Source: Defluviitalea saccharophila (lineage in GTDB: Bacteria > Bacillota > Clostridia > Lachnospirales > Defluviitaleaceae). Taken from it: a stretch of DNA of 64,000 nucleotides. The stretch's first letter is position 1. Every line of letters begins with the position of its first letter. The stretch is from NCBI RefSeq assembly GCF_038396635.1, contig NZ_CP121687.1:2718592-2782591 (forward strand). Reading direction: 5' to 3'. The position numbers and the translations under genes were made by a program. Positions 1 to 64,000 of this stretch are shown piece after piece. The notes under the pieces are model-generated. The model was not told the origin of the DNA. It was given only the letters and a program-made list of their open reading frames with translations, and did not search any database.

Positions 1-556
1 CGATTTTTGAAAAATAATATTCCATCTGATTTGTAAATTCTATATCCTTACTGAGTTCTAAAATAGTTTCTTGTCTTTTTTGTATTTCTTCCTTCGTATT
101 AGAAGGATGCAATAAGTCCTTGGCAAAGGCATGACGTCCGTACCAGGTATGGGTTCGATTGAGAAACTGAAATAAAGATTTTTTACCCACAATATCCAGA
201 TCACAGCCATAAGGATGCTCCGGATCAATAAATTCCTCACCAATATCCGAAAAGCCATCCCATTTACCAGATATCCTGTCTAAATGTCGATTATTTATAG
301 CGATAACTCCGCTTAAATAATCGATTTTTTCATGGAGTCTATCCTGATACATCCAAAAACCAAGAAAAACAATGAAAATCCCCAAACTTGTCCCAATAAG
401 AACTGGAGGAAATCCCTTAGTCAAAGTAGAGTACCCAGATACAATTAATATAAGAAAAAGAACCAACTTCACATAACCTACAAAATTAAATACGGCAGTC
501 TGCTTTTTCAAAGAAGCTTCATGCTCCTTAATGAATTGAATAAACCTACTATCCAT
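1..556 (-). CDS. MutS-family ATPase, membrane-anchored type (N-terminal part)
   Basis: Partial gene running off the left edge; about 185 N-terminal residues are visible. Translation begins at ATG 556-554 behind an AGAGGTG ribosome site. Two hydrophobic segments lie at roughly residues 23-45 and 50-72, then a soluble part containing DLDIVGKKSLFQFLNRT and TWYGRHAFAKDLL. Those phrases are typical of the core region that precedes the ATPase domain in the MutS-like proteins of Firmicutes that carry N-terminal membrane segments, unlike mismatch-repair MutS. The ATPase domain itself lies outside the window, so family assignment rests on the lever-like segment. Its cellular role is not established; DNA repair should not be assumed. 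It is divergent from the accessory island to its right. Confidence 0.72.
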   Translation of the reverse strand, partial: MDSRFIQFIKEHEASLKKQTAVFNFVGYVKLVLFLILIVSGYSTLTKGFPPVLIGTSLGIFIVFLGFWMYQDRLHEKIDYLSGVIAINNRHLDRISGKWDGFSDIGEEFIDPEHPYGCDLDIVGKKSLFQFLNRTHTWYGRHAFAKDLLHPSNTKEEIQKRQETILELSKDIEFTNQMEYYFSKI

Positions 557-961
557 AAAAACACCTCTATAATTGTAAAATGATTACAAATTTGCTTAAG
601 ACCTTTACAGTGTACACAAGGTTTTATAGGAGTACAAGGGGTAAAAATAGACAGAAGAAATGCAATGATTTCTCCGTTTTATATATTGGATTAAAAGTTT
701 GATAAAATGACATTAAATGAAAAAATATTATAAAAAATTACAATAATTTGTGTATATTTGAGAATAGTATGATAAAATAGAAAATGGGAAAAGCACTCTA
801 TTATATACAAAAGATAGGAGTGGAATATTCCTGCTAAAGATGATATTTACGATATCTGTGTCGAGAATAACATTAAATAGGTAGAGTATGCGACATTATT
901 GTCGAGAATGTATTAATTATTTGAAATTTATTATATATAATACAAAAGGAGAGGATAAAAG
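557..961. other. Intergenic region with candidate promoter/operator for the caspase cassette
   Basis: This 405-base AT-rich gap separates the divergent MutS-like gene from the caspase gene. No open reading frame is supported. It contains a perfect 8-bp palindrome GTGTACAC near 612, and close to the caspase gene two exact copies of TGTCGAGAAT (859-868 and 900-909). A TATAAT-like stretch lies near 933-940, just ahead of the ribosome site. The true promoter was not pinned down. Confidence 0.5.
859..909. promoter_or_regulatory. Direct repeats and dyad upstream of the caspase gene
   Basis: TGTCGAGAAT occurs at 859-868 and again at 900-909 (41 bases apart), and the second copy overlaps the dyad CGACA-TTAT-TGTCG at 891-904. 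The sites sit 50-100 bases before the caspase start. A regulator-binding role is inferred from position and symmetry only. Confidence 0.4.
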
Positions 962-2344
962 ATGAAAAAATTAGCAATTGTTATAGGGGTTTCAGATTAT
1001 TATAACCTGAGTAAACTACCTGGATGCAATAATGATTTTAATTTAATAAATAAGATACTTAAAGCTACTAAAAAATACGACGATATTTTAGAGATTAACA
1101 AAAATACCCTCTCTCTAGAAGTTAAAGATGAAATAAATACATTTATCAGCAAGTATAAAGAAAGTGATATTGAAGAATTATTTTTTTATTTTTCAGGTCA
1201 TGGATTTTATGATGGTGAAGATTTAAGGTATGTTTTCACAGATTTCTCTGAAAATAAAATTAATAGTACTAGTATATCTAATGGCTTCATGGATAACTTA
1301 TTTAGAACATTAAATCCACATTTGTTAGTGAAAGTAGTAGATGCTTGTAATTCTGGAATTCCATATATAAAAGGAACTGAAGAAATTCCTAACATTTTGG
1401 ATAAGAGAAAAGATCTCAATAATTGTTATTTTATGTTTTCCTCGCATTCAAATCAATATTCTTATGTTAGTGAGCTAAGTTACTTTACGAAGAGTTTTGC
1501 TAAATCGATATTAGAACATAATGGTGATTATATTAGTTACTCGAACATAATTGATTATGTGAAAGATAGTTTCTTAAATAATAGTAGACAAAAACCCTAT
1601 TTTATTAATCAAGGTTCACTGACTGAATGCTTTTGTGAAATTACTGATGATATAAAATCGATTAATCTTTCAGACTTTGAAAAAAACAGTACCGAGTTAA
1701 AAGAAAATAAAAGCCTTATAGATATCATTAAAGAAGATGCAGAGAAATATGTTGATAAAGAATATGTTGAAAATTTTCTTGTTGAATTTAAAGACGAATT
1801 AATTGAAAAGTCCAAAGATTGGAGTTTGAATCAGTTATTTGAACTTAATATATCAACTAAAAATAATTATAAGGATGTTAAAGGTATAAAAAAGATAGCT
1901 GAATGGGTTGATAGTAATGAAAATGATTTCATGGTAAAAGTTAATAAAAGTCAAGTGAAAAATAACGATGGGGGTTATTTAAGTGCCTTTACTACTTTAT
2001 TTCCTAAATATGAAGCAACATCTCTTGAATCAGTTTTAGAGTGTCCATATGATACAATTCAAATAAAAACAGATGCTCGATTTAGCAATTTGGTTGAATA
2101 TGGGTGCAACATAGTTATGTTACTATCAAAATACAATGTTAAAGTATTTTATAATTTTACTCACTCTAAAGAGGTAAGTTGGGATACATATATTATTGAT
2201 TCCATTAGTCCTTGGTCTACTAATACCTTTTATTATAAAGATTGGAGTAACAATCATTTTATTATTGAAGCTATACTCAAGGGATTTTCTGACTATATTG
2301 AAAAGGATCTGGAGAAAAAATTTAATAGGCAAATTTCCGAATAA
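962..2344 (+). CDS. Caspase-like cysteine protease (peptidase C14 family)
   Basis: A 460-residue protein with an N-terminal caspase/metacaspase p20-type domain (about residues 1-230). The fold's opening strand is LAIVIGVSDY; the catalytic dyad is visible as His80 in FYFSGHG and Cys129 in VVDACNSG. The C-terminal 230 residues match no domain I can name. No signal peptide or membrane segment is seen, so it should act in the cytoplasm. Start ATG 962 follows AAGGAGAGG. It heads a cassette with a phosphoribosyltransferase and a SLOG protein. Prokaryotic caspase-like proteases are known effectors of several immune systems, where cleavage kills or arrests the infected cell. A defence role here is inferred from neighbours; protease family membership is well supported. 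Confidence 0.85.
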   Translation: MKKLAIVIGVSDYYNLSKLPGCNNDFNLINKILKATKKYDDILEINKNTLSLEVKDEINTFISKYKESDIEELFFYFSGHGFYDGEDLRYVFTDFSENKINSTSISNGFMDNLFRTLNPHLLVKVVDACNSGIPYIKGTEEIPNILDKRKDLNNCYFMFSSHSNQYSYVSELSYFTKSFAKSILEHNGDYISYSNIIDYVKDSFLNNSRQKPYFINQGSLTECFCEITDDIKSINLSDFEKNSTELKENKSLIDIIKEDAEKYVDKEYVENFLVEFKDELIEKSKDWSLNQLFELNISTKNNYKDVKGIKKIAEWVDSNENDFMVKVNKSQVKNNDGGYLSAFTTLFPKYEATSLESVLECPYDTIQIKTDARFSNLVEYGCNIVMLLSKYNVKVFYNFTHSKEVSWDTYIIDSISPWSTNTFYYKDWSNNHFIIEAILKGFSDYIEKDLEKKFNRQISE

Positions 2345-2436
2345 ACTTCGCCTAATAGAGTGTCCACAACATCCATCTGCGTTTTGGGTTCGACTTCGTG
2401 GAGGCTGACAGACATCGTGAACACTCGGAAAGTTAA
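2345..2436 (+). other. GC-richer, potentially structured spacer inside the caspase cassette
   Basis: The 92-base gap between the caspase and phosphoribosyltransferase genes is about 50% G+C, against roughly 30% in the flanking genes. It is closed by GAGTGT (2359-2364) and ACACTC (about 2424-2429), with inner CCAC/GTGG complementarity. It could be a structured RNA element, a small dispersed repeat or an intercistronic processing site. No ribosome site or credible reading frame belongs to it. Confidence 0.4.
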
Positions 2437-2472
2437 ATGAAATACAAATACTATTTTATTGGAGTGGATAAG

Positions 2473-3048
2473 ATGCCAAGAAAACAGATCAGTATTTATG
2501 GAGATTGGGAGGAAGGGTATGCAATGGATTTGCATACCCTATCAAGTGAGTATTTAGGTGACGATGAATATGGGCGCCCAATTTTCAATACAATAAGAAG
2601 TGAACTAGGAGAATTATTATATAAATTAAAATATAGACATGACAGAAGTATAATCAATGATATAATAAAATTAATATCTCCATTTGTAATTCAATGGACA
2701 AAATCTTTAAACATTGATGTGATAATATCTATGCCCCCGTCTAATAAAAATAGAACATATCAACCAGTAGATGTTATTGCTGAGCAATTAGCAGAAACAT
2801 TAAGGATACAATATTTTAAAGATTTTTTGATAAAAAATACTGACATTGAATCTAAAAATTTAAACGACAAGAGTGTAATATCAAATTCAATGACGAGAAC
2901 TAAACGTTTTCTAAAAAAGGTAAATGTACTTTTGATAGATGATTTATATAAATCAGGAGCTTCTATGAATGAAGCAGTAAGAGTTTTAAAAGAAGATAAA
3001 AATATTAACAATATTTATGTTTTAGCGTTAACAAAAACTAGAACGTAG
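2473..3048 (+). CDS. ComF-like phosphoribosyltransferase-domain protein
   Basis: 191 residues with a type I phosphoribosyltransferase fold. The PRPP-binding loop is VLLIDDLYKSGAS at residues 152-164, with the paired acidic residues Asp156-Asp157. The second Thr of the usual DDxxTTG loop is a Ser here (KSG). An earlier SMPPSNKNRTYQP segment resembles the pyrophosphate-loop region of ComFC proteins. I place the start at ATG 2473, eight bases after GGAG; an in-frame ATG at 2437 lacks a good ribosome site. It is 12 bases before the SLOG gene and should be cotranscribed with it. The PRPP-dependent substrate is unknown. In this setting it may modify a nucleotide or protein signal rather than salvage bases, which is inference. 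Confidence 0.75.
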   Translation: MPRKQISIYGDWEEGYAMDLHTLSSEYLGDDEYGRPIFNTIRSELGELLYKLKYRHDRSIINDIIKLISPFVIQWTKSLNIDVIISMPPSNKNRTYQPVDVIAEQLAETLRIQYFKDFLIKNTDIESKNLNDKSVISNSMTRTKRFLKKVNVLLIDDLYKSGASMNEAVRVLKEDKNINNIYVLALTKTRT

Positions 3049-3060
3049 AAGGAGATAATG

Positions 3061-3591
3061 ATGAAAATATTTATTGCTGGACCAAGAGCTATTAGTAGAT
3101 TAAATAAGTTAGTTACTGAAAAGCTGAAGAGTATTATTGATCATAATTATACCATATTAGTTGGAGATGCAAATGGAGTCGATAAAGCAGTCCAAATTTT
3201 TTGTGCACAACAAAAATATAGAAATGTTGAAGTTTATGTTTCACAGGGAAAGGCAAGAAATAATATAGGAAATTGGAATGTTAATTATGTGCAAGTTTCT
3301 AAGAGCCTTAAGGGTTTTGATTTTTATGCCGCTAAAGATTACGAAATGGCTAAAGATGCAGATTATGGATTTATGATTTGGAATGGAATAAGCAAAGGAA
3401 CTTTAAACAATACAATAAACTTAATCAATATGCATAAAAAGACAATGCTTTACTATACTCCAGATAAGAAGCTATATATGATAAATTCCTTAAATGGCAT
3501 GAAAGAGTTTATAGATAGGTGTGAAGAACAAACTAAAAGAGTATTTGTAGAATTAATTAATAAGAATGCACAATTAAAGTTGAATGTTTAA
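3061..3591 (+). CDS. SLOG/DprA-like Rossmann nucleotide-binding protein
   Basis: A 176-residue protein beginning MKIFIAGPRAI, with a glycine-rich VGDANGVDKAV segment at residues 34-44 and a second conserved stretch MIWNGISKGT at 105-114. This arrangement (first strand, GDANGxD loop, then a [WN]GxSxGT loop) matches the SLOG superfamily, which includes LOG, DprA and YspA-like proteins that bind or cleave nucleotides. Start: ATG 3061 is six bases after AAGGAG; ATG 3058 immediately before it is also possible. It closes the three-gene cassette. SLOG proteins have been proposed by comparative genomics as sensors or producers of nucleotide signals in conflict systems, so it may gate the caspase. Substrate unknown. 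Confidence 0.72.
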   Translation: MKIFIAGPRAISRLNKLVTEKLKSIIDHNYTILVGDANGVDKAVQIFCAQQKYRNVEVYVSQGKARNNIGNWNVNYVQVSKSLKGFDFYAAKDYEMAKDADYGFMIWNGISKGTLNNTINLINMHKKTMLYYTPDKKLYMINSLNGMKEFIDRCEEQTKRVFVELINKNAQLKLNV

Positions 3592-3602
3592 GTATTCCAT
3601 AT

Positions 3603-3680
3603 TGGTACTCCGTCTAATATTGATTTTTAAAGTGAGCCACTCTATGATAAAAGACATCTAAACTGGCTCATTTGGGAAAT
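3603..3680 (+). terminator. Possible weak hairpin after the SLOG gene
   Basis: TGAGCCA (about 3633) can pair with TGGCTCA (about 3664), enclosing 20-odd bases and followed by TTTGGG rather than a U-run. It could end the cassette transcript, but support is weak. Confidence 0.25.
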
Positions 3681-3728
3681 AAGAAAACATTAGGTAAAAG
3701 AATATACTATAGTAGGAGAAAATGAATT

Positions 3729-3785
3729 ATGGTATATGAAGAAAAAATAAAAGGAGTCGGCAAATTTGGATCGGTTATATTTAAC
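3729..3785 (+). pseudogene. 5' remnant of an interrupted gene (unknown function)
   Basis: An ATG at 3729 with GGAG ten bases upstream opens a frame (MVYEEKIKGVGKFGSVIFN) that runs directly into the left end of the IS3-family element. It is in the same direction as the caspase cassette and downstream of it. If the coding remnant after the element belongs to the same gene, the insertion broke a fourth member of the island. The joined frame works if a 4-bp target duplication is assumed, but no exact duplication is visible, so a deletion may have accompanied insertion. Confidence 0.4.
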
Positions 3786-3842
3786 TGGACAGAATTTTTA
3801 AGGGCATGTAAGATAAATATATTAAAAAAGGATGGTGCCCTT

Positions 3843-4139
3843 ATGTCACAAAATAATAAATCCAAAACACGCCGTACATTTACACCCGAATTTAAGCAAC
3901 AAATAGTTGATCTCTACCTTAGCGGTAAGAGAAAGTGCGATATTATACGTGAGTATGGTATTGCCTCTTCCCTTCTGGATAAATGGATTGCTCAAGCTAC
4001 AAACACTGGATCCTTCAAGGAAAAAGATAATCGCTCTTCTGAAGATGCGGAATTACTTCAACTCAGGAAAGAAAACCAACAACTTAAGATGGAGAACGAC
4101 ATTTTAAAACAAGCAGCGCTGATCTTAGGACGAAAGTAA
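3843..4139 (+). CDS. IS3-family transposase OrfA
   Basis: 98 residues from ATG 3843 (AAGGA ten bases upstream). The N-terminal half carries the helix-turn-helix of IS3 OrfA proteins (RRTFTPEFKQQIVDLYLSG, then IIREYGI and LLDKW), which binds the element's ends. The C-terminal half is a leucine-zipper-like coiled coil (ELLQLRKENQQLKMENDILK) used for multimerisation. A longer reading from 3729 only fuses host-gene sequence and IS left end to the frame and is not the natural start. The frame ends at 4139, two bases before the orfB GTG. A canonical -1 slippery heptamer lies near its 3' end, so some ribosomes should make an OrfAB fusion, the active transposase in this family. Confidence 0.85.
   Translation: MSQNNKSKTRRTFTPEFKQQIVDLYLSGKRKCDIIREYGIASSLLDKWIAQATNTGSFKEKDNRSSEDAELLQLRKENQQLKMENDILKQAALILGRK
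4103..4109 (+). promoter_or_regulatory. Programmed -1 frameshift heptamer T TTA AAA
   Basis: TTTAAAA read as T-TTA-AAA in the orfA frame fits the X-XXY-YYZ rule. The orfB frame is open from 4088, so a -1 slip here continues directly into OrfB and yields an OrfAB fusion. Position just after the coiled coil is as expected for IS3 elements. Confidence 0.65.
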
Positions 4140-4141
4140 AT

Positions 4142-4975
4142 GTGATTAAAGCGAATACTCACAAATATTCTGTATCAGCAATGTGTAAAGTCCTACAAAT
4201 CCCTAGAAGCACATATTATTATGAAGCTAAAGCGAAACCAGATGAAACCGAATTAACTGCGGCAATTATTGATATATTTAAAGCAAGTCGTAATAACTAT
4301 GGTACTCGGAAAATCAAAGTAAAATTAAAAGAAAGGGACATTATTGCGTCTCGTCGCCAAATAGGCAGAATAATGAAACAGGAAGGTTTGGTTTCAAATT
4401 ACACTAGAGCTCAATTCCGTCCACATAAGGATAGCTGTAACGAGTCAAATATAGAAAATATCGTTAACAGAAATTTCAACCAACAACCATTTAGAAATGT
4501 AGTCGTAAGTGATTTAACATATGTCAGAGTCGGCATGAGCTGGAACTATATATGTGTTCTTATTGATCTCTTTAATAGGGAAATCATCGGTTATAGTGCC
4601 GGACTTAATAAAACGGCATTACTAGTAAAACAAGCCTTTCAGACTGTTAATGGCAATCTGAAGGATATACAGATTTTTCATACAGACCGTGGAAACGAGT
4701 TCAAAAATCAGCTAATTAAGGAAACACTCAAAGCTTTTGATATAACTCGATCACTAAGCCATAAAGGATGCCCATATGATAATGCTGTCGCTGAAGCGAC
4801 TTTTAAAATCATAAAAACTGAGTTTGTTTGTAATCAAACATTTTCAAATCTATATGAGTTAAAATATAAACTAGCTGATTATGTTAATTGGTATAACAAT
4901 CATCGAATTCATTCATCTCTGGGATATTTAACTCCACGAGAATACCGAATGATTACCCTTAAAAAAGTTGTCTAG
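4142..4975 (+). CDS. IS3-family transposase OrfB (DDE integrase core)
   Basis: 277 residues. An N-terminal HTH_21-like segment (RSTYYYEAK, NNYGTRKIKVKL, SRRQIGRIMKQEGL) is followed by the rve integrase core. Acidic residues of the DDE triad are visible in VVSDLTYV, FHTDRGNEF and AVAEATFKIIKTE, and the C-terminal WYNNHRIHSSLGYLTP motif is characteristic of the family. The annotated start is GTG 4142, but the frame is probably expressed mainly through -1 frameshifting from orfA. All catalytic residues are present and nothing suggests decay. Confidence 0.88.
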   Translation: MIKANTHKYSVSAMCKVLQIPRSTYYYEAKAKPDETELTAAIIDIFKASRNNYGTRKIKVKLKERDIIASRRQIGRIMKQEGLVSNYTRAQFRPHKDSCNESNIENIVNRNFNQQPFRNVVVSDLTYVRVGMSWNYICVLIDLFNREIIGYSAGLNKTALLVKQAFQTVNGNLKDIQIFHTDRGNEFKNQLIKETLKAFDITRSLSHKGCPYDNAVAEATFKIIKTEFVCNQTFSNLYELKYKLADYVNWYNNHRIHSSLGYLTPREYRMITLKKVV

Positions 4976-4988
4976 AAAATTGTTGACA

Positions 4989-5202
4989 ATCCAAAGAATC
5001 AGATTACAAACAAAGATTTAAAGAAATATATCAAGAAGTTAATGGTAAAGCTAATCTTAGGGTATTAAGATTTAATAGATATAATGTTAGAGACTATTTA
5101 TTTTTTATTCAGGAAAAACATAAAAACATAATTGACACTCAGATTAATCAATTTTTAGCAGATCGTCAATGGAGCAAATTATTTTCTGAATATATATTGT
5201 AG
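4989..5202 (+). pseudogene. 3' remnant of an interrupted gene (unknown function)
   Basis: Immediately after the IS right end an open frame without a start runs to TAG 5200-5202. It encodes about 70 residues ending in QFLADRQWSKLFSEYIL, rich in charged and aromatic residues and helical in character. Base composition matches the caspase island. No family is recognised. It reads in the same direction as the 57-base remnant before the element, and the two are probably ends of one gene. Its intact homologue would show whether the caspase cassette originally had a fourth component. Confidence 0.5.
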
Positions 5203-5344
5203 CAGTAGATATGGCTTGTTCCGTGTATTACATCTACAAATAACCATCAATATTTTGAGTTGGATTTGATAAGAACTATAGGACGTCGCTGATGCTTGAA
5301 ATGTTGTATGACATTGGACGCTGATTTAATTCAAGGAGAATATA
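5203..5344. other. Intergenic region right of the IS remnant
   Basis: 142 bases without a gene. GTAGAT near 5207 and ATCTAC near 5231 form a short inverted repeat, and GGACG...GCTGAT recurs imperfectly around 5281 and 5317. The island probably ends here. The ribosome site AAGGAG for the next gene is at its right edge. Confidence 0.35.
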
Positions 5345-6064
5345 ATGGATACACAGATAATAAATATAGGCAATCGAATAGTAAATCAATATTTACTAAG
5401 ATTCAATAACGGCATTATAATCATAGATACAAGTTACCCTGGTTATTTTAATTCTTTTGCCAAAAAATTTAAAGCTTTAGGGTTTTCTAAGGATGAAATA
5501 AAATTTATAGTCTTAACCCATGCTCACGATGATCATGCAGGGTTTCTGAATGAATTACTGGATTTTTGTGATGCGCCAGTTATTTTGCATGAAAAAGCCG
5601 TGGAACGTTTAAAGAGAGGGCAGAATGTATTTGAAGGTGGATGTTCTACGAGGTTGGCATATACATTTTGTTTGTTGATGAAGCTCTTTGGAAAGAAACA
5701 TTTATTTCCGAAGTTAGACAAACCTGAAAGATATATTATTCTTCAAGACAACCCAGAGGTTTTAAAGCAACATGGATTTCCAGTTGAATTGATAGAGTTA
5801 CCAGGACATACTGCGGATTCCATTGGTTTGATTCTTGATAATAAGATATTTTGTGGAGATGCAGCTATGAATGGATTTCCAAGTCAAGCAAAGCATACGA
5901 TTTGGATAGAGAACATAGAAATGTTTCAGCAATCATGGAATAAAATCATAGAAACTGGTGTGGAAATGGTATATCCTTCCCACGGGAAGCCTTTTCCTAC
6001 CCAAGAATTCTTAGAGCAAAAAGATTTTATGAAAGGTAGAAAACTTATACCTTTAAAAGAATGA
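5345..6064 (+). CDS. MBL-fold metallo-hydrolase
   Basis: 239 residues of the metallo-beta-lactamase superfamily. The zinc-binding motif is THAHDDHAG (His59, His61, Asp63, His64). Further metal ligands are plausible in LPGHTADS, in FCGDAAM and in the C-terminal YPSHGKPFP. No signal peptide, so cytoplasmic. These small stand-alone MBL proteins hydrolyse varied esters or thioesters (glyoxalase II-like, lactonases); the substrate cannot be told. ATG 5345 follows CAAGGAGAATATA. The downstream GNAT gene is 33 bases away and may be cotranscribed. Confidence 0.85.
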   Translation: MDTQIINIGNRIVNQYLLRFNNGIIIIDTSYPGYFNSFAKKFKALGFSKDEIKFIVLTHAHDDHAGFLNELLDFCDAPVILHEKAVERLKRGQNVFEGGCSTRLAYTFCLLMKLFGKKHLFPKLDKPERYIILQDNPEVLKQHGFPVELIELPGHTADSIGLILDNKIFCGDAAMNGFPSQAKHTIWIENIEMFQQSWNKIIETGVEMVYPSHGKPFPTQEFLEQKDFMKGRKLIPLKE

Positions 6065-6096
6065 AGTAATTATATAAACAATAAGGGGGAAAACAG

Positions 6097-6627
6097 ATGA
6101 TAGAGGAAGACATCCTTATAGTTCAAGCTAAAATTGATTATGCAGAATCTTATAATAAAGCGGTTGATACTGTAGCGAGGGAAAGGAAATATTTGATGAC
6201 CACAGAAGGATTTTCAATAGAAAGTACAAGAAGTTTTGTTGAGACCATAGAAAAAAATAATTGGGCACAGTTTTATGCAGTAAAGGATGGAGATGTAATT
6301 GGATGGTGCGATATTCTGCCCAAAAACTTTGAAGGAGTCCGACATGTAGGAACCTTGGGGATAGGTATATTGCCTGAGTACAGAGGAACCGGGTTAGGCA
6401 GTCGTTTGCTTGAGAGAGCAATTGAACATGCAAAATCACAAAATGGGATAGAGAAGGTAGAATTAGAGGTGTTTGAAAGCAATGAAAATGCGGTTCAATT
6501 CTACCTAAAGCATGGCTTTTTTCAAGAAGGCAGAAGAGTAAAGGCAAGAAAGTTAGATGGGCAATACGACAATATCATTTTAATGGGGAAATTTATACAA
6601 AATATTCCTCAGATTATTCTATTCTAA
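6097..6627 (+). CDS. GNAT-family N-acetyltransferase
   Basis: 176 residues with a single GNAT domain. The acetyl-CoA pyrophosphate-binding motif A is GIGILPEYRGTGLGSRLL (R/Q-x-x-G-x-G/A as YRGTGLG), followed by motif B around KVELEVFESNENAVQFYLKHGF. The acceptor (amino acid, polyamine, antibiotic or protein) is unknown. Start ATG 6097 follows AAGGGGGAAA. The last nine bases overlap tail-to-tail with the 3' end of the convergent YdcZ gene, leaving no room for a separate terminator. Confidence 0.85.
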   Translation: MIEEDILIVQAKIDYAESYNKAVDTVARERKYLMTTEGFSIESTRSFVETIEKNNWAQFYAVKDGDVIGWCDILPKNFEGVRHVGTLGIGILPEYRGTGLGSRLLERAIEHAKSQNGIEKVELEVFESNENAVQFYLKHGFFQEGRRVKARKLDGQYDNIILMGKFIQNIPQIILF

Positions 6628-7077
6628 AATCTCTTCATTCTTTTTTTGATCCAGCATCAAATTATAGGTTAGCCCGCCTAAGACGAAGATTCCCCCAATC
6701 ACCTTGCCTATGGATAATTGATGTAAAGTAAAATAATCAATAATAATTCCAATAAACAACTGTCCAATAAAAATCAGCAAAGTCAAATTAAATGAAGATA
6801 TTTTGTGAGAAACATAATTTTGAAGCATGACAATAACCATCCCAAAAAGACCGCCAAAATATGCCCACAACGGAATGGAACCCAGGGAATGATTTAGAAC
6901 TCCTAAGGGTTCTTTACTTATTATGAAAAAGAGTAGGGCAAAGATTAAGCCGACAATGTAATTAATGAAAGTGCCTTGAAGAAGGCCTATTTTTTGTGCC
7001 AAATTGGCATTTATAATTCTGGATACAACTATGGAAACACCTGCTAGAAAGGATGCAAGGATTGCTATTATAATCAT
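6619..7077 (-). CDS. DMT-superfamily YdcZ (DUF606) membrane protein, second of pair
   Basis: 152 residues, five predicted membrane segments, small hydrophobic DMT-type protein of the YdcZ/DUF606 family (FLAGVSIVVSRIINANLAQKIG opening, in part; later FIGQLFIGIIIDYF). Such half-size transporters usually work as pairs, and the gene just upstream encodes the partner. The start ATG 7077 has GGAGG at a good distance. The substrate is unknown. The 3' end overlaps the convergent acetyltransferase gene. Confidence 0.8.
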   Translation of the reverse strand: MIIIAILASFLAGVSIVVSRIINANLAQKIGLLQGTFINYIVGLIFALLFFIISKEPLGVLNHSLGSIPLWAYFGGLFGMVIVMLQNYVSHKISSFNLTLLIFIGQLFIGIIIDYFTLHQLSIGKVIGGIFVLGGLTYNLMLDQKKNEEILE

Positions 7078-7089
7078 TAAGATTCCTCC

Positions 7090-7512
7090 TTAAAAAATCG
7101 TCATAATGATAATGCCTAAAGTAATGAGCAGCAGCCCGAAGGATTTTTTTGCATTAAACCTTACTGCTTCCATTCCGAAAAAACCGAAATGGTCAATAAT
7201 AATGGAGGTCAGGGATTGACCAAGCAACCCTAAAGCAAGAGGTACGGAGACACCTAATGCGGTAAAACTAATATTGTTAAACAAAACAGTAAAGACCCCG
7301 ATTGCACCGGCACTATATAGATACAGAGGAAGCCCTTTAATGAACGGGATTTTGGCTTTGTTCAGGATTAATATTAGGATCATGGCAATAAGCCCTACGA
7401 TATGAATGATGACAATGGACAGATAATTTCCAACGGAATTCGATAATATGCCATTAACCATAATCATGATTGAAATCAAGGCTCCGATTAATAATGAAAT
7501 TATATTATTCAT
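7090..7512 (-). CDS. DMT-superfamily YdcZ (DUF606) membrane protein, first of pair
   Basis: 140 residues with five hydrophobic segments, homologous in pattern to the following gene (shared LGQSLTSIIIDHFG versus IGQLFIGIIIDYF). The two genes are 12 bases apart and translationally close, consistent with a heteromeric small-molecule transporter. ATG 7512 follows AAAGGAG. Transcribed divergently from the Crp/Fnr regulator gene, with a 16-bp palindrome between them that could control both. Confidence 0.8.
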   Translation of the reverse strand: MNNIISLLIGALISIMIMVNGILSNSVGNYLSIVIIHIVGLIAMILILILNKAKIPFIKGLPLYLYSAGAIGVFTVLFNNISFTALGVSVPLALGLLGQSLTSIIIDHFGFFGMEAVRFNAKKSFGLLLITLGIIIMTIF

Positions 7513-7571
7513 AGGTTTACTCCTTTTTTAAAATTCTACGTTCAATTTATCATAAAGGGCTTGTCTATGGT

Positions 7572-7587
7572 TATGACATATGTCATA
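7572..7587. promoter_or_regulatory. Crp/Fnr-type palindromic operator
   Basis: TATGACATATGTCATA is a perfect 16-bp palindrome with the TATGA-N6-TCATA geometry of Crp/Fnr sites (compare TGTGA-N6-TCACA). It lies between the divergent ydcZ pair and the Crp/Fnr-family gene, suggesting control of both by that regulator. Confidence 0.65.
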
Positions 7588-7630
7588 CTAAAAATAATAT
7601 TTTTTATATCTAATGAAATGTGAGGTAGAC

Positions 7631-8326
7631 ATGAAAGCGATTAACGATGTTTATAAAAGGAATCGGTATATTGAAAAATATAAAATCAACCAATTGTTTT
7701 CTGAGGACATGAGCCCTTTTATGGAGCTTTTCTTATTTAAGAGTGGGGAGTTCATTTGTAAAGAAAATGAAGAGATTTCTTATGTTTTTTTCTTTGTGGA
7801 AGGGAAAGCAAAAGTATATATCACCCTTAGTAATGGAAAATCTCTGCTGCTTTGCTTCTATCAGAATTTCACCATTTTAGGAGATGTAGAACTGGTGGAA
7901 AAGAAAAATGCCAGTACCAATGTACAGGCCATAGAAGATGTCTACTGCATCGGCATTTCCTTAGAACGAGCCAGGGGATATCTGCTGAATGATCCTAAAT
8001 TTTTAAGAACCATTTGCAATTCTCTTGGAGGAAAACTCGTTAGATGCTCGAATAACAGTTCTATTAACTTGCTTTATCCTCTTAAAAATCGCTTGGCCAG
8101 TTACATTTTGGTTGCTGGAAAGCCTATTGATCAAAAAGAGAATAGAGGTATTGAGTTCTATGGAAATCTAACGGAAATAGCAGAACTTTTGGGCACCAGT
8201 TACAGGCATTTATTAAGAACTTTAAATGAACTCACAGAGATGAGGGTTTTAAAAAAGAAAAATAGTAGTTATGAAGTCATAGATCTGGAGCAGCTTAGAA
8301 AATTAGCCGGGGATTTATATAGATAA
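7631..8326 (+). CDS. Crp/Fnr-family transcriptional regulator
   Basis: 231 residues. An N-terminal cyclic-nucleotide-binding-like beta-barrel (FKSGEFICKENEEISYVFFFVEGKAKVYI, read in part; FTILGDVELVE) precedes a C-terminal winged helix with recognition helix region TEIAELLGTSYRHLLRTLNELTE. No Fnr-type cysteine cluster is visible at the N-terminus. The start ATG 7631 has GAGG five bases upstream; ATG 7613 in the same frame is less likely. Layout resembles YeiL-like regulators next to transporter genes. It probably controls the divergent ydcZ pair and itself through the intergenic palindrome. The effector is unknown. Confidence 0.82.
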   Translation: MKAINDVYKRNRYIEKYKINQLFSEDMSPFMELFLFKSGEFICKENEEISYVFFFVEGKAKVYITLSNGKSLLLCFYQNFTILGDVELVEKKNASTNVQAIEDVYCIGISLERARGYLLNDPKFLRTICNSLGGKLVRCSNNSSINLLYPLKNRLASYILVAGKPIDQKENRGIEFYGNLTEIAELLGTSYRHLLRTLNELTEMRVLKKKNSSYEVIDLEQLRKLAGDLYR

Positions 8327-8392
8327 GCGGGCAGAGGAGCTTCAATTATTGAACATAACCGATTAAAAGAATAGAAAAAATAAATGCAAAGT

Positions 8393-8426
8393 AAAACTCC
8401 AAGTACAAAAGGGTACTTGGAGTTTT
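8393..8426. terminator. Bidirectional terminator hairpin
   Basis: A perfect 14-bp stem (AAAACTCCAAGTAC / GTACTTGGAGTTTT) with a 6-base loop lies between convergent genes. A- and T-tracts on the two sides let it serve both strands. Confidence 0.85.
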
Positions 8427-8429
8427 ATA

Positions 8430-10496
8430 TTATATCTTAAATTTCTTTACGCCTATTTCTAATCGATCGATGCTTTCTTTTGATTCTAAAACTTCTTTCA
8501 TAATTCCAGTAGATTTAGTGGATGCTTCAGAAACTCGGTCTGCAATATCCGTGGTTCCTGCCGCACCTTCATTGGCAGCTGTGGCTACAGCGTCGATGGT
8601 TGTTAAAATTTCTTGAATTGAAATAGAAAGTTTTTCACAAGTAGAATGAAATACAGATATAAGATTATCAATAAATTTAGCATCTTCGTTATATTTTTCT
8701 GATACATCTAACATCACTTGATAATCATTATATACATCTGTGGATACAAAGCTTAGTAAATCATTAGAACTGCTGGAAAGACGATCTACTGCAGAGGTTA
8801 CGCTTGTTGTTACGTCCTGTATTTTAAGTACTGTATTTTTGGATTGTTCAGCAAGCTTTCTTATTTCATCTGCAACAACAGAAAAACCTTTACCAGCTTC
8901 ACCAGCCCTTGCCGCTTCAATCGCAGCATTTAATGCAAGTAAATTGGTTTGTTCTGTGATTTGCATAATGGATTCGGTTAAAATATTGATTTGCTCAACG
9001 ACTCTTGAATTTTCAATTGCTTCTTCAAGCTTATTTTTTGTAACAATAAATATATCAGATGCTTTTCGTCTGGCATCGGATACATTTTCTCTTGTAGACG
9101 TTGCGCGTTGACTGATTTCTTTGGCAGAAATTGCACCTTTTTCTGTTTCTTCAACGATGGATTCTATCATTCTTTTGATTTCGTTGGAAATTGCCATCAT
9201 CTGTTGGGAGGACGCAGCGGTTTCTTCCATACTTGCCGCTAATTCTTCTGTGGTCGCAGATATTTCTTGCAGATCATGATTTAATATATCCACATTATCC
9301 ACAATATGAAGGGACTTGGTTTCAATAGCTTCGGACTCATTCTGAATACTTTTTACTAATTGTACTAAAGAATTTTTCATATTACTAATACCATTGGTAA
9401 TGGTTCCTATTTCATCTTTTCTTACCAGGTATTTTGAGTCAAGATCTTGAGAAAAATCCCCACTGGAAATGATTTTTAAATGTTCAGAAGCTCGAATAAT
9501 GGGTTTGGTGATTTTCTTGGTGCTAAAATGGATTAACACTACAGTTAAAGCGAGCATTAATATAGAAACAACAAGAACCGTATAAGAGATATTTCTGGCA
9601 CCCGCTGTTAATTCTTTTTCTGGTACAAATGATGCCAAAATCCAGTCCGTACCATCTACTTTACGAGGATTTACAAAATATTCTTCACCATTAATAGTAG
9701 TAAAAAATGGAGCTAAATTTTCTGATAGAATATTTTCCAATCCAGCGATATTTACTTCTTCAATCATTTTGAAGTTATTCTCCGGATTGTTTCCATCTGC
9801 CACAATCATTCCAGTATTGTGTACCATCATAAAAAAGGCATTTTTTTCTGTTCTAATTTGGCTGAGCATATCACTAATGACTGATTGCTCAACATCAATT
9901 CCGATTGTACCCATTAGCTTTCCATTTTTATTAGTAAATGTGCGTAAATTACTTATAACCATTGCACCACTTGTAGCCTGATATGGAGCTGTTCTCATAA
10001 TGGCTCCGTTTCCGCTTAAACCTATTTGATACCATCCTCTAGTTGTCGGATCATATTCTGCCGGTATGCTTGTTTCAGGCCAATTCAGATAACCACCATC
10101 TTCCGTAGCCAAATACACATATAATGTACCGGGATGGGCCTGGGCATATTGATCAAATACAAAATAAAGCTCTTGTTCAAGGCCGCCATTTTTAGATGGG
10201 GTCATATTTGTTTCAGTACTTGTATTCTTATAAGAAGTAATGGTGCCATCATTAACTTGGAGTGTTAATGGATGAGTTGCCAGCATATTGATGTTTTTAT
10301 CTATTTGATCATAAAAAATCTTAATAGAATGTTCTGCCAGTTTCATCTGTTCATTAGAACTATCTAAGTAATCTTTCCTGGTTTGGGTATTTACTTGATA
10401 ACTAATGACAGCACCTACTGATGCCAGTGCTAATAAAATAATTACAATCGCAATGGCTAATATTTGTGTTTGTATACTTTTAAAGCGATTTATCAT
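8430..10496 (-). CDS. Methyl-accepting chemotaxis protein (dCache-HAMP-MCP)
   Basis: 688 residues. A membrane segment at about 12-32, a large extracytoplasmic double-Cache sensor ([18 protein letters not shown]), a second membrane segment near 300-320, HAMP, and a cytoplasmic signalling domain with the conserved hairpin tip [19 protein letters not shown]. Ligand unknown; dCache domains often bind amino acids or small carboxylates. Start ATG 10496 follows GGGAGG. It lies 39 bases after the secreted GDSL hydrolase and reads from the same c-di-GMP riboswitch leader, tying a chemoreceptor to the second messenger. A strong bidirectional terminator follows. Confidence 0.92.
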
Positions 10497-10535
10497 TTGT
10501 ATAGCCTCCCTATAGTATAGAAGTTTCAGGCTCGA

Positions 10536-11501
10536 TTATTTTTTGAAATTGAATGTTTTTACAGCATTATACATTTCTTCCCCGAAGATATTATGAGCAA
10601 CACGGCTAAAATGCCATTCATCCCAGAAAAAGTATTGATCTGGATTTTCACGAGCTGGTTTAACTTCCGGATAAGTGCTTTGACATTCCTGGCTGAGTTC
10701 AACCAATCCATATTTTTCAGGATTTTTCACGATTTTATTACTTACCTTGGTATGATCAAAAAGTAAAATTGATACATCCAAATCTTTTTCTTGTTTTTTC
10801 AAAGTTTTAGGAAGTTCCTTGTTAAAATGCTCTGTAAAGGCTTTAGCTTCCGCAGTTCTTCCGGTAGTAATCTCATAAGGTACTAATGATAGATCACTGC
10901 TATTGACTACAAAGAACTTTTTAGCACCTAGATCGGCTAAGTTCTTAACAGCAGTATTTATGTTGACAACAGCTTGATCTGCCACGCCTTTAATAGTTCC
11001 TTCCAGTTCATAATCCATAAATAAATAGTAGTCGTTTGCAGAAGCGAAAATAAAATACAAAGCATTAGGATCAGCTTTTTGTCCATTTAAACTTTTTTCA
11101 AAGGCTTGGATTTGTCCAAGTAAACCTGTAGGTCCTAAATGATCCATCCATGCTGAGTAGTTTCCTTCTCCACTGGTTGCGCCGCCGGTAGCATAATTGA
11201 ATAAATGTACTCCGAGTTTTTCTGCTAATATTTCAACAGATGTAGGGCCATTGGAATATCTACTTTCCCAATATAATTCATCTGAAGGCTTTATGTATGC
11301 ACCTTCAGGAGTATTTGCATCATTTACAATTGCGGTAGTGATTCTTTTTGCCTCCCCACTATCTGAATGACTATCTCCAAAAGCAATCACTTGGCTAATA
11401 AAATTTTTGGATGGTTTGTTATTTGCTGCAAATACGAATTGACTGGTAGCTAAGATACAAATTAAAACGACTGAAATGATGTTTTTTAAATGTTTTTTCA
11501 T
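10536..11501 (-). CDS. Secreted GDSL/SGNH-family lipase/esterase
   Basis: 321 residues. An N-terminal signal peptide (hydrophobic stretch to about residue 25, VFAANN cleavage region) precedes an SGNH hydrolase domain. Block I is AFGDSHSDSG with nucleophile Ser44; a block II-like Gly lies in NYATGGAT, the Asn block in FASANDYY, and the terminal Asp/His pair in WDEWHFS. The enzyme should act outside the membrane on lipid, ester or acyl-polysaccharide substrates. The start at 11501 (MKKHLKN) has GAGGAG nine bases upstream; ATG 11510 is directly adjacent to that site and less likely. First gene of the c-di-GMP-controlled operon. Confidence 0.85.
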   Translation of the reverse strand: MKKHLKNIISVVLICILATSQFVFAANNKPSKNFISQVIAFGDSHSDSGEAKRITTAIVNDANTPEGAYIKPSDELYWESRYSNGPTSVEILAEKLGVHLFNYATGGATSGEGNYSAWMDHLGPTGLLGQIQAFEKSLNGQKADPNALYFIFASANDYYLFMDYELEGTIKGVADQAVVNINTAVKNLADLGAKKFFVVNSSDLSLVPYEITTGRTAEAKAFTEHFNKELPKTLKKQEKDLDVSILLFDHTKVSNKIVKNPEKYGLVELSQECQSTYPEVKPARENPDQYFFWDEWHFSRVAHNIFGEEMYNAVKTFNFKK

Positions 11502-11620
11502 AATATCCATCTCCTCATTAGTAATTAATATTGAGTTCCTTAAAAAATAGTGATTCTGATTGAAATTTTTAGAATATAATTTTTTTGAGCCCTCCTTTGT
11601 GTCACTATGTTGTATTAATA

Positions 11621-11663
11621 AAAAAAGTACGGCCCCAATAAACTATCGGCGCCGTACTTTTTT
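11621..11663 (-). terminator. Intrinsic terminator of the c-di-GMP leader
   Basis: A 13-bp stem (AAAAAAGTACGGC / GCCGTACTTTTTT) with a U-run in the minus direction. It sits between the aptamer and the GDSL gene and is the natural expression platform for riboswitch control. Confidence 0.8.
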
Positions 11664-11711
11664 ATTTCTACATAAAACGCATTAAACCAATTTATGAATT
11701 GATTTAAGTGA

Positions 11712-11770
11712 GTCAAAGATTTCACAAGTAACTATGAATAGGATTCATAGTTACTTGTGAAATCTTTGAC
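11712..11770 (-). repeat. Perfect 28-bp inverted repeat in the leader
   Basis: The arms 11712-11739 and 11743-11770 are exactly complementary over 28 bp with a 3-base loop. The hairpin lies directly 3' of the aptamer on the minus strand and before the terminator. No U-run follows, so it is not a simple terminator. It could be an RNase III-type processing site, an insulating hairpin or part of the switch. Confidence 0.85.
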
Positions 11771-11781
11771 CCATACATGTT

Positions 11782-11863
11782 CGGCAACCTGGCGATCATA
11801 GGATTTAAATCCGTTAGACCCATAGCTTTGTGTCCTTATCTTTCGATAAGTTTACCTTTATCG
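11782..11863 (-). ncRNA. Cyclic-di-GMP-I (GEMM) riboswitch aptamer
   Basis: Reading the minus strand from 11863, the conserved GEMM-I elements occur in order: AAAGGTAAAC, the CGAAAG tetraloop region, GGACACAAAGC, GGGTCTAA and finally ATCGCCAGGTTGCCG. This matches the c-di-GMP-I consensus with its GNAAAG-type loop and receptor (CACAAAGC where CGCAAAGC is commonest). The aptamer is followed by a perfect hairpin and a terminator, then the GDSL hydrolase and chemoreceptor genes. c-di-GMP should switch termination of this operon; whether it turns expression on or off is not determined. Confidence 0.9.
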
Positions 11864-12093
11864 TTTATTATTTTATATGAATATAAAATTTACCATAAGT
11901 ATAAATAATTTTTCGCCATTTTTCCATACTTTATTTGAAAAAAATATAAAAAATTACTCTTTTCTGAGTTTAGCGGAAGTATTATGGATAATATATAGGT
12001 ATTTTTCTCCATGAATTTTCCTTTTTTTAGCTGGTAATTGTAGCTAATTATTTAACAATTACAAAATTTGATGTTGTTTTGTGTATTTAATTC

Positions 12094-12122
12094 TTGACAA
12101 GATGAGCGTTATAAGATAGAAT
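12094..12122 (+). promoter_or_regulatory. Sigma-A-type promoter of the T-box leader
   Basis: TTGACA at 12094-12099, a 17-base spacer and TAGAAT at 12117-12122 place transcription start about 20 bases before the T-box stem I. Confidence 0.85.
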
Positions 12123-12142
12123 TATTGAAAATTAAATTTATT

Positions 12143-12405
12143 AAATGCAATGATCAAGAAGTAGTAGCAGTAATGGCAGTCCTTCAGAGAGCTTTCGGTT
12201 GGTGCGAGAAAGCAGGATATAGGTACTGTGAATTCGTCTTGGGAGCTATACACTCAACGGCGTATGCCAAGTAGGCTGTATCGGAATCCATCCGTTAAAG
12301 TGGAAAGCAATGTTAGTTGCTTACTGAGGTTGTGAAAACAACGAAGCAAGGTGGTACCGCGAATAACTAATTCGCCCCTGTAATACAGGAGGCGATTTTT
12401 TATTT
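12143..12405 (+). ncRNA. T-box leader (tRNA-sensing riboswitch) with terminator
   Basis: Stem I carries AGTAG-type and AGAGAGC...GGTTGGTG apical signatures (12186-12204). The antiterminator bears the T-box AAGGTGGTACCGCG at 12348-12361, whose bulge pairs with the tRNA acceptor end. A GC stem with U-run (12372-12401) is the terminator. The specifier on the 3' side of stem I lies in GAATTCGTCTTGGGAGC (12230-12246). TTC (Phe, 12233-12235, followed by a purine) and GTC (Val, 12236-12238) are the candidates. Uncharged cognate tRNA should permit readthrough into the downstream amino-acid-type ABC transporter. Confidence 0.93.
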
Positions 12406-12552
12406 TATAAAAAACTTGAGTTTCATTTTTATGGCAAATGGTGGTGATTTGGTATTTCCTTGCATACTTTTATATAAATCATATTTGCGTGAACAATTTA
12501 ACCTATAAAGGTTAATTGATAAATAAAAAAATTAATAGGAGGAATGTGAAAT

Positions 12553-13566
12553 ATGAAAAAGTTTATTAAGACTTTAAGCCTTTTTCTTTCTACAGCAGTG
12601 CTAATGCTTGCAGTAGGTTGTTCAAACGGAGGTGGAAATACTACAGCTCCAGCCGACTCATCCGGTGAAGACAGTTCTAAGAATGTTACCGTGGGTATTA
12701 TTCAATACATGGATCATGTTGCATTGGATGCTGCACGAGAAGGATTTGTAGAGGCATTAAAGGACAACGGCTATGTTGATGGAGAAAACCTTACGATTGA
12801 TTTCCAAAATGCTCAGGGGGATCAAAGTAATCTTTCTACAATCAGCGATCGTTTTGTAAGCAATAACGTAGATTTAGTATTGGCTATTGCAACCCCTGCC
12901 GCTCAGTCTATTGCCGGCAAAACAACAGAAATACCTGTTTTGGCAACTGCAGTTACAGATTTTGAAGCAGCTAAATTGGTAGATTCTAATGAAGCTCCTG
13001 GAGGAAATGTCAGCGGAACTACCGATATGAATCCTATTAAAGAACAAATAGATCTTTTGGTTAAACTAGCACCAGAAGCTAAAACCGTGGGAGTGCTTTA
13101 TACTTCCAGTGAAGACAATTCCATAGTACAGGCAAGAATTGCACAGGAAGCGATTGAAAGTTTAGGTCTTAACTATGTGGAAGTAACCGTTACCAATTCC
13201 AATGATGTTCAACAAGCTACACAATCTATTGTAGAAAAATGCGATGCGATTTATATTCCAACGGATAATACATTTGCATCCGCTATGCCAGTTGTTCATG
13301 GCGTAACTTCCCAATCTAAAACTCCTGTAATTTGTGGAGAATCCGGTATGGTTAATAACGGCGGTCTTGCTACATTAGGAATTAACTATAAAGATTTAGG
13401 ATATCAAACTGGTTTAATGGCTGTAAAAATCTTAAAAGGAGAAGCTACTCCAGCCACAATGCCTATAGAATCAGCTGAGAAATTTGATTTTGCTATTAAT
13501 GGTACTGTAGCGGAAGAAATTGGCATAGAAATTCCTGCTGATCTTCAAGAATATGTTATAAAATAA
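12553..13566 (+). CDS. ABC transporter substrate-binding lipoprotein, TrpX-like
   Basis: 337 residues. A lipoprotein signal peptide with lipobox LAVGCSN (acylated Cys23) and a low-complexity linker precede a periplasmic-binding fold of the ABC-type TrpX/DUF534 family (VGIIQYMDHVALDAAREGF, LVLAIATPAAQ, VSGTTDMNPI). It captures substrate at the outer membrane face for the permease and ATPase encoded next. Family members are linked to tryptophan or related amino acids, and the preceding T-box makes amino-acid uptake very likely. The exact substrate depends on the T-box specifier, which does not read clearly as Trp here. AGGAGG precedes the ATG. Confidence 0.88.
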   Translation: MKKFIKTLSLFLSTAVLMLAVGCSNGGGNTTAPADSSGEDSSKNVTVGIIQYMDHVALDAAREGFVEALKDNGYVDGENLTIDFQNAQGDQSNLSTISDRFVSNNVDLVLAIATPAAQSIAGKTTEIPVLATAVTDFEAAKLVDSNEAPGGNVSGTTDMNPIKEQIDLLVKLAPEAKTVGVLYTSSEDNSIVQARIAQEAIESLGLNYVEVTVTNSNDVQQATQSIVEKCDAIYIPTDNTFASAMPVVHGVTSQSKTPVICGESGMVNNGGLATLGINYKDLGYQTGLMAVKILKGEATPATMPIESAEKFDFAINGTVAEEIGIEIPADLQEYVIK

Positions 13567-13635
13567 TGAACAGAAAATCAGTATGGCAGAAATGTTGACG
13601 GTTCATATGACAACTTCAGAAATGGGGGATAAAAA

Positions 13636-14529
13636 GTGTTACAGATTATTTTAGGTGCTGTTTCCCTGGGACTTTTATGGGCGATAATGACCATAGGAGT
13701 ATATATCACTTATCGAATATTGGATATTGCGGATTTGACTGTAGAAGGTACTCTTGCCATGGGTGCAGCCATTGCAGCCCAGGCAATTACCAGTGGAATT
13801 AATCCATATGCTGCAACAGTCTTGGCTTTGGTGGGAGGATTACTCGCAGGATTAGTTACAGGCGTTTTGCATACACAGCTAAAAATACCTGCGCTCTTAT
13901 CGGGAATATTAACTATGATTGCTTTGTATTCCATTAATCTGCGTATCATGGGCAAAGCCAATGTTTCCCTTTTGCGTATGGAAACGGTGTATACCTGGCT
14001 TCAAAATCTTGGTTTAAATGATACCAATGCAGTTATTGCTTTAGGATTAGTTTTTGTGTTGGTTATCGTATGTTTCTTATATTGGTTCTTTGGAACAGAA
14101 ATTGGTTGTGCTATTCGCGCTACTGGTAACAATCCAAAGATGGTAAGAGCTCAAGGTATCAATACAGATACAATGAAAATCATTGGTTTGGTGATCAGTA
14201 ATGGTCTAGTGGCAATTAGCGGTGCCTTAATTGCTCAAAGCCAAAGCTTTGCAGACGTGCAGATGGGTACTGGATCTATAGTTATTGGTTTAGCATCTGT
14301 TATTATCGGTGAAGTGCTTTTTGGTAAAAAGAACTTCTTTAGCAGATTGATTTCTTTAGTACTGGGAGCGATCACTTACAGAATTATTATTGCATTGGTA
14401 CTTAAGATGGGTATGCCTGCAAATGACTTAAAACTGTTTACGGCAATCACTGTGGCAATTGCACTGTCACTGCCGGTATTTAGAAGTTATCTTAACCCCG
14501 TTAAAATATCTTTAAAGGAGGGGAAATAA
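13636..14529 (+). CDS. ABC transporter permease, TrpY-like
   Basis: 297 residues, mostly hydrophobic with eight or so membrane segments, of the branched-chain/ribose-type permease superfamily as used by TrpXYZ systems (TYRILDIADLTVEGTLAMGA, GIRATGNN-like segment AIRATGNNPKM, which contacts the ATPase). Start is GTG 13636 behind GGGGGAT. It is the second gene of the operon and abuts the ATPase gene with no gap. It should form the membrane channel as a dimer. Confidence 0.88.
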   Translation: MLQIILGAVSLGLLWAIMTIGVYITYRILDIADLTVEGTLAMGAAIAAQAITSGINPYAATVLALVGGLLAGLVTGVLHTQLKIPALLSGILTMIALYSINLRIMGKANVSLLRMETVYTWLQNLGLNDTNAVIALGLVFVLVIVCFLYWFFGTEIGCAIRATGNNPKMVRAQGINTDTMKIIGLVISNGLVAISGALIAQSQSFADVQMGTGSIVIGLASVIIGEVLFGKKNFFSRLISLVLGAITYRIIIALVLKMGMPANDLKLFTAITVAIALSLPVFRSYLNPVKISLKEGK

Positions 14530-15324
14530 ATGCTATCGGTAAACGATGTATACAAGGTATTTAATCCCGGAACAGTGAATGAAAAAGTAGCTTTACGCAA
14601 TGTCACCGTAACCCTTGAAGAAGGAGATTTCGTGACTTTAATCGGTGGTAACGGTGCAGGTAAATCTACGCTCTTAAACAGTATTGCAGGGGTATTTCCC
14701 ATCGATAAAGGTTCTATTGTCATTGACGGTGTAGATGTAACAAAATTATCCGAACACAAAAGGGCAGCCATGTTAGGACGGGTATTCCAGGATCCTATGA
14801 TGGGGACTGCTGGAAATATGTGGATAGAAGAAAATTTGGCTCTTGCTTTTCGCAGAGGAAAGACCCGTTCTCTCAAATGGGGCATTACCAATAAAGAAAG
14901 AATGTTGTATAAAGAACTCCTCGAACCTCTAGGTCTAGGCCTTGAAAACAGATTAACTACAAAGGTGCGTCTGCTTTCAGGGGGACAGCGACAGGCACTG
15001 ACACTTTTAATGGCGACATTAAAAAAGCCAAAGGTATTGCTTTTGGATGAACATACTGCGGCTCTTGACCCAAAAACTGCTCAGAAAGTTCTGGAGCTTA
15101 GTGATAAGTTTATTGAAGAAGGCAATTTAACCGCGTTGATGGTTACTCACAATATGCGAGATGCCATCAAGCATGGTAACCGTCTCATTATGATGCATGA
15201 CGGTCATATCATTTTAGATATTAAAGGAGAAGAAAAGAAAAAGTTAACCGTAGAAAATCTTTTAGAGCGTTTTGGAAAAGTCAGCGGTGAAGAATTCGCC
15301 AATGACCGTGCGCTGTTAGCTTAA
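14530..15324 (+). CDS. ABC transporter ATP-binding protein, TrpZ-like
   Basis: 264 residues with all ABC ATPase motifs: Walker A GGNGAGKSTL, the Q-loop in GRVFQDPMMG, signature LLSGGQRQAL, Walker B VLLLDEHTAALD and the switch His in MVTHNM. It powers the TrpX/TrpY-like importer. ATG 14530 immediately follows the permease stop codon, with AAGGAGGGG overlapping the permease end, so translation is probably coupled. A terminator follows. Confidence 0.92.
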   Translation: MLSVNDVYKVFNPGTVNEKVALRNVTVTLEEGDFVTLIGGNGAGKSTLLNSIAGVFPIDKGSIVIDGVDVTKLSEHKRAAMLGRVFQDPMMGTAGNMWIEENLALAFRRGKTRSLKWGITNKERMLYKELLEPLGLGLENRLTTKVRLLSGGQRQALTLLMATLKKPKVLLLDEHTAALDPKTAQKVLELSDKFIEEGNLTALMVTHNMRDAIKHGNRLIMMHDGHIILDIKGEEKKKLTVENLLERFGKVSGEEFANDRALLA

Positions 15325-15365
15325 CTTGATTTTGAATTATTTTATATCACGCCACTCCCATTTTT

Positions 15366-15402
15366 AAAAGACAGATTCCTTTTTTGGAACTGTCTTTTTT
15401 TA
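15366..15402 (+). terminator. Terminator of the TrpXYZ-like operon
   Basis: AAAAGACAGATTCC and GGAACTGTCTTTTTT form a stem with a T-rich loop followed by a long T-run. Confidence 0.85.
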
Positions 15403-15525
15403 TTTTTATATTTTTATTTACAAGTCTTCAATGAAAATAAGAATTTTAAAAATCTTATAGAGAATTCTTTTAAAGAATAGTATTATTAAAAAGGATGCTA
15501 AATGAAAAAGGAGAGGATAAGGATT

Positions 15526-16521
15526 ATGAAACCGTTTATAGCAATTCCTATCGGCGATCCGGCTGGCATTGGACCGGAAATTGTTTCAAAGGCAGTGGCC
15601 GATGACTTAATCTTTGACACGGCAAGATGTGTAGTCATTGGCGATAAAAAGGTAATGGAAAATGCAATAAAGATTACAAATACCAATTTGAAGCTTCATA
15701 TTATTCAAGATGTAAATGAGGGAATTTATGAAAAAGGTTATTTGAACCTAATAGACTTAAATAACATTGATTTTTCCAAATTAGAATTTGGTAAAGTGAG
15801 TGGAATGTGCGGCAAAGCTGCCTATGAGTATATCAAAAAAAGTATTGACCTGGCTATGGCCCATCAAGTCCATGGAGTAGCTACAACACCAATTAATAAA
15901 GAATCTTTAAAAGCAGGGAATATTAATTTTATAGGACATACCGAAATATTTGGTGCCTTGACCAACACAGAAGATCCATTGACATTGTTTGAAGTTCATA
16001 ATCTTAGAGTTTTTTTCCTTTCCAGACATGTTTCTTTAAGAAAAGCCTGTGATTTGGTTAAAAAGGATAGAATCAAGGATTATGTTAAAAGATGTTTAAA
16101 AGTACTTCAGCAATTAGGGGTTTCCGAAGGAACCATGGCAATAGCTGGTCTTAATCCCCATAGTGGAGAGCATGGACTTTTTGGAAATGAAGAAGTTTTG
16201 GAAGTTATGCCGGCAGTGCAGGAACTAAAAGAAGAAGGGTATAATGTGGAAGGTCCCATAGGCGCAGATTCTGTATTTTACCTGGCATTAAAGGGACACT
16301 ATAACAGCGTTTTATCTTTATATCACGATCAAGGACATATTGCTACTAAAACATTGGATTTCGAGAGAACAATATCCATAACCGGCGGCATGCCGATTCT
16401 TCGTACCTCGGTGGATCACGGAACGGCCTTTGATATTGCCGGAACAGGAAAAGCCAGTGCCGTTAGTATGATTGAAGCAATACGGATAGCTGCTAAATAT
16501 TATCCCGGTTTTGTAAAGTGA
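15526..16521 (+). CDS. pdxA: 4-hydroxythreonine-4-phosphate dehydrogenase family (PdxA)
   Basis: 331 residues from ATG 15526 ([13 protein letters not shown] is the family's N-terminal signature). Conserved metal and substrate residues appear in [10 protein letters not shown], in [11 protein letters not shown], in [11 protein letters not shown] and in [12 protein letters not shown]. PdxA oxidises 4-phosphohydroxy-L-threonine in pyridoxal phosphate synthesis; the PdxA2 subgroup instead acts on 4-phospho-D-erythronate or threonates with a DUF1537 kinase. No such kinase and no other pdx gene is nearby, so the exact substrate is open. An upstream in-frame ATG at 15502 also has a ribosome site and would add eight residues. 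Confidence 0.87.
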
Positions 16522-16553
16522 TTGAAGAACTTAAGGTAATTTGTAAATGTGGA

Positions 16554-16580
16554 AAAGTGACAAACAGGCACTTTATTTTT
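16554..16580 (+). terminator. Short terminator-like hairpin after pdxA
   Basis: AAAGTG / CACTTT (6 bp) around a 9-base loop, followed by ATTTTT. Weak but well placed. Confidence 0.45.
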
Positions 16581-16716
16581 AAAATGTTAAAAATGAACAA
16601 ATAATCACTATATTCTATATATTTTTTTATTCTATTTTTTCAAAATTTAAAAGGAGTTTTTAGAAATTGATAGAATACTATTAATAAATTAAAAATTATA
16701 TAAAGGAGGACTCATT

Positions 16717-18507
16717 ATGGATTTTAAGTTCAAAAAGGTATTTAGTATGTTGATCATGCTTGCGATGGTAGTGGGACTGGTTTTCACTCCGACGGCAGCA
16801 GTCAATGCGGAAGAAGGAAATGTGACAACGGTAACGATCGTACATACTAATGATACCCATTCAAGAGTGAATGACGGGGTAGGATTCCCGAAAATCAGCT
16901 CTAAAGTAAAAGCCCTTAAAGAAGCTAATCCTAATGTTATACTTGTGGATGCCGGAGACACCTTCCATGGGCAAACCTTTGCGACAATTTCAAAAGGTGA
17001 AAGCATAGTAAAGGTTATGAATGCTGTAGGTTATGATGTAATGACACCGGGAAACCATGATTTTAACTATGGTCAAGGCAGATTGCTTGAATTAGCAGGC
17101 CTTGCACAATTCCCTATAGTGTCTGCCAATGTAGTAAAAGCAGATGGAACTACATTGCTTGAACCCTATGTTATTAAGGAAGTAGGAGGACTCAAGATAG
17201 GAATTTTTGGTCTTTCAACTCCTGAAACAGCTGTAAAAACGAATCCTAAAAATGTAGAAGGTTTAACTTTTGCTGATCCTGTAGAAACTGCTAAAAAGAT
17301 GGTTAAAGAACTTCAAGCAAAAGACGTAGATGCAATTATAGCACTCATGCATTTGGGAATAGATAAAGAAAGTACAGATACTTCTTATCGCGTAAGAGAC
17401 AATGTAGAAGGCATAGATTTAATTATTGACGGTCATAGCCATTCAACATTAGATACAATAGATAATGAAGGAAAAACTACTAAAATAGTATCTACAGGAG
17501 AATATAATAATAATTTAGGTATCGTAAATTTAACTTTTGAAAACGGGGAATTAAAATCTGTAGAACCTGTAGTGTTTAGTAGTGAAGCAGCTGCAGAATT
17601 AGAAGCAGATGCTCAAATATCAGACCTAATTGCTGCGGTAACTGAAGAAAATAAAGTTATTACATCAGTAGTTGTAGGTAAAACAGATGTAGTGCTGGAT
17701 GGAGCAAGAGAACATGTAAGAGGTGGAGAAACGAATCTTTCCAATCTGATCACAGATGCAATGCTTACCCTTTCCGGTGCCGATATGGCAATCACAAATG
17801 GTGGAGGTATCAGAGCGTCTATAGATGCTGGAGACATAACAATGGAAGAAGTCATTACAGTTCTGCCATTTGGTAACTATGTGATCGTAAAAGAGTATAC
17901 AGGTGCTCAAATATTAGCTGCTCTTGAACATGGAACAGCCAGCTACCCAGAATTAGCAGGCGGCTTTGCACAAGTGGCTGGAGCAACCTTTACATTGGAT
18001 TTGAATAAAGAAGCAGGAAAAAGAGTTAGCAACGTAAAAATCAACGGAGTACCTCTTGATCTAAACAAAACTTATAAAGTAGCTACAAACGATTTCATGG
18101 CAGTAGGCGGAGACGGGTATGAAATGCTTAAAGAAGGTAAATTAGTTGCTGAACTTTCTGCTCTTGATGAAATTCTAATAGAATACATTCAAAGTTTGGA
18201 ATCCATACCTGCAGAAGTAAGACCTAGAATGACCGTTATAGAAAAGACAGTACAAGAAGAACCTGCAGAAGAAGCAGTGAAAGAAAATATCCCAGAACCT
18301 GTAAAAGAAGAAGCAAAACCAGTACCTGTAGTAGAACAGCCTAAAGAAGATAAAGCAACACAAACATATGTAGTAAAATCCGGAGATGTATTATGGAAAA
18401 TCGCAGCGAAATTCGGATTGAAATGGGAAAAGATTGCTGAAGCTAATAATTTAAAAAATCCTCATTTGATTTTCCCGGGACAAAAATTAGCAATTCCAGC
18501 AAACTAA
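16717..18507 (+). CDS. Secreted 5'-nucleotidase/2',3'-cyclic phosphodiesterase with LysM anchor
   Basis: 596 residues. A signal peptide (to about residue 31) precedes a calcineurin-like metallophosphatase domain with HTNDTHSR (45-48 NDTH), DAGDTFHGQ, GNHDFNYG, MHLGIDKES and DGHSHSTLD motifs. The 5'-nucleotidase C-terminal substrate domain follows (ITNGGGIRASIDAG, LPFGNYV, GGDGYEML). A Glu/Pro/Lys-rich linker then leads to a C-terminal LysM module (YVVKSGDVLWKIAAKFGL). It should dephosphorylate extracellular nucleotides for salvage while held to the peptidoglycan by LysM. Start ATG follows AAAGGAGG. Monocistronic with its own terminator. Confidence 0.92.
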   Translation: MDFKFKKVFSMLIMLAMVVGLVFTPTAAVNAEEGNVTTVTIVHTNDTHSRVNDGVGFPKISSKVKALKEANPNVILVDAGDTFHGQTFATISKGESIVKVMNAVGYDVMTPGNHDFNYGQGRLLELAGLAQFPIVSANVVKADGTTLLEPYVIKEVGGLKIGIFGLSTPETAVKTNPKNVEGLTFADPVETAKKMVKELQAKDVDAIIALMHLGIDKESTDTSYRVRDNVEGIDLIIDGHSHSTLDTIDNEGKTTKIVSTGEYNNNLGIVNLTFENGELKSVEPVVFSSEAAAELEADAQISDLIAAVTEENKVITSVVVGKTDVVLDGAREHVRGGETNLSNLITDAMLTLSGADMAITNGGGIRASIDAGDITMEEVITVLPFGNYVIVKEYTGAQILAALEHGTASYPELAGGFAQVAGATFTLDLNKEAGKRVSNVKINGVPLDLNKTYKVATNDFMAVGGDGYEMLKEGKLVAELSALDEILIEYIQSLESIPAEVRPRMTVIEKTVQEEPAEEAVKENIPEPVKEEAKPVPVVEQPKEDKATQTYVVKSGDVLWKIAAKFGLKWEKIAEANNLKNPHLIFPGQKLAIPAN

Positions 18508-18517
18508 AATATTTTAC

Positions 18518-18552
18518 AAAAAAGGAAGGGTGATAAAGCCTTTCCTTTTTTT
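18518..18552 (+). terminator. Terminator after the 5'-nucleotidase gene
   Basis: AAAAAAGGAAGG pairs with CCTTTCCTTTTTT (one bulge), ending in a T-run. Confidence 0.8.
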
Positions 18553-18673
18553 AATGAAATTATTGATTAAAAGTTTTTAATATCCTATAATATAGCTTAA
18601 TGTAGTATTTTGTTGTAATATTTTTATTAATAGAAAAAGTTCTACTATGCTGTAAAAGAGGGGGAAAGGGAAG

Positions 18674-20311
18674 ATGCCTATTACTGAAATATTGTCTCGC
18701 AATGCCGAGATGTATGGGCAGGAAACATGTCTGGTTGAAATTAATCTGGATCTTCAAGAAAGTCATAATGTTATCTGGCGGGAATATGAATTAATTGAAA
18801 ATAATCCGGCAGGGGAGTACCGCCTGGAAATGACTTGGAAAGTTTTCAACGAAAAAGCCAATCGACTGGCCAATTTATTGCTGAAGAGAGGCATAAAAAA
18901 GGGGGACAAGGTAGCTATTCTTTTAATGAACTGTTTAGAGTGGCTGCCCATTTATTTTGGGATATTAAAGGCTGGCGCTATCGCGGTACCTTTAAATTTT
19001 AGATATACAGCTGAGGAAATAAAATATTGCCTGGATTTATCCGATACCGTTGCACTGATTTTTGGACCGGAATTTATCGGTCGATTGGAAGCCATATATG
19101 ATCAAATACCAAGAGTTAAAACACTTTTTTATGCAGGAGAAAACCGCCCAAGCTTTGCAGAAAGCTATGACAGGCTGACTGCCAACTGTTGTTCTGAAGC
19201 TCCACAGGTTGAATTGAGTGATGATGACGATGCGGCAATTTATTTTTCTTCAGGCACTACTGGATTTCCAAAGGCAATTTTACATACACATCGCAGCTTA
19301 ATGTGCGCATGCTATACCGAACATAAGCATCATGGTCAAACCCGTGAGGATAATTTCTTATGTATTCCTCCTCTTTATCATACCGGTGCAAAAATGCATT
19401 GGTTCGGCAGTTTGCTGGCTGGAAGCAAAGCGGTATTGCTTCGAGGCATTAAACCGGAATGGATACTTAAAACAGTTTCCGAAGAAAAAATTACGATTGT
19501 CTGGCTGTTAGTTCCCTGGGCTCAAGATCTCTTAGATGCGATTGAAAGAGGAGATGTAAAACTGGAGGATTATGAGCTTTCTCAGTGGAGGCTTATGCAT
19601 ATCGGAGCTCAGCCGGTACCCCCCAGCTTAATTCGCCGCTGGAAAAAGTATTTTCCTAATCACCTTTATGATACGAACTATGGTTTAAGTGAGTCCATCG
19701 GTCCCGGATGTGTTCATTTAGGCGTAGAGAATATTCATAAAGTAGGGGCTATTGGAATTCCGGGTTACAATTGGGAGGCAAAGATCGTTGATGAAAACGG
19801 CAATCCTGTACCTCAAGGAGAAGTTGGAGAATTAGCAGTTAAGGGTCCCGGTGTGATGAAATGCTATTATAAAGATCCGGAAGCTACTGCAGCGGTACTT
19901 AAAGATGGATGGCTGTTTACTGGAGACATGGCGAGAATGGATGAAGATGGTTTTATTTATTTGGTTGATCGCAAAAAAGATGTGATCATCAGCGGAGGAG
20001 AGAATATATATCCGGTTCAAATTGAAGATTTTCTCCGTGCCCATGAAGCCATTAAAGACGTGGCAGTAATCGGGCTTCCGGATAAGCGTTTAGGTGAAAT
20101 AGCAGCTGCAATTATAGAATTAAAACCTGGATATAGTTGTACCGAAGAAGAAATCAAAGCATTTTGTGCGCCGATGCCTCGCTATAAGCGTCCAAAGCGA
20201 ATTATTTTCGATAAAGTTCCTCGCAATCCCACTGGCAAAATTGAAAAACCTAAATTAAGAGAAAAGTTCGGAGCGTCCGAATTAGTTGCAGTCCAAGTTG
20301 AAATCAAATAA
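18674..20311 (+). CDS. Acyl-CoA ligase-like adenylate-forming enzyme
   Basis: 545 residues of the class I adenylate-forming family (fatty-acyl/aryl-CoA synthetases). The phosphate loop is IYFSSGTTGFPKAIL; other motifs are YDTNYGLSES, LFTGDMARMDEDGF, the hinge region DRKKDVIISGGENIYP and the C-terminal PTGKIEK with the adenylation lysine. It activates a carboxylic acid with ATP and probably transfers it to CoA. The acid is not predictable from motifs and the gene stands alone. Start ATG 18674 follows AGGGGGAAAGGGA. No membrane segment. Confidence 0.85.
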   Translation: MPITEILSRNAEMYGQETCLVEINLDLQESHNVIWREYELIENNPAGEYRLEMTWKVFNEKANRLANLLLKRGIKKGDKVAILLMNCLEWLPIYFGILKAGAIAVPLNFRYTAEEIKYCLDLSDTVALIFGPEFIGRLEAIYDQIPRVKTLFYAGENRPSFAESYDRLTANCCSEAPQVELSDDDDAAIYFSSGTTGFPKAILHTHRSLMCACYTEHKHHGQTREDNFLCIPPLYHTGAKMHWFGSLLAGSKAVLLRGIKPEWILKTVSEEKITIVWLLVPWAQDLLDAIERGDVKLEDYELSQWRLMHIGAQPVPPSLIRRWKKYFPNHLYDTNYGLSESIGPGCVHLGVENIHKVGAIGIPGYNWEAKIVDENGNPVPQGEVGELAVKGPGVMKCYYKDPEATAAVLKDGWLFTGDMARMDEDGFIYLVDRKKDVIISGGENIYPVQIEDFLRAHEAIKDVAVIGLPDKRLGEIAAAIIELKPGYSCTEEEIKAFCAPMPRYKRPKRIIFDKVPRNPTGKIEKPKLREKFGASELVAVQVEIK

Positions 20312-20316
20312 CCGGA

Positions 20317-20362
20317 AGCAGATAGGGGTTCGCTAATATATAAGAATCCGCCTATCTGCTTT
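20317..20362 (+). terminator. Hairpin after the acyl-CoA ligase gene
   Basis: AAGCAGATAGG (ending 20326) pairs with CCTATCTGCTT (from 20351). The stem is long but the T-run is poor. Confidence 0.6.
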
Positions 20363-20565
20363 CTAATTGATTAAGAGTATGCTGTTTAGCGAACGTATAA
20401 AAAAATGAGAAGATTAAAAAGATTTGATTGACGAATAGTGTTAGAATATTGTAAATTATAAGATACATAGATTAAGACAGTATTAGAATATATTCATTGT
20501 AATCCTGGCATAAAAAGATAGCTTTAGTGAATAGGGAGCTCGCTTTGGAAAAGGAGGGGAGCCTT

Positions 20566-22818
20566 TTGAAGGTTAAGAATAGGATTAAACAACTGGATAT
20601 TAAAATTTTTATAATATCCTTTGCCATTATCACAGTCATCTTCTTTTGTATTAGCAGTATTACATTCAGCAGCATAAGAAACTACTATTTTAATCATATG
20701 AGAGAGGATTCGATTAATTTCGCAAAGAGTTATTCCTATAGCTTATCCAAAGCGGTAGAGGCAAAAGATGTCATTAATGAATTATTAGAAGAAAAAATTC
20801 TTGTGGCAAGCAGAACTACAGCTTTATATGACGGACAGTACAACAATCAATTTTTAAGAGAACTGGCAGATATTTTGGAAATAGATGAAATCGATTATTA
20901 TAATTCCAAAGGGGAAATAGTTCATTCTAACATAGATAATTATGTTGGCTGGAAGGCATATGAAGGCCATCCGGTTCATAATTTTATGATTAGTGACAAG
21001 ATAAGCCACATTGACAATATAAGGCAAGATTCGATCTCAGGGAAATACTTTAAATATGGCTATTTTAGAGTTTCAGAAGGGGGATTCCTTCAGATTGGCG
21101 TTATAGCAGAAAAAATTTATAATTTCCTTGACAGTTTTGAAATGCAGAAATTACTTGATGAAATGCAAAATGTTAAAGATGTAACAAAGGCTTATTTTAT
21201 TGATAATGATTTTAACATCACTAAAAGCAGGAATACGCACTTTGTTGAAGAAGAAATCATTACCCCAGAAATTAAAAATGCAATTCTTAGTAATAAAGAA
21301 TATAGCTTTGTTAGTACCCATGATGGAGAAAAAGAATATCAGGTTTTTGTTCCCGTATATTTAGAGGATATCAAAATAGGAACATTAGCTATTGGGCAGT
21401 CCTTAAAAGAAACAGAAGATATGGTAAGATATTTAACTGCTGTGAGTTTAGTAGCTGTACTCATCATATATGCTTTATTGATTTATATCATGATTTCCAC
21501 ATATCAAAAAAACCTAAAATTAAGTCAATTGGCATATTATGATGCTCTAACCGGATTGCCGAACAAGCATCGCCTTAAAGAGTTTTTGACCAAAGAGCTG
21601 GAAAAGAAGGAAAGAACCAATAAAGCCCTCCTGTTGATTAACTGTAAGAATTTTAGACTTATTAACTTGACTTATGGATATGAGTATGGGGATGAACTTC
21701 TAAAAGAACTGAGCAAACGTATTCAGGATTTAGGAGATGGAAATAACATACTTTTTAGATTTTCCGCCGATCGCTTTGTTTTGTATATAAAAAATTATAG
21801 CGACCAGGAAGAATTGGTGTCTATAGTCAATAAAATTACTAAAGCATTTAAGACACCTTTTAAAGTCAAGGATGGAGAACAGAATATCAGCGTCCAAATT
21901 GGTATTGTTGAGATTCATAACAAATACGATCATTTTGACAGAATACTAAAGGACGCTTCGATTTCATTAAGTCATATTAAAGACAATCATTCTGCAGATT
22001 ATGTATTTTTTAACGAAGTGATGGAAAATAAGCTGCAGAGAGAAGATTTAATTGAAAAAGAACTTAGGGCAGCCATTACCGAAAACGATACCAGTAAACT
22101 GTATTTAGAATATCAGCCTCAAGTGGATTTAAAAACAAATAAGATTATTGGTTTTGAAGCCCTTGCCCGTATGAGGACTGAAAGTCTTGGTTTCATATCT
22201 CCCATGGAGTTTATTGATGTGGCAGAAAGAACGCAGCTCATTGTTCCACTAGGCAATTTTATCCTGAAGCAAGCCAGCGAATTTATCCGGGATTTAATAG
22301 ATAAAGGTCACAAGGATATAAAAGTAGCAGTCAATATTTCAGGAATTCAACTCCTTAGATATGATTTTACGGATACGGTTATGGAGATTGTTAAGGATAC
22401 GGGCATTGAACCGTCAAACCTTGAATTAGAAATAACAGAGTCTGTACTTTTGGATAATTATAATATTATTAATGAAAAACTCAAGGATCTAAGGAGTCAT
22501 AAAATAGAAATAGCCCTAGATGATTTTGGAACAGGATATTCGTCTTTTGCTAGACTACTTGAATTAAATATTGATACTTTAAAAATTGATAGATATTTTA
22601 TCAACAAAATTTCTGTTAAGGACAGCAGCGAAATCATCACAGGAGACATTATTTCTATGGCTCATAAACTGGGACTTAAAGTAGTGGCAGAGGGCGTTGA
22701 GGTACCAGAGCAGAAGAATTATCTCCTGGGACATCAGTGCGATACTATGCAAGGCTATTTGTTTAGCAAGCCTATTTCAAAAGAGAGCGCTCTTCAGATG
22801 TTAACTTGCAATGGGTAA
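20566..22818 (+). CDS. c-di-GMP phosphodiesterase: sensor, degenerate GGDEF, EAL
   Basis: About 750 residues from TTG 20566, eight bases after AAGGAGG; the upstream GTG 20527 lacks such a site. Two membrane segments flank an extracytoplasmic sensor region of about 250 residues. The GGDEF domain begins DALTGLPNKHRL, but its active-site motif reads FSADRF instead of GGDEF, so cyclase activity is unlikely. The EAL domain is intact: EALAR, VNISGIQL (Asn), LELEITES (Glu), LDDFGTGYSS (Asp-Asp), LKIDRYF (Lys) and VAEGVE (Glu). It should hydrolyse c-di-GMP, perhaps with the degenerate domain as a GTP sensor. The riboswitch at 11782-11863 is a plausible downstream target of the same pool. Confidence 0.9.
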   Translation: MKVKNRIKQLDIKIFIISFAIITVIFFCISSITFSSIRNYYFNHMREDSINFAKSYSYSLSKAVEAKDVINELLEEKILVASRTTALYDGQYNNQFLRELADILEIDEIDYYNSKGEIVHSNIDNYVGWKAYEGHPVHNFMISDKISHIDNIRQDSISGKYFKYGYFRVSEGGFLQIGVIAEKIYNFLDSFEMQKLLDEMQNVKDVTKAYFIDNDFNITKSRNTHFVEEEIITPEIKNAILSNKEYSFVSTHDGEKEYQVFVPVYLEDIKIGTLAIGQSLKETEDMVRYLTAVSLVAVLIIYALLIYIMISTYQKNLKLSQLAYYDALTGLPNKHRLKEFLTKELEKKERTNKALLLINCKNFRLINLTYGYEYGDELLKELSKRIQDLGDGNNILFRFSADRFVLYIKNYSDQEELVSIVNKITKAFKTPFKVKDGEQNISVQIGIVEIHNKYDHFDRILKDASISLSHIKDNHSADYVFFNEVMENKLQREDLIEKELRAAITENDTSKLYLEYQPQVDLKTNKIIGFEALARMRTESLGFISPMEFIDVAERTQLIVPLGNFILKQASEFIRDLIDKGHKDIKVAVNISGIQLLRYDFTDTVMEIVKDTGIEPSNLELEITESVLLDNYNIINEKLKDLRSHKIEIALDDFGTGYSSFARLLELNIDTLKIDRYFINKISVKDSSEIITGDIISMAHKLGLKVVAEGVEVPEQKNYLLGHQCDTMQGYLFSKPISKESALQMLTCNG

Positions 22819-22835
22819 ATAAAATTTATATAATT

Positions 22836-22880
22836 AGGAGATTATCATTATATAATAAAAAAATGATAATCTCCTTTATT
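22836..22880 (+). terminator. Terminator after the EAL gene
   Basis: A 14-bp perfect stem (AGGAGATTATCATT / AATGATAATCTCCT) followed by TTATTATTTT. Confidence 0.8.
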
Positions 22881-22978
22881 ATTTTAATTATTTATTCTTT
22901 GTGTAAAATAATTATAGGATATTTTTCTATACTAATATACTAAAGACAATATAATCCATCATTGACCAGGAGGTAAGC

Positions 22979-25195
22979 ATGTTAAAACTCATTAAAGAAT
23001 TTAAGCCCTTTATTGTATCAATCCTTATTATAGTAGGATTACTTTTTCTTCAAGCCCGTACTGAGCTGGCTCTACCCGACTATATGTCGGATATCGTTAA
23101 CGTAGGTATTCAGCAAAACGGAATAGAGAATTTGGTTCCTCAAGTCATAAAAGCGGATACCATGGACAAAATAATGATTTTTTTAGACGATGATGAAAAA
23201 GCTCTAGTGGATAGAAGTTATAAATTAATAGGGAAAGACAATCTTAGCCAAAATGAATATCAAGAATTGATTAAGAAATATCCGGCACTAGAGACTGAAA
23301 ACTTATATATATTAAATACCAATTCCAAAAACGACATAGAAGAAATGAACCTATATTTAGGCAAGACGCTTCTTGTTATAGGTGCCATAGAAGAAGGAGC
23401 GATTCAGTCCTTTATGAATCTGCCCCAGGGAACGGATCCCTTTATGGTATTAAAGCAACTGCCCAGGGAGCAAATAGATGCGTTAAAAATAAGGATGGAT
23501 GAACAGTTTAAAACCTTGCCGGAAGGTATCATCACTCAGTCGGCCATTACGTATATTAAATCTTTATATGAAGAGATAGGAATCAGTATCAAGAGGCTTC
23601 AAACCAATTACATTTTATATATAGGCGGAATTATGCTTTTGATTTCCCTAATAGGAATGGGAGCATCCATAGCTGTCGGCTTTTTATCGGCAAGGATTTC
23701 CTCAGGTCTTGGGAGAAATCTAAGAGATAAAGTTTTTAAGAAAGTAACTACTTTTTCTAACAGTGAATTTAATGATTTTTCAACGGCTTCTTTAATCACA
23801 AGAAGCACCAATGACATTCAGCAGGTCCAAATGTTTACGGTAATGCTGCTTAGAATGGTATTCTATGCGCCTATCTTAGGAGTGGGGGGCGTTGTAAGAG
23901 CTTTAAGGACTAATACTTCAATGGCATGGATTATCGCCGTTGGAGTAATGGCAATCCTTACTTTAGTTATTGTTATTTTCTCAACGGCTATGCCCAAATT
24001 TAAAAAGATGCAGAAGCTGGTGGACAATGTTAACAGGGTAATGAGAGAAGCTCTCACAGGAATCTTGGTTATAAGAGCTTTTAATACTCAGAAAGTCGAA
24101 GAAGAAAAATTCGACAATGCCAATATGGATTTGACGAAAACAAATCTTTTTGTATCCAGAATCATGGCTGTCATGATGCCCACAATGATGTTCATTATGA
24201 ACAGTGTGACTTTACTGATTATATGGATAGGCGCAAAAGAAATAGAAAACGGCAGTATACAGGTAGGAGATATGATGGCATTTATGCAGTATACCATGCA
24301 GATTATAATGTCATTCCTTATGATCTCCATGATTTCCATCATGCTGCCAAGAGCCTCCGTATCGGCACTAAGAATTTCAGAAGTATTAAATAAGGAAATT
24401 ACAATCAAAGATCCTGTCCATCCTAAAGAACTTAGAAAAGATGTAAAGGGAATTCTGGAGTTTAGAAATGTTAGTTTCAAATATCCGGGCGCAGAAGAAT
24501 ATGTTCTTAAAAATATCTCCTTTACTGCTAATCCGGGAGAAACCACTGCCTTTATAGGAGGGACCGGCAGCGGAAAATCAACGCTTATTAATCTTATACC
24601 GAGATTTTTCGATGTTACGGAAGGACAAATTCTTTTAGACGGTCAGGACATAAGAGATATAAAACTTCATGATTTAAGAGAAAGAATAGGATATGTTCCT
24701 CAAAAATCGGTTTTATTTACAGGAACCATAGAAAGTAATATAAGATATGGGAAAAACGCCGATGTGAGTGATGAAGAGGTACAAAAGGCGATAGAAATTG
24801 CTCAGGCTAAAGAATTTATTAACGAAAAAGAAAAGGGACTCTTATCAGAAATATCCCAAGGTGGTACCAATGTCTCAGGAGGTCAGAAGCAAAGACTTTC
24901 CATCGCCAGAGCCTTGGCTAAAAAGCCGGAAATATTTATATTCGATGACAGTTTTTCAGCCTTGGATTTTAAAACCGATGCGGCTTTAAGAAAAGCGATG
25001 ACTGAAGAATTAAAAGATAGAACCCTCTTAATCGTAGCACAGCGTATCAGCACCATAATGAATTCTGAAAAGATTATTGTCCTGGATGAAGGAGAAATCG
25101 TGGGCATGGGAACCCATAAAGAACTTCTAAAGAATTGTGAGGTCTATAGGCAAATTGCGCTCTCACAGTTATCAGAGGAGGAACTGGTTATATGA
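22979..25195 (+). CDS. Heterodimeric ABC exporter, subunit with degenerate site
   Basis: 738 residues: membrane domain followed by ATPase domain. Between the first two membrane segments lies an unusual extracytoplasmic insertion of about 160 residues (roughly 40-205). The ATPase has Walker A GGTGSGKST, signature NVSGGQKQRL and Walker B IFIFDDSFSALD, in which the usual catalytic Glu is Asp. This is the hallmark of the non-catalytic-site subunit in heterodimeric type IV exporters (BmrC, LmrC, TM287 class). Start ATG follows CAGGAGG. It overlaps the next gene by four bases (ATGA), so the two subunits are translationally coupled. Drugs, lipids or peptides are possible substrates. Confidence 0.92.
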   Translation: MLKLIKEFKPFIVSILIIVGLLFLQARTELALPDYMSDIVNVGIQQNGIENLVPQVIKADTMDKIMIFLDDDEKALVDRSYKLIGKDNLSQNEYQELIKKYPALETENLYILNTNSKNDIEEMNLYLGKTLLVIGAIEEGAIQSFMNLPQGTDPFMVLKQLPREQIDALKIRMDEQFKTLPEGIITQSAITYIKSLYEEIGISIKRLQTNYILYIGGIMLLISLIGMGASIAVGFLSARISSGLGRNLRDKVFKKVTTFSNSEFNDFSTASLITRSTNDIQQVQMFTVMLLRMVFYAPILGVGGVVRALRTNTSMAWIIAVGVMAILTLVIVIFSTAMPKFKKMQKLVDNVNRVMREALTGILVIRAFNTQKVEEEKFDNANMDLTKTNLFVSRIMAVMMPTMMFIMNSVTLLIIWIGAKEIENGSIQVGDMMAFMQYTMQIIMSFLMISMISIMLPRASVSALRISEVLNKEITIKDPVHPKELRKDVKGILEFRNVSFKYPGAEEYVLKNISFTANPGETTAFIGGTGSGKSTLINLIPRFFDVTEGQILLDGQDIRDIKLHDLRERIGYVPQKSVLFTGTIESNIRYGKNADVSDEEVQKAIEIAQAKEFINEKEKGLLSEISQGGTNVSGGQKQRLSIARALAKKPEIFIFDDSFSALDFKTDAALRKAMTEELKDRTLLIVAQRISTIMNSEKIIVLDEGEIVGMGTHKELLKNCEVYRQIALSQLSEEELVI

Positions 25196-27039
25196 GTGAA
25201 AACAATACTAGACAGCATGGACCGAGAGGCGGTCATGGCCCTATGGGAGGCATGAGGGGAGGATTTGAAAAGCCTAAGGATTTTAAGGGGACTTTTTCAA
25301 AACTCCTGGATTATTTAAGGCCTTATAGATTAAAGCTTCTTATTGTAATGCTATTTGCCGTAGGCAGTACGGTTTTTACCATAGTTGGACCCAAGATATT
25401 GGGCAAGGCGACAACCAAAATATATGAGGGTTTAATTTCCCAAATCACGGGAACTGGTAGAGGAATCGATTTTCAATCCATCCTGAATACTATTTTATTA
25501 TTATTAGGTTTGTATATTGTTTCTGCGATATTTTCATATATTCAAGGCTTTATTGTGACCGGGGTTTCACAGAAAGTCTCTTATAACCTTAGAAAAGAAA
25601 TCTCTGAAAAAATCAATCGATTGCCCCTTAAGTATTTTGATTCCGTATCCCATGGAGATGTGCTTTCAAGGGTGACAAACGATGTAGATACTGTCAGCCA
25701 GACCTTAAACCAAAGTTTAAGTCAAATCATTACCTCGGTAACTACTCTTGTGGGGGTTTTGATTATGATGCTTTCTATCAGCTGGAAGATGACGATTGCA
25801 GCTATTTTAATCCTGCCGGTATCTATGTTATTAGTGACGAATATTATAAAAAAGTCTCAAAAATACTTTAAGGAGCAGCAAAAGGCCTTGGGAAAAGTGA
25901 ATGGACATATAGAAGAAATTTACGGTGGGCATAATATCATGAAGGCATTTAATGCAGAGGAAGAAGCGGTTTCTCAGTTTAAAAAAATTAATGAAGAACT
26001 TTATGATTCTGCCTGGAAAGCACAATTCCTTTCCGGAATGATGATGCCTATTATGAATTTTATAGGTAATCTGGGATATGTAGCAGTCTCAATTCTTGGA
26101 GGTTGGTATGCCAGTAGAGGAGTCATAGAAGTGGGGGATATTCTTTCCTTTATTCAATATATGAGGAGCTTTACACATCCCATATCCCAGGTTGCACAGA
26201 TTAGCAATGTGATTCAATCCACTGTTGCAGCTGCTGAGAGAGTATTCAACTTCCTGGAAGAAAAAGAAGAGGTAAAAGAGACCAATACGCCTGTTAAGCT
26301 TGAAGAGGTTGAAGGAAGAGTAACCTTTGAAAATGTTCAATTCGGCTACAATGAAGACAAAATTATTATCAAAAACTTTTCCGCAGATATAAAACCGGGA
26401 CAAAAGGTTGCGATTGTTGGGCCAACAGGAGCAGGAAAAACCACTATTGTCAAACTGATTATGAGGTTTTATGAATTAAATGGCGGCAGAATCCTGATAG
26501 ACGGCCATGATATCAAAGAGTTTACGAGAGAAGATTTAAGAGATAATTTTGGGATGGTCCTTCAGGATACCTGGTTGTTCTCCGGCACGATCATGGAAAA
26601 CATCCGATATGGACGGTTGGATGCCAGTGATAAAGAGGTCATAGAAGCTGCAAAGTCCGCCCATGTGCATCGGTTTATCAAAACCCTGCCGGATGGATAC
26701 AACATGATGATTAACGAAGAAGCCAACAATATCTCCCAAGGGCAGAAACAGCTTCTTACCATAGCAAGAGCCATCCTTTCAGATCCGAAGATTCTTATAT
26801 TGGACGAAGCAACCTCTTCCGTAGATACGAGAACCGAAATCTTAATACAAAAAGCCATGGAAAATCTGATGCATGGCAGAACATCCTTTATCATTGCCCA
26901 TAGGCTCTCCACCATAAAAGATGCGGACTTAATTCTGGTTATGAAAGATGGAGACATTGTAGAGCAGGGCAGTCACCAGGAACTGTTAAAGAAAAATGGA
27001 TTTTACGCAGAGCTTTATAATAGTCAGTTTGCTTCATAA
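25192..27039 (+). CDS. Heterodimeric ABC exporter, catalytic-site subunit
   Basis: 615 residues. A Gly/His/Met-rich N-terminal tail (GPRGGHGPMGGMRGG) typical of this subunit type is followed by six membrane segments and an ATPase domain. Walker A GPTGAGKTT and Walker B ILILDEATSSVD are canonical with the catalytic Glu, but the signature reads NISQGQKQL rather than LSGGQ. With the partner's Asp in Walker B, this gives one normal and one degenerate ATP site, as in BmrCD/LmrCD. The start overlaps the previous stop. Confidence 0.93.
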   Translation: MSENNTRQHGPRGGHGPMGGMRGGFEKPKDFKGTFSKLLDYLRPYRLKLLIVMLFAVGSTVFTIVGPKILGKATTKIYEGLISQITGTGRGIDFQSILNTILLLLGLYIVSAIFSYIQGFIVTGVSQKVSYNLRKEISEKINRLPLKYFDSVSHGDVLSRVTNDVDTVSQTLNQSLSQIITSVTTLVGVLIMMLSISWKMTIAAILILPVSMLLVTNIIKKSQKYFKEQQKALGKVNGHIEEIYGGHNIMKAFNAEEEAVSQFKKINEELYDSAWKAQFLSGMMMPIMNFIGNLGYVAVSILGGWYASRGVIEVGDILSFIQYMRSFTHPISQVAQISNVIQSTVAAAERVFNFLEEKEEVKETNTPVKLEEVEGRVTFENVQFGYNEDKIIIKNFSADIKPGQKVAIVGPTGAGKTTIVKLIMRFYELNGGRILIDGHDIKEFTREDLRDNFGMVLQDTWLFSGTIMENIRYGRLDASDKEVIEAAKSAHVHRFIKTLPDGYNMMINEEANNISQGQKQLLTIARAILSDPKILILDEATSSVDTRTEILIQKAMENLMHGRTSFIIAHRLSTIKDADLILVMKDGDIVEQGSHQELLKKNGFYAELYNSQFAS

Positions 27040-27072
27040 AAAATCAGCACAAGAATTTGTGCTGATTTTTTT
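27038..27072 (+). terminator. Terminator of the ABC exporter operon
   Basis: AAAAATCAGCACAA / TTTGTGCTGATTTTTTT, nearly perfect stem with GAA loop, overlapping the stop codon. Confidence 0.88.
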
Positions 27073-27196
27073 GGCAAAAAAGAAATTATCATCAAATAAG
27101 AATTATTTTACCTTTACTTGTATAGATTTTAAACTAAATATATAATAGTAGGATGAAGTTTGTGAAAATTGAATTTTTGGGGATAGGGGGAAGTAC

Positions 27197-28984
27197 ATGA
27201 AAATACATCGTTTTGATTATACAAGCATTAAATCCAAACTCATCTTTGCATACATTTTTTTAGCAGTCATTCCGATTCTGATTATTACCATATTTTCTAA
27301 TATCGTTTATTCGAAAAGCATACAGACTCAGATTGATACATTACTGGAATATAGCATGAATCAAGCTGGAAAGATTTTAAACGATCAAATTAAAGATTAT
27401 GAAGGTTTTCTTTACAATATTGTTTTGGATAAAGAAATTATAAATTATGGACAAAGAATTCAAGAGCAGAAAGATGTCCCAGTTAATAAACATTTTATGA
27501 CACAAAAATTAATTTCTTATGCCAATGTGAAAGAAGAAATTAGAAGTGTTATATTTATTAGCAGTTCTTTAGACTATGCATTGTATGAAAAAGATAATTT
27601 TGTTGCCTATGAATCTTATTTCTACGATAAGGACGTACGAAAGGAACTTTTAGAAAAGTGTTTGAATGAAAACGGAGTAACGCTTATTTCAACCAGAAGT
27701 ATAAAAAGTAGACAGGATAAAAACAAATATATGTTTTTTCTTGCGATGCCACTAAAAGATTATATTACACAGAAACATTATGGAAATATACTTATTGGGA
27801 TTAGAGAGTCTGCTTTAGAGACCCTTACACCCCAAAACCAAAGTGTTAAAGAAGAATTCCATCAAAATTTAAATAATAAAAATATTATTGTGGATAGCAA
27901 TAATTACATAGTATCTCATCAGGATAAATCCTATATTGGACAAAATTTATCAAAATACTTACAGGATAATGTTCAAAATGATTTCTTTACTAAAGAAAAA
28001 GAAATTGGCAATATCGGTTGGATGCTTGTCAATATTATTGATAAAAAGGACATGTTTAAAGACGTAAGGAATTATGAAGTCATGGTTATTTTTATTAGTA
28101 TTGTTACTACAGCTTTATTTTTTGCTTTGATCATAACCATTACTAATCGTTATTCAAAGTCTATTCGTCAAATTGCTAAAGGCATCAGATCGTTTGGTAA
28201 AGGGCAAATGGATGTTAAAATTGAATTCGAAGAAAAAGATGAATTATTTGCTATTGCATATCAGTTTAATAAAATGACGACACGAATTAATAATCTTGTC
28301 AATACCTTAGAAAAACAAAAAAAGGATATTGAAATAGCCGTCAATCAAAAGAGAATATCAGAGCTAAAAGCCTTAGAGTCTCAGATCAATCCCCATTTTA
28401 TTTATAATACCTTAGACATGATTAATTGGATTGCTATTGATAATCAGCAGGAAAAAATAAGTGAAATGTTAAGCACCCTCGGTAGTCTATTGAGATATAG
28501 TATTTCTCATATTGATACGGTTGTTATATTGGATGCGGAAATTCAATGGCTTAAAAAATATGTATACCTGCAACAGATTCGATTTAATCATTCTTTTGAA
28601 TGTATTTATGATATTTCTAAGGAAGCGCTCCAATTTCCCATTAATAAGCTGCTTTTGCAGCCAGCTATTGAAAATGCAATCCTACATGGTTTCGAAGGCA
28701 TAAAATCCGGAGGAGTGATTAAAGTATCTGCAGTTGTCAATGAAAACAACATGTTGTCCATTGAAATCAGTGATAATGGTAATGGAATGGAAAAAGAAGT
28801 ATTGGAGCAAATAAAAGAGTACATTTACAATGATGGATTATTTGACGGCAACAATATTGGGGTGAAAAATATTATCAATCGAATAAAACTCTATTATTCC
28901 GATCAGGCACGTATAGATATTGAAAGTGAAAAGGGAAAAGGAACCAAGATTTTCTTTGAGATACCGTATAAAGATACTTATTAA
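27197..28984 (+). CDS. YesM-type sensor histidine kinase
   Basis: 595 residues. One membrane segment near 16-38, an extracytoplasmic Cache-like sensor (about 40-290), a second membrane segment near 295-318, HAMP, then the His_kinase domain with SQINPHFIYNTLDM (phosphoacceptor His near 399) and a HATPase with LLQPAIENAILHGFEG and ISDNGNGM. This family usually senses extracellular sugars together with a YesN-type regulator, and the regulator gene follows after 12 bases. The adjoining sugar ABC and glycosidase genes make an oligosaccharide signal likely. Start follows GGGGGAAG. Confidence 0.92.
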   Translation: MKIHRFDYTSIKSKLIFAYIFLAVIPILIITIFSNIVYSKSIQTQIDTLLEYSMNQAGKILNDQIKDYEGFLYNIVLDKEIINYGQRIQEQKDVPVNKHFMTQKLISYANVKEEIRSVIFISSSLDYALYEKDNFVAYESYFYDKDVRKELLEKCLNENGVTLISTRSIKSRQDKNKYMFFLAMPLKDYITQKHYGNILIGIRESALETLTPQNQSVKEEFHQNLNNKNIIVDSNNYIVSHQDKSYIGQNLSKYLQDNVQNDFFTKEKEIGNIGWMLVNIIDKKDMFKDVRNYEVMVIFISIVTTALFFALIITITNRYSKSIRQIAKGIRSFGKGQMDVKIEFEEKDELFAIAYQFNKMTTRINNLVNTLEKQKKDIEIAVNQKRISELKALESQINPHFIYNTLDMINWIAIDNQQEKISEMLSTLGSLLRYSISHIDTVVILDAEIQWLKKYVYLQQIRFNHSFECIYDISKEALQFPINKLLLQPAIENAILHGFEGIKSGGVIKVSAVVNENNMLSIEISDNGNGMEKEVLEQIKEYIYNDGLFDGNNIGVKNIINRIKLYYSDQARIDIESEKGKGTKIFFEIPYKDTY

Positions 28985-28996
28985 GGGGAGTTATGA

Positions 28997-29740
28997 ATGA
29001 AAATAATGATTGTTGAAGACGAATTTCATATCAGAACAGGACTTTCAAAACTTCTCTCATCCATGGGGGAAGCTTATGAGTTAATAGGAGAGGCGGAAGA
29101 TGGGTATGAGGGAATGATCATGATCAAACAGTTACAGCCGGATGTTGTTATTACGGATATCAAGATGCCTAAACTGGATGGCCTGCAGATGATTTCTAAT
29201 ATTCGCCAGTGTAATATGAATGTTATATTCGTTATCTTAAGCGGGTATGCAGAATTTGAATACGCACAGAAAGGAATTTCTCTTGGGGTAGAGGAGTATC
29301 TGTTAAAACCGATTACTGTGTCTCAATTTAAAGAGACTATGGAGAGAATTCTCTACAAACTTTCAAAAGAGAATAAAGAAGAAATAAAAGAGCGTCATCA
29401 GCAGTATTCGCCTTTTATTGTGGCGATCCTTTCTGATATTGAAGAAAATTATGCACAGAAAATTAGCCTTGATGATTATGCTGAACAATTTAAGATGACA
29501 CCAGAGTATATTAGCCGTATTTTTTCTAAGGAAGTAGGCGTTACCTTTTCCAATTATCTTACTGAAGTTCGAATGAATAAGGCTAAACAGTTATTATTAG
29601 ATAAAAGTTATAAAATTTATGAGATCGCATGTATGGTTGGATACAATGATGTACAGTATTTTTGCAGAGTATTCAAGAAGTTTTCCGGATTATCGGCGAA
29701 GGAATATGTCATAAAACATAATAAAAAATTTAACTTATAA
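28997..29740 (+). CDS. YesN-type response regulator (REC + AraC HTH)
   Basis: 247 residues. An N-terminal receiver with phosphoacceptor Asp in VVITDIKMPKLDG (about residue 55), Lys in EYLLKPI and Thr/Ser switch region, then a C-terminal AraC-type double helix-turn-helix (ISLDDYAEQFKMTPEYISR, EIACMVGYNDVQYFCRVFKK). It is the cognate partner of the upstream kinase and the probable activator of the downstream sugar operon at 29855-38207. No operator could be assigned in the 114-base gap. Confidence 0.92.
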   Translation: MKIMIVEDEFHIRTGLSKLLSSMGEAYELIGEAEDGYEGMIMIKQLQPDVVITDIKMPKLDGLQMISNIRQCNMNVIFVILSGYAEFEYAQKGISLGVEEYLLKPITVSQFKETMERILYKLSKENKEEIKERHQQYSPFIVAILSDIEENYAQKISLDDYAEQFKMTPEYISRIFSKEVGVTFSNYLTEVRMNKAKQLLLDKSYKIYEIACMVGYNDVQYFCRVFKKFSGLSAKEYVIKHNKKFNL

Positions 29741-29854
29741 TTAAGCTTAGTTCAATATTGTCCAATTTTCACAATATATTATAATTTTCGTCGCAGTCTC
29801 TTGTTTATATAATTAAGTTGTAAAACAAATCCACACTATTGAAGGGGGAAAATT

Positions 29855-31135
29855 ATGAAGAAACTATTGGCAACGATCTTAACAGTAGTATTGGGGGTAT
29901 CCGTACTTGCAGGCTGCGGAAACAGTAATAAGTCAGAGACATCGGATACTTCAAGTCAAAGTGAACAAACTTCAGCTGTCAGTCAAGCAAAAGAACCGAA
30001 AGAACTTACATTTTGGCACTATTTTACAAGCATTAACGGTGAAACTGTTCAGAAGTACGTTGATGAATATAATGCAATGCAAGATGATGTGAAAATTAAT
30101 TTTGAATTTGTTCCAAGAGATGAACTTTTAAAACAATTTACAATCGGATTGGTTTCTGGGGAACTTCCTGATATGACGTTTGTTGATAATCCCGACCATG
30201 CTTCTTTTTCAGCCATGGGACTGTTTGCAGATATTACGGATAAGGTACAAGCCTGGGAAGATGGAAACAAATTTCTTGAAGGTGCTTTAAATTCTGCAAA
30301 GTATAATGGCAGAATTTATGGACTGCCTCATGCCAGCAATGCTCTTGCATTATACTATGATGTAGACATGTTAGCAGCAGCTGGAGTACAGCCACCGGAA
30401 ACATGGGAAGAACTCGAAGCTGCAGCAGCTAAATTAACCAGCGGCAACACATACGGGTTAGCTTTTTCAGCAATCAAAAATGAAGAAGGAACCTTTCAAA
30501 TGCTTCCATTCCTTTTATCCTCAGGAGCAACGGTAGATACATTGGACTCTGCGGGAGGGGTAAAGGCTCTAACATTCTTATCGGATCTTACAAACAAAGG
30601 CTATGTGAGCAAAGAAGTTCTAAACTGGGCTCAAGGGGATGTTGAAAAACAATTTGTTTCAGGAAATGCAGCAATGATTATTAACGGACCATGGATTAAA
30701 GCAAATTTACAAAAAAATGCACCGGACAAAAACTGGGCGGTTACAAAACTTCCAAAGGATAAAGAATTTGCTTCTACCCTTGGTGGTGAGAACATTGTAA
30801 TTCTTAATAATAGTGAAGTGACTGATGAAGCTTGGGAATTCTTGAAATGGTTTATGTCTAAAGAAAATAATATAGAATTCTGCAAAACGGTTGGAAGGTT
30901 TTCACCCAGATCCGATGTAACGCCTGAGGAAGTATGGGGAGATGATGCCGTTATGAAAGTATTCGCAGATCAAATGCAGTATGCACAACCAAGAGGGCCC
31001 CATCCAAAATGGCCTGAAGTATCAGCAGTAATTATTAATGCCGTACAAGAAAGCTTATCAGGAGTGAAAGAACCTGCACAGGCATTGAAAGATGCGCAAG
31101 TAAAAATTGACGAAATTAATTCTACACTAAAATAA
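29855..31135 (+). CDS. Sugar ABC transporter substrate-binding lipoprotein
   Basis: 426 residues of the extracellular solute-binding family 1. Signal peptide with lipobox VLAGCGN (Cys21) and a Ser/Gln-rich linker, then the binding fold (ELTFWHYFTSINGETV, DMTFVDNPDHASF, LYYDVDMLAAAGV, PPETWEELEAAAAKL). It should deliver oligosaccharides to the two permeases encoded downstream. No ATPase gene is present in the operon, so a shared MsmK-type ATPase elsewhere is expected. Start follows GAAGGGGGAAA. Confidence 0.92.
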   Translation: MKKLLATILTVVLGVSVLAGCGNSNKSETSDTSSQSEQTSAVSQAKEPKELTFWHYFTSINGETVQKYVDEYNAMQDDVKINFEFVPRDELLKQFTIGLVSGELPDMTFVDNPDHASFSAMGLFADITDKVQAWEDGNKFLEGALNSAKYNGRIYGLPHASNALALYYDVDMLAAAGVQPPETWEELEAAAAKLTSGNTYGLAFSAIKNEEGTFQMLPFLLSSGATVDTLDSAGGVKALTFLSDLTNKGYVSKEVLNWAQGDVEKQFVSGNAAMIINGPWIKANLQKNAPDKNWAVTKLPKDKEFASTLGGENIVILNNSEVTDEAWEFLKWFMSKENNIEFCKTVGRFSPRSDVTPEEVWGDDAVMKVFADQMQYAQPRGPHPKWPEVSAVIINAVQESLSGVKEPAQALKDAQVKIDEINSTLK

Positions 31136-31153
31136 GCCGCAAATAATACAAAG

Positions 31154-31212
31154 AATAGCCCCTCATTGGAAGTATTTACAATTCAAACAAAGGTGGTGGG
31201 GCTATTTTTATA
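31154..31212 (+). terminator. Intercistronic attenuating hairpin
   Basis: AATAGCCCC (31154-31162) pairs with GGGGCTATT (31198-31206), followed by TTTAT. Such hairpins after the binding-protein gene commonly give more binding protein than permease. Confidence 0.7.
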
Positions 31213-31235
31213 ACTTTTTTAGAAAGGGTGATACA

Positions 31236-32138
31236 ATGAAGACATTAAAACTTACTGAAAGCAGAAGGGATATTCTATCCGGATATATATATGTATTGCC
31301 TGCACTAATATTTATGTTAGTTTTAATAGGGTATCCTATTGTCTATAACTTCCTAATCAGCTTTCAAAAATTAGATGCGATGAACATCAATAGCGGCGTG
31401 AGAGAATTTATTGGTTTTGAAAATTATAAAAAGGTTTTGTCAGATGAAGTAATGGGTATTGCTTTTAAAAATACATTTATCTATACCATTGCAAGTCTTG
31501 CATTCCAGTTTACAATTGGTTTTGCATTGGCACTCTTTTTTAATAACAAATTCAAACTGGCTAAGCCCATTAGAGGATTTATGGTTATAAGCTATATGAT
31601 GCCAATTACGGTAACGGCATTAATGTTTAAATTTATGTTAAGTCCAAGTAATGGAATTATCAACGACATTATGGTAGCCATCGGTATCATTGATGCGCCC
31701 ATTCCTTGGCTGCTTCAAGAAAGTACAGCCCTTTGGGGGTTAATTATTGCGAATTCGTGGATAGGGATTCCTTTTAATATGCTTCTTTTAACCACAGGGC
31801 TTTCTAATATTTCGGAAGAGATTTATGAAAGTGCATCCGTTGATGGAGCCAATGGTCTTCAGAAGTTTATTCATATTACACTTCCTCTTTTAAAACCAGC
31901 CATATTATCTGTACTAATGCTTGGTTTTGTATATACGTTTAAAGTCTTTGATTTGGTATTTGTAATGACTTCCGGAGGACCTGTAAACTCCACAGAAGTT
32001 TTATCTACATTTTCCTATAGACTTTCCTTCAAATACTATTATTTTGGGCAAGGTGCGGCAGTAGCAAACATTCTTTTCTTATGTCTTTTTGCGGTAGCAC
32101 TGGTGTATCTTAAAATGATAGGAAAGGAAGAGGTGTAG
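31236..32138 (+). CDS. Sugar ABC transporter permease (MalF/UgpA-like)
   Basis: 300 residues, six membrane segments, carbohydrate-uptake permease subunit 1. The EAA loop that docks the ATPase is visible as EEIYESASVDGANGLQKF with the downstream ITLPLLKP. ATG 31236 follows AGAAAGGGTG. Pairs with the next permease gene four bases away. Confidence 0.92.
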   Translation: MKTLKLTESRRDILSGYIYVLPALIFMLVLIGYPIVYNFLISFQKLDAMNINSGVREFIGFENYKKVLSDEVMGIAFKNTFIYTIASLAFQFTIGFALALFFNNKFKLAKPIRGFMVISYMMPITVTALMFKFMLSPSNGIINDIMVAIGIIDAPIPWLLQESTALWGLIIANSWIGIPFNMLLLTTGLSNISEEIYESASVDGANGLQKFIHITLPLLKPAILSVLMLGFVYTFKVFDLVFVMTSGGPVNSTEVLSTFSYRLSFKYYYFGQGAAVANILFLCLFAVALVYLKMIGKEEV

Positions 32139-32142
32139 ACTG

Positions 32143-33000
32143 ATGAAGAGTATGTTTAAAAGAGTTATGTTTAAAGAAAGAAACAGATCCATTATTTATA
32201 GCATTATTGGAATTCTTATAGGTGCTGTATTTTTATTTCCGCTTTATTGGATAGTGGTTAGTTCATTAAAGACAGATGTAGAGATTTTTGCAATACCACA
32301 GACATTTTTTCCAACGAAATTAGAATGGTCGAACTATACGGAGCAACTTTTCGGTAAAAATAATGCATTTCGTGCATATATCAATTCCACTATAATAGCG
32401 CTTTCGGCTATGACAACTTCGATGATTCTTGGGATTCCGGCAGCATATGGACTGGCAAGATATAAAATTCCTGGGAAAAAAGCTATTATTACAACTTTTT
32501 TAGTAACCCAAATGCTGCCATCATCCCTTGTACTGACACCTTTATTTTTAACATTTTCTAAATTGAAATTGCTTAACACCTATTTTGCACCGATTTTTTC
32601 TGTGGCAACCATTTCGATTCCTTTTATTGTAATCATATTAAGACCGATTTTTAAAACATATCCCATAGAAATTGAGGATGCAGCTAAAATAGACGGATGT
32701 AACCGATTTTCTGCATTTTTCCGCATAGTACTTCCTATGTCTAAACCGGGGATTATTACCGTAGCATCTTTTTCATTCATACACGGATGGAATGACCTTG
32801 TATACTCTATGACTTTTAATAATAAAGAAATCTATAGGCCTATGACCGCTACAATTTATAATTTGATTACTGAGTTTGGCACACAGTGGAATAAGGTCAT
32901 GGCATACGGCGTTTTATTGGTATTACCGGTGGTTTGTATGTTTGTATTCTTACAAAAATATATCATCAGCGGGCTTACCAATGGTTCTGTAAAAGGTTAA
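32143..33000 (+). CDS. Sugar ABC transporter permease (MalG/UgpE-like)
   Basis: 285 residues, six membrane segments, carbohydrate-uptake permease subunit 2. The EAA loop reads IEIEDAAKIDGCNRFSAFF followed by IVLPMSKPG. It forms the channel with the preceding subunit. Spacing to the neighbours (4 and 36 bases) supports one operon. Confidence 0.92.
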   Translation: MKSMFKRVMFKERNRSIIYSIIGILIGAVFLFPLYWIVVSSLKTDVEIFAIPQTFFPTKLEWSNYTEQLFGKNNAFRAYINSTIIALSAMTTSMILGIPAAYGLARYKIPGKKAIITTFLVTQMLPSSLVLTPLFLTFSKLKLLNTYFAPIFSVATISIPFIVIILRPIFKTYPIEIEDAAKIDGCNRFSAFFRIVLPMSKPGIITVASFSFIHGWNDLVYSMTFNNKEIYRPMTATIYNLITEFGTQWNKVMAYGVLLVLPVVCMFVFLQKYIISGLTNGSVKG

Positions 33001-33036
33001 TCATGAAGGAAAGCTACTTTGAGAGGGGATTTTTAT

Positions 33037-35037
33037 ATGAAAGGACTAGTATGGTCAGAAAACAATAAATTAGTACATCAATACGACGATGAAATCATAT
33101 GGATAGAGCCCTTTGGAAGAAACAGTCTTCGAGTTAGGGTTACAAAAATGCCAGAAATGCCCCAAAAAGATTGGGCTCTTATTACACCGCTGAAAACAGA
33201 AGCTTCTATTCATATCGGAGAAGAGCTATGCAGCATCACAAACGGGAATATCACAGGAAAAATCAATAAATTCGGAATTATATGGTTTGAAAATGAAAAA
33301 GGAGAGATTCTGCTAAAAGAAAGATGGCAAACAAAGCAAGATCTTCATGAACATAAGGCGTTGTTATACTTTGGAAGAGAATTAAAGCCGATTTTGGGAG
33401 GACTGTATAAGGCGACCATGACATTTGAACCCAATCCCAATGAAAAAATATTCGGTATGGGACAAAGACAAATGGAACATCTTGATATGATGGGGTGTGA
33501 ATTAGAATTAGCTCAGAGAAATTCTCAAGCAAGCATTCCCTTCTTTCTTTCTAATAGAGGATATGGATTTTTTTGGAATAATCCTGCTTACGGAAGAGCA
33601 ACTTTTGCAAAGAATTTGACCAGATTTACGGCAGAAGTAACTGCTGCAGTAGATTATTGGATTACAGCAGGAGATACGCCGGCTCAAATTGTTGAACAAT
33701 ACATGGATGTGGTTGGAAAGGCTCCAAAATTTCCCGAATGGGCTGCAGGCTTCTGGCAATGTAAACTCCGATACAAAAATCAAGAAGAACTGCTTAATGT
33801 GGCAAGAGAATATAAGAAAAGAGGACTTCCTATTTCGGTGATAGTTATTGATTTCTTTCACTGGCCCATGCAAGGAGATTGGAAATTTGATGAAAAGTAT
33901 TGGCCGGATCCTAAAGCTATGGTAGAGGAACTAAAATCAATGGGTATTGAATTAATGGTTTCTATATGGCCGACAGTGGATCCCAGAAGTGAAAATTATG
34001 CGGAAATGAAGCAAAAAGGATATTTGGTCAGAACCGATAAAGGGGTTCGTACCCAGCACACTTGTCTTGGGGCAACGGTTTACTATGATGCTACCAATCC
34101 TGGAGCACAGGAATACGTATGGAATAAGGCAAAGGAAAATTACTTTAAATACGGTATTAAAACTTTCTGGCTGGATGAAGCGGAACCGGAATATACGACT
34201 TATGACTTTGAACTTTATAGATATCATATAGGAACCAATCTTGAGGTAGGAAATATCTATCCTATGATGTACTCAAAAGGATTTTATGATGGCATGAAAA
34301 AAGAAGGAATTGAAGCGCCCCTTAACTTGGTTCGGTGTGCTTGGGCAGGAAGCCAAAGATACGGAGCCCTTCTATGGTCCGGAGATGTTCATTCTAGTTT
34401 TGAATCCTTGCGTATGCAGTTTGCAGCGGGCTTAAATGTCGGAATCAGCGGTATTCCCTGGTGGACGACGGATATAGGCGGATTTTACGGTGGAGATCCT
34501 AAAGATCCAAAATTTAGAGAATTAATTGTTCGCTGGTTTCAATATGGTCTGTTTTGTCCCGTATTTAGGCTTCATGGCTATCGTCTGCCAATAAAACACG
34601 GATCTTATGGGGTGGATACAGGGTTATTCGATTATGATACCAGTGGTCCTAATGAAGTTTGGGAATTTGGAGAGGAAGCTTATGAAATAATTAAAGAGTT
34701 GATGTTTATCAGAGAAAAGTTAAGACCCTATATTTTAAAGCAAATGGAAATTGCCAGCGATAAGGGGACACCTCCTATGAGACCACTTTTCTATGATTTC
34801 CCTGAAGATAAGAAAACCTGGGAAGTACATAATCAATTTTTATTTGGCAGCGATATATTAGTTGCACCAGTATTATATGAAGGACAAAAACAGTGTCAAT
34901 TGTATCTGCCTAATGGAAGCAATTGGGTTGATTTTAAAACTTCCAGGATATATGAAGGAGGACAGACGATTTCCTACGATACACCCCTTGATACCATTCC
35001 TGTATTTATTAAAGAAGGATCTGAAATTTTTTTATAA
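33037..35037 (+). CDS. GH31 alpha-glycosidase (alpha-xylosidase-like)
   Basis: 666 residues from ATG 33037 (GAGGGG ribosome site); an upstream TTG reading is not needed. The N-terminal beta-sandwich is followed by the GH31 barrel. The nucleophile is Asp380 in TFWLDEAEPEY and the acid/base candidate is Asp450 in LLWSGDVHSS; substrate-binding PWWTTDIGGF and FRLHGYR follow. The WLDEAEPE form is common in alpha-xylosidases and related enzymes rather than in classical maltases (WxDMNE). No signal peptide, so it works on imported oligosaccharides. With the GH1 enzyme next to it, removal of alpha-xylosyl units from xyloglucan fragments is the best guess. Other alpha-linked substrates remain possible. 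Confidence 0.88.
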   Translation: MKGLVWSENNKLVHQYDDEIIWIEPFGRNSLRVRVTKMPEMPQKDWALITPLKTEASIHIGEELCSITNGNITGKINKFGIIWFENEKGEILLKERWQTKQDLHEHKALLYFGRELKPILGGLYKATMTFEPNPNEKIFGMGQRQMEHLDMMGCELELAQRNSQASIPFFLSNRGYGFFWNNPAYGRATFAKNLTRFTAEVTAAVDYWITAGDTPAQIVEQYMDVVGKAPKFPEWAAGFWQCKLRYKNQEELLNVAREYKKRGLPISVIVIDFFHWPMQGDWKFDEKYWPDPKAMVEELKSMGIELMVSIWPTVDPRSENYAEMKQKGYLVRTDKGVRTQHTCLGATVYYDATNPGAQEYVWNKAKENYFKYGIKTFWLDEAEPEYTTYDFELYRYHIGTNLEVGNIYPMMYSKGFYDGMKKEGIEAPLNLVRCAWAGSQRYGALLWSGDVHSSFESLRMQFAAGLNVGISGIPWWTTDIGGFYGGDPKDPKFRELIVRWFQYGLFCPVFRLHGYRLPIKHGSYGVDTGLFDYDTSGPNEVWEFGEEAYEIIKELMFIREKLRPYILKQMEIASDKGTPPMRPLFYDFPEDKKTWEVHNQFLFGSDILVAPVLYEGQKQCQLYLPNGSNWVDFKTSRIYEGGQTISYDTPLDTIPVFIKEGSEIFL

Positions 35038-35047
35038 AATTTTTATG

Positions 35048-35083
35048 CAACAATCAAATATCTAAATAGATGTTTGATTGTTG
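35048..35083 (+). terminator. Intercistronic hairpin between GH31 and GH1 genes
   Basis: CAACAATCAAA (35048-35058) pairs with TTTGATTGTTG (35073-35083), with inner ATCT/AGAT extending the stem. It is followed by TTATTTC, a weak T-run suited to partial termination or mRNA protection. Confidence 0.65.
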
Positions 35084-35107
35084 TTATTTCAATATGGGGG
35101 GATTTAT

Positions 35108-36460
35108 ATGAGCTTTAAAGAGGATTTTGTTTGGGGAACAGCAACTTCAGCTTATCAAATAGAAGGCGGAGCGCTTCAAGACGGCAGAGGCTTAACGATA
35201 TGGGACGAATTTAGTCATACGCCTGGAAAGACTCGTTTTAGAGACCATGGCGATAATGCATGTGACAGTTATAATAGAATAGAAGAAGACATTGAAATAT
35301 TAAAAGAGCTTGGAATTAAGGCCTATAGATTTTCTATAAGTTGGACAAGAATCCTTCCAAAGGGCACAGGAGAAATAAATCCCCTTGGCCTTGCCTATTA
35401 TGATCGATTAATTAATGCATTAATTAAAAACAACATTACCCCTTTTGTTACCTTATTTCATTGGGATTATCCTTTAGAGCTATATTACAAAGGGGGATGG
35501 TTAAACTCGGATAGCCCAAAGTGGTTTGCCGAGTACGTAAAGGTCGTCGTAGATCATTTTTCCGATAGGGTTCAGTACTGGGTTACGCAAAATGAACCGG
35601 AATGTTATATCTGTAACGGACACGAAATCGGTCGTCACGCTCCAGGACTTCAGTTGCCGAGAAAACAGGTCATTAGAGCCTGGAACCACAACCTGGTGGC
35701 TCACGGATTAGCGGTGGAAGTCATAAGAAAAAATGCAAAATTAAAACCCTATATAGGTATTGTATCCTGTGGAGAAGTGCCTATGCCGGCTACAGATTCC
35801 GAGGAAGACAGAGAAGCTGCCATACAAGCTATGTTTAATAAAAATGACGAAACATCACTCAATTTGTCTTTTGGAGATCTGTTGGATCCTGTGATTCTTG
35901 GAAAGTATCCGGATAGAATCATTCCTTTTTTGCCGCCAAATTATGAAAAAGATATGGAGACCATTGCCCAACCCCTTGATTTTATTGGACTTAATTTATA
36001 TACGGGATTTTATGTGAAGTATAACGTGAAGTTGGGTTATATTAGACAAGGCGAGATTGTGGGAAGTGCAGAAACTTCCGTAGAGTGGAAAGTAGAACCG
36101 AAATGCCTTTACTGGGCACCTAAAATGGTTATAGATCGATATAATTTACCAATTTACATCACAGAAAACGGATTAGCAAATAATGATTGGGTTTCTTTGG
36201 AGGGACAAGTTCATGACCCTCAAAGAGTAGATTTTATCCATAGATATTTAGAGGAACTTCTTAATCTTTCAGAAGAGGGATATAAAGACAAAATAGCAGG
36301 ATACTTTCACTGGTCCATGCTGGATAACTATGAATGGGCAAGAGGATATGCAAAGCGATTTGGTTTGGTTCATGTAGATTTTACAACCTATAAACGTACT
36401 ATAAAGGATTCCGGCTATTATTTTAAAAAGGTTATTGAAAGCAATGGAAATATTCTGTAA
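35108..36460 (+). CDS. GH1 beta-glucosidase/beta-glycosidase
   Basis: 450 residues from ATG 35108 (GGGGGGA ribosome site); family start MSFKEDFVWGTATSAYQIEG. The acid/base Glu163 is in VTQNEPECY and the nucleophile Glu353 is in IYITENGLA; the C-terminal WSMLDNYEWARGYAKRFGL closes the active site. Phospho-beta-glucosidases carry a characteristic Ser/Lys/Tyr set in this last loop; WARGYAKRFGL instead fits unphosphorylated substrates, matching ABC rather than PTS uptake. Intracellular. It probably hydrolyses cellobiose-like or deacylated xyloglucan backbones. Confidence 0.92.
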   Translation: MSFKEDFVWGTATSAYQIEGGALQDGRGLTIWDEFSHTPGKTRFRDHGDNACDSYNRIEEDIEILKELGIKAYRFSISWTRILPKGTGEINPLGLAYYDRLINALIKNNITPFVTLFHWDYPLELYYKGGWLNSDSPKWFAEYVKVVVDHFSDRVQYWVTQNEPECYICNGHEIGRHAPGLQLPRKQVIRAWNHNLVAHGLAVEVIRKNAKLKPYIGIVSCGEVPMPATDSEEDREAAIQAMFNKNDETSLNLSFGDLLDPVILGKYPDRIIPFLPPNYEKDMETIAQPLDFIGLNLYTGFYVKYNVKLGYIRQGEIVGSAETSVEWKVEPKCLYWAPKMVIDRYNLPIYITENGLANNDWVSLEGQVHDPQRVDFIHRYLEELLNLSEEGYKDKIAGYFHWSMLDNYEWARGYAKRFGLVHVDFTTYKRTIKDSGYYFKKVIESNGNIL

Positions 36461-36485
36461 AGCGACAAACTTGAGGAGGGATACG

Positions 36486-38207
36486 ATGTATAAATCGCAA
36501 CAAGTCAGAGATATTGCTCCGGAAGTAGATGCCCTTAGAATGGGTATGGGATGGAGCGTTGAAGATACGAATAAGCCTCATATTATTATTGAGTCCACTT
36601 ATGGAGACAGTCACCCGGGCAGTGCAGGACTCGATAGAATTTCTGAATATGTGGAAAAGTCTATTGCCAGTCAGGGAGCGAAATATTCTAAGTTTTATGC
36701 AACCGATATATGTGATGGTATTGCTCAGGGCCATGAAGGAATGAACTATTCTCTTTTATCCAGAGAAATGATTGCCAATATGGTTGAAATTCATGTCAAA
36801 GCTGCCCCCTGTGACGGTCTTGTGTGCATTTCATCTTGTGATAAAGCGGTACCAGCTCATTTGATTGCCATGGCAAGATTAGATATGCCTTCTATATTTG
36901 TTTCCGGAGGCGTTATGAGGGAAGGCCCCGATCACCTTACCTTGGAACAGATTGGTACTTATAATATTCAATACAAAAGGGGAGAAATAACAGAAGCCGA
37001 GTTTAATACACTGAAACAAAATGCCTGTGCCAGCTGCGGTGCTTGTCAATTTATGGGGACTGCCTGTACAATGCAAGTGATGAGTGAAGCATTGGGACTT
37101 TCTTTGCTTGGAAGTTCCATGATTCCTTATGGTACCAATATTCTCTTTAACGCAGCCGATCAGGCAGGAAAACAAGTTGTTGAACTTATGAAAAAAGGCA
37201 TTAAGCCATCGGATATTCTGACATATTCTGCATTTCATAATGCATTAGTGATTCATTCGGCGATATCCGGCTCTACCAATGCCCTTTTACATTTGCCAGT
37301 TATAGCAAAAGAAGCAGGGGTAAAGATTGGTGCAGATTTATTTGATAATATACAAAGAGATATACCTTACCTTGTGAATGTCAGACCGGCAGGAAAGTAT
37401 TCAGGAGAACATTTTTATTATGCTGGAGGAGTTCCCGGACTTATGTTAAAGCTTAGCAAGTACTTGGATTTACAGGTACTTACGGTTTCAGGGAAAAACC
37501 TCGGTGAAAGTTTGGAAGAGTATAAGGAATCCAATAAGTTAATAACCCAGCAAAACTTTTTAATGAATTATGGTCTTAAATCAGAAGAAGTGATAAGACC
37601 TCTTGAGAATCCTATTACGGAGCACGGTGCTATTGCGGTATTAAAAGGGAATATTGCTCCCGACGGTTGTGTGATTAAACATACGGCACTTCATAAGGAT
37701 ATGCGTTTACACACAGGTAGGGCAAGGGTGTTTGAAAATGAATTGGATGCAAGAAATGCTATTATCAATAGGGATATCAAAGAAGGAGAAGTTATTGTGA
37801 TTCGTTATGTAGGGCCTAAAGGAGCAGGAATGCCTGAAATGTTTTATGCAACGGAAGCTCTGGTTTCAGACGAACAGCTCAGTTCTACAACAGCCCTTAT
37901 TACAGATGGAAGATTTTCAGGAGCCAGCAGAGGACCGGTTATAGGGCACATTTCTCCGGAAGCCGCTGAAGGAGGTCCGATTGCCTTTGTTACTGACAAC
38001 GATCTGATAGAAATAAATATTGATCATAGAAGTATTAATATAGTAGGAATAAACGGCGTTAAAATGACACAAGAAGAAATTGTTCATGAATTGGAGGAGC
38101 GTAAAAAACTCTTTAAGAAACCTGAGATTGAGGATAAAGGCATATTAGGTCTTTATAAAAAAACAGCCACATCTGCCATGGAAGGCGGAGCAATGGAAAT
38201 AAATTAA
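36486..38207 (+). CDS. IlvD/Edd-family sugar-acid dehydratase (Edd-like)
   Basis: 573 residues from ATG 36486 behind GAGGAGGG. Iron-sulfur ligand candidates are Cys76 in TDICDGIAQGHEGM, Cys118 in ISSCDKAVP and a later cysteine in ASCGACQFMGTACTM. The first matches the position used by 6-phosphogluconate dehydratase (Edd, MCDGVTQG) and not the PCN motif of dihydroxy-acid dehydratase, which reads SHPGSAG here. A role in dehydrating an aldonic acid or its phosphate is therefore more likely than valine/isoleucine synthesis. As last gene of the glycoside operon it may handle a xylose- or glucose-derived acid; no aldose dehydrogenase or KDPG-type aldolase gene is nearby. Confidence 0.82.
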   Translation: MYKSQQVRDIAPEVDALRMGMGWSVEDTNKPHIIIESTYGDSHPGSAGLDRISEYVEKSIASQGAKYSKFYATDICDGIAQGHEGMNYSLLSREMIANMVEIHVKAAPCDGLVCISSCDKAVPAHLIAMARLDMPSIFVSGGVMREGPDHLTLEQIGTYNIQYKRGEITEAEFNTLKQNACASCGACQFMGTACTMQVMSEALGLSLLGSSMIPYGTNILFNAADQAGKQVVELMKKGIKPSDILTYSAFHNALVIHSAISGSTNALLHLPVIAKEAGVKIGADLFDNIQRDIPYLVNVRPAGKYSGEHFYYAGGVPGLMLKLSKYLDLQVLTVSGKNLGESLEEYKESNKLITQQNFLMNYGLKSEEVIRPLENPITEHGAIAVLKGNIAPDGCVIKHTALHKDMRLHTGRARVFENELDARNAIINRDIKEGEVIVIRYVGPKGAGMPEMFYATEALVSDEQLSSTTALITDGRFSGASRGPVIGHISPEAAEGGPIAFVTDNDLIEINIDHRSINIVGINGVKMTQEEIVHELEERKKLFKKPEIEDKGILGLYKKTATSAMEGGAMEIN

Positions 38208-38230
38208 TACCCTTTAAGAATGGGTATCAT

Positions 38231-38267
38231 AACAAATCTCCACCAGCTTAGCTGGTGGAGATTTGTT
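38231..38267. terminator. Bidirectional terminator between sugar and hyd operons
   Basis: A perfect 17-bp stem (AACAAATCTCCACCAGC / GCTGGTGGAGATTTGTT) with a TTA loop between convergent genes. It touches the hydG stop codon. Confidence 0.85.
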
Positions 38268-39693
38268 AAAATCTTAAATCTCTTTCTCCTTGACGAATAC
38301 GATTTAAGTAATCTAAGGCTCTAGTCCTTTGCTTATCATTAGGAACATTCAGGATTTCTTCATCAATCATTTTTTGTCCCATTTCTTTAAGCTCATCGTC
38401 TCCATAGTCACTTAAGTATTCTTCAAAGGTGAGTAATGCATTAGGGAGACAACAGTTAGCAATTTGTCCCGATTTCGCCAAAGGCATAAAGCGGTCTCCG
38501 GTCCTTCCTTCTCTGTAACAAGCGGTACAGTAACTTGGAAGATAGCCGTCTTTTACAAGTCCTTTTATGACATCAATTGGCTTTCTATGGTCTGCAAGGT
38601 TAAATTGAGGCGTTTCTTCAATGCCGTTTTCTTCGTCAGCCTTTTTCTTAGCATATCCGCCGACTCCGACACAAGAGCCTGCACTCATCTGGGAAATTCC
38701 GATGTCTAAAAGTTCTTTACGGAATTCAACACTTTCTCTAGTGGAAAGAATCAACCCTGTATAAGGTACTGCCAGGCGAATGACTGCTACTAATTTTTTA
38801 AAGTCCCTGTCGTTAACTAAATAAGGGAAGCTTTCATAGTCCACCCCTTCTGCGGGCAGAAGTCTTGGGAATGAAATCGTATGAGGTCCCACGCCGCTGA
38901 CAGCTTCCAGATGCTCTGCATGCATTAAAAGTGCTACGGTCTCATAATGGTAATCATATAATCCAAACAGAGGACCGATACCCACATCGTCAATTCCGCC
39001 ACCGAGCATAGCTCTGTCCATAGCCTCCGTATGCCATTCGTAATTATGCTTTGGTCCCTTATGCATTGCAAGATAAGTCGGTTTATGATACGTTTCCTGG
39101 AATAGAATATATGTGCCGATACCTGCATCTTTTAATTTTCTATAATTTTCAGCTGTAGTTGCCGCGATATCAATATTAACCCTTCTGATGGCTCCGTTTT
39201 CAAATTTTTCATTATAAATCGTTTGGATACATTCCAGAATGTAGTCGATTGGACAATTTTCATCGTCTTCACCGGCTTCCAGAAGAAGTCTCTTATGTCC
39301 CATGGCTTCTAGGGCTCTAACTTCTTCTCTCAGTTCTTCCTGTGTCAATTTGCGTCTTACAATCTCATTACTGCATTTATACCCACAGTATTTGCAATTA
39401 TTTACACAGTAATTGGATAAATACAAAGGTGCAAAAATAACAATGCGTTTACCATAAATTTTTTCTTTGATTTCTTTAGCTAATTTATAAATTTTTTCCA
39501 GGGTTTCGTCGTCATCCACTTCCAGTAAAACGGCCGCTTCCCGATGGGTAAGGCCTTTACATGTGCTTGCTTTATTCAAAATTCTATCTATTTCCGCTGG
39601 CTCTTTTGCTAACTTTTTTGCTTCTTCAATAGAACTTAATATCTCTCCATCATCGATAAATTCATTAGCATCCAAAGATTTTACATTATACAT
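38266..39693 (-). CDS. hydG: [FeFe]-hydrogenase maturase HydG (radical SAM tyrosine lyase)
   Basis: 475 residues from ATG 39693, with AAGGGAGT upstream; the earlier ATG 39711 is inside that ribosome-site region. The radical-SAM cluster motif is CVNNCKYC (Cys96, Cys100, Cys103) in the ThiH/HydG family context SNYCVNNCKYCGYKC. The C-terminal second cluster motif is CTACYREGRTGD. HydG cleaves tyrosine to give the CO and cyanide ligands of the H-cluster. It is the last gene of the operon TM1266-like, hydE, hydF, hydG. Confidence 0.95.
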   Translation of the reverse strand: MYNVKSLDANEFIDDGEILSSIEEAKKLAKEPAEIDRILNKASTCKGLTHREAAVLLEVDDDETLEKIYKLAKEIKEKIYGKRIVIFAPLYLSNYCVNNCKYCGYKCSNEIVRRKLTQEELREEVRALEAMGHKRLLLEAGEDDENCPIDYILECIQTIYNEKFENGAIRRVNIDIAATTAENYRKLKDAGIGTYILFQETYHKPTYLAMHKGPKHNYEWHTEAMDRAMLGGGIDDVGIGPLFGLYDYHYETVALLMHAEHLEAVSGVGPHTISFPRLLPAEGVDYESFPYLVNDRDFKKLVAVIRLAVPYTGLILSTRESVEFRKELLDIGISQMSAGSCVGVGGYAKKKADEENGIEETPQFNLADHRKPIDVIKGLVKDGYLPSYCTACYREGRTGDRFMPLAKSGQIANCCLPNALLTFEEYLSDYGDDELKEMGQKMIDEEILNVPNDKQRTRALDYLNRIRQGERDLRF

Positions 39694-39717
39694 TACTGTT
39701 ACTCCCTTCAAGGTAGG

Positions 39718-40914
39718 TTAATTAATACTAATCTTATCAAGTATTCCGGATAGATAAGCTATGACAATTCCATAGTTTGTCATGGGAATATTGTGTTCAG
39801 CAGCTTTCTCAATTCGTGAAAGAACGTACTTGCGGTTAAACATACATCCACCGCAGTGAATAATTAGATCATAAGAGGATACATCCCCAGGAAAGTTTGG
39901 TCCGCTTACAATATCGATTTTGAGATTTTCTCCAATCTTTTGACGAAGGAGTCTGGGGAGCTGTTCTCTTCCAATATCTTCAGAAAGAGGCACATGGGTG
40001 CAAGCTTCTGCGATCAGCACCCTGGAATCTTCCGTTAGATTTTCAATGGCAGCAACACTTTCGGTGAAATACTCTATATCTCCCTTGTACCCTGCGAAAA
40101 GAACGGAAAAAGAAGTCAATTTGCTTTCCTTTGGTTTCTTTTCATAAACGGTCTTAAATACCTGGGAATCTGTGATAATGACATCAGGGGGCTGCGCTAA
40201 TGACTCTAAAGCCCGATCCAGTTGGTCAGTGGTTACACTTAGAACCAGACATTTTTTATCTAAAAGTTCCCTTAGGGTTTGAACTTGAGGAAGAATGAGG
40301 CGGCCCTTAGGTGCCTGAATATCCTGAGGCATTACAAGGAGAACAAGGTCGCCGTTTTTAACGATTCCGCCGGTTATGGACTGAGCATCATAATCCTCCG
40401 GAAGGTTTCTTAAAATAGCACCGCGAATTTGCTCAATTCCGGACTTTTCTTTTGCACTTACAACAATGGGCTCTATGCCGGTTTCTTTTTCTATATAGTT
40501 ACTGATGTCTTCAATATCATTGAGTAAGTCGGATTTATTAAGTACAGCAACGGTAGGTATGCCTTTCTTTTTTAACGTCTCAATCCATTCTTTTTCTTTT
40601 TCTATGTCTTTGCTGCCGTCAAAAACAACTAACGCAACATCGGTTCTACTCACAGCTTCCTTAGTTTTTTTAACTCTTAATGCTCCAATTTCTCCTTCAT
40701 CGTCGAAACCGGCAGTATCAATAAAGACACAGGGGCCTATGCCGTATATTTCCATAGCCTTATATACGGGGTCAGTGGTAGTTCCTGCATAGTCGGAGAC
40801 CAATGCCGTCTCAGTGCCGGTTATGGCATTTACCAGAGAGGACTTTCCACTGTTTCGTTTTCCATAAATTCCTATATGCAGACGATTCGAACGGGGGGTA
40901 TTGTTCAGACTCAT
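39718..40914 (-). CDS. hydF: [FeFe]-hydrogenase maturation GTPase HydF
   Basis: 398 residues from ATG 40914 behind AAAGGAG; an in-frame upstream ATG would overlap hydE. The N-terminal Era-like GTPase has a P-loop GKRNSGKSS (18-26), switch GTTTDPV, DTAGFDDEG and the NKSD base-recognition motif. The C-terminal cluster-binding domain has EACTHVP and HCGGCMFNRK, supplying cysteines for the [4Fe-4S] scaffold. HydF assembles the 2Fe subcluster from HydE and HydG products and delivers it to HydA. The structural hydrogenase is not in the window. Confidence 0.95.
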   Translation of the reverse strand: MSLNNTPRSNRLHIGIYGKRNSGKSSLVNAITGTETALVSDYAGTTTDPVYKAMEIYGIGPCVFIDTAGFDDEGEIGALRVKKTKEAVSRTDVALVVFDGSKDIEKEKEWIETLKKKGIPTVAVLNKSDLLNDIEDISNYIEKETGIEPIVVSAKEKSGIEQIRGAILRNLPEDYDAQSITGGIVKNGDLVLLVMPQDIQAPKGRLILPQVQTLRELLDKKCLVLSVTTDQLDRALESLAQPPDVIITDSQVFKTVYEKKPKESKLTSFSVLFAGYKGDIEYFTESVAAIENLTEDSRVLIAEACTHVPLSEDIGREQLPRLLRQKIGENLKIDIVSGPNFPGDVSSYDLIIHCGGCMFNRKYVLSRIEKAAEHNIPMTNYGIVIAYLSGILDKISIN

Positions 40915-40930
40915 AATATTCTCCTTTCGG

Positions 40931-41974
40931 TTATTTGATGGGACAAAAATCTCCTCTGTCAACTACGAGTTCATAGCCTATTTTTTTCATGCGGTTTTGA
41001 AGGCACATACGGCATTCTGCAGCTTCCTCTCCGGTGCAGATTTTATTATCGTATAGGGAGTATTTCTTTCTAACACCTACAGGAGAAAGATTGGGCATAA
41101 CTACATTGGCACCGGCAAGGATTCCTTTTTCACGGCCATTGGGATCTATGGTTCCAAGGGCAGTAGTAGCAGGAATCAAAGCATTGGGGTTCATTAAACG
41201 AAGTATGGCAATCAGTACAAGGGTTAAATCCAGCTGCCCCGATGGAAAGGTTGCAAAAGGCGTATCTTTATGGGAAATGAAAGGACCGATTCCAATCATT
41301 TGGGGCTCAAAGCTTTTTATAAACAGCAGATCTTCCACCAGATTTTCTGTGGTCTGGTAGGGAGAGCCAACCATAAATCCCGTACCTACTTGATAGCCTA
41401 TTTCTTTTAAATCGTATAGACATTTCTTTCTGTTTTCTGCACTTAAACGAGGAGGATGGAGCTTTGAATAATGGTCTGGGTTCGCTGTTTCGTGACGAAG
41501 CAGATAACGGTTTGCTCCAGCTTTATAGAGTTCCAAATATTCTTCATAAGTTTTTTCACCGAGAGAAAGGGTTATGGCACAGTCGGGATAAGCATTTCTT
41601 ATGGTTGAAACAATATCAAGCATTTCCTCATGGGAATACCATAAATCCTCTCCACCTTGCAGAACAAAGGTGCGAAATCCCAGCCCATAGCCCTGCTCGC
41701 AGCAGGATAAAATCTCTTCCTTATTTAGTCTGTATCTGTCGGCATTTAAATTGCTTTTGCGAATTCCACAGTAGTAGCAGTCATTCTTACAATAATTTGT
41801 AAATTCGATTAATCCTCTGACATATATTCTGTTGCCGAAAAATTCATCCGCCACAGCCCTTGCCTTGGAAAACAAATACTTTTTATCTTCCTCTGTAATT
41901 GAAGTTAGAAGAGTGATTAATTCATCTTTTTGTAAAGTCTTTTCTTTATGTAGTTTATCAATCAGGCTTTGCAT
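40931..41974 (-). CDS. hydE: [FeFe]-hydrogenase maturase HydE (radical SAM)
   Basis: 347 residues. The radical-SAM motif CKNDCYYC (Cys62, Cys66, Cys69) lies in the HydE/BioB-like context FTNYCKNDCYYCGIRKSN. Further family features are FVLQGGEDLWYS and FISHKDTPF. C-terminal cysteines in ECRMCLQNRMKKIG resemble the auxiliary-cluster motif found in many HydE. It acts on the precursor that becomes the dithiolate-bridged 2Fe unit. ATG 41974 follows AAGGAAGGGA. Sixteen bases separate it from hydF. Confidence 0.95.
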   Translation of the reverse strand: MQSLIDKLHKEKTLQKDELITLLTSITEEDKKYLFSKARAVADEFFGNRIYVRGLIEFTNYCKNDCYYCGIRKSNLNADRYRLNKEEILSCCEQGYGLGFRTFVLQGGEDLWYSHEEMLDIVSTIRNAYPDCAITLSLGEKTYEEYLELYKAGANRYLLRHETANPDHYSKLHPPRLSAENRKKCLYDLKEIGYQVGTGFMVGSPYQTTENLVEDLLFIKSFEPQMIGIGPFISHKDTPFATFPSGQLDLTLVLIAILRLMNPNALIPATTALGTIDPNGREKGILAGANVVMPNLSPVGVRKKYSLYDNKICTGEEAAECRMCLQNRMKKIGYELVVDRGDFCPIK

Positions 41975-41987
41975 TCGTCCCTTCCTT

Positions 41988-42248
41988 TCATTGACCGTCG
42001 AATGAGAGTTTTGAATAAACGGTTTTAGTACTTACATTGGGCAGCATACCGAGTTTTCCGGATAATGCGCTGATCACATCATTAGGAGCATCCATTACGA
42101 TACTGATAATAGAAACATTACGTTTGTGATAGGGGATACCCATACGTCCAATGATGTATTTACCGTAGTCATGCAAGATGCTATTTAATTTTTCAACGGA
42201 ATCTGGATTCTCAACAATAATACCTACAACAGCAATTCTTGTTTCCAT
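41988..42248 (-). CDS. TM1266-type iron-only hydrogenase system regulator
   Basis: 86 residues from ATG 42248 with GAGGTG upstream. A small ferredoxin-like ACT/NikR-C-like fold (RIAVVGIIVENPDSVEKLN, MGIPYHKRNVSIISIVMD) belonging to the putative regulator family habitually encoded beside hydE/hydF/hydG. It lacks a DNA-binding domain, so any regulatory action is probably through ligand or protein binding. First gene of the operon, 13 bases before hydE. Confidence 0.87.
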   Translation of the reverse strand: METRIAVVGIIVENPDSVEKLNSILHDYGKYIIGRMGIPYHKRNVSIISIVMDAPNDVISALSGKLGMLPNVSTKTVYSKLSFDGQ

Positions 42249-42289
42249 ACTATTCACCTCAAAGACTTATTAAAAAAGTTTCGATTGAC

Positions 42290-42420
42290 ATAAAAATATC
42301 CTTGTACCAAAGGCACAAGGATAATAGTAGACAAACCCAATTCAATACATGAATTCGGCTGAATATTTATTATGCTAATGCCTTCACAATCGGGACGAAC
42401 CCTCTTGTATCAGTACATAG
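42290..42420 (-). ncRNA. Terminator-bearing leader of the hyd operon (unidentified RNA)
   Basis: Between the upstream gene's terminator and the TM1266-like gene lies about 130 bases with structure on the minus strand. CCGAATTCA and TGAATTGGG (42336-42358) pair around TGTAT. ATCCTTGT/ACAAGGAT (42298-42322) then forms a terminator-like stem followed by ATTTTTAT. It matches no riboswitch class I can recall. The arrangement suggests attenuation of hydrogenase maturation genes. Confidence 0.5.
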
Positions 42421-42427
42421 ATTTGTT

Positions 42428-42469
42428 AAAAAAAAGACAACTTCTGAAAGGACATGCCTCACAGTAAGT
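42428..42469 (-). terminator. Terminator after the polysaccharide deacetylase gene
   Basis: Imperfect stem from ACTTACTG.TGAGG and CCTTT.CAG.AAGT on the minus strand, followed four bases later by eight T. Confidence 0.6.
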
Positions 42470-42522
42470 CATTATTTTTTATTATAAGGTATAATTACTG
42501 TAATTTCAAGCAACATAATTTT

Positions 42523-43803
42523 CTATTTCAGACTTACGATTTCTAAGTTTTGTTCCTGAAGATATTCTATGATTCTTGGTAAAGCGTCAATAACGGCTTG
42601 AGATTCGTGGAGTAGGATGATAGAACCTGATACTTTCGTATTTTTAATATGATTTACGATGGCATCCGCATTTTTGTTTCTCCAATCTTCCGGGTCATTA
42701 TTCCAAAGAATGATTTTATATTCATGTTTATTGGCTAGCTCTATGATTCTTTGATTCATAGCCCCGTAAGGAGGTCTAAAAAGAGATAACTTTTCTCCTG
42801 TTAAGTTTTCAATTAATTGACCCGATTGTATGAGTTCCTCTTCCTGTCTCTCATTTGAGAGAGCAGGCAGATTGCTGTGATTCATCGAATGAGTGCCTAT
42901 AGAATATCCGTTGGAGTGTATATACTGCACATGCTCAGGATATTTTTTAACATTAAGTCCAATAAAGAAAAATGTTCCCCCAATGCCGTATTTCTTTAAG
43001 ATATCCATAATCTCTGTGGAATATTTTGAAGGACCGTCATCAAAGGTAAGGGCGACATGTCCTTTTGGAATACTATAAGATACCGTTTCGCCAAGTTCTA
43101 CAAACGGGACCATAGATTGTTTGGGGAGAAGATTTTCCGTTAACAGATCTTTTGCCACAATATCATCCTTTACAACATCAGCTTTTATAACGACATCCGC
43201 GTCGTAGGACTGGTCTATAGCTGTTTCTAAGAATGTAGTTTGTGCGATTATATTTTTATCAGGGTCAACTTTACCTATGAGATATCCTTGACTTGAACAG
43301 CTGAATAACACTATAAAAAGGATACTAAAAAAAGCAGCAGTTGTTCTTGTAGATGTAAAATAATATTTTCTTGGAGAGACAGCTGCAATTGGTTCTTCCT
43401 GTTCTGTACCCTTTAGGCCTTCATCAGATGAAAGTGGATCTGCAGATAAAAAGCCTAGTTTATCCAGGTCATTAATATCCTGGAGAGCTTTTATGCTATT
43501 CAGCTTCTTTATATAATCTTCCGAGCAAGGAAAGCTTATTAGTTCACTTTGTTCCCTGTATGTTTGTATCAATATTCCTATATGCTGCTTCTTAGTTCCA
43601 TTCCACAAGGTATTAAAAGAGATTCTGTATCTATAGCTTCCTCCAAAGTTTGTAATATCCATTAAGTTTTTTGCTGTATATTCATCAATTTCCCAATATA
43701 ATTCCATATCCTGTTCAAAGGATACTCTAATATGTAGAAAACATTTTTCATCCTTCTTTTTAATTGCTGTTAGCTCAAGTAATTTTACTTGATAGACCGA
43801 CAT
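42523..43803 (-). CDS. Membrane-anchored polysaccharide deacetylase
   Basis: 426 residues. The first 150 form a cytoplasmic-looking domain I do not recognise; a single membrane segment (about 155-175, AAFFSILFIVLFSC) follows, then an extracytoplasmic NodB-type carbohydrate esterase 4 domain. CE4 motifs: ALTFDDGPS (catalytic and metal Asp), THSMNHSNL (metal His pair), RPPYGAMN and ILLHES. It should remove N-acetyl or similar groups from peptidoglycan or a surface polysaccharide. The N-terminal cytoplasmic extension is unusual and may sense an intracellular cue. ATG 43803 lies behind AAGGGGGA. Confidence 0.87.
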   Translation of the reverse strand: MSVYQVKLLELTAIKKKDEKCFLHIRVSFEQDMELYWEIDEYTAKNLMDITNFGGSYRYRISFNTLWNGTKKQHIGILIQTYREQSELISFPCSEDYIKKLNSIKALQDINDLDKLGFLSADPLSSDEGLKGTEQEEPIAAVSPRKYYFTSTRTTAAFFSILFIVLFSCSSQGYLIGKVDPDKNIIAQTTFLETAIDQSYDADVVIKADVVKDDIVAKDLLTENLLPKQSMVPFVELGETVSYSIPKGHVALTFDDGPSKYSTEIMDILKKYGIGGTFFFIGLNVKKYPEHVQYIHSNGYSIGTHSMNHSNLPALSNERQEEELIQSGQLIENLTGEKLSLFRPPYGAMNQRIIELANKHEYKIILWNNDPEDWRNKNADAIVNHIKNTKVSGSIILLHESQAVIDALPRIIEYLQEQNLEIVSLK

Positions 43804-43846
43804 GATTGTCCCCCTTATTCTAGGTATGGATACTATTTGATAATAT

Positions 43847-44572
43847 TTATTCTTGAGCTGAAGAATTAGAAGCAGTATTTTTTAATGAGAAGGAGAAAGA
43901 CATTCTTTCAGTAAAATCATTAATGGTTTGTAATAACTCTGTTTTCTCCTTGAGAATTTTTTGATACTGTTCAGCATATTGCTGATTTTCGATTTCTAAG
44001 TTCCTAATTTTTTCTTCCAGTTCATTAATCTTTAACATGTTTTGATATTGAGCATTGGTCGCTTGCTCGTTCAGTCTGTTGTATTTATTTCTTTCAGCTT
44101 CCAGGCGATTTACAATTTTATCGTATTCGATCTTTGAAGTGTTTTGATATTCTTTATAATCTTCCAGGAGTTGTTCATAGCTCATTTGTTTGCTTGTAAG
44201 GCTGTCTTCCAATGAACGAATCTCTTTATTCTTTTCCTGTAAAAGCTGTTCTTTCTTTAATTGGTCTTGTTTTAAACGGGAGATGGATTCATTAGCATTA
44301 TGCAATTGCTCTTCCAACGCTTTATTTTTATATAGTATTAATTGACGGTCTTTTAGCATGTTTTCGAGAGAAACAATTAAATCCAACACGATTTTATCGT
44401 GAGTATCTTTTGAAAATAAATCGTTATCATTTTGCGAAGTAGTTTGTTCTATCTCTTCTGACAATTCAACTGAGGATTGAAGTTCCACTGTAGGCTGTTC
44501 CATTTGAATTTGGCTGGAGCGAATGCCTTTAAGCCAGTTTATCCCTTTTTTTTCGCTTCTTTCTTGTGGCAC
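43847..44572 (-). CDS. Coiled-coil protein of unknown function
   Basis: 241 residues with no signal peptide or membrane segment. After a polar N-terminal 55 residues the protein is a near-continuous heptad-rich coiled coil (about 60-225; for example KDRQLILYKNKALEEQLHNA, IRSLEDSLTSKQMSYEQLLE). It is rich in Glu, Lys and Gln. Gene lies 43 bases upstream of the deacetylase gene in the same direction, so the two may be cotranscribed and linked to envelope or division functions. No family recognised. Confidence 0.7.
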   Translation of the reverse strand: MPQERSEKKGINWLKGIRSSQIQMEQPTVELQSSVELSEEIEQTTSQNDNDLFSKDTHDKIVLDLIVSLENMLKDRQLILYKNKALEEQLHNANESISRLKQDQLKKEQLLQEKNKEIRSLEDSLTSKQMSYEQLLEDYKEYQNTSKIEYDKIVNRLEAERNKYNRLNEQATNAQYQNMLKINELEEKIRNLEIENQQYAEQYQKILKEKTELLQTINDFTERMSFSFSLKNTASNSSAQE

Positions 44573-44883
44573 AATATCAACTCCTATATCTGTTTATAGT
44601 ATTAAGGATTTTCTCTATATTATAACATTTTGCGCGGTTGAGAAATATTTTATATATAAAAATAGGAAAAAAGACCTAGAATAAGACAACTTTTTTGTCA
44701 AGGTCTCTCTATCCACAAAAATATATTAGCTGTGGGATTTTCTAAATCGCAGATTTATTATATGATAATAATTGACAATAATTATAGAAACAATTATCAT
44801 AATAATTAAGTATATTATGTAAAAAAATACTTAAGATGGTGTTAATAATTTAACAAAATCTTATAATGTTGCAGGGTGTGATT
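44573..44883. other. Divergent intergenic region with AT-rich dyad
   Basis: 311 bases between divergent genes. A dyad ATGATAAT (44762-44769) / ATTATCAT (44793-44800), extended by ATTG/CAAT, lies about 100 bases before the kinase gene and resembles an AT-rich repressor (Fur-family-like) site. No gene is supported. Confidence 0.4.
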
Positions 44884-46881
44884 ATGAGAAGCAATGTGTT
44901 AATGAAAGAACCAGTTTATGAACCTTACAGCCGATTTAATTTTAGCAGTAACGTTTACAGTACAGTTATTGTATTTACCCTCATTTTAGGCGGCCTTTAT
45001 TACATGAGCATTCAGAATTACTTGTTCTTTCACAGCATTGTTGAGTTAATATGCATTACGATTGGCGCTGTTATTGCCATTATGGCTGTTAATACCTATC
45101 CTTTTGAAACTCAGGCAGGGCTTCTTATTTTAGGAATAGCTTATGGAGTTGTTTCAATTTTTGACGCAATTCATATGCTTTCTTATAAAGGAATGTCGGT
45201 ATTAGCAGGACATTGCAGTACGAATTTACCTGTGCAGATGTGGGTTATTGCAAGATATATAGAAGGGATATCTATTTTTGCGGCCATTCTTTTGTTCAAA
45301 AAACAGATACAATTAAAGAAAGTGTTATGGATTTATTATGCAGTGTCTGCTTTCTTATTGTTTTCTACCTTTATATGGGATATTTTCCCTGAGTGTTGTG
45401 CAGAAGGTGTAAGGCCTACTGCTTTTGCAGTGATCAGTGAGTATATTATATCGATTGTGTTAATTATTTCACTTATTGTTATTCTTAGAAAAAAGAAATA
45501 TTTTTCCGATAGAATATTTTATTTCTTTGTAGTATCTATATGTTTCACTATTGTTTCTGAACTGTTAATAAGTTTTTGTATTGATATGGGTGATGTGTTC
45601 AGTGTGTTTGCCCATTATTTTAAACTCGTTTCGTTTTATTTTCTTTATAAGGCATTTATAGAGTTTGATTTAAAAGCTCCGCATAGAAATCTGCAAAAAA
45701 GCGAAAAGTTATACCGAATTTTATTTGATACAATTCCTACGGGAGTTATTATTCACTTTAATGAAAAAATACAGATAGCCAATAACGCTTTTATTCATTT
45801 AGCAGGAGAAGCATCCAAAGAACGGGTACTGAAAACACCGATCTGGGATTACTTTGATGTAGAAAAAAGAGAATCTTTCCGTAAAGTTATAGAACAGGTG
45901 AAAACGCAAAATACCGACATAGTGTTTGAAGAAAAACTCATGCGAAACGATGGAAATTTTCTTGATGTAGTGGTTAATATTACACCTTATACCTATGAAA
46001 GTGAACCGGCGGTATTAATCACGATAAAAGATATTACATCAACCAAACAAGTAGAATTTTTTAAATGCCAGATCGAAGAAACAACAGCTTATCAAAAACT
46101 CCAAAGAGATTTCTTTTCCAACTTGTCCCATGAACTCAAAACGCCTGTCAACTTGATTTTCAGTACAGTTCAGCTTTTGGAAACACATTTTAAAGATGCT
46201 TTATTAGAAAACGAAAAAATGAAACGATATATGCGGATTTTAAGGCAGAATTGCTATCGTATGCTGCGGCTTATCAATAACCTCATCGATGTAACCAAGA
46301 TGGATTCGGGTTATTTTAAATTAAATCTTAAGAATTATAATATTGTTAATGTCATAGAAGACATTGTCTTATCCACTGCAGAATACATGGACAGCAAAGG
46401 CATTTCCCTACTTTTTGATACGGATGTTGAAGAAAAGATTATGTCTGTCGATGTGAATATGATAGAAAGAATTATCCTGAATCTTCTTTCTAATGCAATC
46501 AAATTTACCGACAGAGGCGGGGAAATAACGGTTAAGATAGAAGATGGAGAAGACTACATTACGATTATTGTAAAAGATACAGGCATCGGAATTCCAAAAG
46601 AGTATCAGAAAATCATATTTGACAGGTTTGGGCAAGTGGATAAAATGAAATCAAGAAACAGGCAGGGCAGCGGCTTAGGTTTGTCACTGGTACAATCCCT
46701 GGTAGAATTGCATGGAGGAACCATATCTGTCCAAAGTGAATACAATCAAGGCAGTGAATTTATTATTAAACTTCCTGTTAAAGTTCTTCCTGAAGAAGAA
46801 TATCCCGTTATCCTAAAAGATGAAGAAGTTGATAAATATGTTGAAATGATGCATATTGAGTTTTCAGACATATATTGTTAA
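44884..46881 (+). CDS. MASE3-PAS sensor histidine kinase (orphan)
   Basis: 665 residues from ATG 44884 (AGGGTG upstream). The N-terminal 270 residues form a MASE3 membrane sensor with about eight helices (FHSIVELICITIGAVIAIMA, MWVIARYIEGISIF). A PAS domain follows (LYRILFDTIPTGVIIHFN), then HisKA with the phosphoacceptor His in FFSNLSHELKTP and HATPase motifs ILNLLSNAIKF, VKDTGIGIP and GSGLGLSLV. No response-regulator gene is adjacent in the same operon; the nearest, at 47122, is paired with its own kinase and separated by a terminator. Signal unknown. Confidence 0.9.
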   Translation: MRSNVLMKEPVYEPYSRFNFSSNVYSTVIVFTLILGGLYYMSIQNYLFFHSIVELICITIGAVIAIMAVNTYPFETQAGLLILGIAYGVVSIFDAIHMLSYKGMSVLAGHCSTNLPVQMWVIARYIEGISIFAAILLFKKQIQLKKVLWIYYAVSAFLLFSTFIWDIFPECCAEGVRPTAFAVISEYIISIVLIISLIVILRKKKYFSDRIFYFFVVSICFTIVSELLISFCIDMGDVFSVFAHYFKLVSFYFLYKAFIEFDLKAPHRNLQKSEKLYRILFDTIPTGVIIHFNEKIQIANNAFIHLAGEASKERVLKTPIWDYFDVEKRESFRKVIEQVKTQNTDIVFEEKLMRNDGNFLDVVVNITPYTYESEPAVLITIKDITSTKQVEFFKCQIEETTAYQKLQRDFFSNLSHELKTPVNLIFSTVQLLETHFKDALLENEKMKRYMRILRQNCYRMLRLINNLIDVTKMDSGYFKLNLKNYNIVNVIEDIVLSTAEYMDSKGISLLFDTDVEEKIMSVDVNMIERIILNLLSNAIKFTDRGGEITVKIEDGEDYITIIVKDTGIGIPKEYQKIIFDRFGQVDKMKSRNRQGSGLGLSLVQSLVELHGGTISVQSEYNQGSEFIIKLPVKVLPEEEYPVILKDEEVDKYVEMMHIEFSDIYC

Positions 46882-46918
46882 AATTTAGAAGGGCTACACT
46901 TGAATATAATTATATAAA

Positions 46919-46957
46919 GCACTTTCTGTCAATTTTCTGCCAGAAGGTGTTTTTTTG
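46919..46957 (+). terminator. Terminator after the MASE3 kinase gene
   Basis: GCACTTTCTG (46919-46928) pairs with CAGAAGGTGT (46941-46950) followed by T7. Confidence 0.82.
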
Positions 46958-47121
46958 TGGGGAATAAGGAATAAGCCGATGTAGATGTGAGTTTTGCGGT
47001 ATTAGCAATCAAGTTCAAAACAGATTGCACCATGAAAAAGATAGGTTATAATATTAATGAAATAAATTAGCATGAGAAAAGTAACGTATAAACAGTTGAC
47101 ACACTATTTGGAGGTGAGTGC

Positions 47122-47799
47122 TTGAAGATTTTACTCGTTGAAGATGATCGAACAATTGCCAGTGGCTTAGAATACTCCTTGGACCAAGAAGGCTATCATA
47201 CAGTTCTTTGCTATGATGTTACATCTGCAAAAAGGGCTTTAATGGAGAATGAATTTGATTTATGTCTCCTTGATGTATCTCTGCCCGATGGAAGTGGGTA
47301 TGAATTATGTAAGATAGCAAGGGAAAAATGGGATATTCCCATTATATTTTTGACGGCTTGTGATGATGAAGTCAATGTGGTGATGGGACTTGATATGGGA
47401 GCAGATGATTATATCACAAAGCCCTTTCGTATCAGAGAACTTATTTCTCGTATCAAATCAGTGCTCAGAAGATATCAAAAGGGCATAAAATCAAAACATA
47501 TTCTCGAACTGGGGGATATACGGATTAATACTCTTGATGCAAAGGTATATAAAAATGGAAAGGAAGTAAATCTTACGCCTTTAGAATATCGCCTGCTATT
47601 AACTTTTGCTAATAATGAAGGACAAATCCTGTCACGAAGTCAGCTCTTAGAAGGGATTTGGGATGTTGCCGGTGATTTTGTTAATGATAATACTTTAACT
47701 GTGTATATAAAGCGGATTCGAGAAAAGATAGAAGATGATCCTCAAAATCCAATGATTATCAAGACAATTCGTGGCCTTGGATATAAGGTGGGTGATTGA
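47122..47799 (+). CDS. OmpR-family response regulator (Bce-like)
   Basis: 225 residues from TTG 47122, preceded by GGAGGTGAG. Receiver domain with Asp in LCLLDVSLPDGSG and Lys in DYITKPF; C-terminal winged helix with LTPLEYRLLLTFANNEGQIL and TVYIKRIREKIE. It overlaps the kinase gene region closely and sits upstream of an ABC ATPase/permease pair, the standard Bce-type peptide-resistance layout. It probably binds the AAAGTCA repeats before the ATPase gene. Confidence 0.92.
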   Translation: MKILLVEDDRTIASGLEYSLDQEGYHTVLCYDVTSAKRALMENEFDLCLLDVSLPDGSGYELCKIAREKWDIPIIFLTACDDEVNVVMGLDMGADDYITKPFRIRELISRIKSVLRRYQKGIKSKHILELGDIRINTLDAKVYKNGKEVNLTPLEYRLLLTFANNEGQILSRSQLLEGIWDVAGDFVNDNTLTVYIKRIREKIEDDPQNPMIIKTIRGLGYKVGD

Positions 47800-47800
47800 T

Positions 47801-48805
47801 ATGCTTCGCAATAGAGAAATTCAACATTTTGCAATCCTTATGTTCCTTATATTCGCTGCTGGAAGTACTTTTATTTTTATTCTAAACCCAATTGCTGGAA
47901 TCATATCCGTGATAACTTTTTTACTCATTATGGGATGTAGTTTTTTCTATACGTTTAGGAGATATGAAGAAATAAAAAAGCTCTCTAATTATTTAAGGAT
48001 GCTTTCCAATGGGGATCACGCATTGGATATTCGTGATAACAGGGAGGGAGAGCTTAGTATTCTTAAAAATGAAATATACAAGGTAACCCTTATGCTCTCG
48101 AAACAAGGAGAACTTCTTAAAAAGGAAAAGGAGCAATTAGCCGATGCCCTCTCTGATATTTCTCATCAGCTTAAAACTCCGCTGACCTCTATGACTGTTA
48201 TGACAGATTTATTAAGTAATGACAACTTAACAAAAGAAAAAAGAATTGAATTTACTAAAAATATTGAAGCGCAGCTGGAGCGGATGGAATGGCTTTTAAC
48301 TTCTTTACTGAAACTCTCTAAAATTGATGCTGGAACAGTAACCTTTAAAAAGAATAAAGTATTGGTCTCTCAGCTGATTCAGAAAGCAATCAATCCTCTC
48401 TTAATTCCAATGGAAATTAAAGAACAAAAGCTCATTGTCGAAGGTGATGAGAAGACATCTTTTACAGGAGATATGAATTGGAGCGTTGAGGCAATCATTA
48501 ATATTGTAAAAAACTGTATAGAGCATACGCCTAAAGGGGGGACAATCTCTATCACATTCCATGAAAATCCTTTGTATACGGAAATTAAAATTTCAGATAA
48601 TGGAATTGGTATAGAGAAGGAAGACCTCCCTTATGTTTTTAAACGATTCTATAAAGGAAAGAATGCCAGCAAAGACAGTGTAGGCATAGGTCTTGCCATG
48701 GCAAAAAGTATAATAAGCAATCAAAATGGAGATATCAATGTTACAAGTCAGAAAAATCAAGGTACTGAATTTAGCATGAAATTTTATAAAAATATAAGTG
48801 ACTAA
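47801..48805 (+). CDS. Sensor histidine kinase (BceS-like, intramembrane-sensing)
   Basis: 334 residues from ATG 47801, directly after the regulator stop. Two N-terminal membrane helices with almost no loop, no recognisable sensor domain, then HisKA with DISHQLKTPLTSM and HATPase with IVKNCIEHTPKGG, ISDNGIGI and VGIGLAMAKS. Kinases of this build rely on their partner ABC permease to sense antimicrobial peptides. The permease is encoded two genes downstream. Confidence 0.9.
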   Translation: MLRNREIQHFAILMFLIFAAGSTFIFILNPIAGIISVITFLLIMGCSFFYTFRRYEEIKKLSNYLRMLSNGDHALDIRDNREGELSILKNEIYKVTLMLSKQGELLKKEKEQLADALSDISHQLKTPLTSMTVMTDLLSNDNLTKEKRIEFTKNIEAQLERMEWLLTSLLKLSKIDAGTVTFKKNKVLVSQLIQKAINPLLIPMEIKEQKLIVEGDEKTSFTGDMNWSVEAIINIVKNCIEHTPKGGTISITFHENPLYTEIKISDNGIGIEKEDLPYVFKRFYKGKNASKDSVGIGLAMAKSIISNQNGDINVTSQKNQGTEFSMKFYKNISD

Positions 48806-48816
48806 ATTGTAATATT

Positions 48817-48858
48817 AAAGTCACTGCAAAGTCATCTAAGGCAGATATACTAAAGTCA
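48817..48858 (+). promoter_or_regulatory. AAAGTCA direct repeats and promoter before the ABC ATPase
   Basis: AAAGTCA occurs exactly at 48817-48823, 48828-48834 and 48852-48858. The first two are 11 bp apart (one helical turn) and occupy the -35 zone of a TATACT -10 element at 48846-48851. This is the pattern expected of an OmpR-family regulator-activated promoter. Confidence 0.65.
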
Positions 48859-48883
48859 CAATAAGAATTCTGGAGGTTGTAGC

Positions 48884-49567
48884 ATGGAAATATTAAAAGT
48901 TGAACATCTTTCTAAAATTTATGGTAGTGGCGAAACAGCAGTTAAAGCCTTAAATGACGTTTCTTTCTCAGTAGAAAAAGGAGAATTTGTTGCCATTATA
49001 GGACCGTCTGGTTCCGGGAAATCCACTTTATTACACATGCTTGGAGGTGTGGATATACCTACTGAGGGTAAAGTGTTTATAGATGGCACAGATATATACA
49101 GTTTGGATGAAACTCAGCTGGCGATTTTTAGGCGCAGACAGATTGGTCTTATCTATCAATTTTATAATCTTATCCCTGTGCTTAATGTGGAAGAAAACAT
49201 CACCTTGCCTTTGCTGCTTGACGGACATCAGGTCGATTCTGAGCAGTTTCGAAATATAGTAAAAATACTTGGTCTGGAAAACAGACTCCATCATTTGCCC
49301 AATCAACTTTCCGGCGGTCAGCAGCAAAGAGTATCCATAGGAAGAGCCCTTATTAATAATCCTGCTTTGATGCTGGCAGATGAGCCCACAGGAAATCTTG
49401 ACAGTAAAAATAGTCATGAGATTATTGATCTTTTAAAAATGTTCAATAAGACTTTTCAGCAAACGCTTATTATCATTACCCATGATGAACGGATTGCATT
49501 ACAGGCTGATAGAATCATAGCTATAGAAGATGGGAAGATTACCAAAAACGAGGTGATTCGCCCATGA
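48884..49567 (+). CDS. ABC transporter ATP-binding protein (MacB/BceA-like)
   Basis: 227 residues, complete type VII ABC ATPase: Walker A GPSGSGKSTLLHM, Q-loop IYQFYNL, signature LSGGQQQRVSIGRAL, Walker B MLADEPTGNLDS and ITHDERIA. It pairs with the FtsX-type permease whose start overlaps its stop by four bases. ATG 48884 follows TGGAGG. Expression probably depends on the regulator at 47122. Confidence 0.93.
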   Translation: MEILKVEHLSKIYGSGETAVKALNDVSFSVEKGEFVAIIGPSGSGKSTLLHMLGGVDIPTEGKVFIDGTDIYSLDETQLAIFRRRQIGLIYQFYNLIPVLNVEENITLPLLLDGHQVDSEQFRNIVKILGLENRLHHLPNQLSGGQQQRVSIGRALINNPALMLADEPTGNLDSKNSHEIIDLLKMFNKTFQQTLIIITHDERIALQADRIIAIEDGKITKNEVIRP

Positions 49568-52176
49568 ATATAGTTAATAAGTTAACTTTAAGACAACTCA
49601 AATTAAATAAAAAAAGAACCCTCGTTACCATTATAGGGTCCATTATCTCAGTAGCAATGGTTACAGCAGTAGCTACCTTAGGAATTTCATTTATGGATTT
49701 GATGAGGAGACAAAACATAGCCGATCAAGGAGAATGGCATGTTGTTTATAATAATGTGAATAAAACACAAGTGGAAGCGATTAAAAATGATGCCGAAACA
49801 AAAGATTTGATTTTAGAGAGGGTTTTAGGCTATGCCCCCATAAATAGCCAAAACTTGAACAAGCCCTATTTATTTCTTATGGAATATAACAAAGAAGGTT
49901 TTGATAAATTTCCAATAGAACTTTTGGAAGGAAGATTTCCAGAAAAAGAAGATGAAATCGTCATCTCTGAAGCCATATTATCCAATGCAAAACTTCAGTA
50001 TAAGATAGGAGATGTCATTACTCTTGATATTGGAGAGAGACATTATACCAGTGAAGAAGGAGAAGAGCAAATTCTATCGCAGAACGAGCCTTTACAAAAA
50101 ACTTCAGAGGGAATTCAAGAAACATTAATAAGCGATATTACAAAGACTTATACCATTGTAGGCATGATCAGTAGGCCCACTTGGGAACCTACCTGGTCTC
50201 CGGGATATACGGCATTATCTTATATGGATGAAAAAACGATAACATCTGAGAACACTGTAAATGCTGCAGTTGTTTTACAGCATGTTAATGATTCACTATT
50301 TGAATATGGAGAAGAGTTGGCAGAAAAAAATGGCATAGAGAAAGTAGAATTTAATCATTCTTTATTAAGATACTACGGAGCGATAAAAGACAATCAATTA
50401 AGGAATATGCTTTTTTATTTGTCTGCCATTATTATGATCATTATTGTGATTGGCTCTGTTTCATTAATATACAATGCTTTTGCAATTTCAGTTTCGGAAC
50501 GATCGAGATATCTAGGTATGTTATCCAGTGTAGGTGCTACAAAAAAACAAAAACGAGATTCTGTATTCTTTGAAGGGACTGTGATTGGAATAATCAGTAT
50601 TCCCATTGGGATTATTGCAGGCCTTGTAGGAATCGGAATTACATTCATTTGTATTAATCCGATTATCAAAGGCGCTCTGGGTGTAACTGAAAATTTCAGG
50701 TTGGTCGTATTGCCTTCTTCTATTTTAGTTGCGGTACTTATATCTGCCCTTACTATCTTTATTTCAACTTATATCCCTGCCCGAAGAGCTTCGAACATAT
50801 CTGCCATAGATGCTATTCGTCAAGTAGTAGATGTAAAATTGACCAGTAAAGAGGTAAAAACATCAAGATTAACTCGAAAGATTTTTGGGATTGAGGGAGA
50901 TATAGGCCTTAAGAACTTAAAAAGAAACAAAAGAAGATACCAGGCAACAGTTTTTTCGCTGATCATTAGCATGGTTTTATTTTTAGTAGTGTCCGCTTTT
51001 ACAGCAGTGTTAAAGAAATCCATCGTGCTTAGTCAAGACGGAATAAACTATGATATTCAAGTGTCGATTGAAAGTGAGAATGAAGAAGAACAGGAATCTA
51101 TTATTAAAAAAATAAATTTGTTGGAGCATATAACGGAGTCAACCCATATTGAGCGTTTCGAGGTACAAACTTGGGTAGAAGAAGAATATATAGCGGATTA
51201 TTTAAAAGGTGAGCATGAAGACATAATGAAAAATGACAAGTACCCTTATTCTATATCTGTTAATGTATTGGATGATGAATCTTTAGAAGTTTATGCGAAA
51301 GAGGTAGGAATAAACTTTAAGCGCCTAAAAGACACAGAGAATCCTGGGGTAATCATTATTGATACAGTAAAATATAAAGACACGGAAGAAGACAAATATA
51401 TTGAAACTAAAGCGATTAAAACCCGTGAGGGAGAAAAACTGGATCTAAACTATTATGATTGGGAAAATGAGAAGGAGATACCTTTAGAATCTGTAGAAAT
51501 CCTTGCGCTTACAGATAAATCGCCTAGCGGTGTTTTCTCCCAAAGAATTTATTCAGGATTCAATATGATTTTATCTAAAGATGTCTATGAAAAGATTAAA
51601 AATAATGCTCCGATAATCAATAAAGATGCCTACAGCTTGCTCTATATAAAAAGTGATATGCCTCTAAAGCTTCAGGAAGACATTGAAGCTATACAAAATA
51701 ATGAAAGTCAAAATAATATTTATTTGTATAATTTCTTTCTGGCCAGACAAAGAGAAGAACAAATGATTCTTTTAATGTCGGTGTTCACGTATGCGTTTAT
51801 TATACTCATCACTGCCATTTGTATTGCCAATATTTTTAATACCGTATCGACCAGTATTGCACTTAGGAAAAGAGAATTTGCAATGCTCAAATCTGTTGGT
51901 ATGACGCCGAAAAGTTTTAATAAAATGATTTATTATGAAAGTATTTTTTATGGTTTAAAAGCTCTGTTATACGGAATGCCCATAAGTTTTGCCGTTATGT
52001 ACCTATTGCACCGAACATTGATGATAAAATTTAGTTTTGAATTTTTTATTCCATGGACCAATGTAGGTATAGCCATAGGAGCTGTGTTTATCATAGTAAG
52101 TACGGCGATGTTTTATTCCAGCAAAAAAGTAAAAAAAGAAAATATTATAGATGTGTTAAAGCAAGATATCGCTTAA
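49564..52176 (+). CDS. FtsX/MacB-type ABC transporter permease, long form
   Basis: 870 residues. One N-terminal membrane helix, an extracytoplasmic MacB-like domain (about 45-280), three helices with the first FtsX domain (near 285-410, SERSRYLGMLSSVGATKKQ), a fourth helix around 470, a second extracytoplasmic domain (about 490-730) and a second FtsX domain (about 735-870, RKREFAMLKSVGMTPK). The two coupling motifs (MLSSVGATKKQ and MLKSVGMTPK) are clear. It is longer than BceB (about 650 residues) and nearer to the two-FtsX YtrF/MacB-like permeases. Works with the preceding ATPase in mechanotransmission or peptide detoxification. Confidence 0.9.
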   Translation: MNIVNKLTLRQLKLNKKRTLVTIIGSIISVAMVTAVATLGISFMDLMRRQNIADQGEWHVVYNNVNKTQVEAIKNDAETKDLILERVLGYAPINSQNLNKPYLFLMEYNKEGFDKFPIELLEGRFPEKEDEIVISEAILSNAKLQYKIGDVITLDIGERHYTSEEGEEQILSQNEPLQKTSEGIQETLISDITKTYTIVGMISRPTWEPTWSPGYTALSYMDEKTITSENTVNAAVVLQHVNDSLFEYGEELAEKNGIEKVEFNHSLLRYYGAIKDNQLRNMLFYLSAIIMIIIVIGSVSLIYNAFAISVSERSRYLGMLSSVGATKKQKRDSVFFEGTVIGIISIPIGIIAGLVGIGITFICINPIIKGALGVTENFRLVVLPSSILVAVLISALTIFISTYIPARRASNISAIDAIRQVVDVKLTSKEVKTSRLTRKIFGIEGDIGLKNLKRNKRRYQATVFSLIISMVLFLVVSAFTAVLKKSIVLSQDGINYDIQVSIESENEEEQESIIKKINLLEHITESTHIERFEVQTWVEEEYIADYLKGEHEDIMKNDKYPYSISVNVLDDESLEVYAKEVGINFKRLKDTENPGVIIIDTVKYKDTEEDKYIETKAIKTREGEKLDLNYYDWENEKEIPLESVEILALTDKSPSGVFSQRIYSGFNMILSKDVYEKIKNNAPIINKDAYSLLYIKSDMPLKLQEDIEAIQNNESQNNIYLYNFFLARQREEQMILLMSVFTYAFIILITAICIANIFNTVSTSIALRKREFAMLKSVGMTPKSFNKMIYYESIFYGLKALLYGMPISFAVMYLLHRTLMIKFSFEFFIPWTNVGIAIGAVFIIVSTAMFYSSKKVKKENIIDVLKQDIA

Positions 52177-52190
52177 TACAAAGTACACTT

Positions 52191-52237
52191 ATCCTAATCT
52201 ATTTAGAGCAAAACTCTATTTGGATTAGGATTTTTTT
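52191..52237 (+). terminator. Terminator of the Bce-like operon
   Basis: ATCCTAATC (52191-52199) pairs with GATTAGGAT (52223-52231), with inner AGAG/CTCT, then a T7 run. Confidence 0.85.
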
Positions 52238-52358
52238 AAGAAATTTAAATGTGCAACATATAATAATAATAAAGATTCTTGACGTGCTTACATAAAAGCT
52301 TTTATGAATGTGGAATACTTAAAGTAAAATGATGTTCTAACAGAAAGGAAGAGGTGTT

Positions 52359-52931
52359 GTGCAAAAATCTAGAACAGGATGGATTGTGTTAGGGATTGTA
52401 TTAATCGTTTTACTGATTATAGGGTCTAGTGTCATTGGCAGTTATAATAGTTTGGCAGCAGCCAGTGAAAATATTGACAGCAAATGGAGTCAGGTAGAAA
52501 ACAATCTTCAAAGAAGGGCGGACTTGATACCAAATTTGGTAGCCACCGTTAAAGGCTATGCGTCCCATGAGCAAGAAATCTTTACAGCTATTTCTGATGC
52601 AAGGGCAAGGCTCATCGGGGCAGATAGTGTAGAAGAAGCAGCCAGAGCAAACAATGAGCTATCAGGGGCTTTAAACAGATTATTAGCCATTAGCGAAGCA
52701 TATCCCACTTTGAAAGCAGATCAGAACTTTAGAGCCCTGCAGGATGAACTGGCAGGAACAGAAAATAGGATTGCAACAGCAAGAAAAGACTATAATGATG
52801 CAGTACAGTCCTATAATACAAGAATTAAAAGATTTCCACTTAATATCATTGCAGGTATGTTTGGCTATGAAAGAAGAGAATATTTCCAGGCAGATGAAGG
52901 CAGCCAGGAAGTACCCAATGTTGAATTCTAA
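52359..52931 (+). CDS. LemA-family protein
   Basis: 190 residues from GTG 52359 after AAGGAAGAGG. A single N-terminal membrane helix (residues 8-27) and a helical LemA domain with the hallmark WSQVENNLQRRADLIPNLVA and the C-terminal YNTRIKRFPLNIIAGMFGY. Membrane-attached with the domain outside; function not established, though often paired with TPM-domain or HtpX-like genes. Its TAA overlaps the next gene region by one base in the upstream reading. Confidence 0.93.
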   Translation: MQKSRTGWIVLGIVLIVLLIIGSSVIGSYNSLAAASENIDSKWSQVENNLQRRADLIPNLVATVKGYASHEQEIFTAISDARARLIGADSVEEAARANNELSGALNRLLAISEAYPTLKADQNFRALQDELAGTENRIATARKDYNDAVQSYNTRIKRFPLNIIAGMFGYERREYFQADEGSQEVPNVEF

Positions 52932-52948
52932 TGACAGGAAGGGATCAT

Positions 52949-53719
52949 ATGATAAAAAGATTGAGTGCCTTGCTGATTGGACTCCTATTCTTTCTATGCA
53001 TACCCGGTATAGCAAGTGCAGAAATAGATATCCCGCCCCCGACGCATCATTATGTCAGTGATTTTGCAGGTGTTCTTAGTAACAGTGCAAAACAGACTGT
53101 CGAGAATATGGCAAAAGAGTTGGAGGAAAAAACAGGAGCACAGATCGTAGTTGTCCTTCCCGAAAGTCTTCAAGGAGCATCCATTGAAGAATATGCCACT
53201 ACATTATTCAGGCAATGGGGCATAGGTCAAAAAGAACAAAATAATGGGGTTTTGCTGCTCGTTGCTCCCAATGAAAGAGAATCAAGGATTGAGGTAGGTT
53301 ATGGTTTGGAAGGCCGCCTGCCCGATGGAAAAACCGGAAGGATTCAGGATGAATATTTGATTCCCTATCTGATGCAAGGAGATTATGATTCAGGAATCAT
53401 CGCGACCTACCAAGTCTTAGCCACAGAAGTTGCAGAAGAGTACGGCGTTGAGCTTACTGGTATTCCGGATACGTTCCCTCAGAGGTCAGTTCAAACAAAT
53501 AATAGAATGAATAAAAGTATACTTATTGTATTAATCATTCTTTTTCTTATTGATATTTTTTTGTTTAGGGGAAGAATTACGAGATTTATCATTGAAATGC
53601 TTTTTTGGAGTTCTATGTTTGGAGGAAGACGGGGCGGAGGCAGTGGAGGCTTCGGCGGAGGTGGCTTTGGTGGCGGTGGAGGTTCTTCCGGTGGAGGAGG
53701 CAGCAGCCGTAAATGGTAA
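52949..53719 (+). CDS. TPM-domain (YgcG-like) membrane protein
   Basis: 256 residues from ATG 52949, with AGGAAGGGA upstream; a start at 52931 overlapping the lemA stop is less likely. Signal peptide (to about residue 24), TPM domain (VSDFAGVLSNSAKQTVENMA, GAQIVVVLPESL, NNGVLLLVAPNERESRIEVG, GYGLEGRLPDG), one membrane helix near 195, and a Gly/Ser-rich tail. Extracytoplasmic TPM domains are linked to membrane-protein turnover and repair; partner of lemA in the same operon. Confidence 0.9.
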   Translation: MIKRLSALLIGLLFFLCIPGIASAEIDIPPPTHHYVSDFAGVLSNSAKQTVENMAKELEEKTGAQIVVVLPESLQGASIEEYATTLFRQWGIGQKEQNNGVLLLVAPNERESRIEVGYGLEGRLPDGKTGRIQDEYLIPYLMQGDYDSGIIATYQVLATEVAEEYGVELTGIPDTFPQRSVQTNNRMNKSILIVLIILFLIDIFLFRGRITRFIIEMLFWSSMFGGRRGGGSGGFGGGGFGGGGGSSGGGGSSRKW

Positions 53720-53752
53720 AGCAAGGATTACAGGTTACAATCCTTGCTTTTT
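53718..53752 (+). terminator. Terminator of the lemA-TPM operon
   Basis: AAAGCAAGGATT / AATCCTTGCTTT, 12-bp perfect stem, 9-base loop, then TT. It overlaps the stop codon. Confidence 0.8.
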
Positions 53753-53803
53753 AATATCTGTTTGGTTAATGGTTTTTATAGTGAGGACAAATATTGAAGC
53801 TCA

Positions 53804-55117
53804 CTAGTTATTCGTAGACTCTAAAGTTTGTTGTATTATATTTTTCATAATATCCTTTGTTAGCATTCCGGGAGCATATCCGTAGATATTTCCGTTCTTA
53901 TCAATCATAAAGGTTGTAGGCAGTGCAGAAATAGCATATTCATTAAAAACTTCACCGGTCTCGTCAAAGAGTACGGGGAATGTAAGGTTGTTTTCTTCTA
54001 AAAACTCTATCACACCATCTTTTTCTACTTCTCTGGTATTCGGATTTTTTTCGCTTTTGGGATTGGCAACACCCAAGAATATTACATCTTCCTGGTTTTG
54101 GTTATATTCCTGATACATTGCTTCGATATCCGGCATTTCTTCTCGACAAGGCGGACACCAAGTTGCCCAGAAGTTTAAAAATACCACTTTTCCTTTATAA
54201 TCGGAAAGAGTATGCTCATTGCCGTATTGATCAACTAAGGTAAAGTCGATAGCAGGGGTTAATGCTTTCTCCCTATCCTCATCTGACTGTTCAGCAGGGT
54301 TGTTTACGGATTCTTGCTGCTCTTTTTGTTCAGCAGGTCCATTTACAGATTCTTGTTGTTCTTTGGTCTGAGTTCCACCAGGGGAACCGAAAGAATTTAA
54401 GTATCCTGAGATACCATTGATCCATCCGGTAAACGTCATAATTCCGATTAAAACCAGAATAACTCCTCCACCTTTAACCGTATGCTTTAGGAGCTTTCTA
54501 TGACGATCTAAAAAGTTTAAAACTTGAGTTGTAAATAATCCAAGGGCCAAAAAAGGAATAATAAAGCCCAACGTATATACTAATACCAGTAAATTCCCAA
54601 TTAAAGCCTTATCAGCACTGGATGCCAATATAAGTACCGAGGAAAGCGCAGGACCTATACAGGGCGTCCATGCGAAACTAAAGGTGAACCCCATAATGAA
54701 CGCTACGAGTGGATTTGCGGTTCTATTATTTAAATTAAGGTGAAATTTTCTTTCGCGATTAAGAAATTTAAAATCCAGAATGCCTAGTTGGAATAGGCCT
54801 AAAAATATGATTAATATTCCGGCTATTCTTGTAAATAATAATTTATTGTTTTGAAAAAAAGCTCCGATAGCTGTGAAAGACATTCCAAGAATAAAAAATG
54901 CAAAAGATATTCCTAAGACAAAGCATACCGTATGGAAAAATACCTTTTTTCTATTGTAGGCAATATATCCGTTTGCATCGATATCCTCCGTATTTCCTGC
55001 CAAATAACTCATATAAACAGGGATAAGAGGAATGACACAAGGGGAGAAAAAAGATAAAATCCCTTCAAAGAATACAAGAAGAAAACTGATGCTATCTGCT
55101 GATACCAATGCCTCCAT
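53804..55117 (-). CDS. CcdA-TlpA fusion: thiol-disulfide membrane protein
   Basis: 437 residues. The N-terminal 235 form a six-helix CcdA/DsbD membrane domain (FFSPCVIPLIPVYMSYLAG with one redox Cys, TPCIGPALSSVL with the second). A linker of near-repeats (KEQQESVN-PAEQ twice) leads to a C-terminal TlpA/ResA thioredoxin-like domain with the active site WATWCPPCREEMP. Electrons would pass from cytoplasmic thioredoxin through CcdA to the tethered extracytoplasmic domain in one chain. Substrates could be exported thiol proteins or peroxides; no cytochrome c genes are nearby. ATG 55117 follows AGGAGG. Confidence 0.92.
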   Translation of the reverse strand: MEALVSADSISFLLVFFEGILSFFSPCVIPLIPVYMSYLAGNTEDIDANGYIAYNRKKVFFHTVCFVLGISFAFFILGMSFTAIGAFFQNNKLLFTRIAGILIIFLGLFQLGILDFKFLNRERKFHLNLNNRTANPLVAFIMGFTFSFAWTPCIGPALSSVLILASSADKALIGNLLVLVYTLGFIIPFLALGLFTTQVLNFLDRHRKLLKHTVKGGGVILVLIGIMTFTGWINGISGYLNSFGSPGGTQTKEQQESVNGPAEQKEQQESVNNPAEQSDEDREKALTPAIDFTLVDQYGNEHTLSDYKGKVVFLNFWATWCPPCREEMPDIEAMYQEYNQNQEDVIFLGVANPKSEKNPNTREVEKDGVIEFLEENNLTFPVLFDETGEVFNEYAISALPTTFMIDKNGNIYGYAPGMLTKDIMKNIIQQTLESTNN

Positions 55118-55293
55118 TATAGTTTGCCTCCTTAATCAGTTTTTTCCATTTTATTATAAGCACTTAATATATTCAAGTAAGTTTGGTCAATAAAGCTACA
55201 CTATTTCTTTAGTAAGTTTTTGAATTTGCAGTAATAGGGCTAAAAAATACGTATAATATTATTAAAACAAATATCTATAAGAAGGAGTAAAAA

Positions 55294-56103
55294 ATGGATA
55301 GAGAATTCAATAAACAATTTAAACGACTGGGAAAGAAAGAAAATAAAATTTTAAACAAGAAAGAAAATACATTGTTTAAATCAAAGACAGCTCCTATTAT
55401 GGATAAAATACAAGGAAAGATACCTGAGAAATTAAAACTTACACTAGAAGCTGCCTTTTTGAAGAGTTTCAAGCTTGTCTTTGAGAAGGGAAATTCTTAC
55501 ATCGAAAAAACTTATAATAAAGATAGAATTAAGCTGGAACATGATCTGAATAACTATGCAATTGACAAGAAATTTAGCAATAAATATGTAAAAAGATTAG
55601 ACATCCCAGCCAAACACTCAAAAAGATTTCATTCCACTCTTACAATTTTTGAGGGAGGGGTGCTAGGGTTTCTTGGAATTGGGTTACCAGATATACCCCT
55701 TTTTCTTTCAATGATTATGAGAACCATGTATGAAATAGCCCTAAGCTACGGCTATGATTACGAAAGTAATGAAGAGAAATCATATATTCTTCTTATCATT
55801 TGTGGAGCATTAGTTCATGGAGAAAAGAAAAAAGAACTCAGTGAACAAATCGATCAGTTAGGAACTCAAATCGATACCCAAAGTCAAATAGATATAACTT
55901 TAGATGACCAAATGAACAGAACAGCCCATATTCTATCGGAGGCAATGCTAACAGCAAAATTCATTCAAGGTATTCCGTTTATTGGAGTGATTGGAGGAGT
56001 AGTGAATTTTAATATTATAGATAAGATAGGAAAATTCGCTGCTATAAAGTATAAAAAGAGGTATCTGCTAAAAAAAGCAAGGGAGAAAAACGTGCAGATA
56101 TAA
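55294..56103 (+). CDS. EcsC-family protein
   Basis: 269 residues with the EcsC signature (FEGGVLGFLGIGLPDIPLFL, MRTMYEIALSYGYDYE) and two hydrophobic helical segments (about 110-135 and 230-250). A basic N-terminal 60 residues precedes it. EcsC proteins are membrane-associated and their biochemical role is unclear. Start ATG follows AGAAGGAG. Monocistronic with a terminator downstream. Confidence 0.87.
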   Translation: MDREFNKQFKRLGKKENKILNKKENTLFKSKTAPIMDKIQGKIPEKLKLTLEAAFLKSFKLVFEKGNSYIEKTYNKDRIKLEHDLNNYAIDKKFSNKYVKRLDIPAKHSKRFHSTLTIFEGGVLGFLGIGLPDIPLFLSMIMRTMYEIALSYGYDYESNEEKSYILLIICGALVHGEKKKELSEQIDQLGTQIDTQSQIDITLDDQMNRTAHILSEAMLTAKFIQGIPFIGVIGGVVNFNIIDKIGKFAAIKYKKRYLLKKAREKNVQI

Positions 56104-56109
56104 TATAAT

Positions 56110-56147
56110 CCCCTAGATTAAACGAATGTTTTAATTTAGGGGTTTTA
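56110..56147 (+). terminator. Terminator after the EcsC gene
   Basis: CCCCTAGATTAAA pairs with TTTAATTTAGGGG with one G-T/A-A irregularity, followed by TTTT. Confidence 0.8.
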
Positions 56148-56165
56148 CTTATGTGAAGCAGATTA

Positions 56166-56339
56166 TTATTGATCCATATGGGTATCGATATAATCAATCA
56201 TTTCTTGTCTGTCTGTTATACTTTCTATTATTTTTTCTTTCAATTCAGGATTATGATTCTTAAAAAGTTCTTGGATGGCATGTTTTTGCTTATCGATGGC
56301 ATCATCTTTAATTTCTTCATAAGAACGGCTGTCGCCCAT
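56166..56339 (-). CDS. Small conserved-looking protein, 57 residues, unknown function
   Basis: A 57-residue frame on the minus strand starting ATG 56339 with AAAGGAG eight bases upstream and ending in TAA at 56166. The sequence (MGDSRSYEEIKDDAIDKQKH, then a central ELFKNHNPELKEKIIESITD) is hydrophilic and helical with no membrane segment. Amino-acid usage looks natural, unlike the overlapping plus-strand frame at 56169-56369, which reads as a run of hydrophobic and aromatic residues without a ribosome site. No family recognised. It has no obvious operon partner. Confidence 0.7.
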   Translation of the reverse strand: MGDSRSYEEIKDDAIDKQKHAIQELFKNHNPELKEKIIESITDRQEMIDYIDTHMDQ

Positions 56340-56581
56340 ATATTAAGCTCCTTTCTTATTACATATTAATTAACTCATTAGTTATTATGTCTATTTTATT
56401 GAAAATCAAACCCAAGATCAGAGTTCAGGTGGTGAAACCATTAAGCATAGTATTTAGATAGGTTTACAGTATAAATATAAAAATATTCAAATTCGGCGTA
56501 ATATTTATAATTTATTGAGTTTTACGTAATATAGGTGTATAATGTCGATACACAAATATTTTTTACTAAAGGGGGATGCTT

Positions 56582-58159
56582 ATGAGGGGATTTAAACACA
56601 TCAGGCATAAGTTTTCTGTTCCAATTATTATTTTCTCATGTATTATTTTATTTATTGCGCAGTCCGTTAATCTTTTTTTGGACTACAACAATTTGAAAAC
56701 TGACCAAGAAAAAAATACGAAATCCTTATTAGTTATATCTGAATTAGCAGTGACGAATCCCTTATGGAATTATAATATAGAAGATATTCAAGCAATTGGT
56801 GACGCTTTATTTCAGCAGGAGCAAGTTGCAGTAGTCAATATTTTCGATAACAAGGAAAAAATCATTTATTCCAATCAAAAAGAAGGCATTCCTTATCAAA
56901 GACATAAGCTGGAATTTTTTGATACGAGTGTAGAAAAAAATAATGAAACACTGGGTTATGTCGAAATCATCGTAACCAATCACTTTTTATTCAATCAATT
57001 AAGAAGCAAAATATTTGTTGCGGCCATACAAACAGTAAGCACTATTTTTATACTCTGGCTTATTGTGCTTTTAGTTGCAAAAAAATTAGAAAAGAGTATC
57101 AAACAATTGGAGAATGTTACTTCTAAGGTGGCGGAAGGTAATTTAGCAGTAAAAATCCAAGTTGCCTCTAATGATGAGATCGGAAGACTGTCTCAAAAAT
57201 TCAATGATATGACGGAACAGCTCCTCGGAATGGTAAAACAGATTAACATGACGGCCCATACCTTGGCAGCAGCGTCGGAAGAGTTAACCGCTTCATCAGA
57301 GAATTCAAAGGAAATTGTGAAAAGCATCGAAGATTCCAGTGATATCATTAAATTATCTGCATCGAATCAGAAAAGCCAAATTGAAGATGTTCAGGAGATT
57401 ATTAACCATCTTACAGAAACCTCTAATAATATATTAGAATATGTTTCAAATGCAGACGAGCTGTCTGCCGGTGCATTCCAAAAAGCAAATGAAGGAAGCA
57501 AAACCGTAGAGCTTGCTATTCATAAGATTCAGGAGATCAATGAAACGGTAACCTATTCAGGACAAGTCATTAACAGTTTATCAGAAAAGTCCAAAGGAAT
57601 AGCACAATCCGTAGAGGCAATTTCAAGCATTACGGATAAAACCAGAATCTTATCCTTTAATGCTGCCATAGAAGCGAATAGAGCCGGAACAAATGGAAAA
57701 GGATTTACGGTTGTTGCATCGGAAATCAAAAAGCTGGCAGATCAATCCGATGAAATAGCAGAAGAAATTCGCATGAATGTCAGAGCTATTTTAAATGCAA
57801 TTGACGAAGCGGTATCCACCATGAAGAAAGTACCTGCAGCCATGGAAAATGGAATCGTACTGGGAAAAGAAGCTATGAAGGACTTAAACGATATTTTAGA
57901 ATCCACCAAAAGTACATCCGAAATTATTAAAAAAATACATAATAAGTCAAAAAGTCAAGTTGAGATGAGTCAAACTGCGCTTTCCAAAGTTGAATCTGCA
58001 GCTGCAATATCCAGGGAGTCTGAATCCAGAGCTGAAGAAACCGCTAATAGTATTGCGATGCAACATAATTTGATGAATGAAATTTCATCAGCTTCTCAAG
58101 GCCTTGCAGAAATGGGAGAAGAATTAATTGTATCTATTTCAAGGTTTAAATATGAATAA
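56582..58159 (+). CDS. Methyl-accepting chemotaxis protein, small sensor domain
   Basis: 525 residues from ATG 56582, six bases after AAAGGGGG; ATG 56576 abuts the ribosome site. Two membrane helices (about 12-33 and 148-170) flank a roughly 110-residue sensor, then HAMP and a cytoplasmic domain with hairpin tip TDKTRILSFNAAIEANRAG (divergent from the usual [16 protein letters not shown]). The next gene encodes a solute-binding lipoprotein in the same direction, possibly its signal partner. Confidence 0.9.
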   Translation: MRGFKHIRHKFSVPIIIFSCIILFIAQSVNLFLDYNNLKTDQEKNTKSLLVISELAVTNPLWNYNIEDIQAIGDALFQQEQVAVVNIFDNKEKIIYSNQKEGIPYQRHKLEFFDTSVEKNNETLGYVEIIVTNHFLFNQLRSKIFVAAIQTVSTIFILWLIVLLVAKKLEKSIKQLENVTSKVAEGNLAVKIQVASNDEIGRLSQKFNDMTEQLLGMVKQINMTAHTLAAASEELTASSENSKEIVKSIEDSSDIIKLSASNQKSQIEDVQEIINHLTETSNNILEYVSNADELSAGAFQKANEGSKTVELAIHKIQEINETVTYSGQVINSLSEKSKGIAQSVEAISSITDKTRILSFNAAIEANRAGTNGKGFTVVASEIKKLADQSDEIAEEIRMNVRAILNAIDEAVSTMKKVPAAMENGIVLGKEAMKDLNDILESTKSTSEIIKKIHNKSKSQVEMSQTALSKVESAAAISRESESRAEETANSIAMQHNLMNEISSASQGLAEMGEELIVSISRFKYE

Positions 58160-58191
58160 CTTATATAAACTTAAACAAAAGGAGTGAAAGT

Positions 58192-59100
58192 ATGAAAAAA
58201 AACATCAGAATAGTAACATCTTTAGTGACTATTTCAATACTTGTTTTAATTCTATTTAGTGGATGCGGCGGAAAAAGTGAAGAGGACGCATTGTCTCAGT
58301 CTCGACTAAGTAAGCAGCAAAATACTGAAACGAATCAGGGGGAACCCCAGGATAAACAAGCTGCAGAAGAAACTGAAAAACCTACAGAGTCTACGAATGA
58401 AAATACAGATAAAGTCATATTGGTTATTGGTGAATGGGAGCCTTTTACATCAGAGAATTTAGAAGGCTATGGCTTTTTTACAGAAATTGTTACTGCTGCT
58501 TTTGAGCAAGCGGGAGTACCGATAGAATATCGTTTTTATCCCTGGAAACGTTGCGAGGAAATGGTTCATAACGGAGAAGCATGGGGAACATTTCCATATG
58601 CCTATACAGAAGAACGAACGGAAATCTATAATTACTCTGACAAAGTTTTTCCTGACAGTACAGTGATGTTTTATAGAAAAGACAATAGTAAGATCGATTT
58701 AAACGCAATAGACGTTGCTCGTCTTGAAACATTAAAACCCTATACAATTGGAGGTATAACAGGATACTCTTACGAAAAACCTTTTAATGATGCAGGACTT
58801 ACGGTCGACTGGGCTTCTGGAGAAGAAGATGGTATTCATAAACTTGCTAAGGGCAGAATCGATTTTTATCCGCAAAACGATGCCGCCGGCTGGGCGTTGT
58901 TAAGAAAATTATATCCAGATGAAATCAATAATTTTGCTATTCTTGAAAAACCTCTTTTCCAAAATGATTTTTATACTATTTCTTCAAAGCAATACCCCGA
59001 TGGAGATAAGATCCTTCAGTCTTTTAATAAAGGTCTAAATGAAATAAAAGAAAACGGAAGGATGCAGGCTATATTGGATAAATACAATTTGAGTATGTAA
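58192..59100 (+). CDS. Amino-acid-type solute-binding lipoprotein (SBP family 3)
   Basis: 302 residues. Lipobox LFSGCGG (Cys25) and an acidic/Gln-rich linker to about residue 70, then a type II binding fold (LVIGEWEPFTSENLEGYGFF, VEYRFYPWKRCEEMV-like PWKRCEEM, AYTEERTEIYNYSD). No permease or ATPase gene accompanies it. It lies 32 bases after a chemoreceptor gene, so it may act as a sensory binding protein for chemotaxis. ATG 58192 follows AAAGGAG. Confidence 0.87.
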   Translation: MKKNIRIVTSLVTISILVLILFSGCGGKSEEDALSQSRLSKQQNTETNQGEPQDKQAAEETEKPTESTNENTDKVILVIGEWEPFTSENLEGYGFFTEIVTAAFEQAGVPIEYRFYPWKRCEEMVHNGEAWGTFPYAYTEERTEIYNYSDKVFPDSTVMFYRKDNSKIDLNAIDVARLETLKPYTIGGITGYSYEKPFNDAGLTVDWASGEEDGIHKLAKGRIDFYPQNDAAGWALLRKLYPDEINNFAILEKPLFQNDFYTISSKQYPDGDKILQSFNKGLNEIKENGRMQAILDKYNLSM

Positions 59101-59124
59101 TTCATATTTAAGTACATATCATAC

Positions 59125-59165
59125 AAAAATCCCAACTTTAGATGATTGAAGTTGGGATTTTTTGT
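59125..59165 (+). terminator. Terminator after the solute-binding lipoprotein gene
   Basis: AAAAATCCCAACTT / AAGTTGGGATTTTTT, near-perfect stem with 10-base loop. Confidence 0.88.
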
Positions 59166-59187
59166 GAAAAGAATAAAATTTTTAGCA

Positions 59188-59216
59188 TTGACAGGTGTAT
59201 ATACATATGTTATGAT
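59188..59216 (+). promoter_or_regulatory. Promoter with overlapping palindromic operator (NiaR-like)
   Basis: TTGACA (59188-59193), 17-base spacer, TATGAT (59211-59216). The spacer holds a palindrome ACAGGTGTATATACATATGT (59191-59210) with half-site ACAnnTGTAT. Its position implies repression, and it resembles niacin-responsive NiaR sites from memory. Confidence 0.65.
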
Positions 59217-59245
59217 TAAAAAAATTTTCTTAGGAGGTCTTGACT

Positions 59246-59743
59246 GTGAATACCAAAAAGCTAACAATAACTGCCTTACTGACTGCTCTTGCAATTGTAA
59301 TACCCTTTGCGGTGTTTTTTAAAGTGGTTATTCCGCCATTTACAGCTACACTTGGTTCCCACGTGCCTATGTTTGTTTCGATGTTATTCGGTCCTGAGGT
59401 TGCAATCATGGTTGGGCTTGGTTCTGCTTTAGGATTCTTTCTAAATCTCGGAGATGTAGTTGTTGCAGCCAGAGCTTTTATGCATGTATTTGTAGGCTTA
59501 GCTGGAGCTACTCTGATTAAAAAAGGTGTATCTTTCGGCAAGGTTTACATTATCACTGCCCCTTTGCATGGATTACTTGAAGCTTTAGTAGTCATACCAT
59601 TTATAGGCTTTGATGTGTACAAGTTATTGGTTATTACTGGTATAGGTACCGTACTTCATCATTTTGCAGATGCTTTTATTTCATACCTGTTAGTCAATGT
59701 TCTTCAAAGATCTACAAAAGCCGGTTTTATAAATAATAATTAA
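59246..59743 (+). CDS. ECF transporter S component, niacin-type (NiaX-like)
   Basis: 165 residues from GTG 59246, eight bases after AGGAGG; TTG 59240 is too close. Five to six membrane helices; the N-terminal TKKLTITALLTALAIVIPF and LGSHVPMFVSMLFGPEVAI match substrate-binding S components of the niacin type (NiaX). It should bind the vitamin and dock to a shared EcfAAT module encoded elsewhere. The palindrome in its promoter supports vitamin-dependent repression. Substrate assignment is from pattern recognition only. Confidence 0.78.
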   Translation: MNTKKLTITALLTALAIVIPFAVFFKVVIPPFTATLGSHVPMFVSMLFGPEVAIMVGLGSALGFFLNLGDVVVAARAFMHVFVGLAGATLIKKGVSFGKVYIITAPLHGLLEALVVIPFIGFDVYKLLVITGIGTVLHHFADAFISYLLVNVLQRSTKAGFINNN

Positions 59744-59751
59744 AATCTGAT

Positions 59752-59792
59752 AAAAAGCTCCTTTCAAGGTATTTACCTCAAAGGAGTTTTTT
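59752..59792 (+). terminator. Terminator after the ECF S-component gene
   Basis: AAAAAGCTCCTTT pairs with AAAGGAGTTTTTT around a 15-base loop. Confidence 0.85.
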
Positions 59793-59935
59793 GTTAAAAT
59801 GTCGTATTATGTCGAATTAAAAAATTGCATTTTTTTAACTAAAGTTGTAGAATCAAAGTATCAATAATCTATATGGATTAACGGAATAAACATCTTGCAC
59901 TCAAATTACGATTAAGTCTATCAGGGGGGGTACTT

Positions 59936-61996
59936 ATGTTTAGGAGCTATAAGGCTAAGAACATCATTGCATTTGGTACGATTATACTACTCATTTGTGT
60001 GGTACTTGGAGGCAGCACGTTTGCTTATTTTAGAAAATTGCTCCAAGAGGAAATGGACACAAAATTTCAAAACCAAGTAACAGCAACTAGCCTTGAGATA
60101 GAAAATTATCTGGCAGCCAATAAAAAAGTAGTTTACGGGTTGGCAAAGACAATAGAATCGATCGGAAGAGAATTAACGAGGGAAGATTATATTGAATTAT
60201 TGACCAATTACCCTAAGACAAATAATGAAACATTAGGCAATGGTGTATGGTTTGAGTATTATAAGTATAAAGATGATATAAAGTATTTCGGGCCTTATGG
60301 TTATAAAGACGGTGACAAGATTGTATATACAGAAGATTATTCCAATGCAGAATACGATTATGCCAGTTGGGAATGGTACACCATGGCAATAGGCGCTGAT
60401 GGTGTCAGATGGACGGACCCCTATTATGATGAAGTATCTGGAATCACTATGATTACAGCAGCAGCACCTTTATACGATGAAAACAATGAATTTATAGGTG
60501 TTGTTACAAGTGATATGGACTTAAAGGTTTTGCAAGATATCATTAAGAATATAAAAGTCGGAACTACAGGCAAAGCATATTTGCTGGATACAAATGGCAT
60601 TTATATTGCAGCAGAGGAAGAAGAAAAAGTAATGAAAATTAGCATTACTGAAGATGAGAATAAAGATTTGGCATCAAAGAGTAATGTGGTTTTTACCCAA
60701 GATCAGGGTGTTTTTGAGTTTAATGATGGATCCGGAAAACAATACGCATATTTTTCAAAAATCTCTGAAACAGGCTGGCATGTTGTACTAACCATTTCTC
60801 AAGGAGAAATCAACCAAGCTTTAACGAATCTTAGAAATATTACCTTTATCATAAGTATCCTTATTTTAGTTATAGGATTAATCGTTATAGGTATCATAAG
60901 CGGTAATTTTTCCAAACCAATTATTAGTATATCAAAATCCATTGACAAACTGTCTGACTATGATTTAACTTTCGATGCCAAGGATGATACCAATAAATAC
61001 CTAAACAGAAAAGATGAAATAGGAAATATTAGTAAGTCATTAGAAACAATGAAAACGAATCTTGTTACTCTGATACAAAAGATTTCCTCAATGGCACAGG
61101 ATGTAGTTGTATCGTCTAAAGAACTGGCAACCACCAGCCAGCAGGCATCAGCTGCTTCTGACGAAGTAGCTAAAGCAATAGAAGAAATAGCAAATGGAGC
61201 TACTGAACAGGCGAAGGATACCGAAAATGCAGCTTTAAGTATTTCTGAATTAGGGGATTTAATTGACGACGTTCAAAGAAAACTTGAAGAACTCAATGAA
61301 TCCGTTGACCAAGTGACACGGCTAAAAGAAGAGGGTATTAAGAATATCAGTCAATTGGTTGAAAAAACAAAAGTTAATGAAAAGGCGTCAAAAGAAGTTA
61401 CTGGAGTTATGCTGAATGTCAGTGAAAGTGCAGAAAAGATATTTAAAGCCAGTCAGATGATCAAAGGCATTGCGGATCAAACCAATCTCTTGGCGTTAAA
61501 TGCAGCTATTGAAGCTGCAAGAGCAGGAGAAACTGGACGAGGTTTTGCGGTAGTAGCAGATGAAATTAGAAAATTAGCTGAGCAATCGGATGAATTTACC
61601 GGTGAGATATCCTTAATTATTAATGATTTAACTTCAAAAATTGAAAGAGCAGTTGCCACAATGCATCAAATGTCTGCGATTGTTGAAGACCAAACGTTAA
61701 GTGTAGAAGAAACCAACCAGAAATTCCATGGTATTGCCGAAGCTATAGAAAATACTAAAAAGGTAATCGACATTCTTAATGAATCCGATAAAATGATGGA
61801 AAGTAAAAAAGATGTGATTATCGAAATTATTGAGAACCTATCAGCGATTTCTCAAGAAAACGCTGCCGGAACGGAAGAAGCCTCTGCTTCAGTAGAAGAA
61901 CAGACCGCATCTATGGAACAAATCGCCAATGCCAGTGAAAACCTAATGAGGTTAGCAGAGGATATGAACCAAATTATAGACCAATTTAAATATTAA
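59936..61996 (+). CDS. Methyl-accepting chemotaxis protein (dCache-HAMP-MCP)
   Basis: 686 residues from ATG 59936 after a G8 ribosome tract. Membrane helices near 13-33 and 300-322 flank a double-Cache sensor ([38 protein letters not shown]); then HAMP and the signalling domain with [20 protein letters not shown] at its tip. Ligand unknown. A TAAA...TCAATAA element 16 bases apart near 59840-59867 may be a motility-sigma promoter, but it is a weak match. A hairpin follows. Confidence 0.92.
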
Positions 61997-62006
61997 AAGC
62001 TAAAAA

Positions 62007-62060
62007 AATGCCAGACCCTTCAGTTACTGAATAACTGTAGTGTCTGGCATTAATATTTTT
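62007..62060 (+). terminator. Hairpin terminator after the chemoreceptor gene
   Basis: AATGCCAGAC (62007-62016) pairs with GTCTGGCATT (62042-62051), with inner CAGTTA/TAACTG, followed by AATATTTTT. Confidence 0.75.
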
Positions 62061-62138
62061 GATATAATAATCTTTAAAATGATATAATAAGAGAAACTAT
62101 GGAAAAATAATAATATCCCATTAGAAAGGAAGAGGATT

Positions 62139-62699
62139 ATGAGAACATTATTATTTTTAGCGGATGGCTTTGAAGAAATCGAAGCACTTGCTACGGTAGA
62201 CATTTTAAGAAGAGCCGGAATAGATGTTACAACAGTGTCTGTTACAAAAAAGAAGACTGTTGTAGGTAAAATGGGTGTACCTGTAACGGCCGACAGTTTA
62301 TTTGAGGAAGCTGATACTTCTAATGTAGAAATGTTAATCCTTCCCGGAGGTCCAGGAGTAAGTTTCTTAGATCAGCATGAAGAACTTAAAAACTTAGTTA
62401 AAGAGTTTCACAAAGACAACAAATGGATTACGGCAATCTGTGCAGCACCTACGGTATTTGGAAAAATGGGATTGCTGGAAAGCAGAAAAGCAGTTTGCTA
62501 TCCAGGCCTTGAAGGAGACTTAAAGGGTGCCTGCGTTCAGAGTGAGGCAGTAGTTGTTCATGACGGAAATGTGATTACTTCCAAAGGACCCGGCACAACC
62601 TTTGAATTTGCCTTAAAAATCGTAGAGGTATTAAAAGGTGTGGATAAAGCTCGGGAAGTTGCAAAGAATATGGTTTATCATAAGGATGAATGGAATTAA
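62139..62699 (+). CDS. DJ-1/PfpI-family protein (YajL/ThiJ-like)
   Basis: 186 residues, single DJ-1/PfpI domain. The nucleophile-elbow cysteine is Cys101 in WITAICAAPTVFG and the supporting Glu15 is in GFEEIEA. PGGPGVSF and TSKGPGTTFEFAL are family signatures. The family includes redox chaperones and deglycase-like enzymes acting on glyoxal-damaged molecules; the precise activity is unsettled. ATG 62139 follows AAAGGAAGAGG. First of three same-strand genes. Confidence 0.92.
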   Translation: MRTLLFLADGFEEIEALATVDILRRAGIDVTTVSVTKKKTVVGKMGVPVTADSLFEEADTSNVEMLILPGGPGVSFLDQHEELKNLVKEFHKDNKWITAICAAPTVFGKMGLLESRKAVCYPGLEGDLKGACVQSEAVVVHDGNVITSKGPGTTFEFALKIVEVLKGVDKAREVAKNMVYHKDEWN

Positions 62700-62731
62700 A
62701 GTAATCATGATGATTATGAAGGGGGAAAGTT

Positions 62732-63148
62732 ATGAAATCCTATAGAAAAGAACTTTGGTTTAATACCACCACCAGAAGGGCGTATGTTAATATTACACCA
62801 GAAGTTGAAAAATGTTTAAGAGAAAGTGGCATCAAAGAAGGATTGCTTCTTTGCAATGCCATGCATATTACTGCCAGTGTATTTATAAATGATGATGAGC
62901 CGGGATTACATAGGGATTTTGAAAGATTTTTAGAAAAGCTTGCCCCGGAAAAACCTTATGATCAATACGACCATAACGGTTTTGAAGACAACGCAGACGC
63001 CCATTTAAAAAGAACCATTATGGGAAGAGAAGTTGTCGTAGCTGTAACGGACGGGAAATTAGATCTGGGGCCATGGGAACAGATTTTCTACGGAGAATTT
63101 GATGGCAAAAGATCCAAACGAGTTTTAGTAAAAATTATTGGAGAATAA
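62732..63148 (+). CDS. YjbQ/UPF0047-family protein
   Basis: 138 residues of the YjbQ (UPF0047) family, annotated as secondary thiamine-phosphate synthase in some members. Signature segments: FVNI-like [59 protein letters not shown] and [14 protein letters not shown]. Trimeric cytoplasmic fold with conserved His and Asp. ATG follows AGGGGGAAAG. Thirty-two bases separate it from the preceding gene. Confidence 0.9.
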
Positions 63149-63182
63149 GTTAATACACTAAGGATAGATTGGACGGATATGG

Positions 63183-64000
63183 ATGAAGGAAGAACTGATT
63201 CAATTTTGCAGCTCAATTAAAATAGAATATGTGGGAATAGCTCCTTCAGGTCCATATTATGATTTTGAAGAAGTTTGGAAGAAGCAGATTGAAAGAGGGT
63301 ATATCTGCGGCTTTGAAGAACTGGAGATTGAAAAAAGGATTTATCCTCATTTAACCTTAGAGGATGTACAATCCGTTATTGTGTGTTTATTTCCTTATTA
63401 TACAGGTAGCGAAAAGAACTCGAATATTTCTAAATATGCTTATGGCATAGATTATCATACCCTAGCCATAGAGAAACTTGAACTGATAGGGCAATTCTTA
63501 GGGGAAAGAATAGCAAACTTTCATTATAAAGCGTTTGCGGATACGGGTCCCTTAAGCGACAGATACTTAGCCCATAAAGCAGGGCTCGGCTTTTGGGGAA
63601 TTAATAATCATATCATAACAGACAAATATGGTTCTTATGTTTTTATCGGATATATTTTAAACAACTATCCTTTTGAGCCGGATCAACCTCAGGAACGCAC
63701 CTGTTATCAGTGCTTTAATTGTGTAAGAAATTGCCCCGGCCAGTGCATAAAGGGAGATTTTACAATCAATCCCTTACGGTGCAAATCCTTTATCACTCAG
63801 AAAAAAGGCGAACTTACCGAAGAGGATATAGAGATATTACGAAAACACCAACTCATCTGGGGCTGTGATGTTTGCCAGGATGTCTGCCCTCATAATCGTA
63901 AAGTTGAAAAAACACCAATAGACGAGTTCTGGCAGGATTTAATGTTTCATATTGATTACGAAGAACTCTCTCAGATATCCAACAAAGAATTTTTAAGAAA
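63183..64000 (+). CDS. queG: Epoxyqueuosine reductase QueG (N-terminal part)
   Basis: About 272 residues visible; the gene runs off the right edge. The cobalamin-binding N-terminal domain includes VGIAPSGPYYDFEEVW, the active-site region KAFADTGPLSDRYLAHKAGL (proton-donor Asp) and GFWGINNHIIT. The ferredoxin-like domain carries cysteine groups CYQCFNCVRNCPGQC and CDVCQDVCPHN for two [4Fe-4S] clusters. QueG reduces epoxyqueuosine to queuosine in tRNA. I chose ATG 63183, with GGACGGA five bases upstream; an overlapping ATG at 63179 is out of frame and stops at once. Confidence 0.93.
   Translation, partial: MKEELIQFCSSIKIEYVGIAPSGPYYDFEEVWKKQIERGYICGFEELEIEKRIYPHLTLEDVQSVIVCLFPYYTGSEKNSNISKYAYGIDYHTLAIEKLELIGQFLGERIANFHYKAFADTGPLSDRYLAHKAGLGFWGINNHIITDKYGSYVFIGYILNNYPFEPDQPQERTCYQCFNCVRNCPGQCIKGDFTINPLRCKSFITQKKGELTEEDIEILRKHQLIWGCDVCQDVCPHNRKVEKTPIDEFWQDLMFHIDYEELSQISNKEFLR

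What the first reader, a model, noticed from the sequence alone, without database searches (positions are those of the whole stretch)
11712..11770. Perfect 28-bp hairpin inserted between aptamer and terminator
A flawless 28-bp inverted repeat with a 3-base loop lies directly after the aptamer and well before the real terminator, with no U-run. Natural leaders rarely hold such a long perfect stem. It may be an RNase III site, an RNA insulator or a recently acquired element.
Basis: partly seen in the sequence, partly recalled or inferred. Interest (0 to 1): 0.6.

Follow-up and report, generated by a model that had tools for sequence, protein, structure and literature searches.

The report
Long RNA stem inside a riboswitch
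A gene switch that senses the signalling molecule c-di-GMP carries an unusually long, perfectly paired RNA stem between its sensor and its stop signal; it most likely acts as a self-contained spacer, and it looks like an extreme version of a known arrangement.

Summary
The hairpin is real: 28 perfect DNA pairs around a 3-base loop at 11712-11770, 31 uninterrupted RNA pairs (one G-U) on the minus strand. It lies 6 nt after a c-di-GMP-I (GEMM-I) aptamer and about 45 nt before an intrinsic terminator, in the leader of a GDSL-lipase/MCP operon. It is the longest perfect short-loop hairpin in 464 kb sampled from this genome, and the longest helix within 200 nt of the aptamer among 98 c-di-GMP-I leaders (31 pairs; next 16). 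It occurs at one place in the genome and is identical in a second genome of the species. A same-genus species has a shorter, imperfect hairpin at the same place with shared arm cores. So it is no assembly artefact, dispersed repeat or recent foreign insert.

Unforced folding of both species' leaders, cut before the terminator's 3' arm, pairs the aptamer's 3' strand with the terminator's 5' arm: an OFF-switch scheme like that of Clostridioides difficile Cd1. The hairpin sits inside that antiterminator loop. Best reading: a self-sequestering spacer that lengthens the ligand-binding window, made perfect by template switching. An RNase III site or a neutral by-product remain possible. Computed switching does not need the stem, so its own function is inference.

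The parts
11898..11926 (-). candidate promoter (TGGAAA-17-TATACT) upstream of the aptamer; the TATACT is kept in the sister species
   Evidence: consensus scan, 9 of 12 (7 sites in the region against a shuffled mean of 4.6, sd 2.3, so weak); TATACT present in L016
11780..11866 (-). c-di-GMP-I (GEMM-I) riboswitch aptamer
   Evidence: Rfam RF01051, 89.8 bits, full length
11782..11789 (-). aptamer 3' strand GGUUGCCG, proposed antiterminator strand A
   Evidence: unforced folds of truncated leaders, window and L016
11709..11773 (-). hairpin A: 31 uninterrupted RNA pairs (28 perfect DNA pairs at 11712-11770), loop CCU, -44.6 kcal/mol
11682..11707 (-). hairpin B: AU-rich stem of 11 pairs in the whole-leader fold, one of them U-G
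   Evidence: region 11665-11708 folds at z -2.8
11648..11654 (-). terminator 5' arm CGGCGCC, proposed antiterminator strand T; CGGCACC in the sister
11621..11663 (-). intrinsic terminator with T-run
   Evidence: inverted repeat I2, folds, own terminator finder; kept in L016; not listed by the simple scan
10536..11510 (-). regulated gene: GDSL lipase/acylhydrolase (324 aa)
   Evidence: PF00657, 1.1e-20
8430..10496 (-). second gene of the likely operon: dCache methyl-accepting chemotaxis protein (688 aa)
   Evidence: PF00015, PF02743; 39 nt after the lipase gene

Best explanation
The leader is a c-di-GMP-I riboswitch that works like Cd1, a transcriptional OFF-switch, for a GDSL-lipase/MCP operon. 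Without ligand, the aptamer's 3' strand (GGUUGCCG) pairs with the terminator's 5' arm (CGGCGCC), the terminator is delayed or prevented, and the operon is read. With c-di-GMP bound, that strand is held in the aptamer and the terminator forms. The 31-pair hairpin A and the smaller hairpin B lie between these two strands, inside the antiterminator loop. The most likely role of hairpin A is a passive, self-sequestering spacer: it lengthens the time in which the nascent aptamer can bind ligand before the terminator arm appears, without offering single-stranded RNA that could mispair. Its length and perfection probably arose by template switching at an older, imperfect hairpin. Shown by computation: the anatomy, the alternative pairing in two species, the homologous hairpin in the sister. 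Inferred: OFF polarity, the spacer/timer role, the template-switch origin.
For: Aptamer 89.8 bits; 16 GGDEF hits in the genome, so c-di-GMP signalling is plausible. Unforced folds of the window and L016 leaders, cut before the terminator 3' arm, pair the terminator arm with the aptamer (mean 0.60-0.74; 0.0 once the 3' arm is out), and the best structures use GGU.GCCG, later its GCCG core. The pair U-G of the window is U-A in the sister. Pairing of 4 or more positions between aptamer 3' end and terminator arm is computed for 43 of 88 surveyed leaders (window and sister included), against 20-25 of 88 in four controls with arms swapped between leaders. PMC9262584 (passages, introduction part 1 and section 15): Cd1 is an OFF-switch, its antiterminator uses the aptamer's strand A, and a longer platform is said to give more time for binding. 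The sister's hairpin pairs 15 of 18 positions in register against 5-8 when slid. Shuffled stems lower the antiterminator pairing to 0.62 from 0.74. The outer 5' arm matches the sister at 9 of 13 bases, the outer 3' arm at 2 of 13, as if the 3' arm had been copied from the 5' arm; template switching is documented to make perfect RNA stems (PMC8794818, abstract and opening).
Against: Deleting hairpin A does not change the computed antiterminator pairing (0.75 against 0.74); kinetics were not simulated. Full-length folds favour the terminator state: forced antiterminator -84.3 against -101.1 kcal/mol in the window, -56.2 against -65.4 in the sister, so the antiterminator can only be transient. 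Swapped-arm controls reach 4 pairs in 20-25 of 88, so such a pairing in one leader is not rare by chance, and the two species' leaders are not independent. Before the terminator arm appears, the model gives the native aptamer 3'-strand pairs 0.07 in the wild type and 0.30 with A deleted (no ligand or tertiary contacts), which runs against A helping the aptamer. PMC9262584 also doubts that a larger time frame changes final occupancy. The 118-nt interval is not itself extreme: 14 of 88 are longer, and four leaders have a more stable interposed region over 212-229 nt. Covariation with two sequences is not above slid controls (3 two-sided changes in register, 1-4 slid). Identity between the two genomes of the species says nothing about selection, because the 975-bp lipase gene also has no difference. 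A spacer does not require 31 perfect pairs.
Confidence: 0.42

Rival explanations
1. RNase III site. The 31-pair duplex is cut after transcription, separating the terminated aptamer piece, or giving the read-through mRNA a new 5' end that changes its stability.
For: An uninterrupted stem of 31 pairs is long enough for RNase III (length rule recalled); one RNase III hit in the genome. A passage of PMC3649979 reports fragments of c-di-GMP-I riboswitch transcripts that may be cleavage products (it names RNases Y, P, J1 and J2, not III).
Against: The sister species keeps the riboswitch but only a short, interrupted stem, so the role would be species-specific. No RNA data.
Confidence: 0.2
2. Neutral by-product. 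A short ancestral hairpin was extended to perfection by template switching and is tolerated because it is self-contained; it has no function of its own.
For: Deletion does not change the computed switch; the sister's interposed region is much weaker (-19.8 kcal/mol, z -2.8, against -52.7, z -12.7); arm asymmetry 9/13 against 2/13; template switching known to create stems (PMC8794818).
Against: A hairpin is kept at the same place in both species with shared arm cores; no stem over 16 pairs within 200 nt in the other 97 leaders.
Confidence: 0.25
3. DNA element: the 59-bp palindrome binds a dimeric regulator between promoter and gene, as Zur binds the terminator DNA of riboswitch Bc1, or part of it serves as a promoter downstream of the aptamer.
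For: Shared arm cores TTTCACA/TGTGAAA in two species; precedent for Zur in PMC11218506 (abstract); a promoter-like site TTGACT-16-TAAATT starts in the 3' arm (11716-11689, minus strand, 9 of 12).
Against: The shared half-sites are 29 bases apart in the window and 27 in the sister (counted), and the inner sequence is not kept; no other copy in the genome. Seven promoter-like sites were found where shuffles give 4.6, sd 2.3, and the TTGACT is absent from the sister.
Confidence: 0.06
4. Inserted mobile or repeat element, or an assembly artefact.
For: Long perfect stem; one exact 22-nt match of one arm in a viral contig (L135).
Against: One place in the genome; among 295 genomes of the order only the two of this species match; no match in plasmids or phages. 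The viral match lies inside a long open frame, on one arm only, without the hairpin, and reads as chance. A second genome has the same sequence; the sister has a homologous hairpin.
Confidence: 0.03

Closest known systems
Cd1 c-di-GMP-I riboswitch of Clostridioides difficile (upstream of flagellar genes)
   Same: Same aptamer family; terminator; antiterminator made with the aptamer's strand A; an extra stem HP1 forms in the full-length RNA besides P2, P3 and the terminator stem (PMC9262584).
   Different: Here 118 nt lie between aptamer and terminator, with a 31-pair stem and a second hairpin; Cd1 can bind ligand from nucleotide 87 to 147. The text I saw does not say where HP1 lies; that it sits between aptamer and terminator is my inference. 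The two platforms' sequences were not compared.
Bc1 c-di-GMP-I riboswitch of Bacillus thuringiensis (mcpE leader)
   Same: c-di-GMP-I aptamer with a long platform holding two hairpins (PMC11218506, abstract and section 6 part 1).
   Different: Both Bc1 hairpins are terminators with U-runs; here hairpin A has none.
c-di-GMP-I leaders of the same order (98 surveyed)
   Same: 17 of 98, the window included, have a hairpin of 10 or more pairs (G-U allowed) without a U-run within 200 nt of the aptamer.
   Different: Longest other uninterrupted helix there is 16 pairs; median aptamer-terminator interval 27 nt of 88 called, though 14 of 88 exceed 118 nt.
RNA stems made by replication template switching
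   Same: Perfect arms; the 3' arm looks like a copy of the 5' arm relative to the sister.
   Different: The ancestral sequence was not reconstructed; only one sister with the riboswitch was found.

Membership tests
c-di-GMP-I (GEMM-I) riboswitch, RF01051 | aptamer sequence and structure above the gathering score | tested here: met
   89.8 bits against 35, positions 1-87 of 87
c-di-GMP-I (GEMM-I) riboswitch, RF01051 | binds c-di-GMP and changes gene expression | not testable with these tools
   needs binding and transcription assays
Cd1-type transcriptional OFF platform | intrinsic terminator after the aptamer | tested here: met
   the simple scan did not list it
Cd1-type transcriptional OFF platform | aptamer 3' strand can pair with the terminator 5' arm | tested here: met
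   computed only; window and sister; swapped-arm controls reach 4 pairs in 20-25 of 88
Cd1-type transcriptional OFF platform | ligand promotes termination | not testable with these tools
   polarity inferred from the pairing
intrinsic terminator (hairpin A itself) | U-run directly after the stem | tested here: not met
   CUUAAAUC follows
RNase III substrate | duplex of about two helical turns or more (recalled) | tested here: met
   31 pairs
RNase III substrate | cut in cells or by the enzyme | not testable with these tools
   gene hit present, no RNA data
dispersed repeat or MITE | several copies in the genome or relatives | tested here: not met
   1 place in the genome; 2 of 295 genomes, both of this species
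template-switch-made stem | one arm newly made as reverse complement of the other relative to an outgroup | tested here: inconclusive
   outer arms 9/13 and 2/13 against one sister

The most novel reading that the evidence does not exclude
The stem is a tunable timer: in a kinetically controlled riboswitch, the length of a self-folding duplex between the antiterminator strands sets how long the nascent aptamer may sample c-di-GMP, and thus the ligand dose for shut-off, and template switching lets lineages change it in one step (a weak short stem in one species, 31 pairs in the other).
Probability: 0.2. Interest if true: 0.55.

Novelty: new variant of a known kind. Interest (0 to 1): 0.35.

Why it matters
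If the stem is a timer, one mutation event could retune a riboswitch's sensitivity without touching its sensor, and two sister species with short and long stems give a ready natural comparison. If it is an RNase III site, a c-di-GMP riboswitch would be coupled to RNA processing. If neutral, it is a clean example of how replication can make long RNA stems in leaders.

Tried and rejected
Terminator reading of hairpin A: rejected, no U-run. Dispersed repeat: rejected; the genome does have another repeated hairpin, 19 places, with unrelated letters. Phage or plasmid origin: no match in either collection at E 0.01. One 22-nt exact match in viral contigs lies in an open frame on one arm only and was set aside as chance; its expectation was not computed. 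Selection test between the two genomes of the species: no difference in the leader, but none in the 975-bp lipase gene either, so no inference. Staple idea (stem needed to bring the strands together): not supported, deletion gives 0.75 against 0.74. Covariation: not above slid controls with two sequences. Leader peptide: an 18-codon ATG frame runs from just after the aptamer into the hairpin's 3' arm (read by eye); in the sister the same ATG meets a stop after two codons, so it was dropped. Tepidibacter L015 and Peptostreptococcaceae L017 have the lipase relative but no c-di-GMP-I match on the fetched DNA, so they cannot tell the ancestral state.

Survey limits: 98 loci, namely the 4 of the window's genome, 7 of its family and 87 among the best-scoring. 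Of the rows down to the last one taken, four neighbours in tandem pairs were left out; lower-scoring rows were not taken. The second copy of this leader (L018) was left out as a duplicate, while L008/L023 (same species) and L009/L024 (same genus, alike) were both counted. Strand was set from the listings and all 98 aptamers carry the expected conserved words. Terminator calls are loose: 10 of 98 none, and some called hairpins are second aptamers. The first attempt at the hairpin script stopped with a file error after the window part and was redone for the loci.

Full report
Observation. On the + strand, 11712-11770 is a perfect inverted repeat of 28 pairs with a 3-base loop; one mismatch further out, the arms run to 11709 and 11773. 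On the minus strand the mismatch is a G-U pair, so the RNA has 31 uninterrupted pairs, -44.6 kcal/mol. At the window's composition a 28-pair perfect hairpin is expected about 4e-9 times in 3.01 Mb. In 464 kb examined (window plus 20 stretches of 20 kb, 15% of the genome) there are 20 perfect hairpins of 15 or more pairs with loops up to 12; this is the longest, followed by 22, 22, 21 and 21.

Context. The minus strand reads: candidate promoter, c-di-GMP-I aptamer (11866-11780, 89.8 bits), hairpin A (11773-11709), hairpin B (11707-11682), intrinsic terminator (11663-11621), GDSL lipase (11510-10536), dCache MCP (10496-8430). The simple terminator scan lists no terminator in 11400-12200; the terminator rests on its inverted repeat, the folds, my own finder and its conservation in the sister. 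The genome has four c-di-GMP-I aptamers, 16 GGDEF hits and one RNase III hit. Named records of the same species and genus are labelled Candidatus Epulonipiscium sp., a genus that NCBI places in Lachnospirales.

Not a repeat, insert or artefact. The hairpin sequence is found at one place in the genome, both strands, the other matches being 14-27 bases at E 1.4 or more, and in 2 of 295 genomes of the order, both of this species. Plasmid and phage collections give no match at E 0.01. A second genome of the species (L014, 97.1% over 3,649 bases) has no difference in the leader. This does not show selection: the 975-bp lipase gene has none either, and 98 of the 107 differences lie in the MCP gene.

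Sister species. L016 (same genus; lipase 85% identical in the best segment) has the aptamer (81.2 bits), the terminator and, between them, a shorter and interrupted hairpin. It shares AAAG[AG]TTTCACA on the 5' side and TGTGAAATC on the 3' side with hairpin A. With arms anchored there, 15 of 18 sister positions pair, against 5-8 of 18 when slid by 1-4 either way. Ten of the 18 pairs are unchanged, two changed on one side, three on both, three do not pair; slid controls give 1-4 two-sided changes, so covariation is not shown. Its interposed region folds at z -2.8 against -12.7 in the window. The outer 5' arm of the window resembles the sister (9 of 13), the outer 3' arm does not (2 of 13). I read this as the 3' arm having been copied from the 5' arm, the mark of template switching (PMC8794818, abstract and opening seen); one sister cannot prove it.

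Switch mechanism. Leaders of both species, folded without constraint and cut before the terminator's 3' arm, pair the terminator arm with the aptamer (mean over the arm 0.60-0.74). When the arm has just emerged the best structure is GGU.GCCG with CGGC[G/A]CC; in longer cuts the GCCG/CGGC core stays while the GGU part is replaced. Once the 3' arm is present the pairing is 0.0. The U-G pair of the window is U-A in the sister. At full length the terminator state is favoured by 16.8 and 9.2 kcal/mol over the forced antiterminator, so the choice would have to be made during transcription. In the survey, 43 of 88 leaders with a terminator call show 4 or more such pairs (recomputed), against 25, 24, 20 and 20 of 88 when terminator arms are swapped between leaders. 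The feature is thus enriched, but a single case is not strong. The scheme is that of Cd1: PMC9262584 (passages, introduction part 1, section 15) describes Cd1 as an OFF-switch whose antiterminator engages strand A of the aptamer, with an HP1 stem formed in the full-length RNA; where HP1 lies is not said in what I read. [quoted passage not shown] difficile. OFF polarity here is inferred from the pairing.

What the stem does. Hairpins A and B lie inside the antiterminator loop. Deleting A leaves the computed antiterminator pairing unchanged (0.75 against 0.74); deleting B gives 0.75, both 0.72. Shuffling A 200 times lowers it to 0.62 on average (sd 0.21); shuffling A and B together gives 0.60; making the arms unable to pair gives 0.60. 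So the model gives no need for a staple but a modest gain from self-sequestration. Against this, before the terminator arm is made the model gives the native aptamer 3'-strand pairs 0.07 in the wild type, 0.30 without A and 0.34 without B; ligand and tertiary contacts are not modelled. The end of the aptamer and the end of the terminator's pairing arm are 132 nt apart. At the 20 nt/s used in PMC9262584 that is about 6.6 s (my arithmetic), against 3.0 s given there for Cd1. That paper says a longer platform may raise sensitivity but also doubts that the larger time frame changes final occupancy.

How unusual. Of 98 c-di-GMP-I leaders of the order, 17 (the window included) have a hairpin of 10 or more pairs without a U-run within 200 nt of the aptamer; the longest uninterrupted helix other than this one is 16 pairs. 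Counting perfect pairs within 300 nt, the next is 23, at 211-259 nt. The median aptamer-terminator interval is 27 nt; 14 of 88 exceed the window's 118 nt, and four have a more stable interposed region, over 212-229 nt. So an interposed hairpin or a long interval is ordinary; an uninterrupted stem of 31 pairs is not.

Verdict. A c-di-GMP-I riboswitch with a Cd1-like platform and an extreme interposed stem; a new variant of a known kind. Searches of the paper library for riboswitches with long or intervening hairpins or RNase III sites (15, 6, 12 and 10 papers listed of 21, 6, 56 and 55) did not bring up a matching description in the titles and abstract openings listed; only the papers named above were opened.

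Noticed in passing
12141-12382 (+): T-box leader (121.6 bits) before a divergent ABC substrate-binding/permease operon; also present in L014 and L016.
   Followed up: partly
own genome, 19 places, e.g. G000:C1:2618941-2618966: A repeated hairpin ATAGGAAATT-N6-AATTTCCTAT occurs 19 times in the genome, 0 in the reversed control; two copies reach 22 perfect pairs. Unrelated to hairpin A.
   Followed up: partly
8890-9531: 97 of the 107 differences between this genome and the same-species genome L014 crowd into this part of the MCP gene, while the lipase gene has none: recombination between MCP paralogues or a mis-assembled contig.
   Followed up: no
21532-21990 (+): A GGDEF domain (112.5 bits) is encoded about 10 kb from the riboswitch (converted to window coordinates).
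   Followed up: no
L006 1501-1587 and 3' of it: Another c-di-GMP-I aptamer of this genome is followed by a 15-pair hairpin with only a weak U-run, before a gene resembling a response regulator (guess from its letters, not searched).
   Followed up: no
11689-11716 (-): Promoter-like site TTGACT-16-TAAATT (9 of 12) starting in the hairpin's 3' arm, downstream of the aptamer; not above the shuffled count and not in the sister.
   Followed up: partly
L135 6766-6787: Exact 22-nt match to one arm inside a long open frame of a viral contig; no hairpin there.
   Followed up: yes
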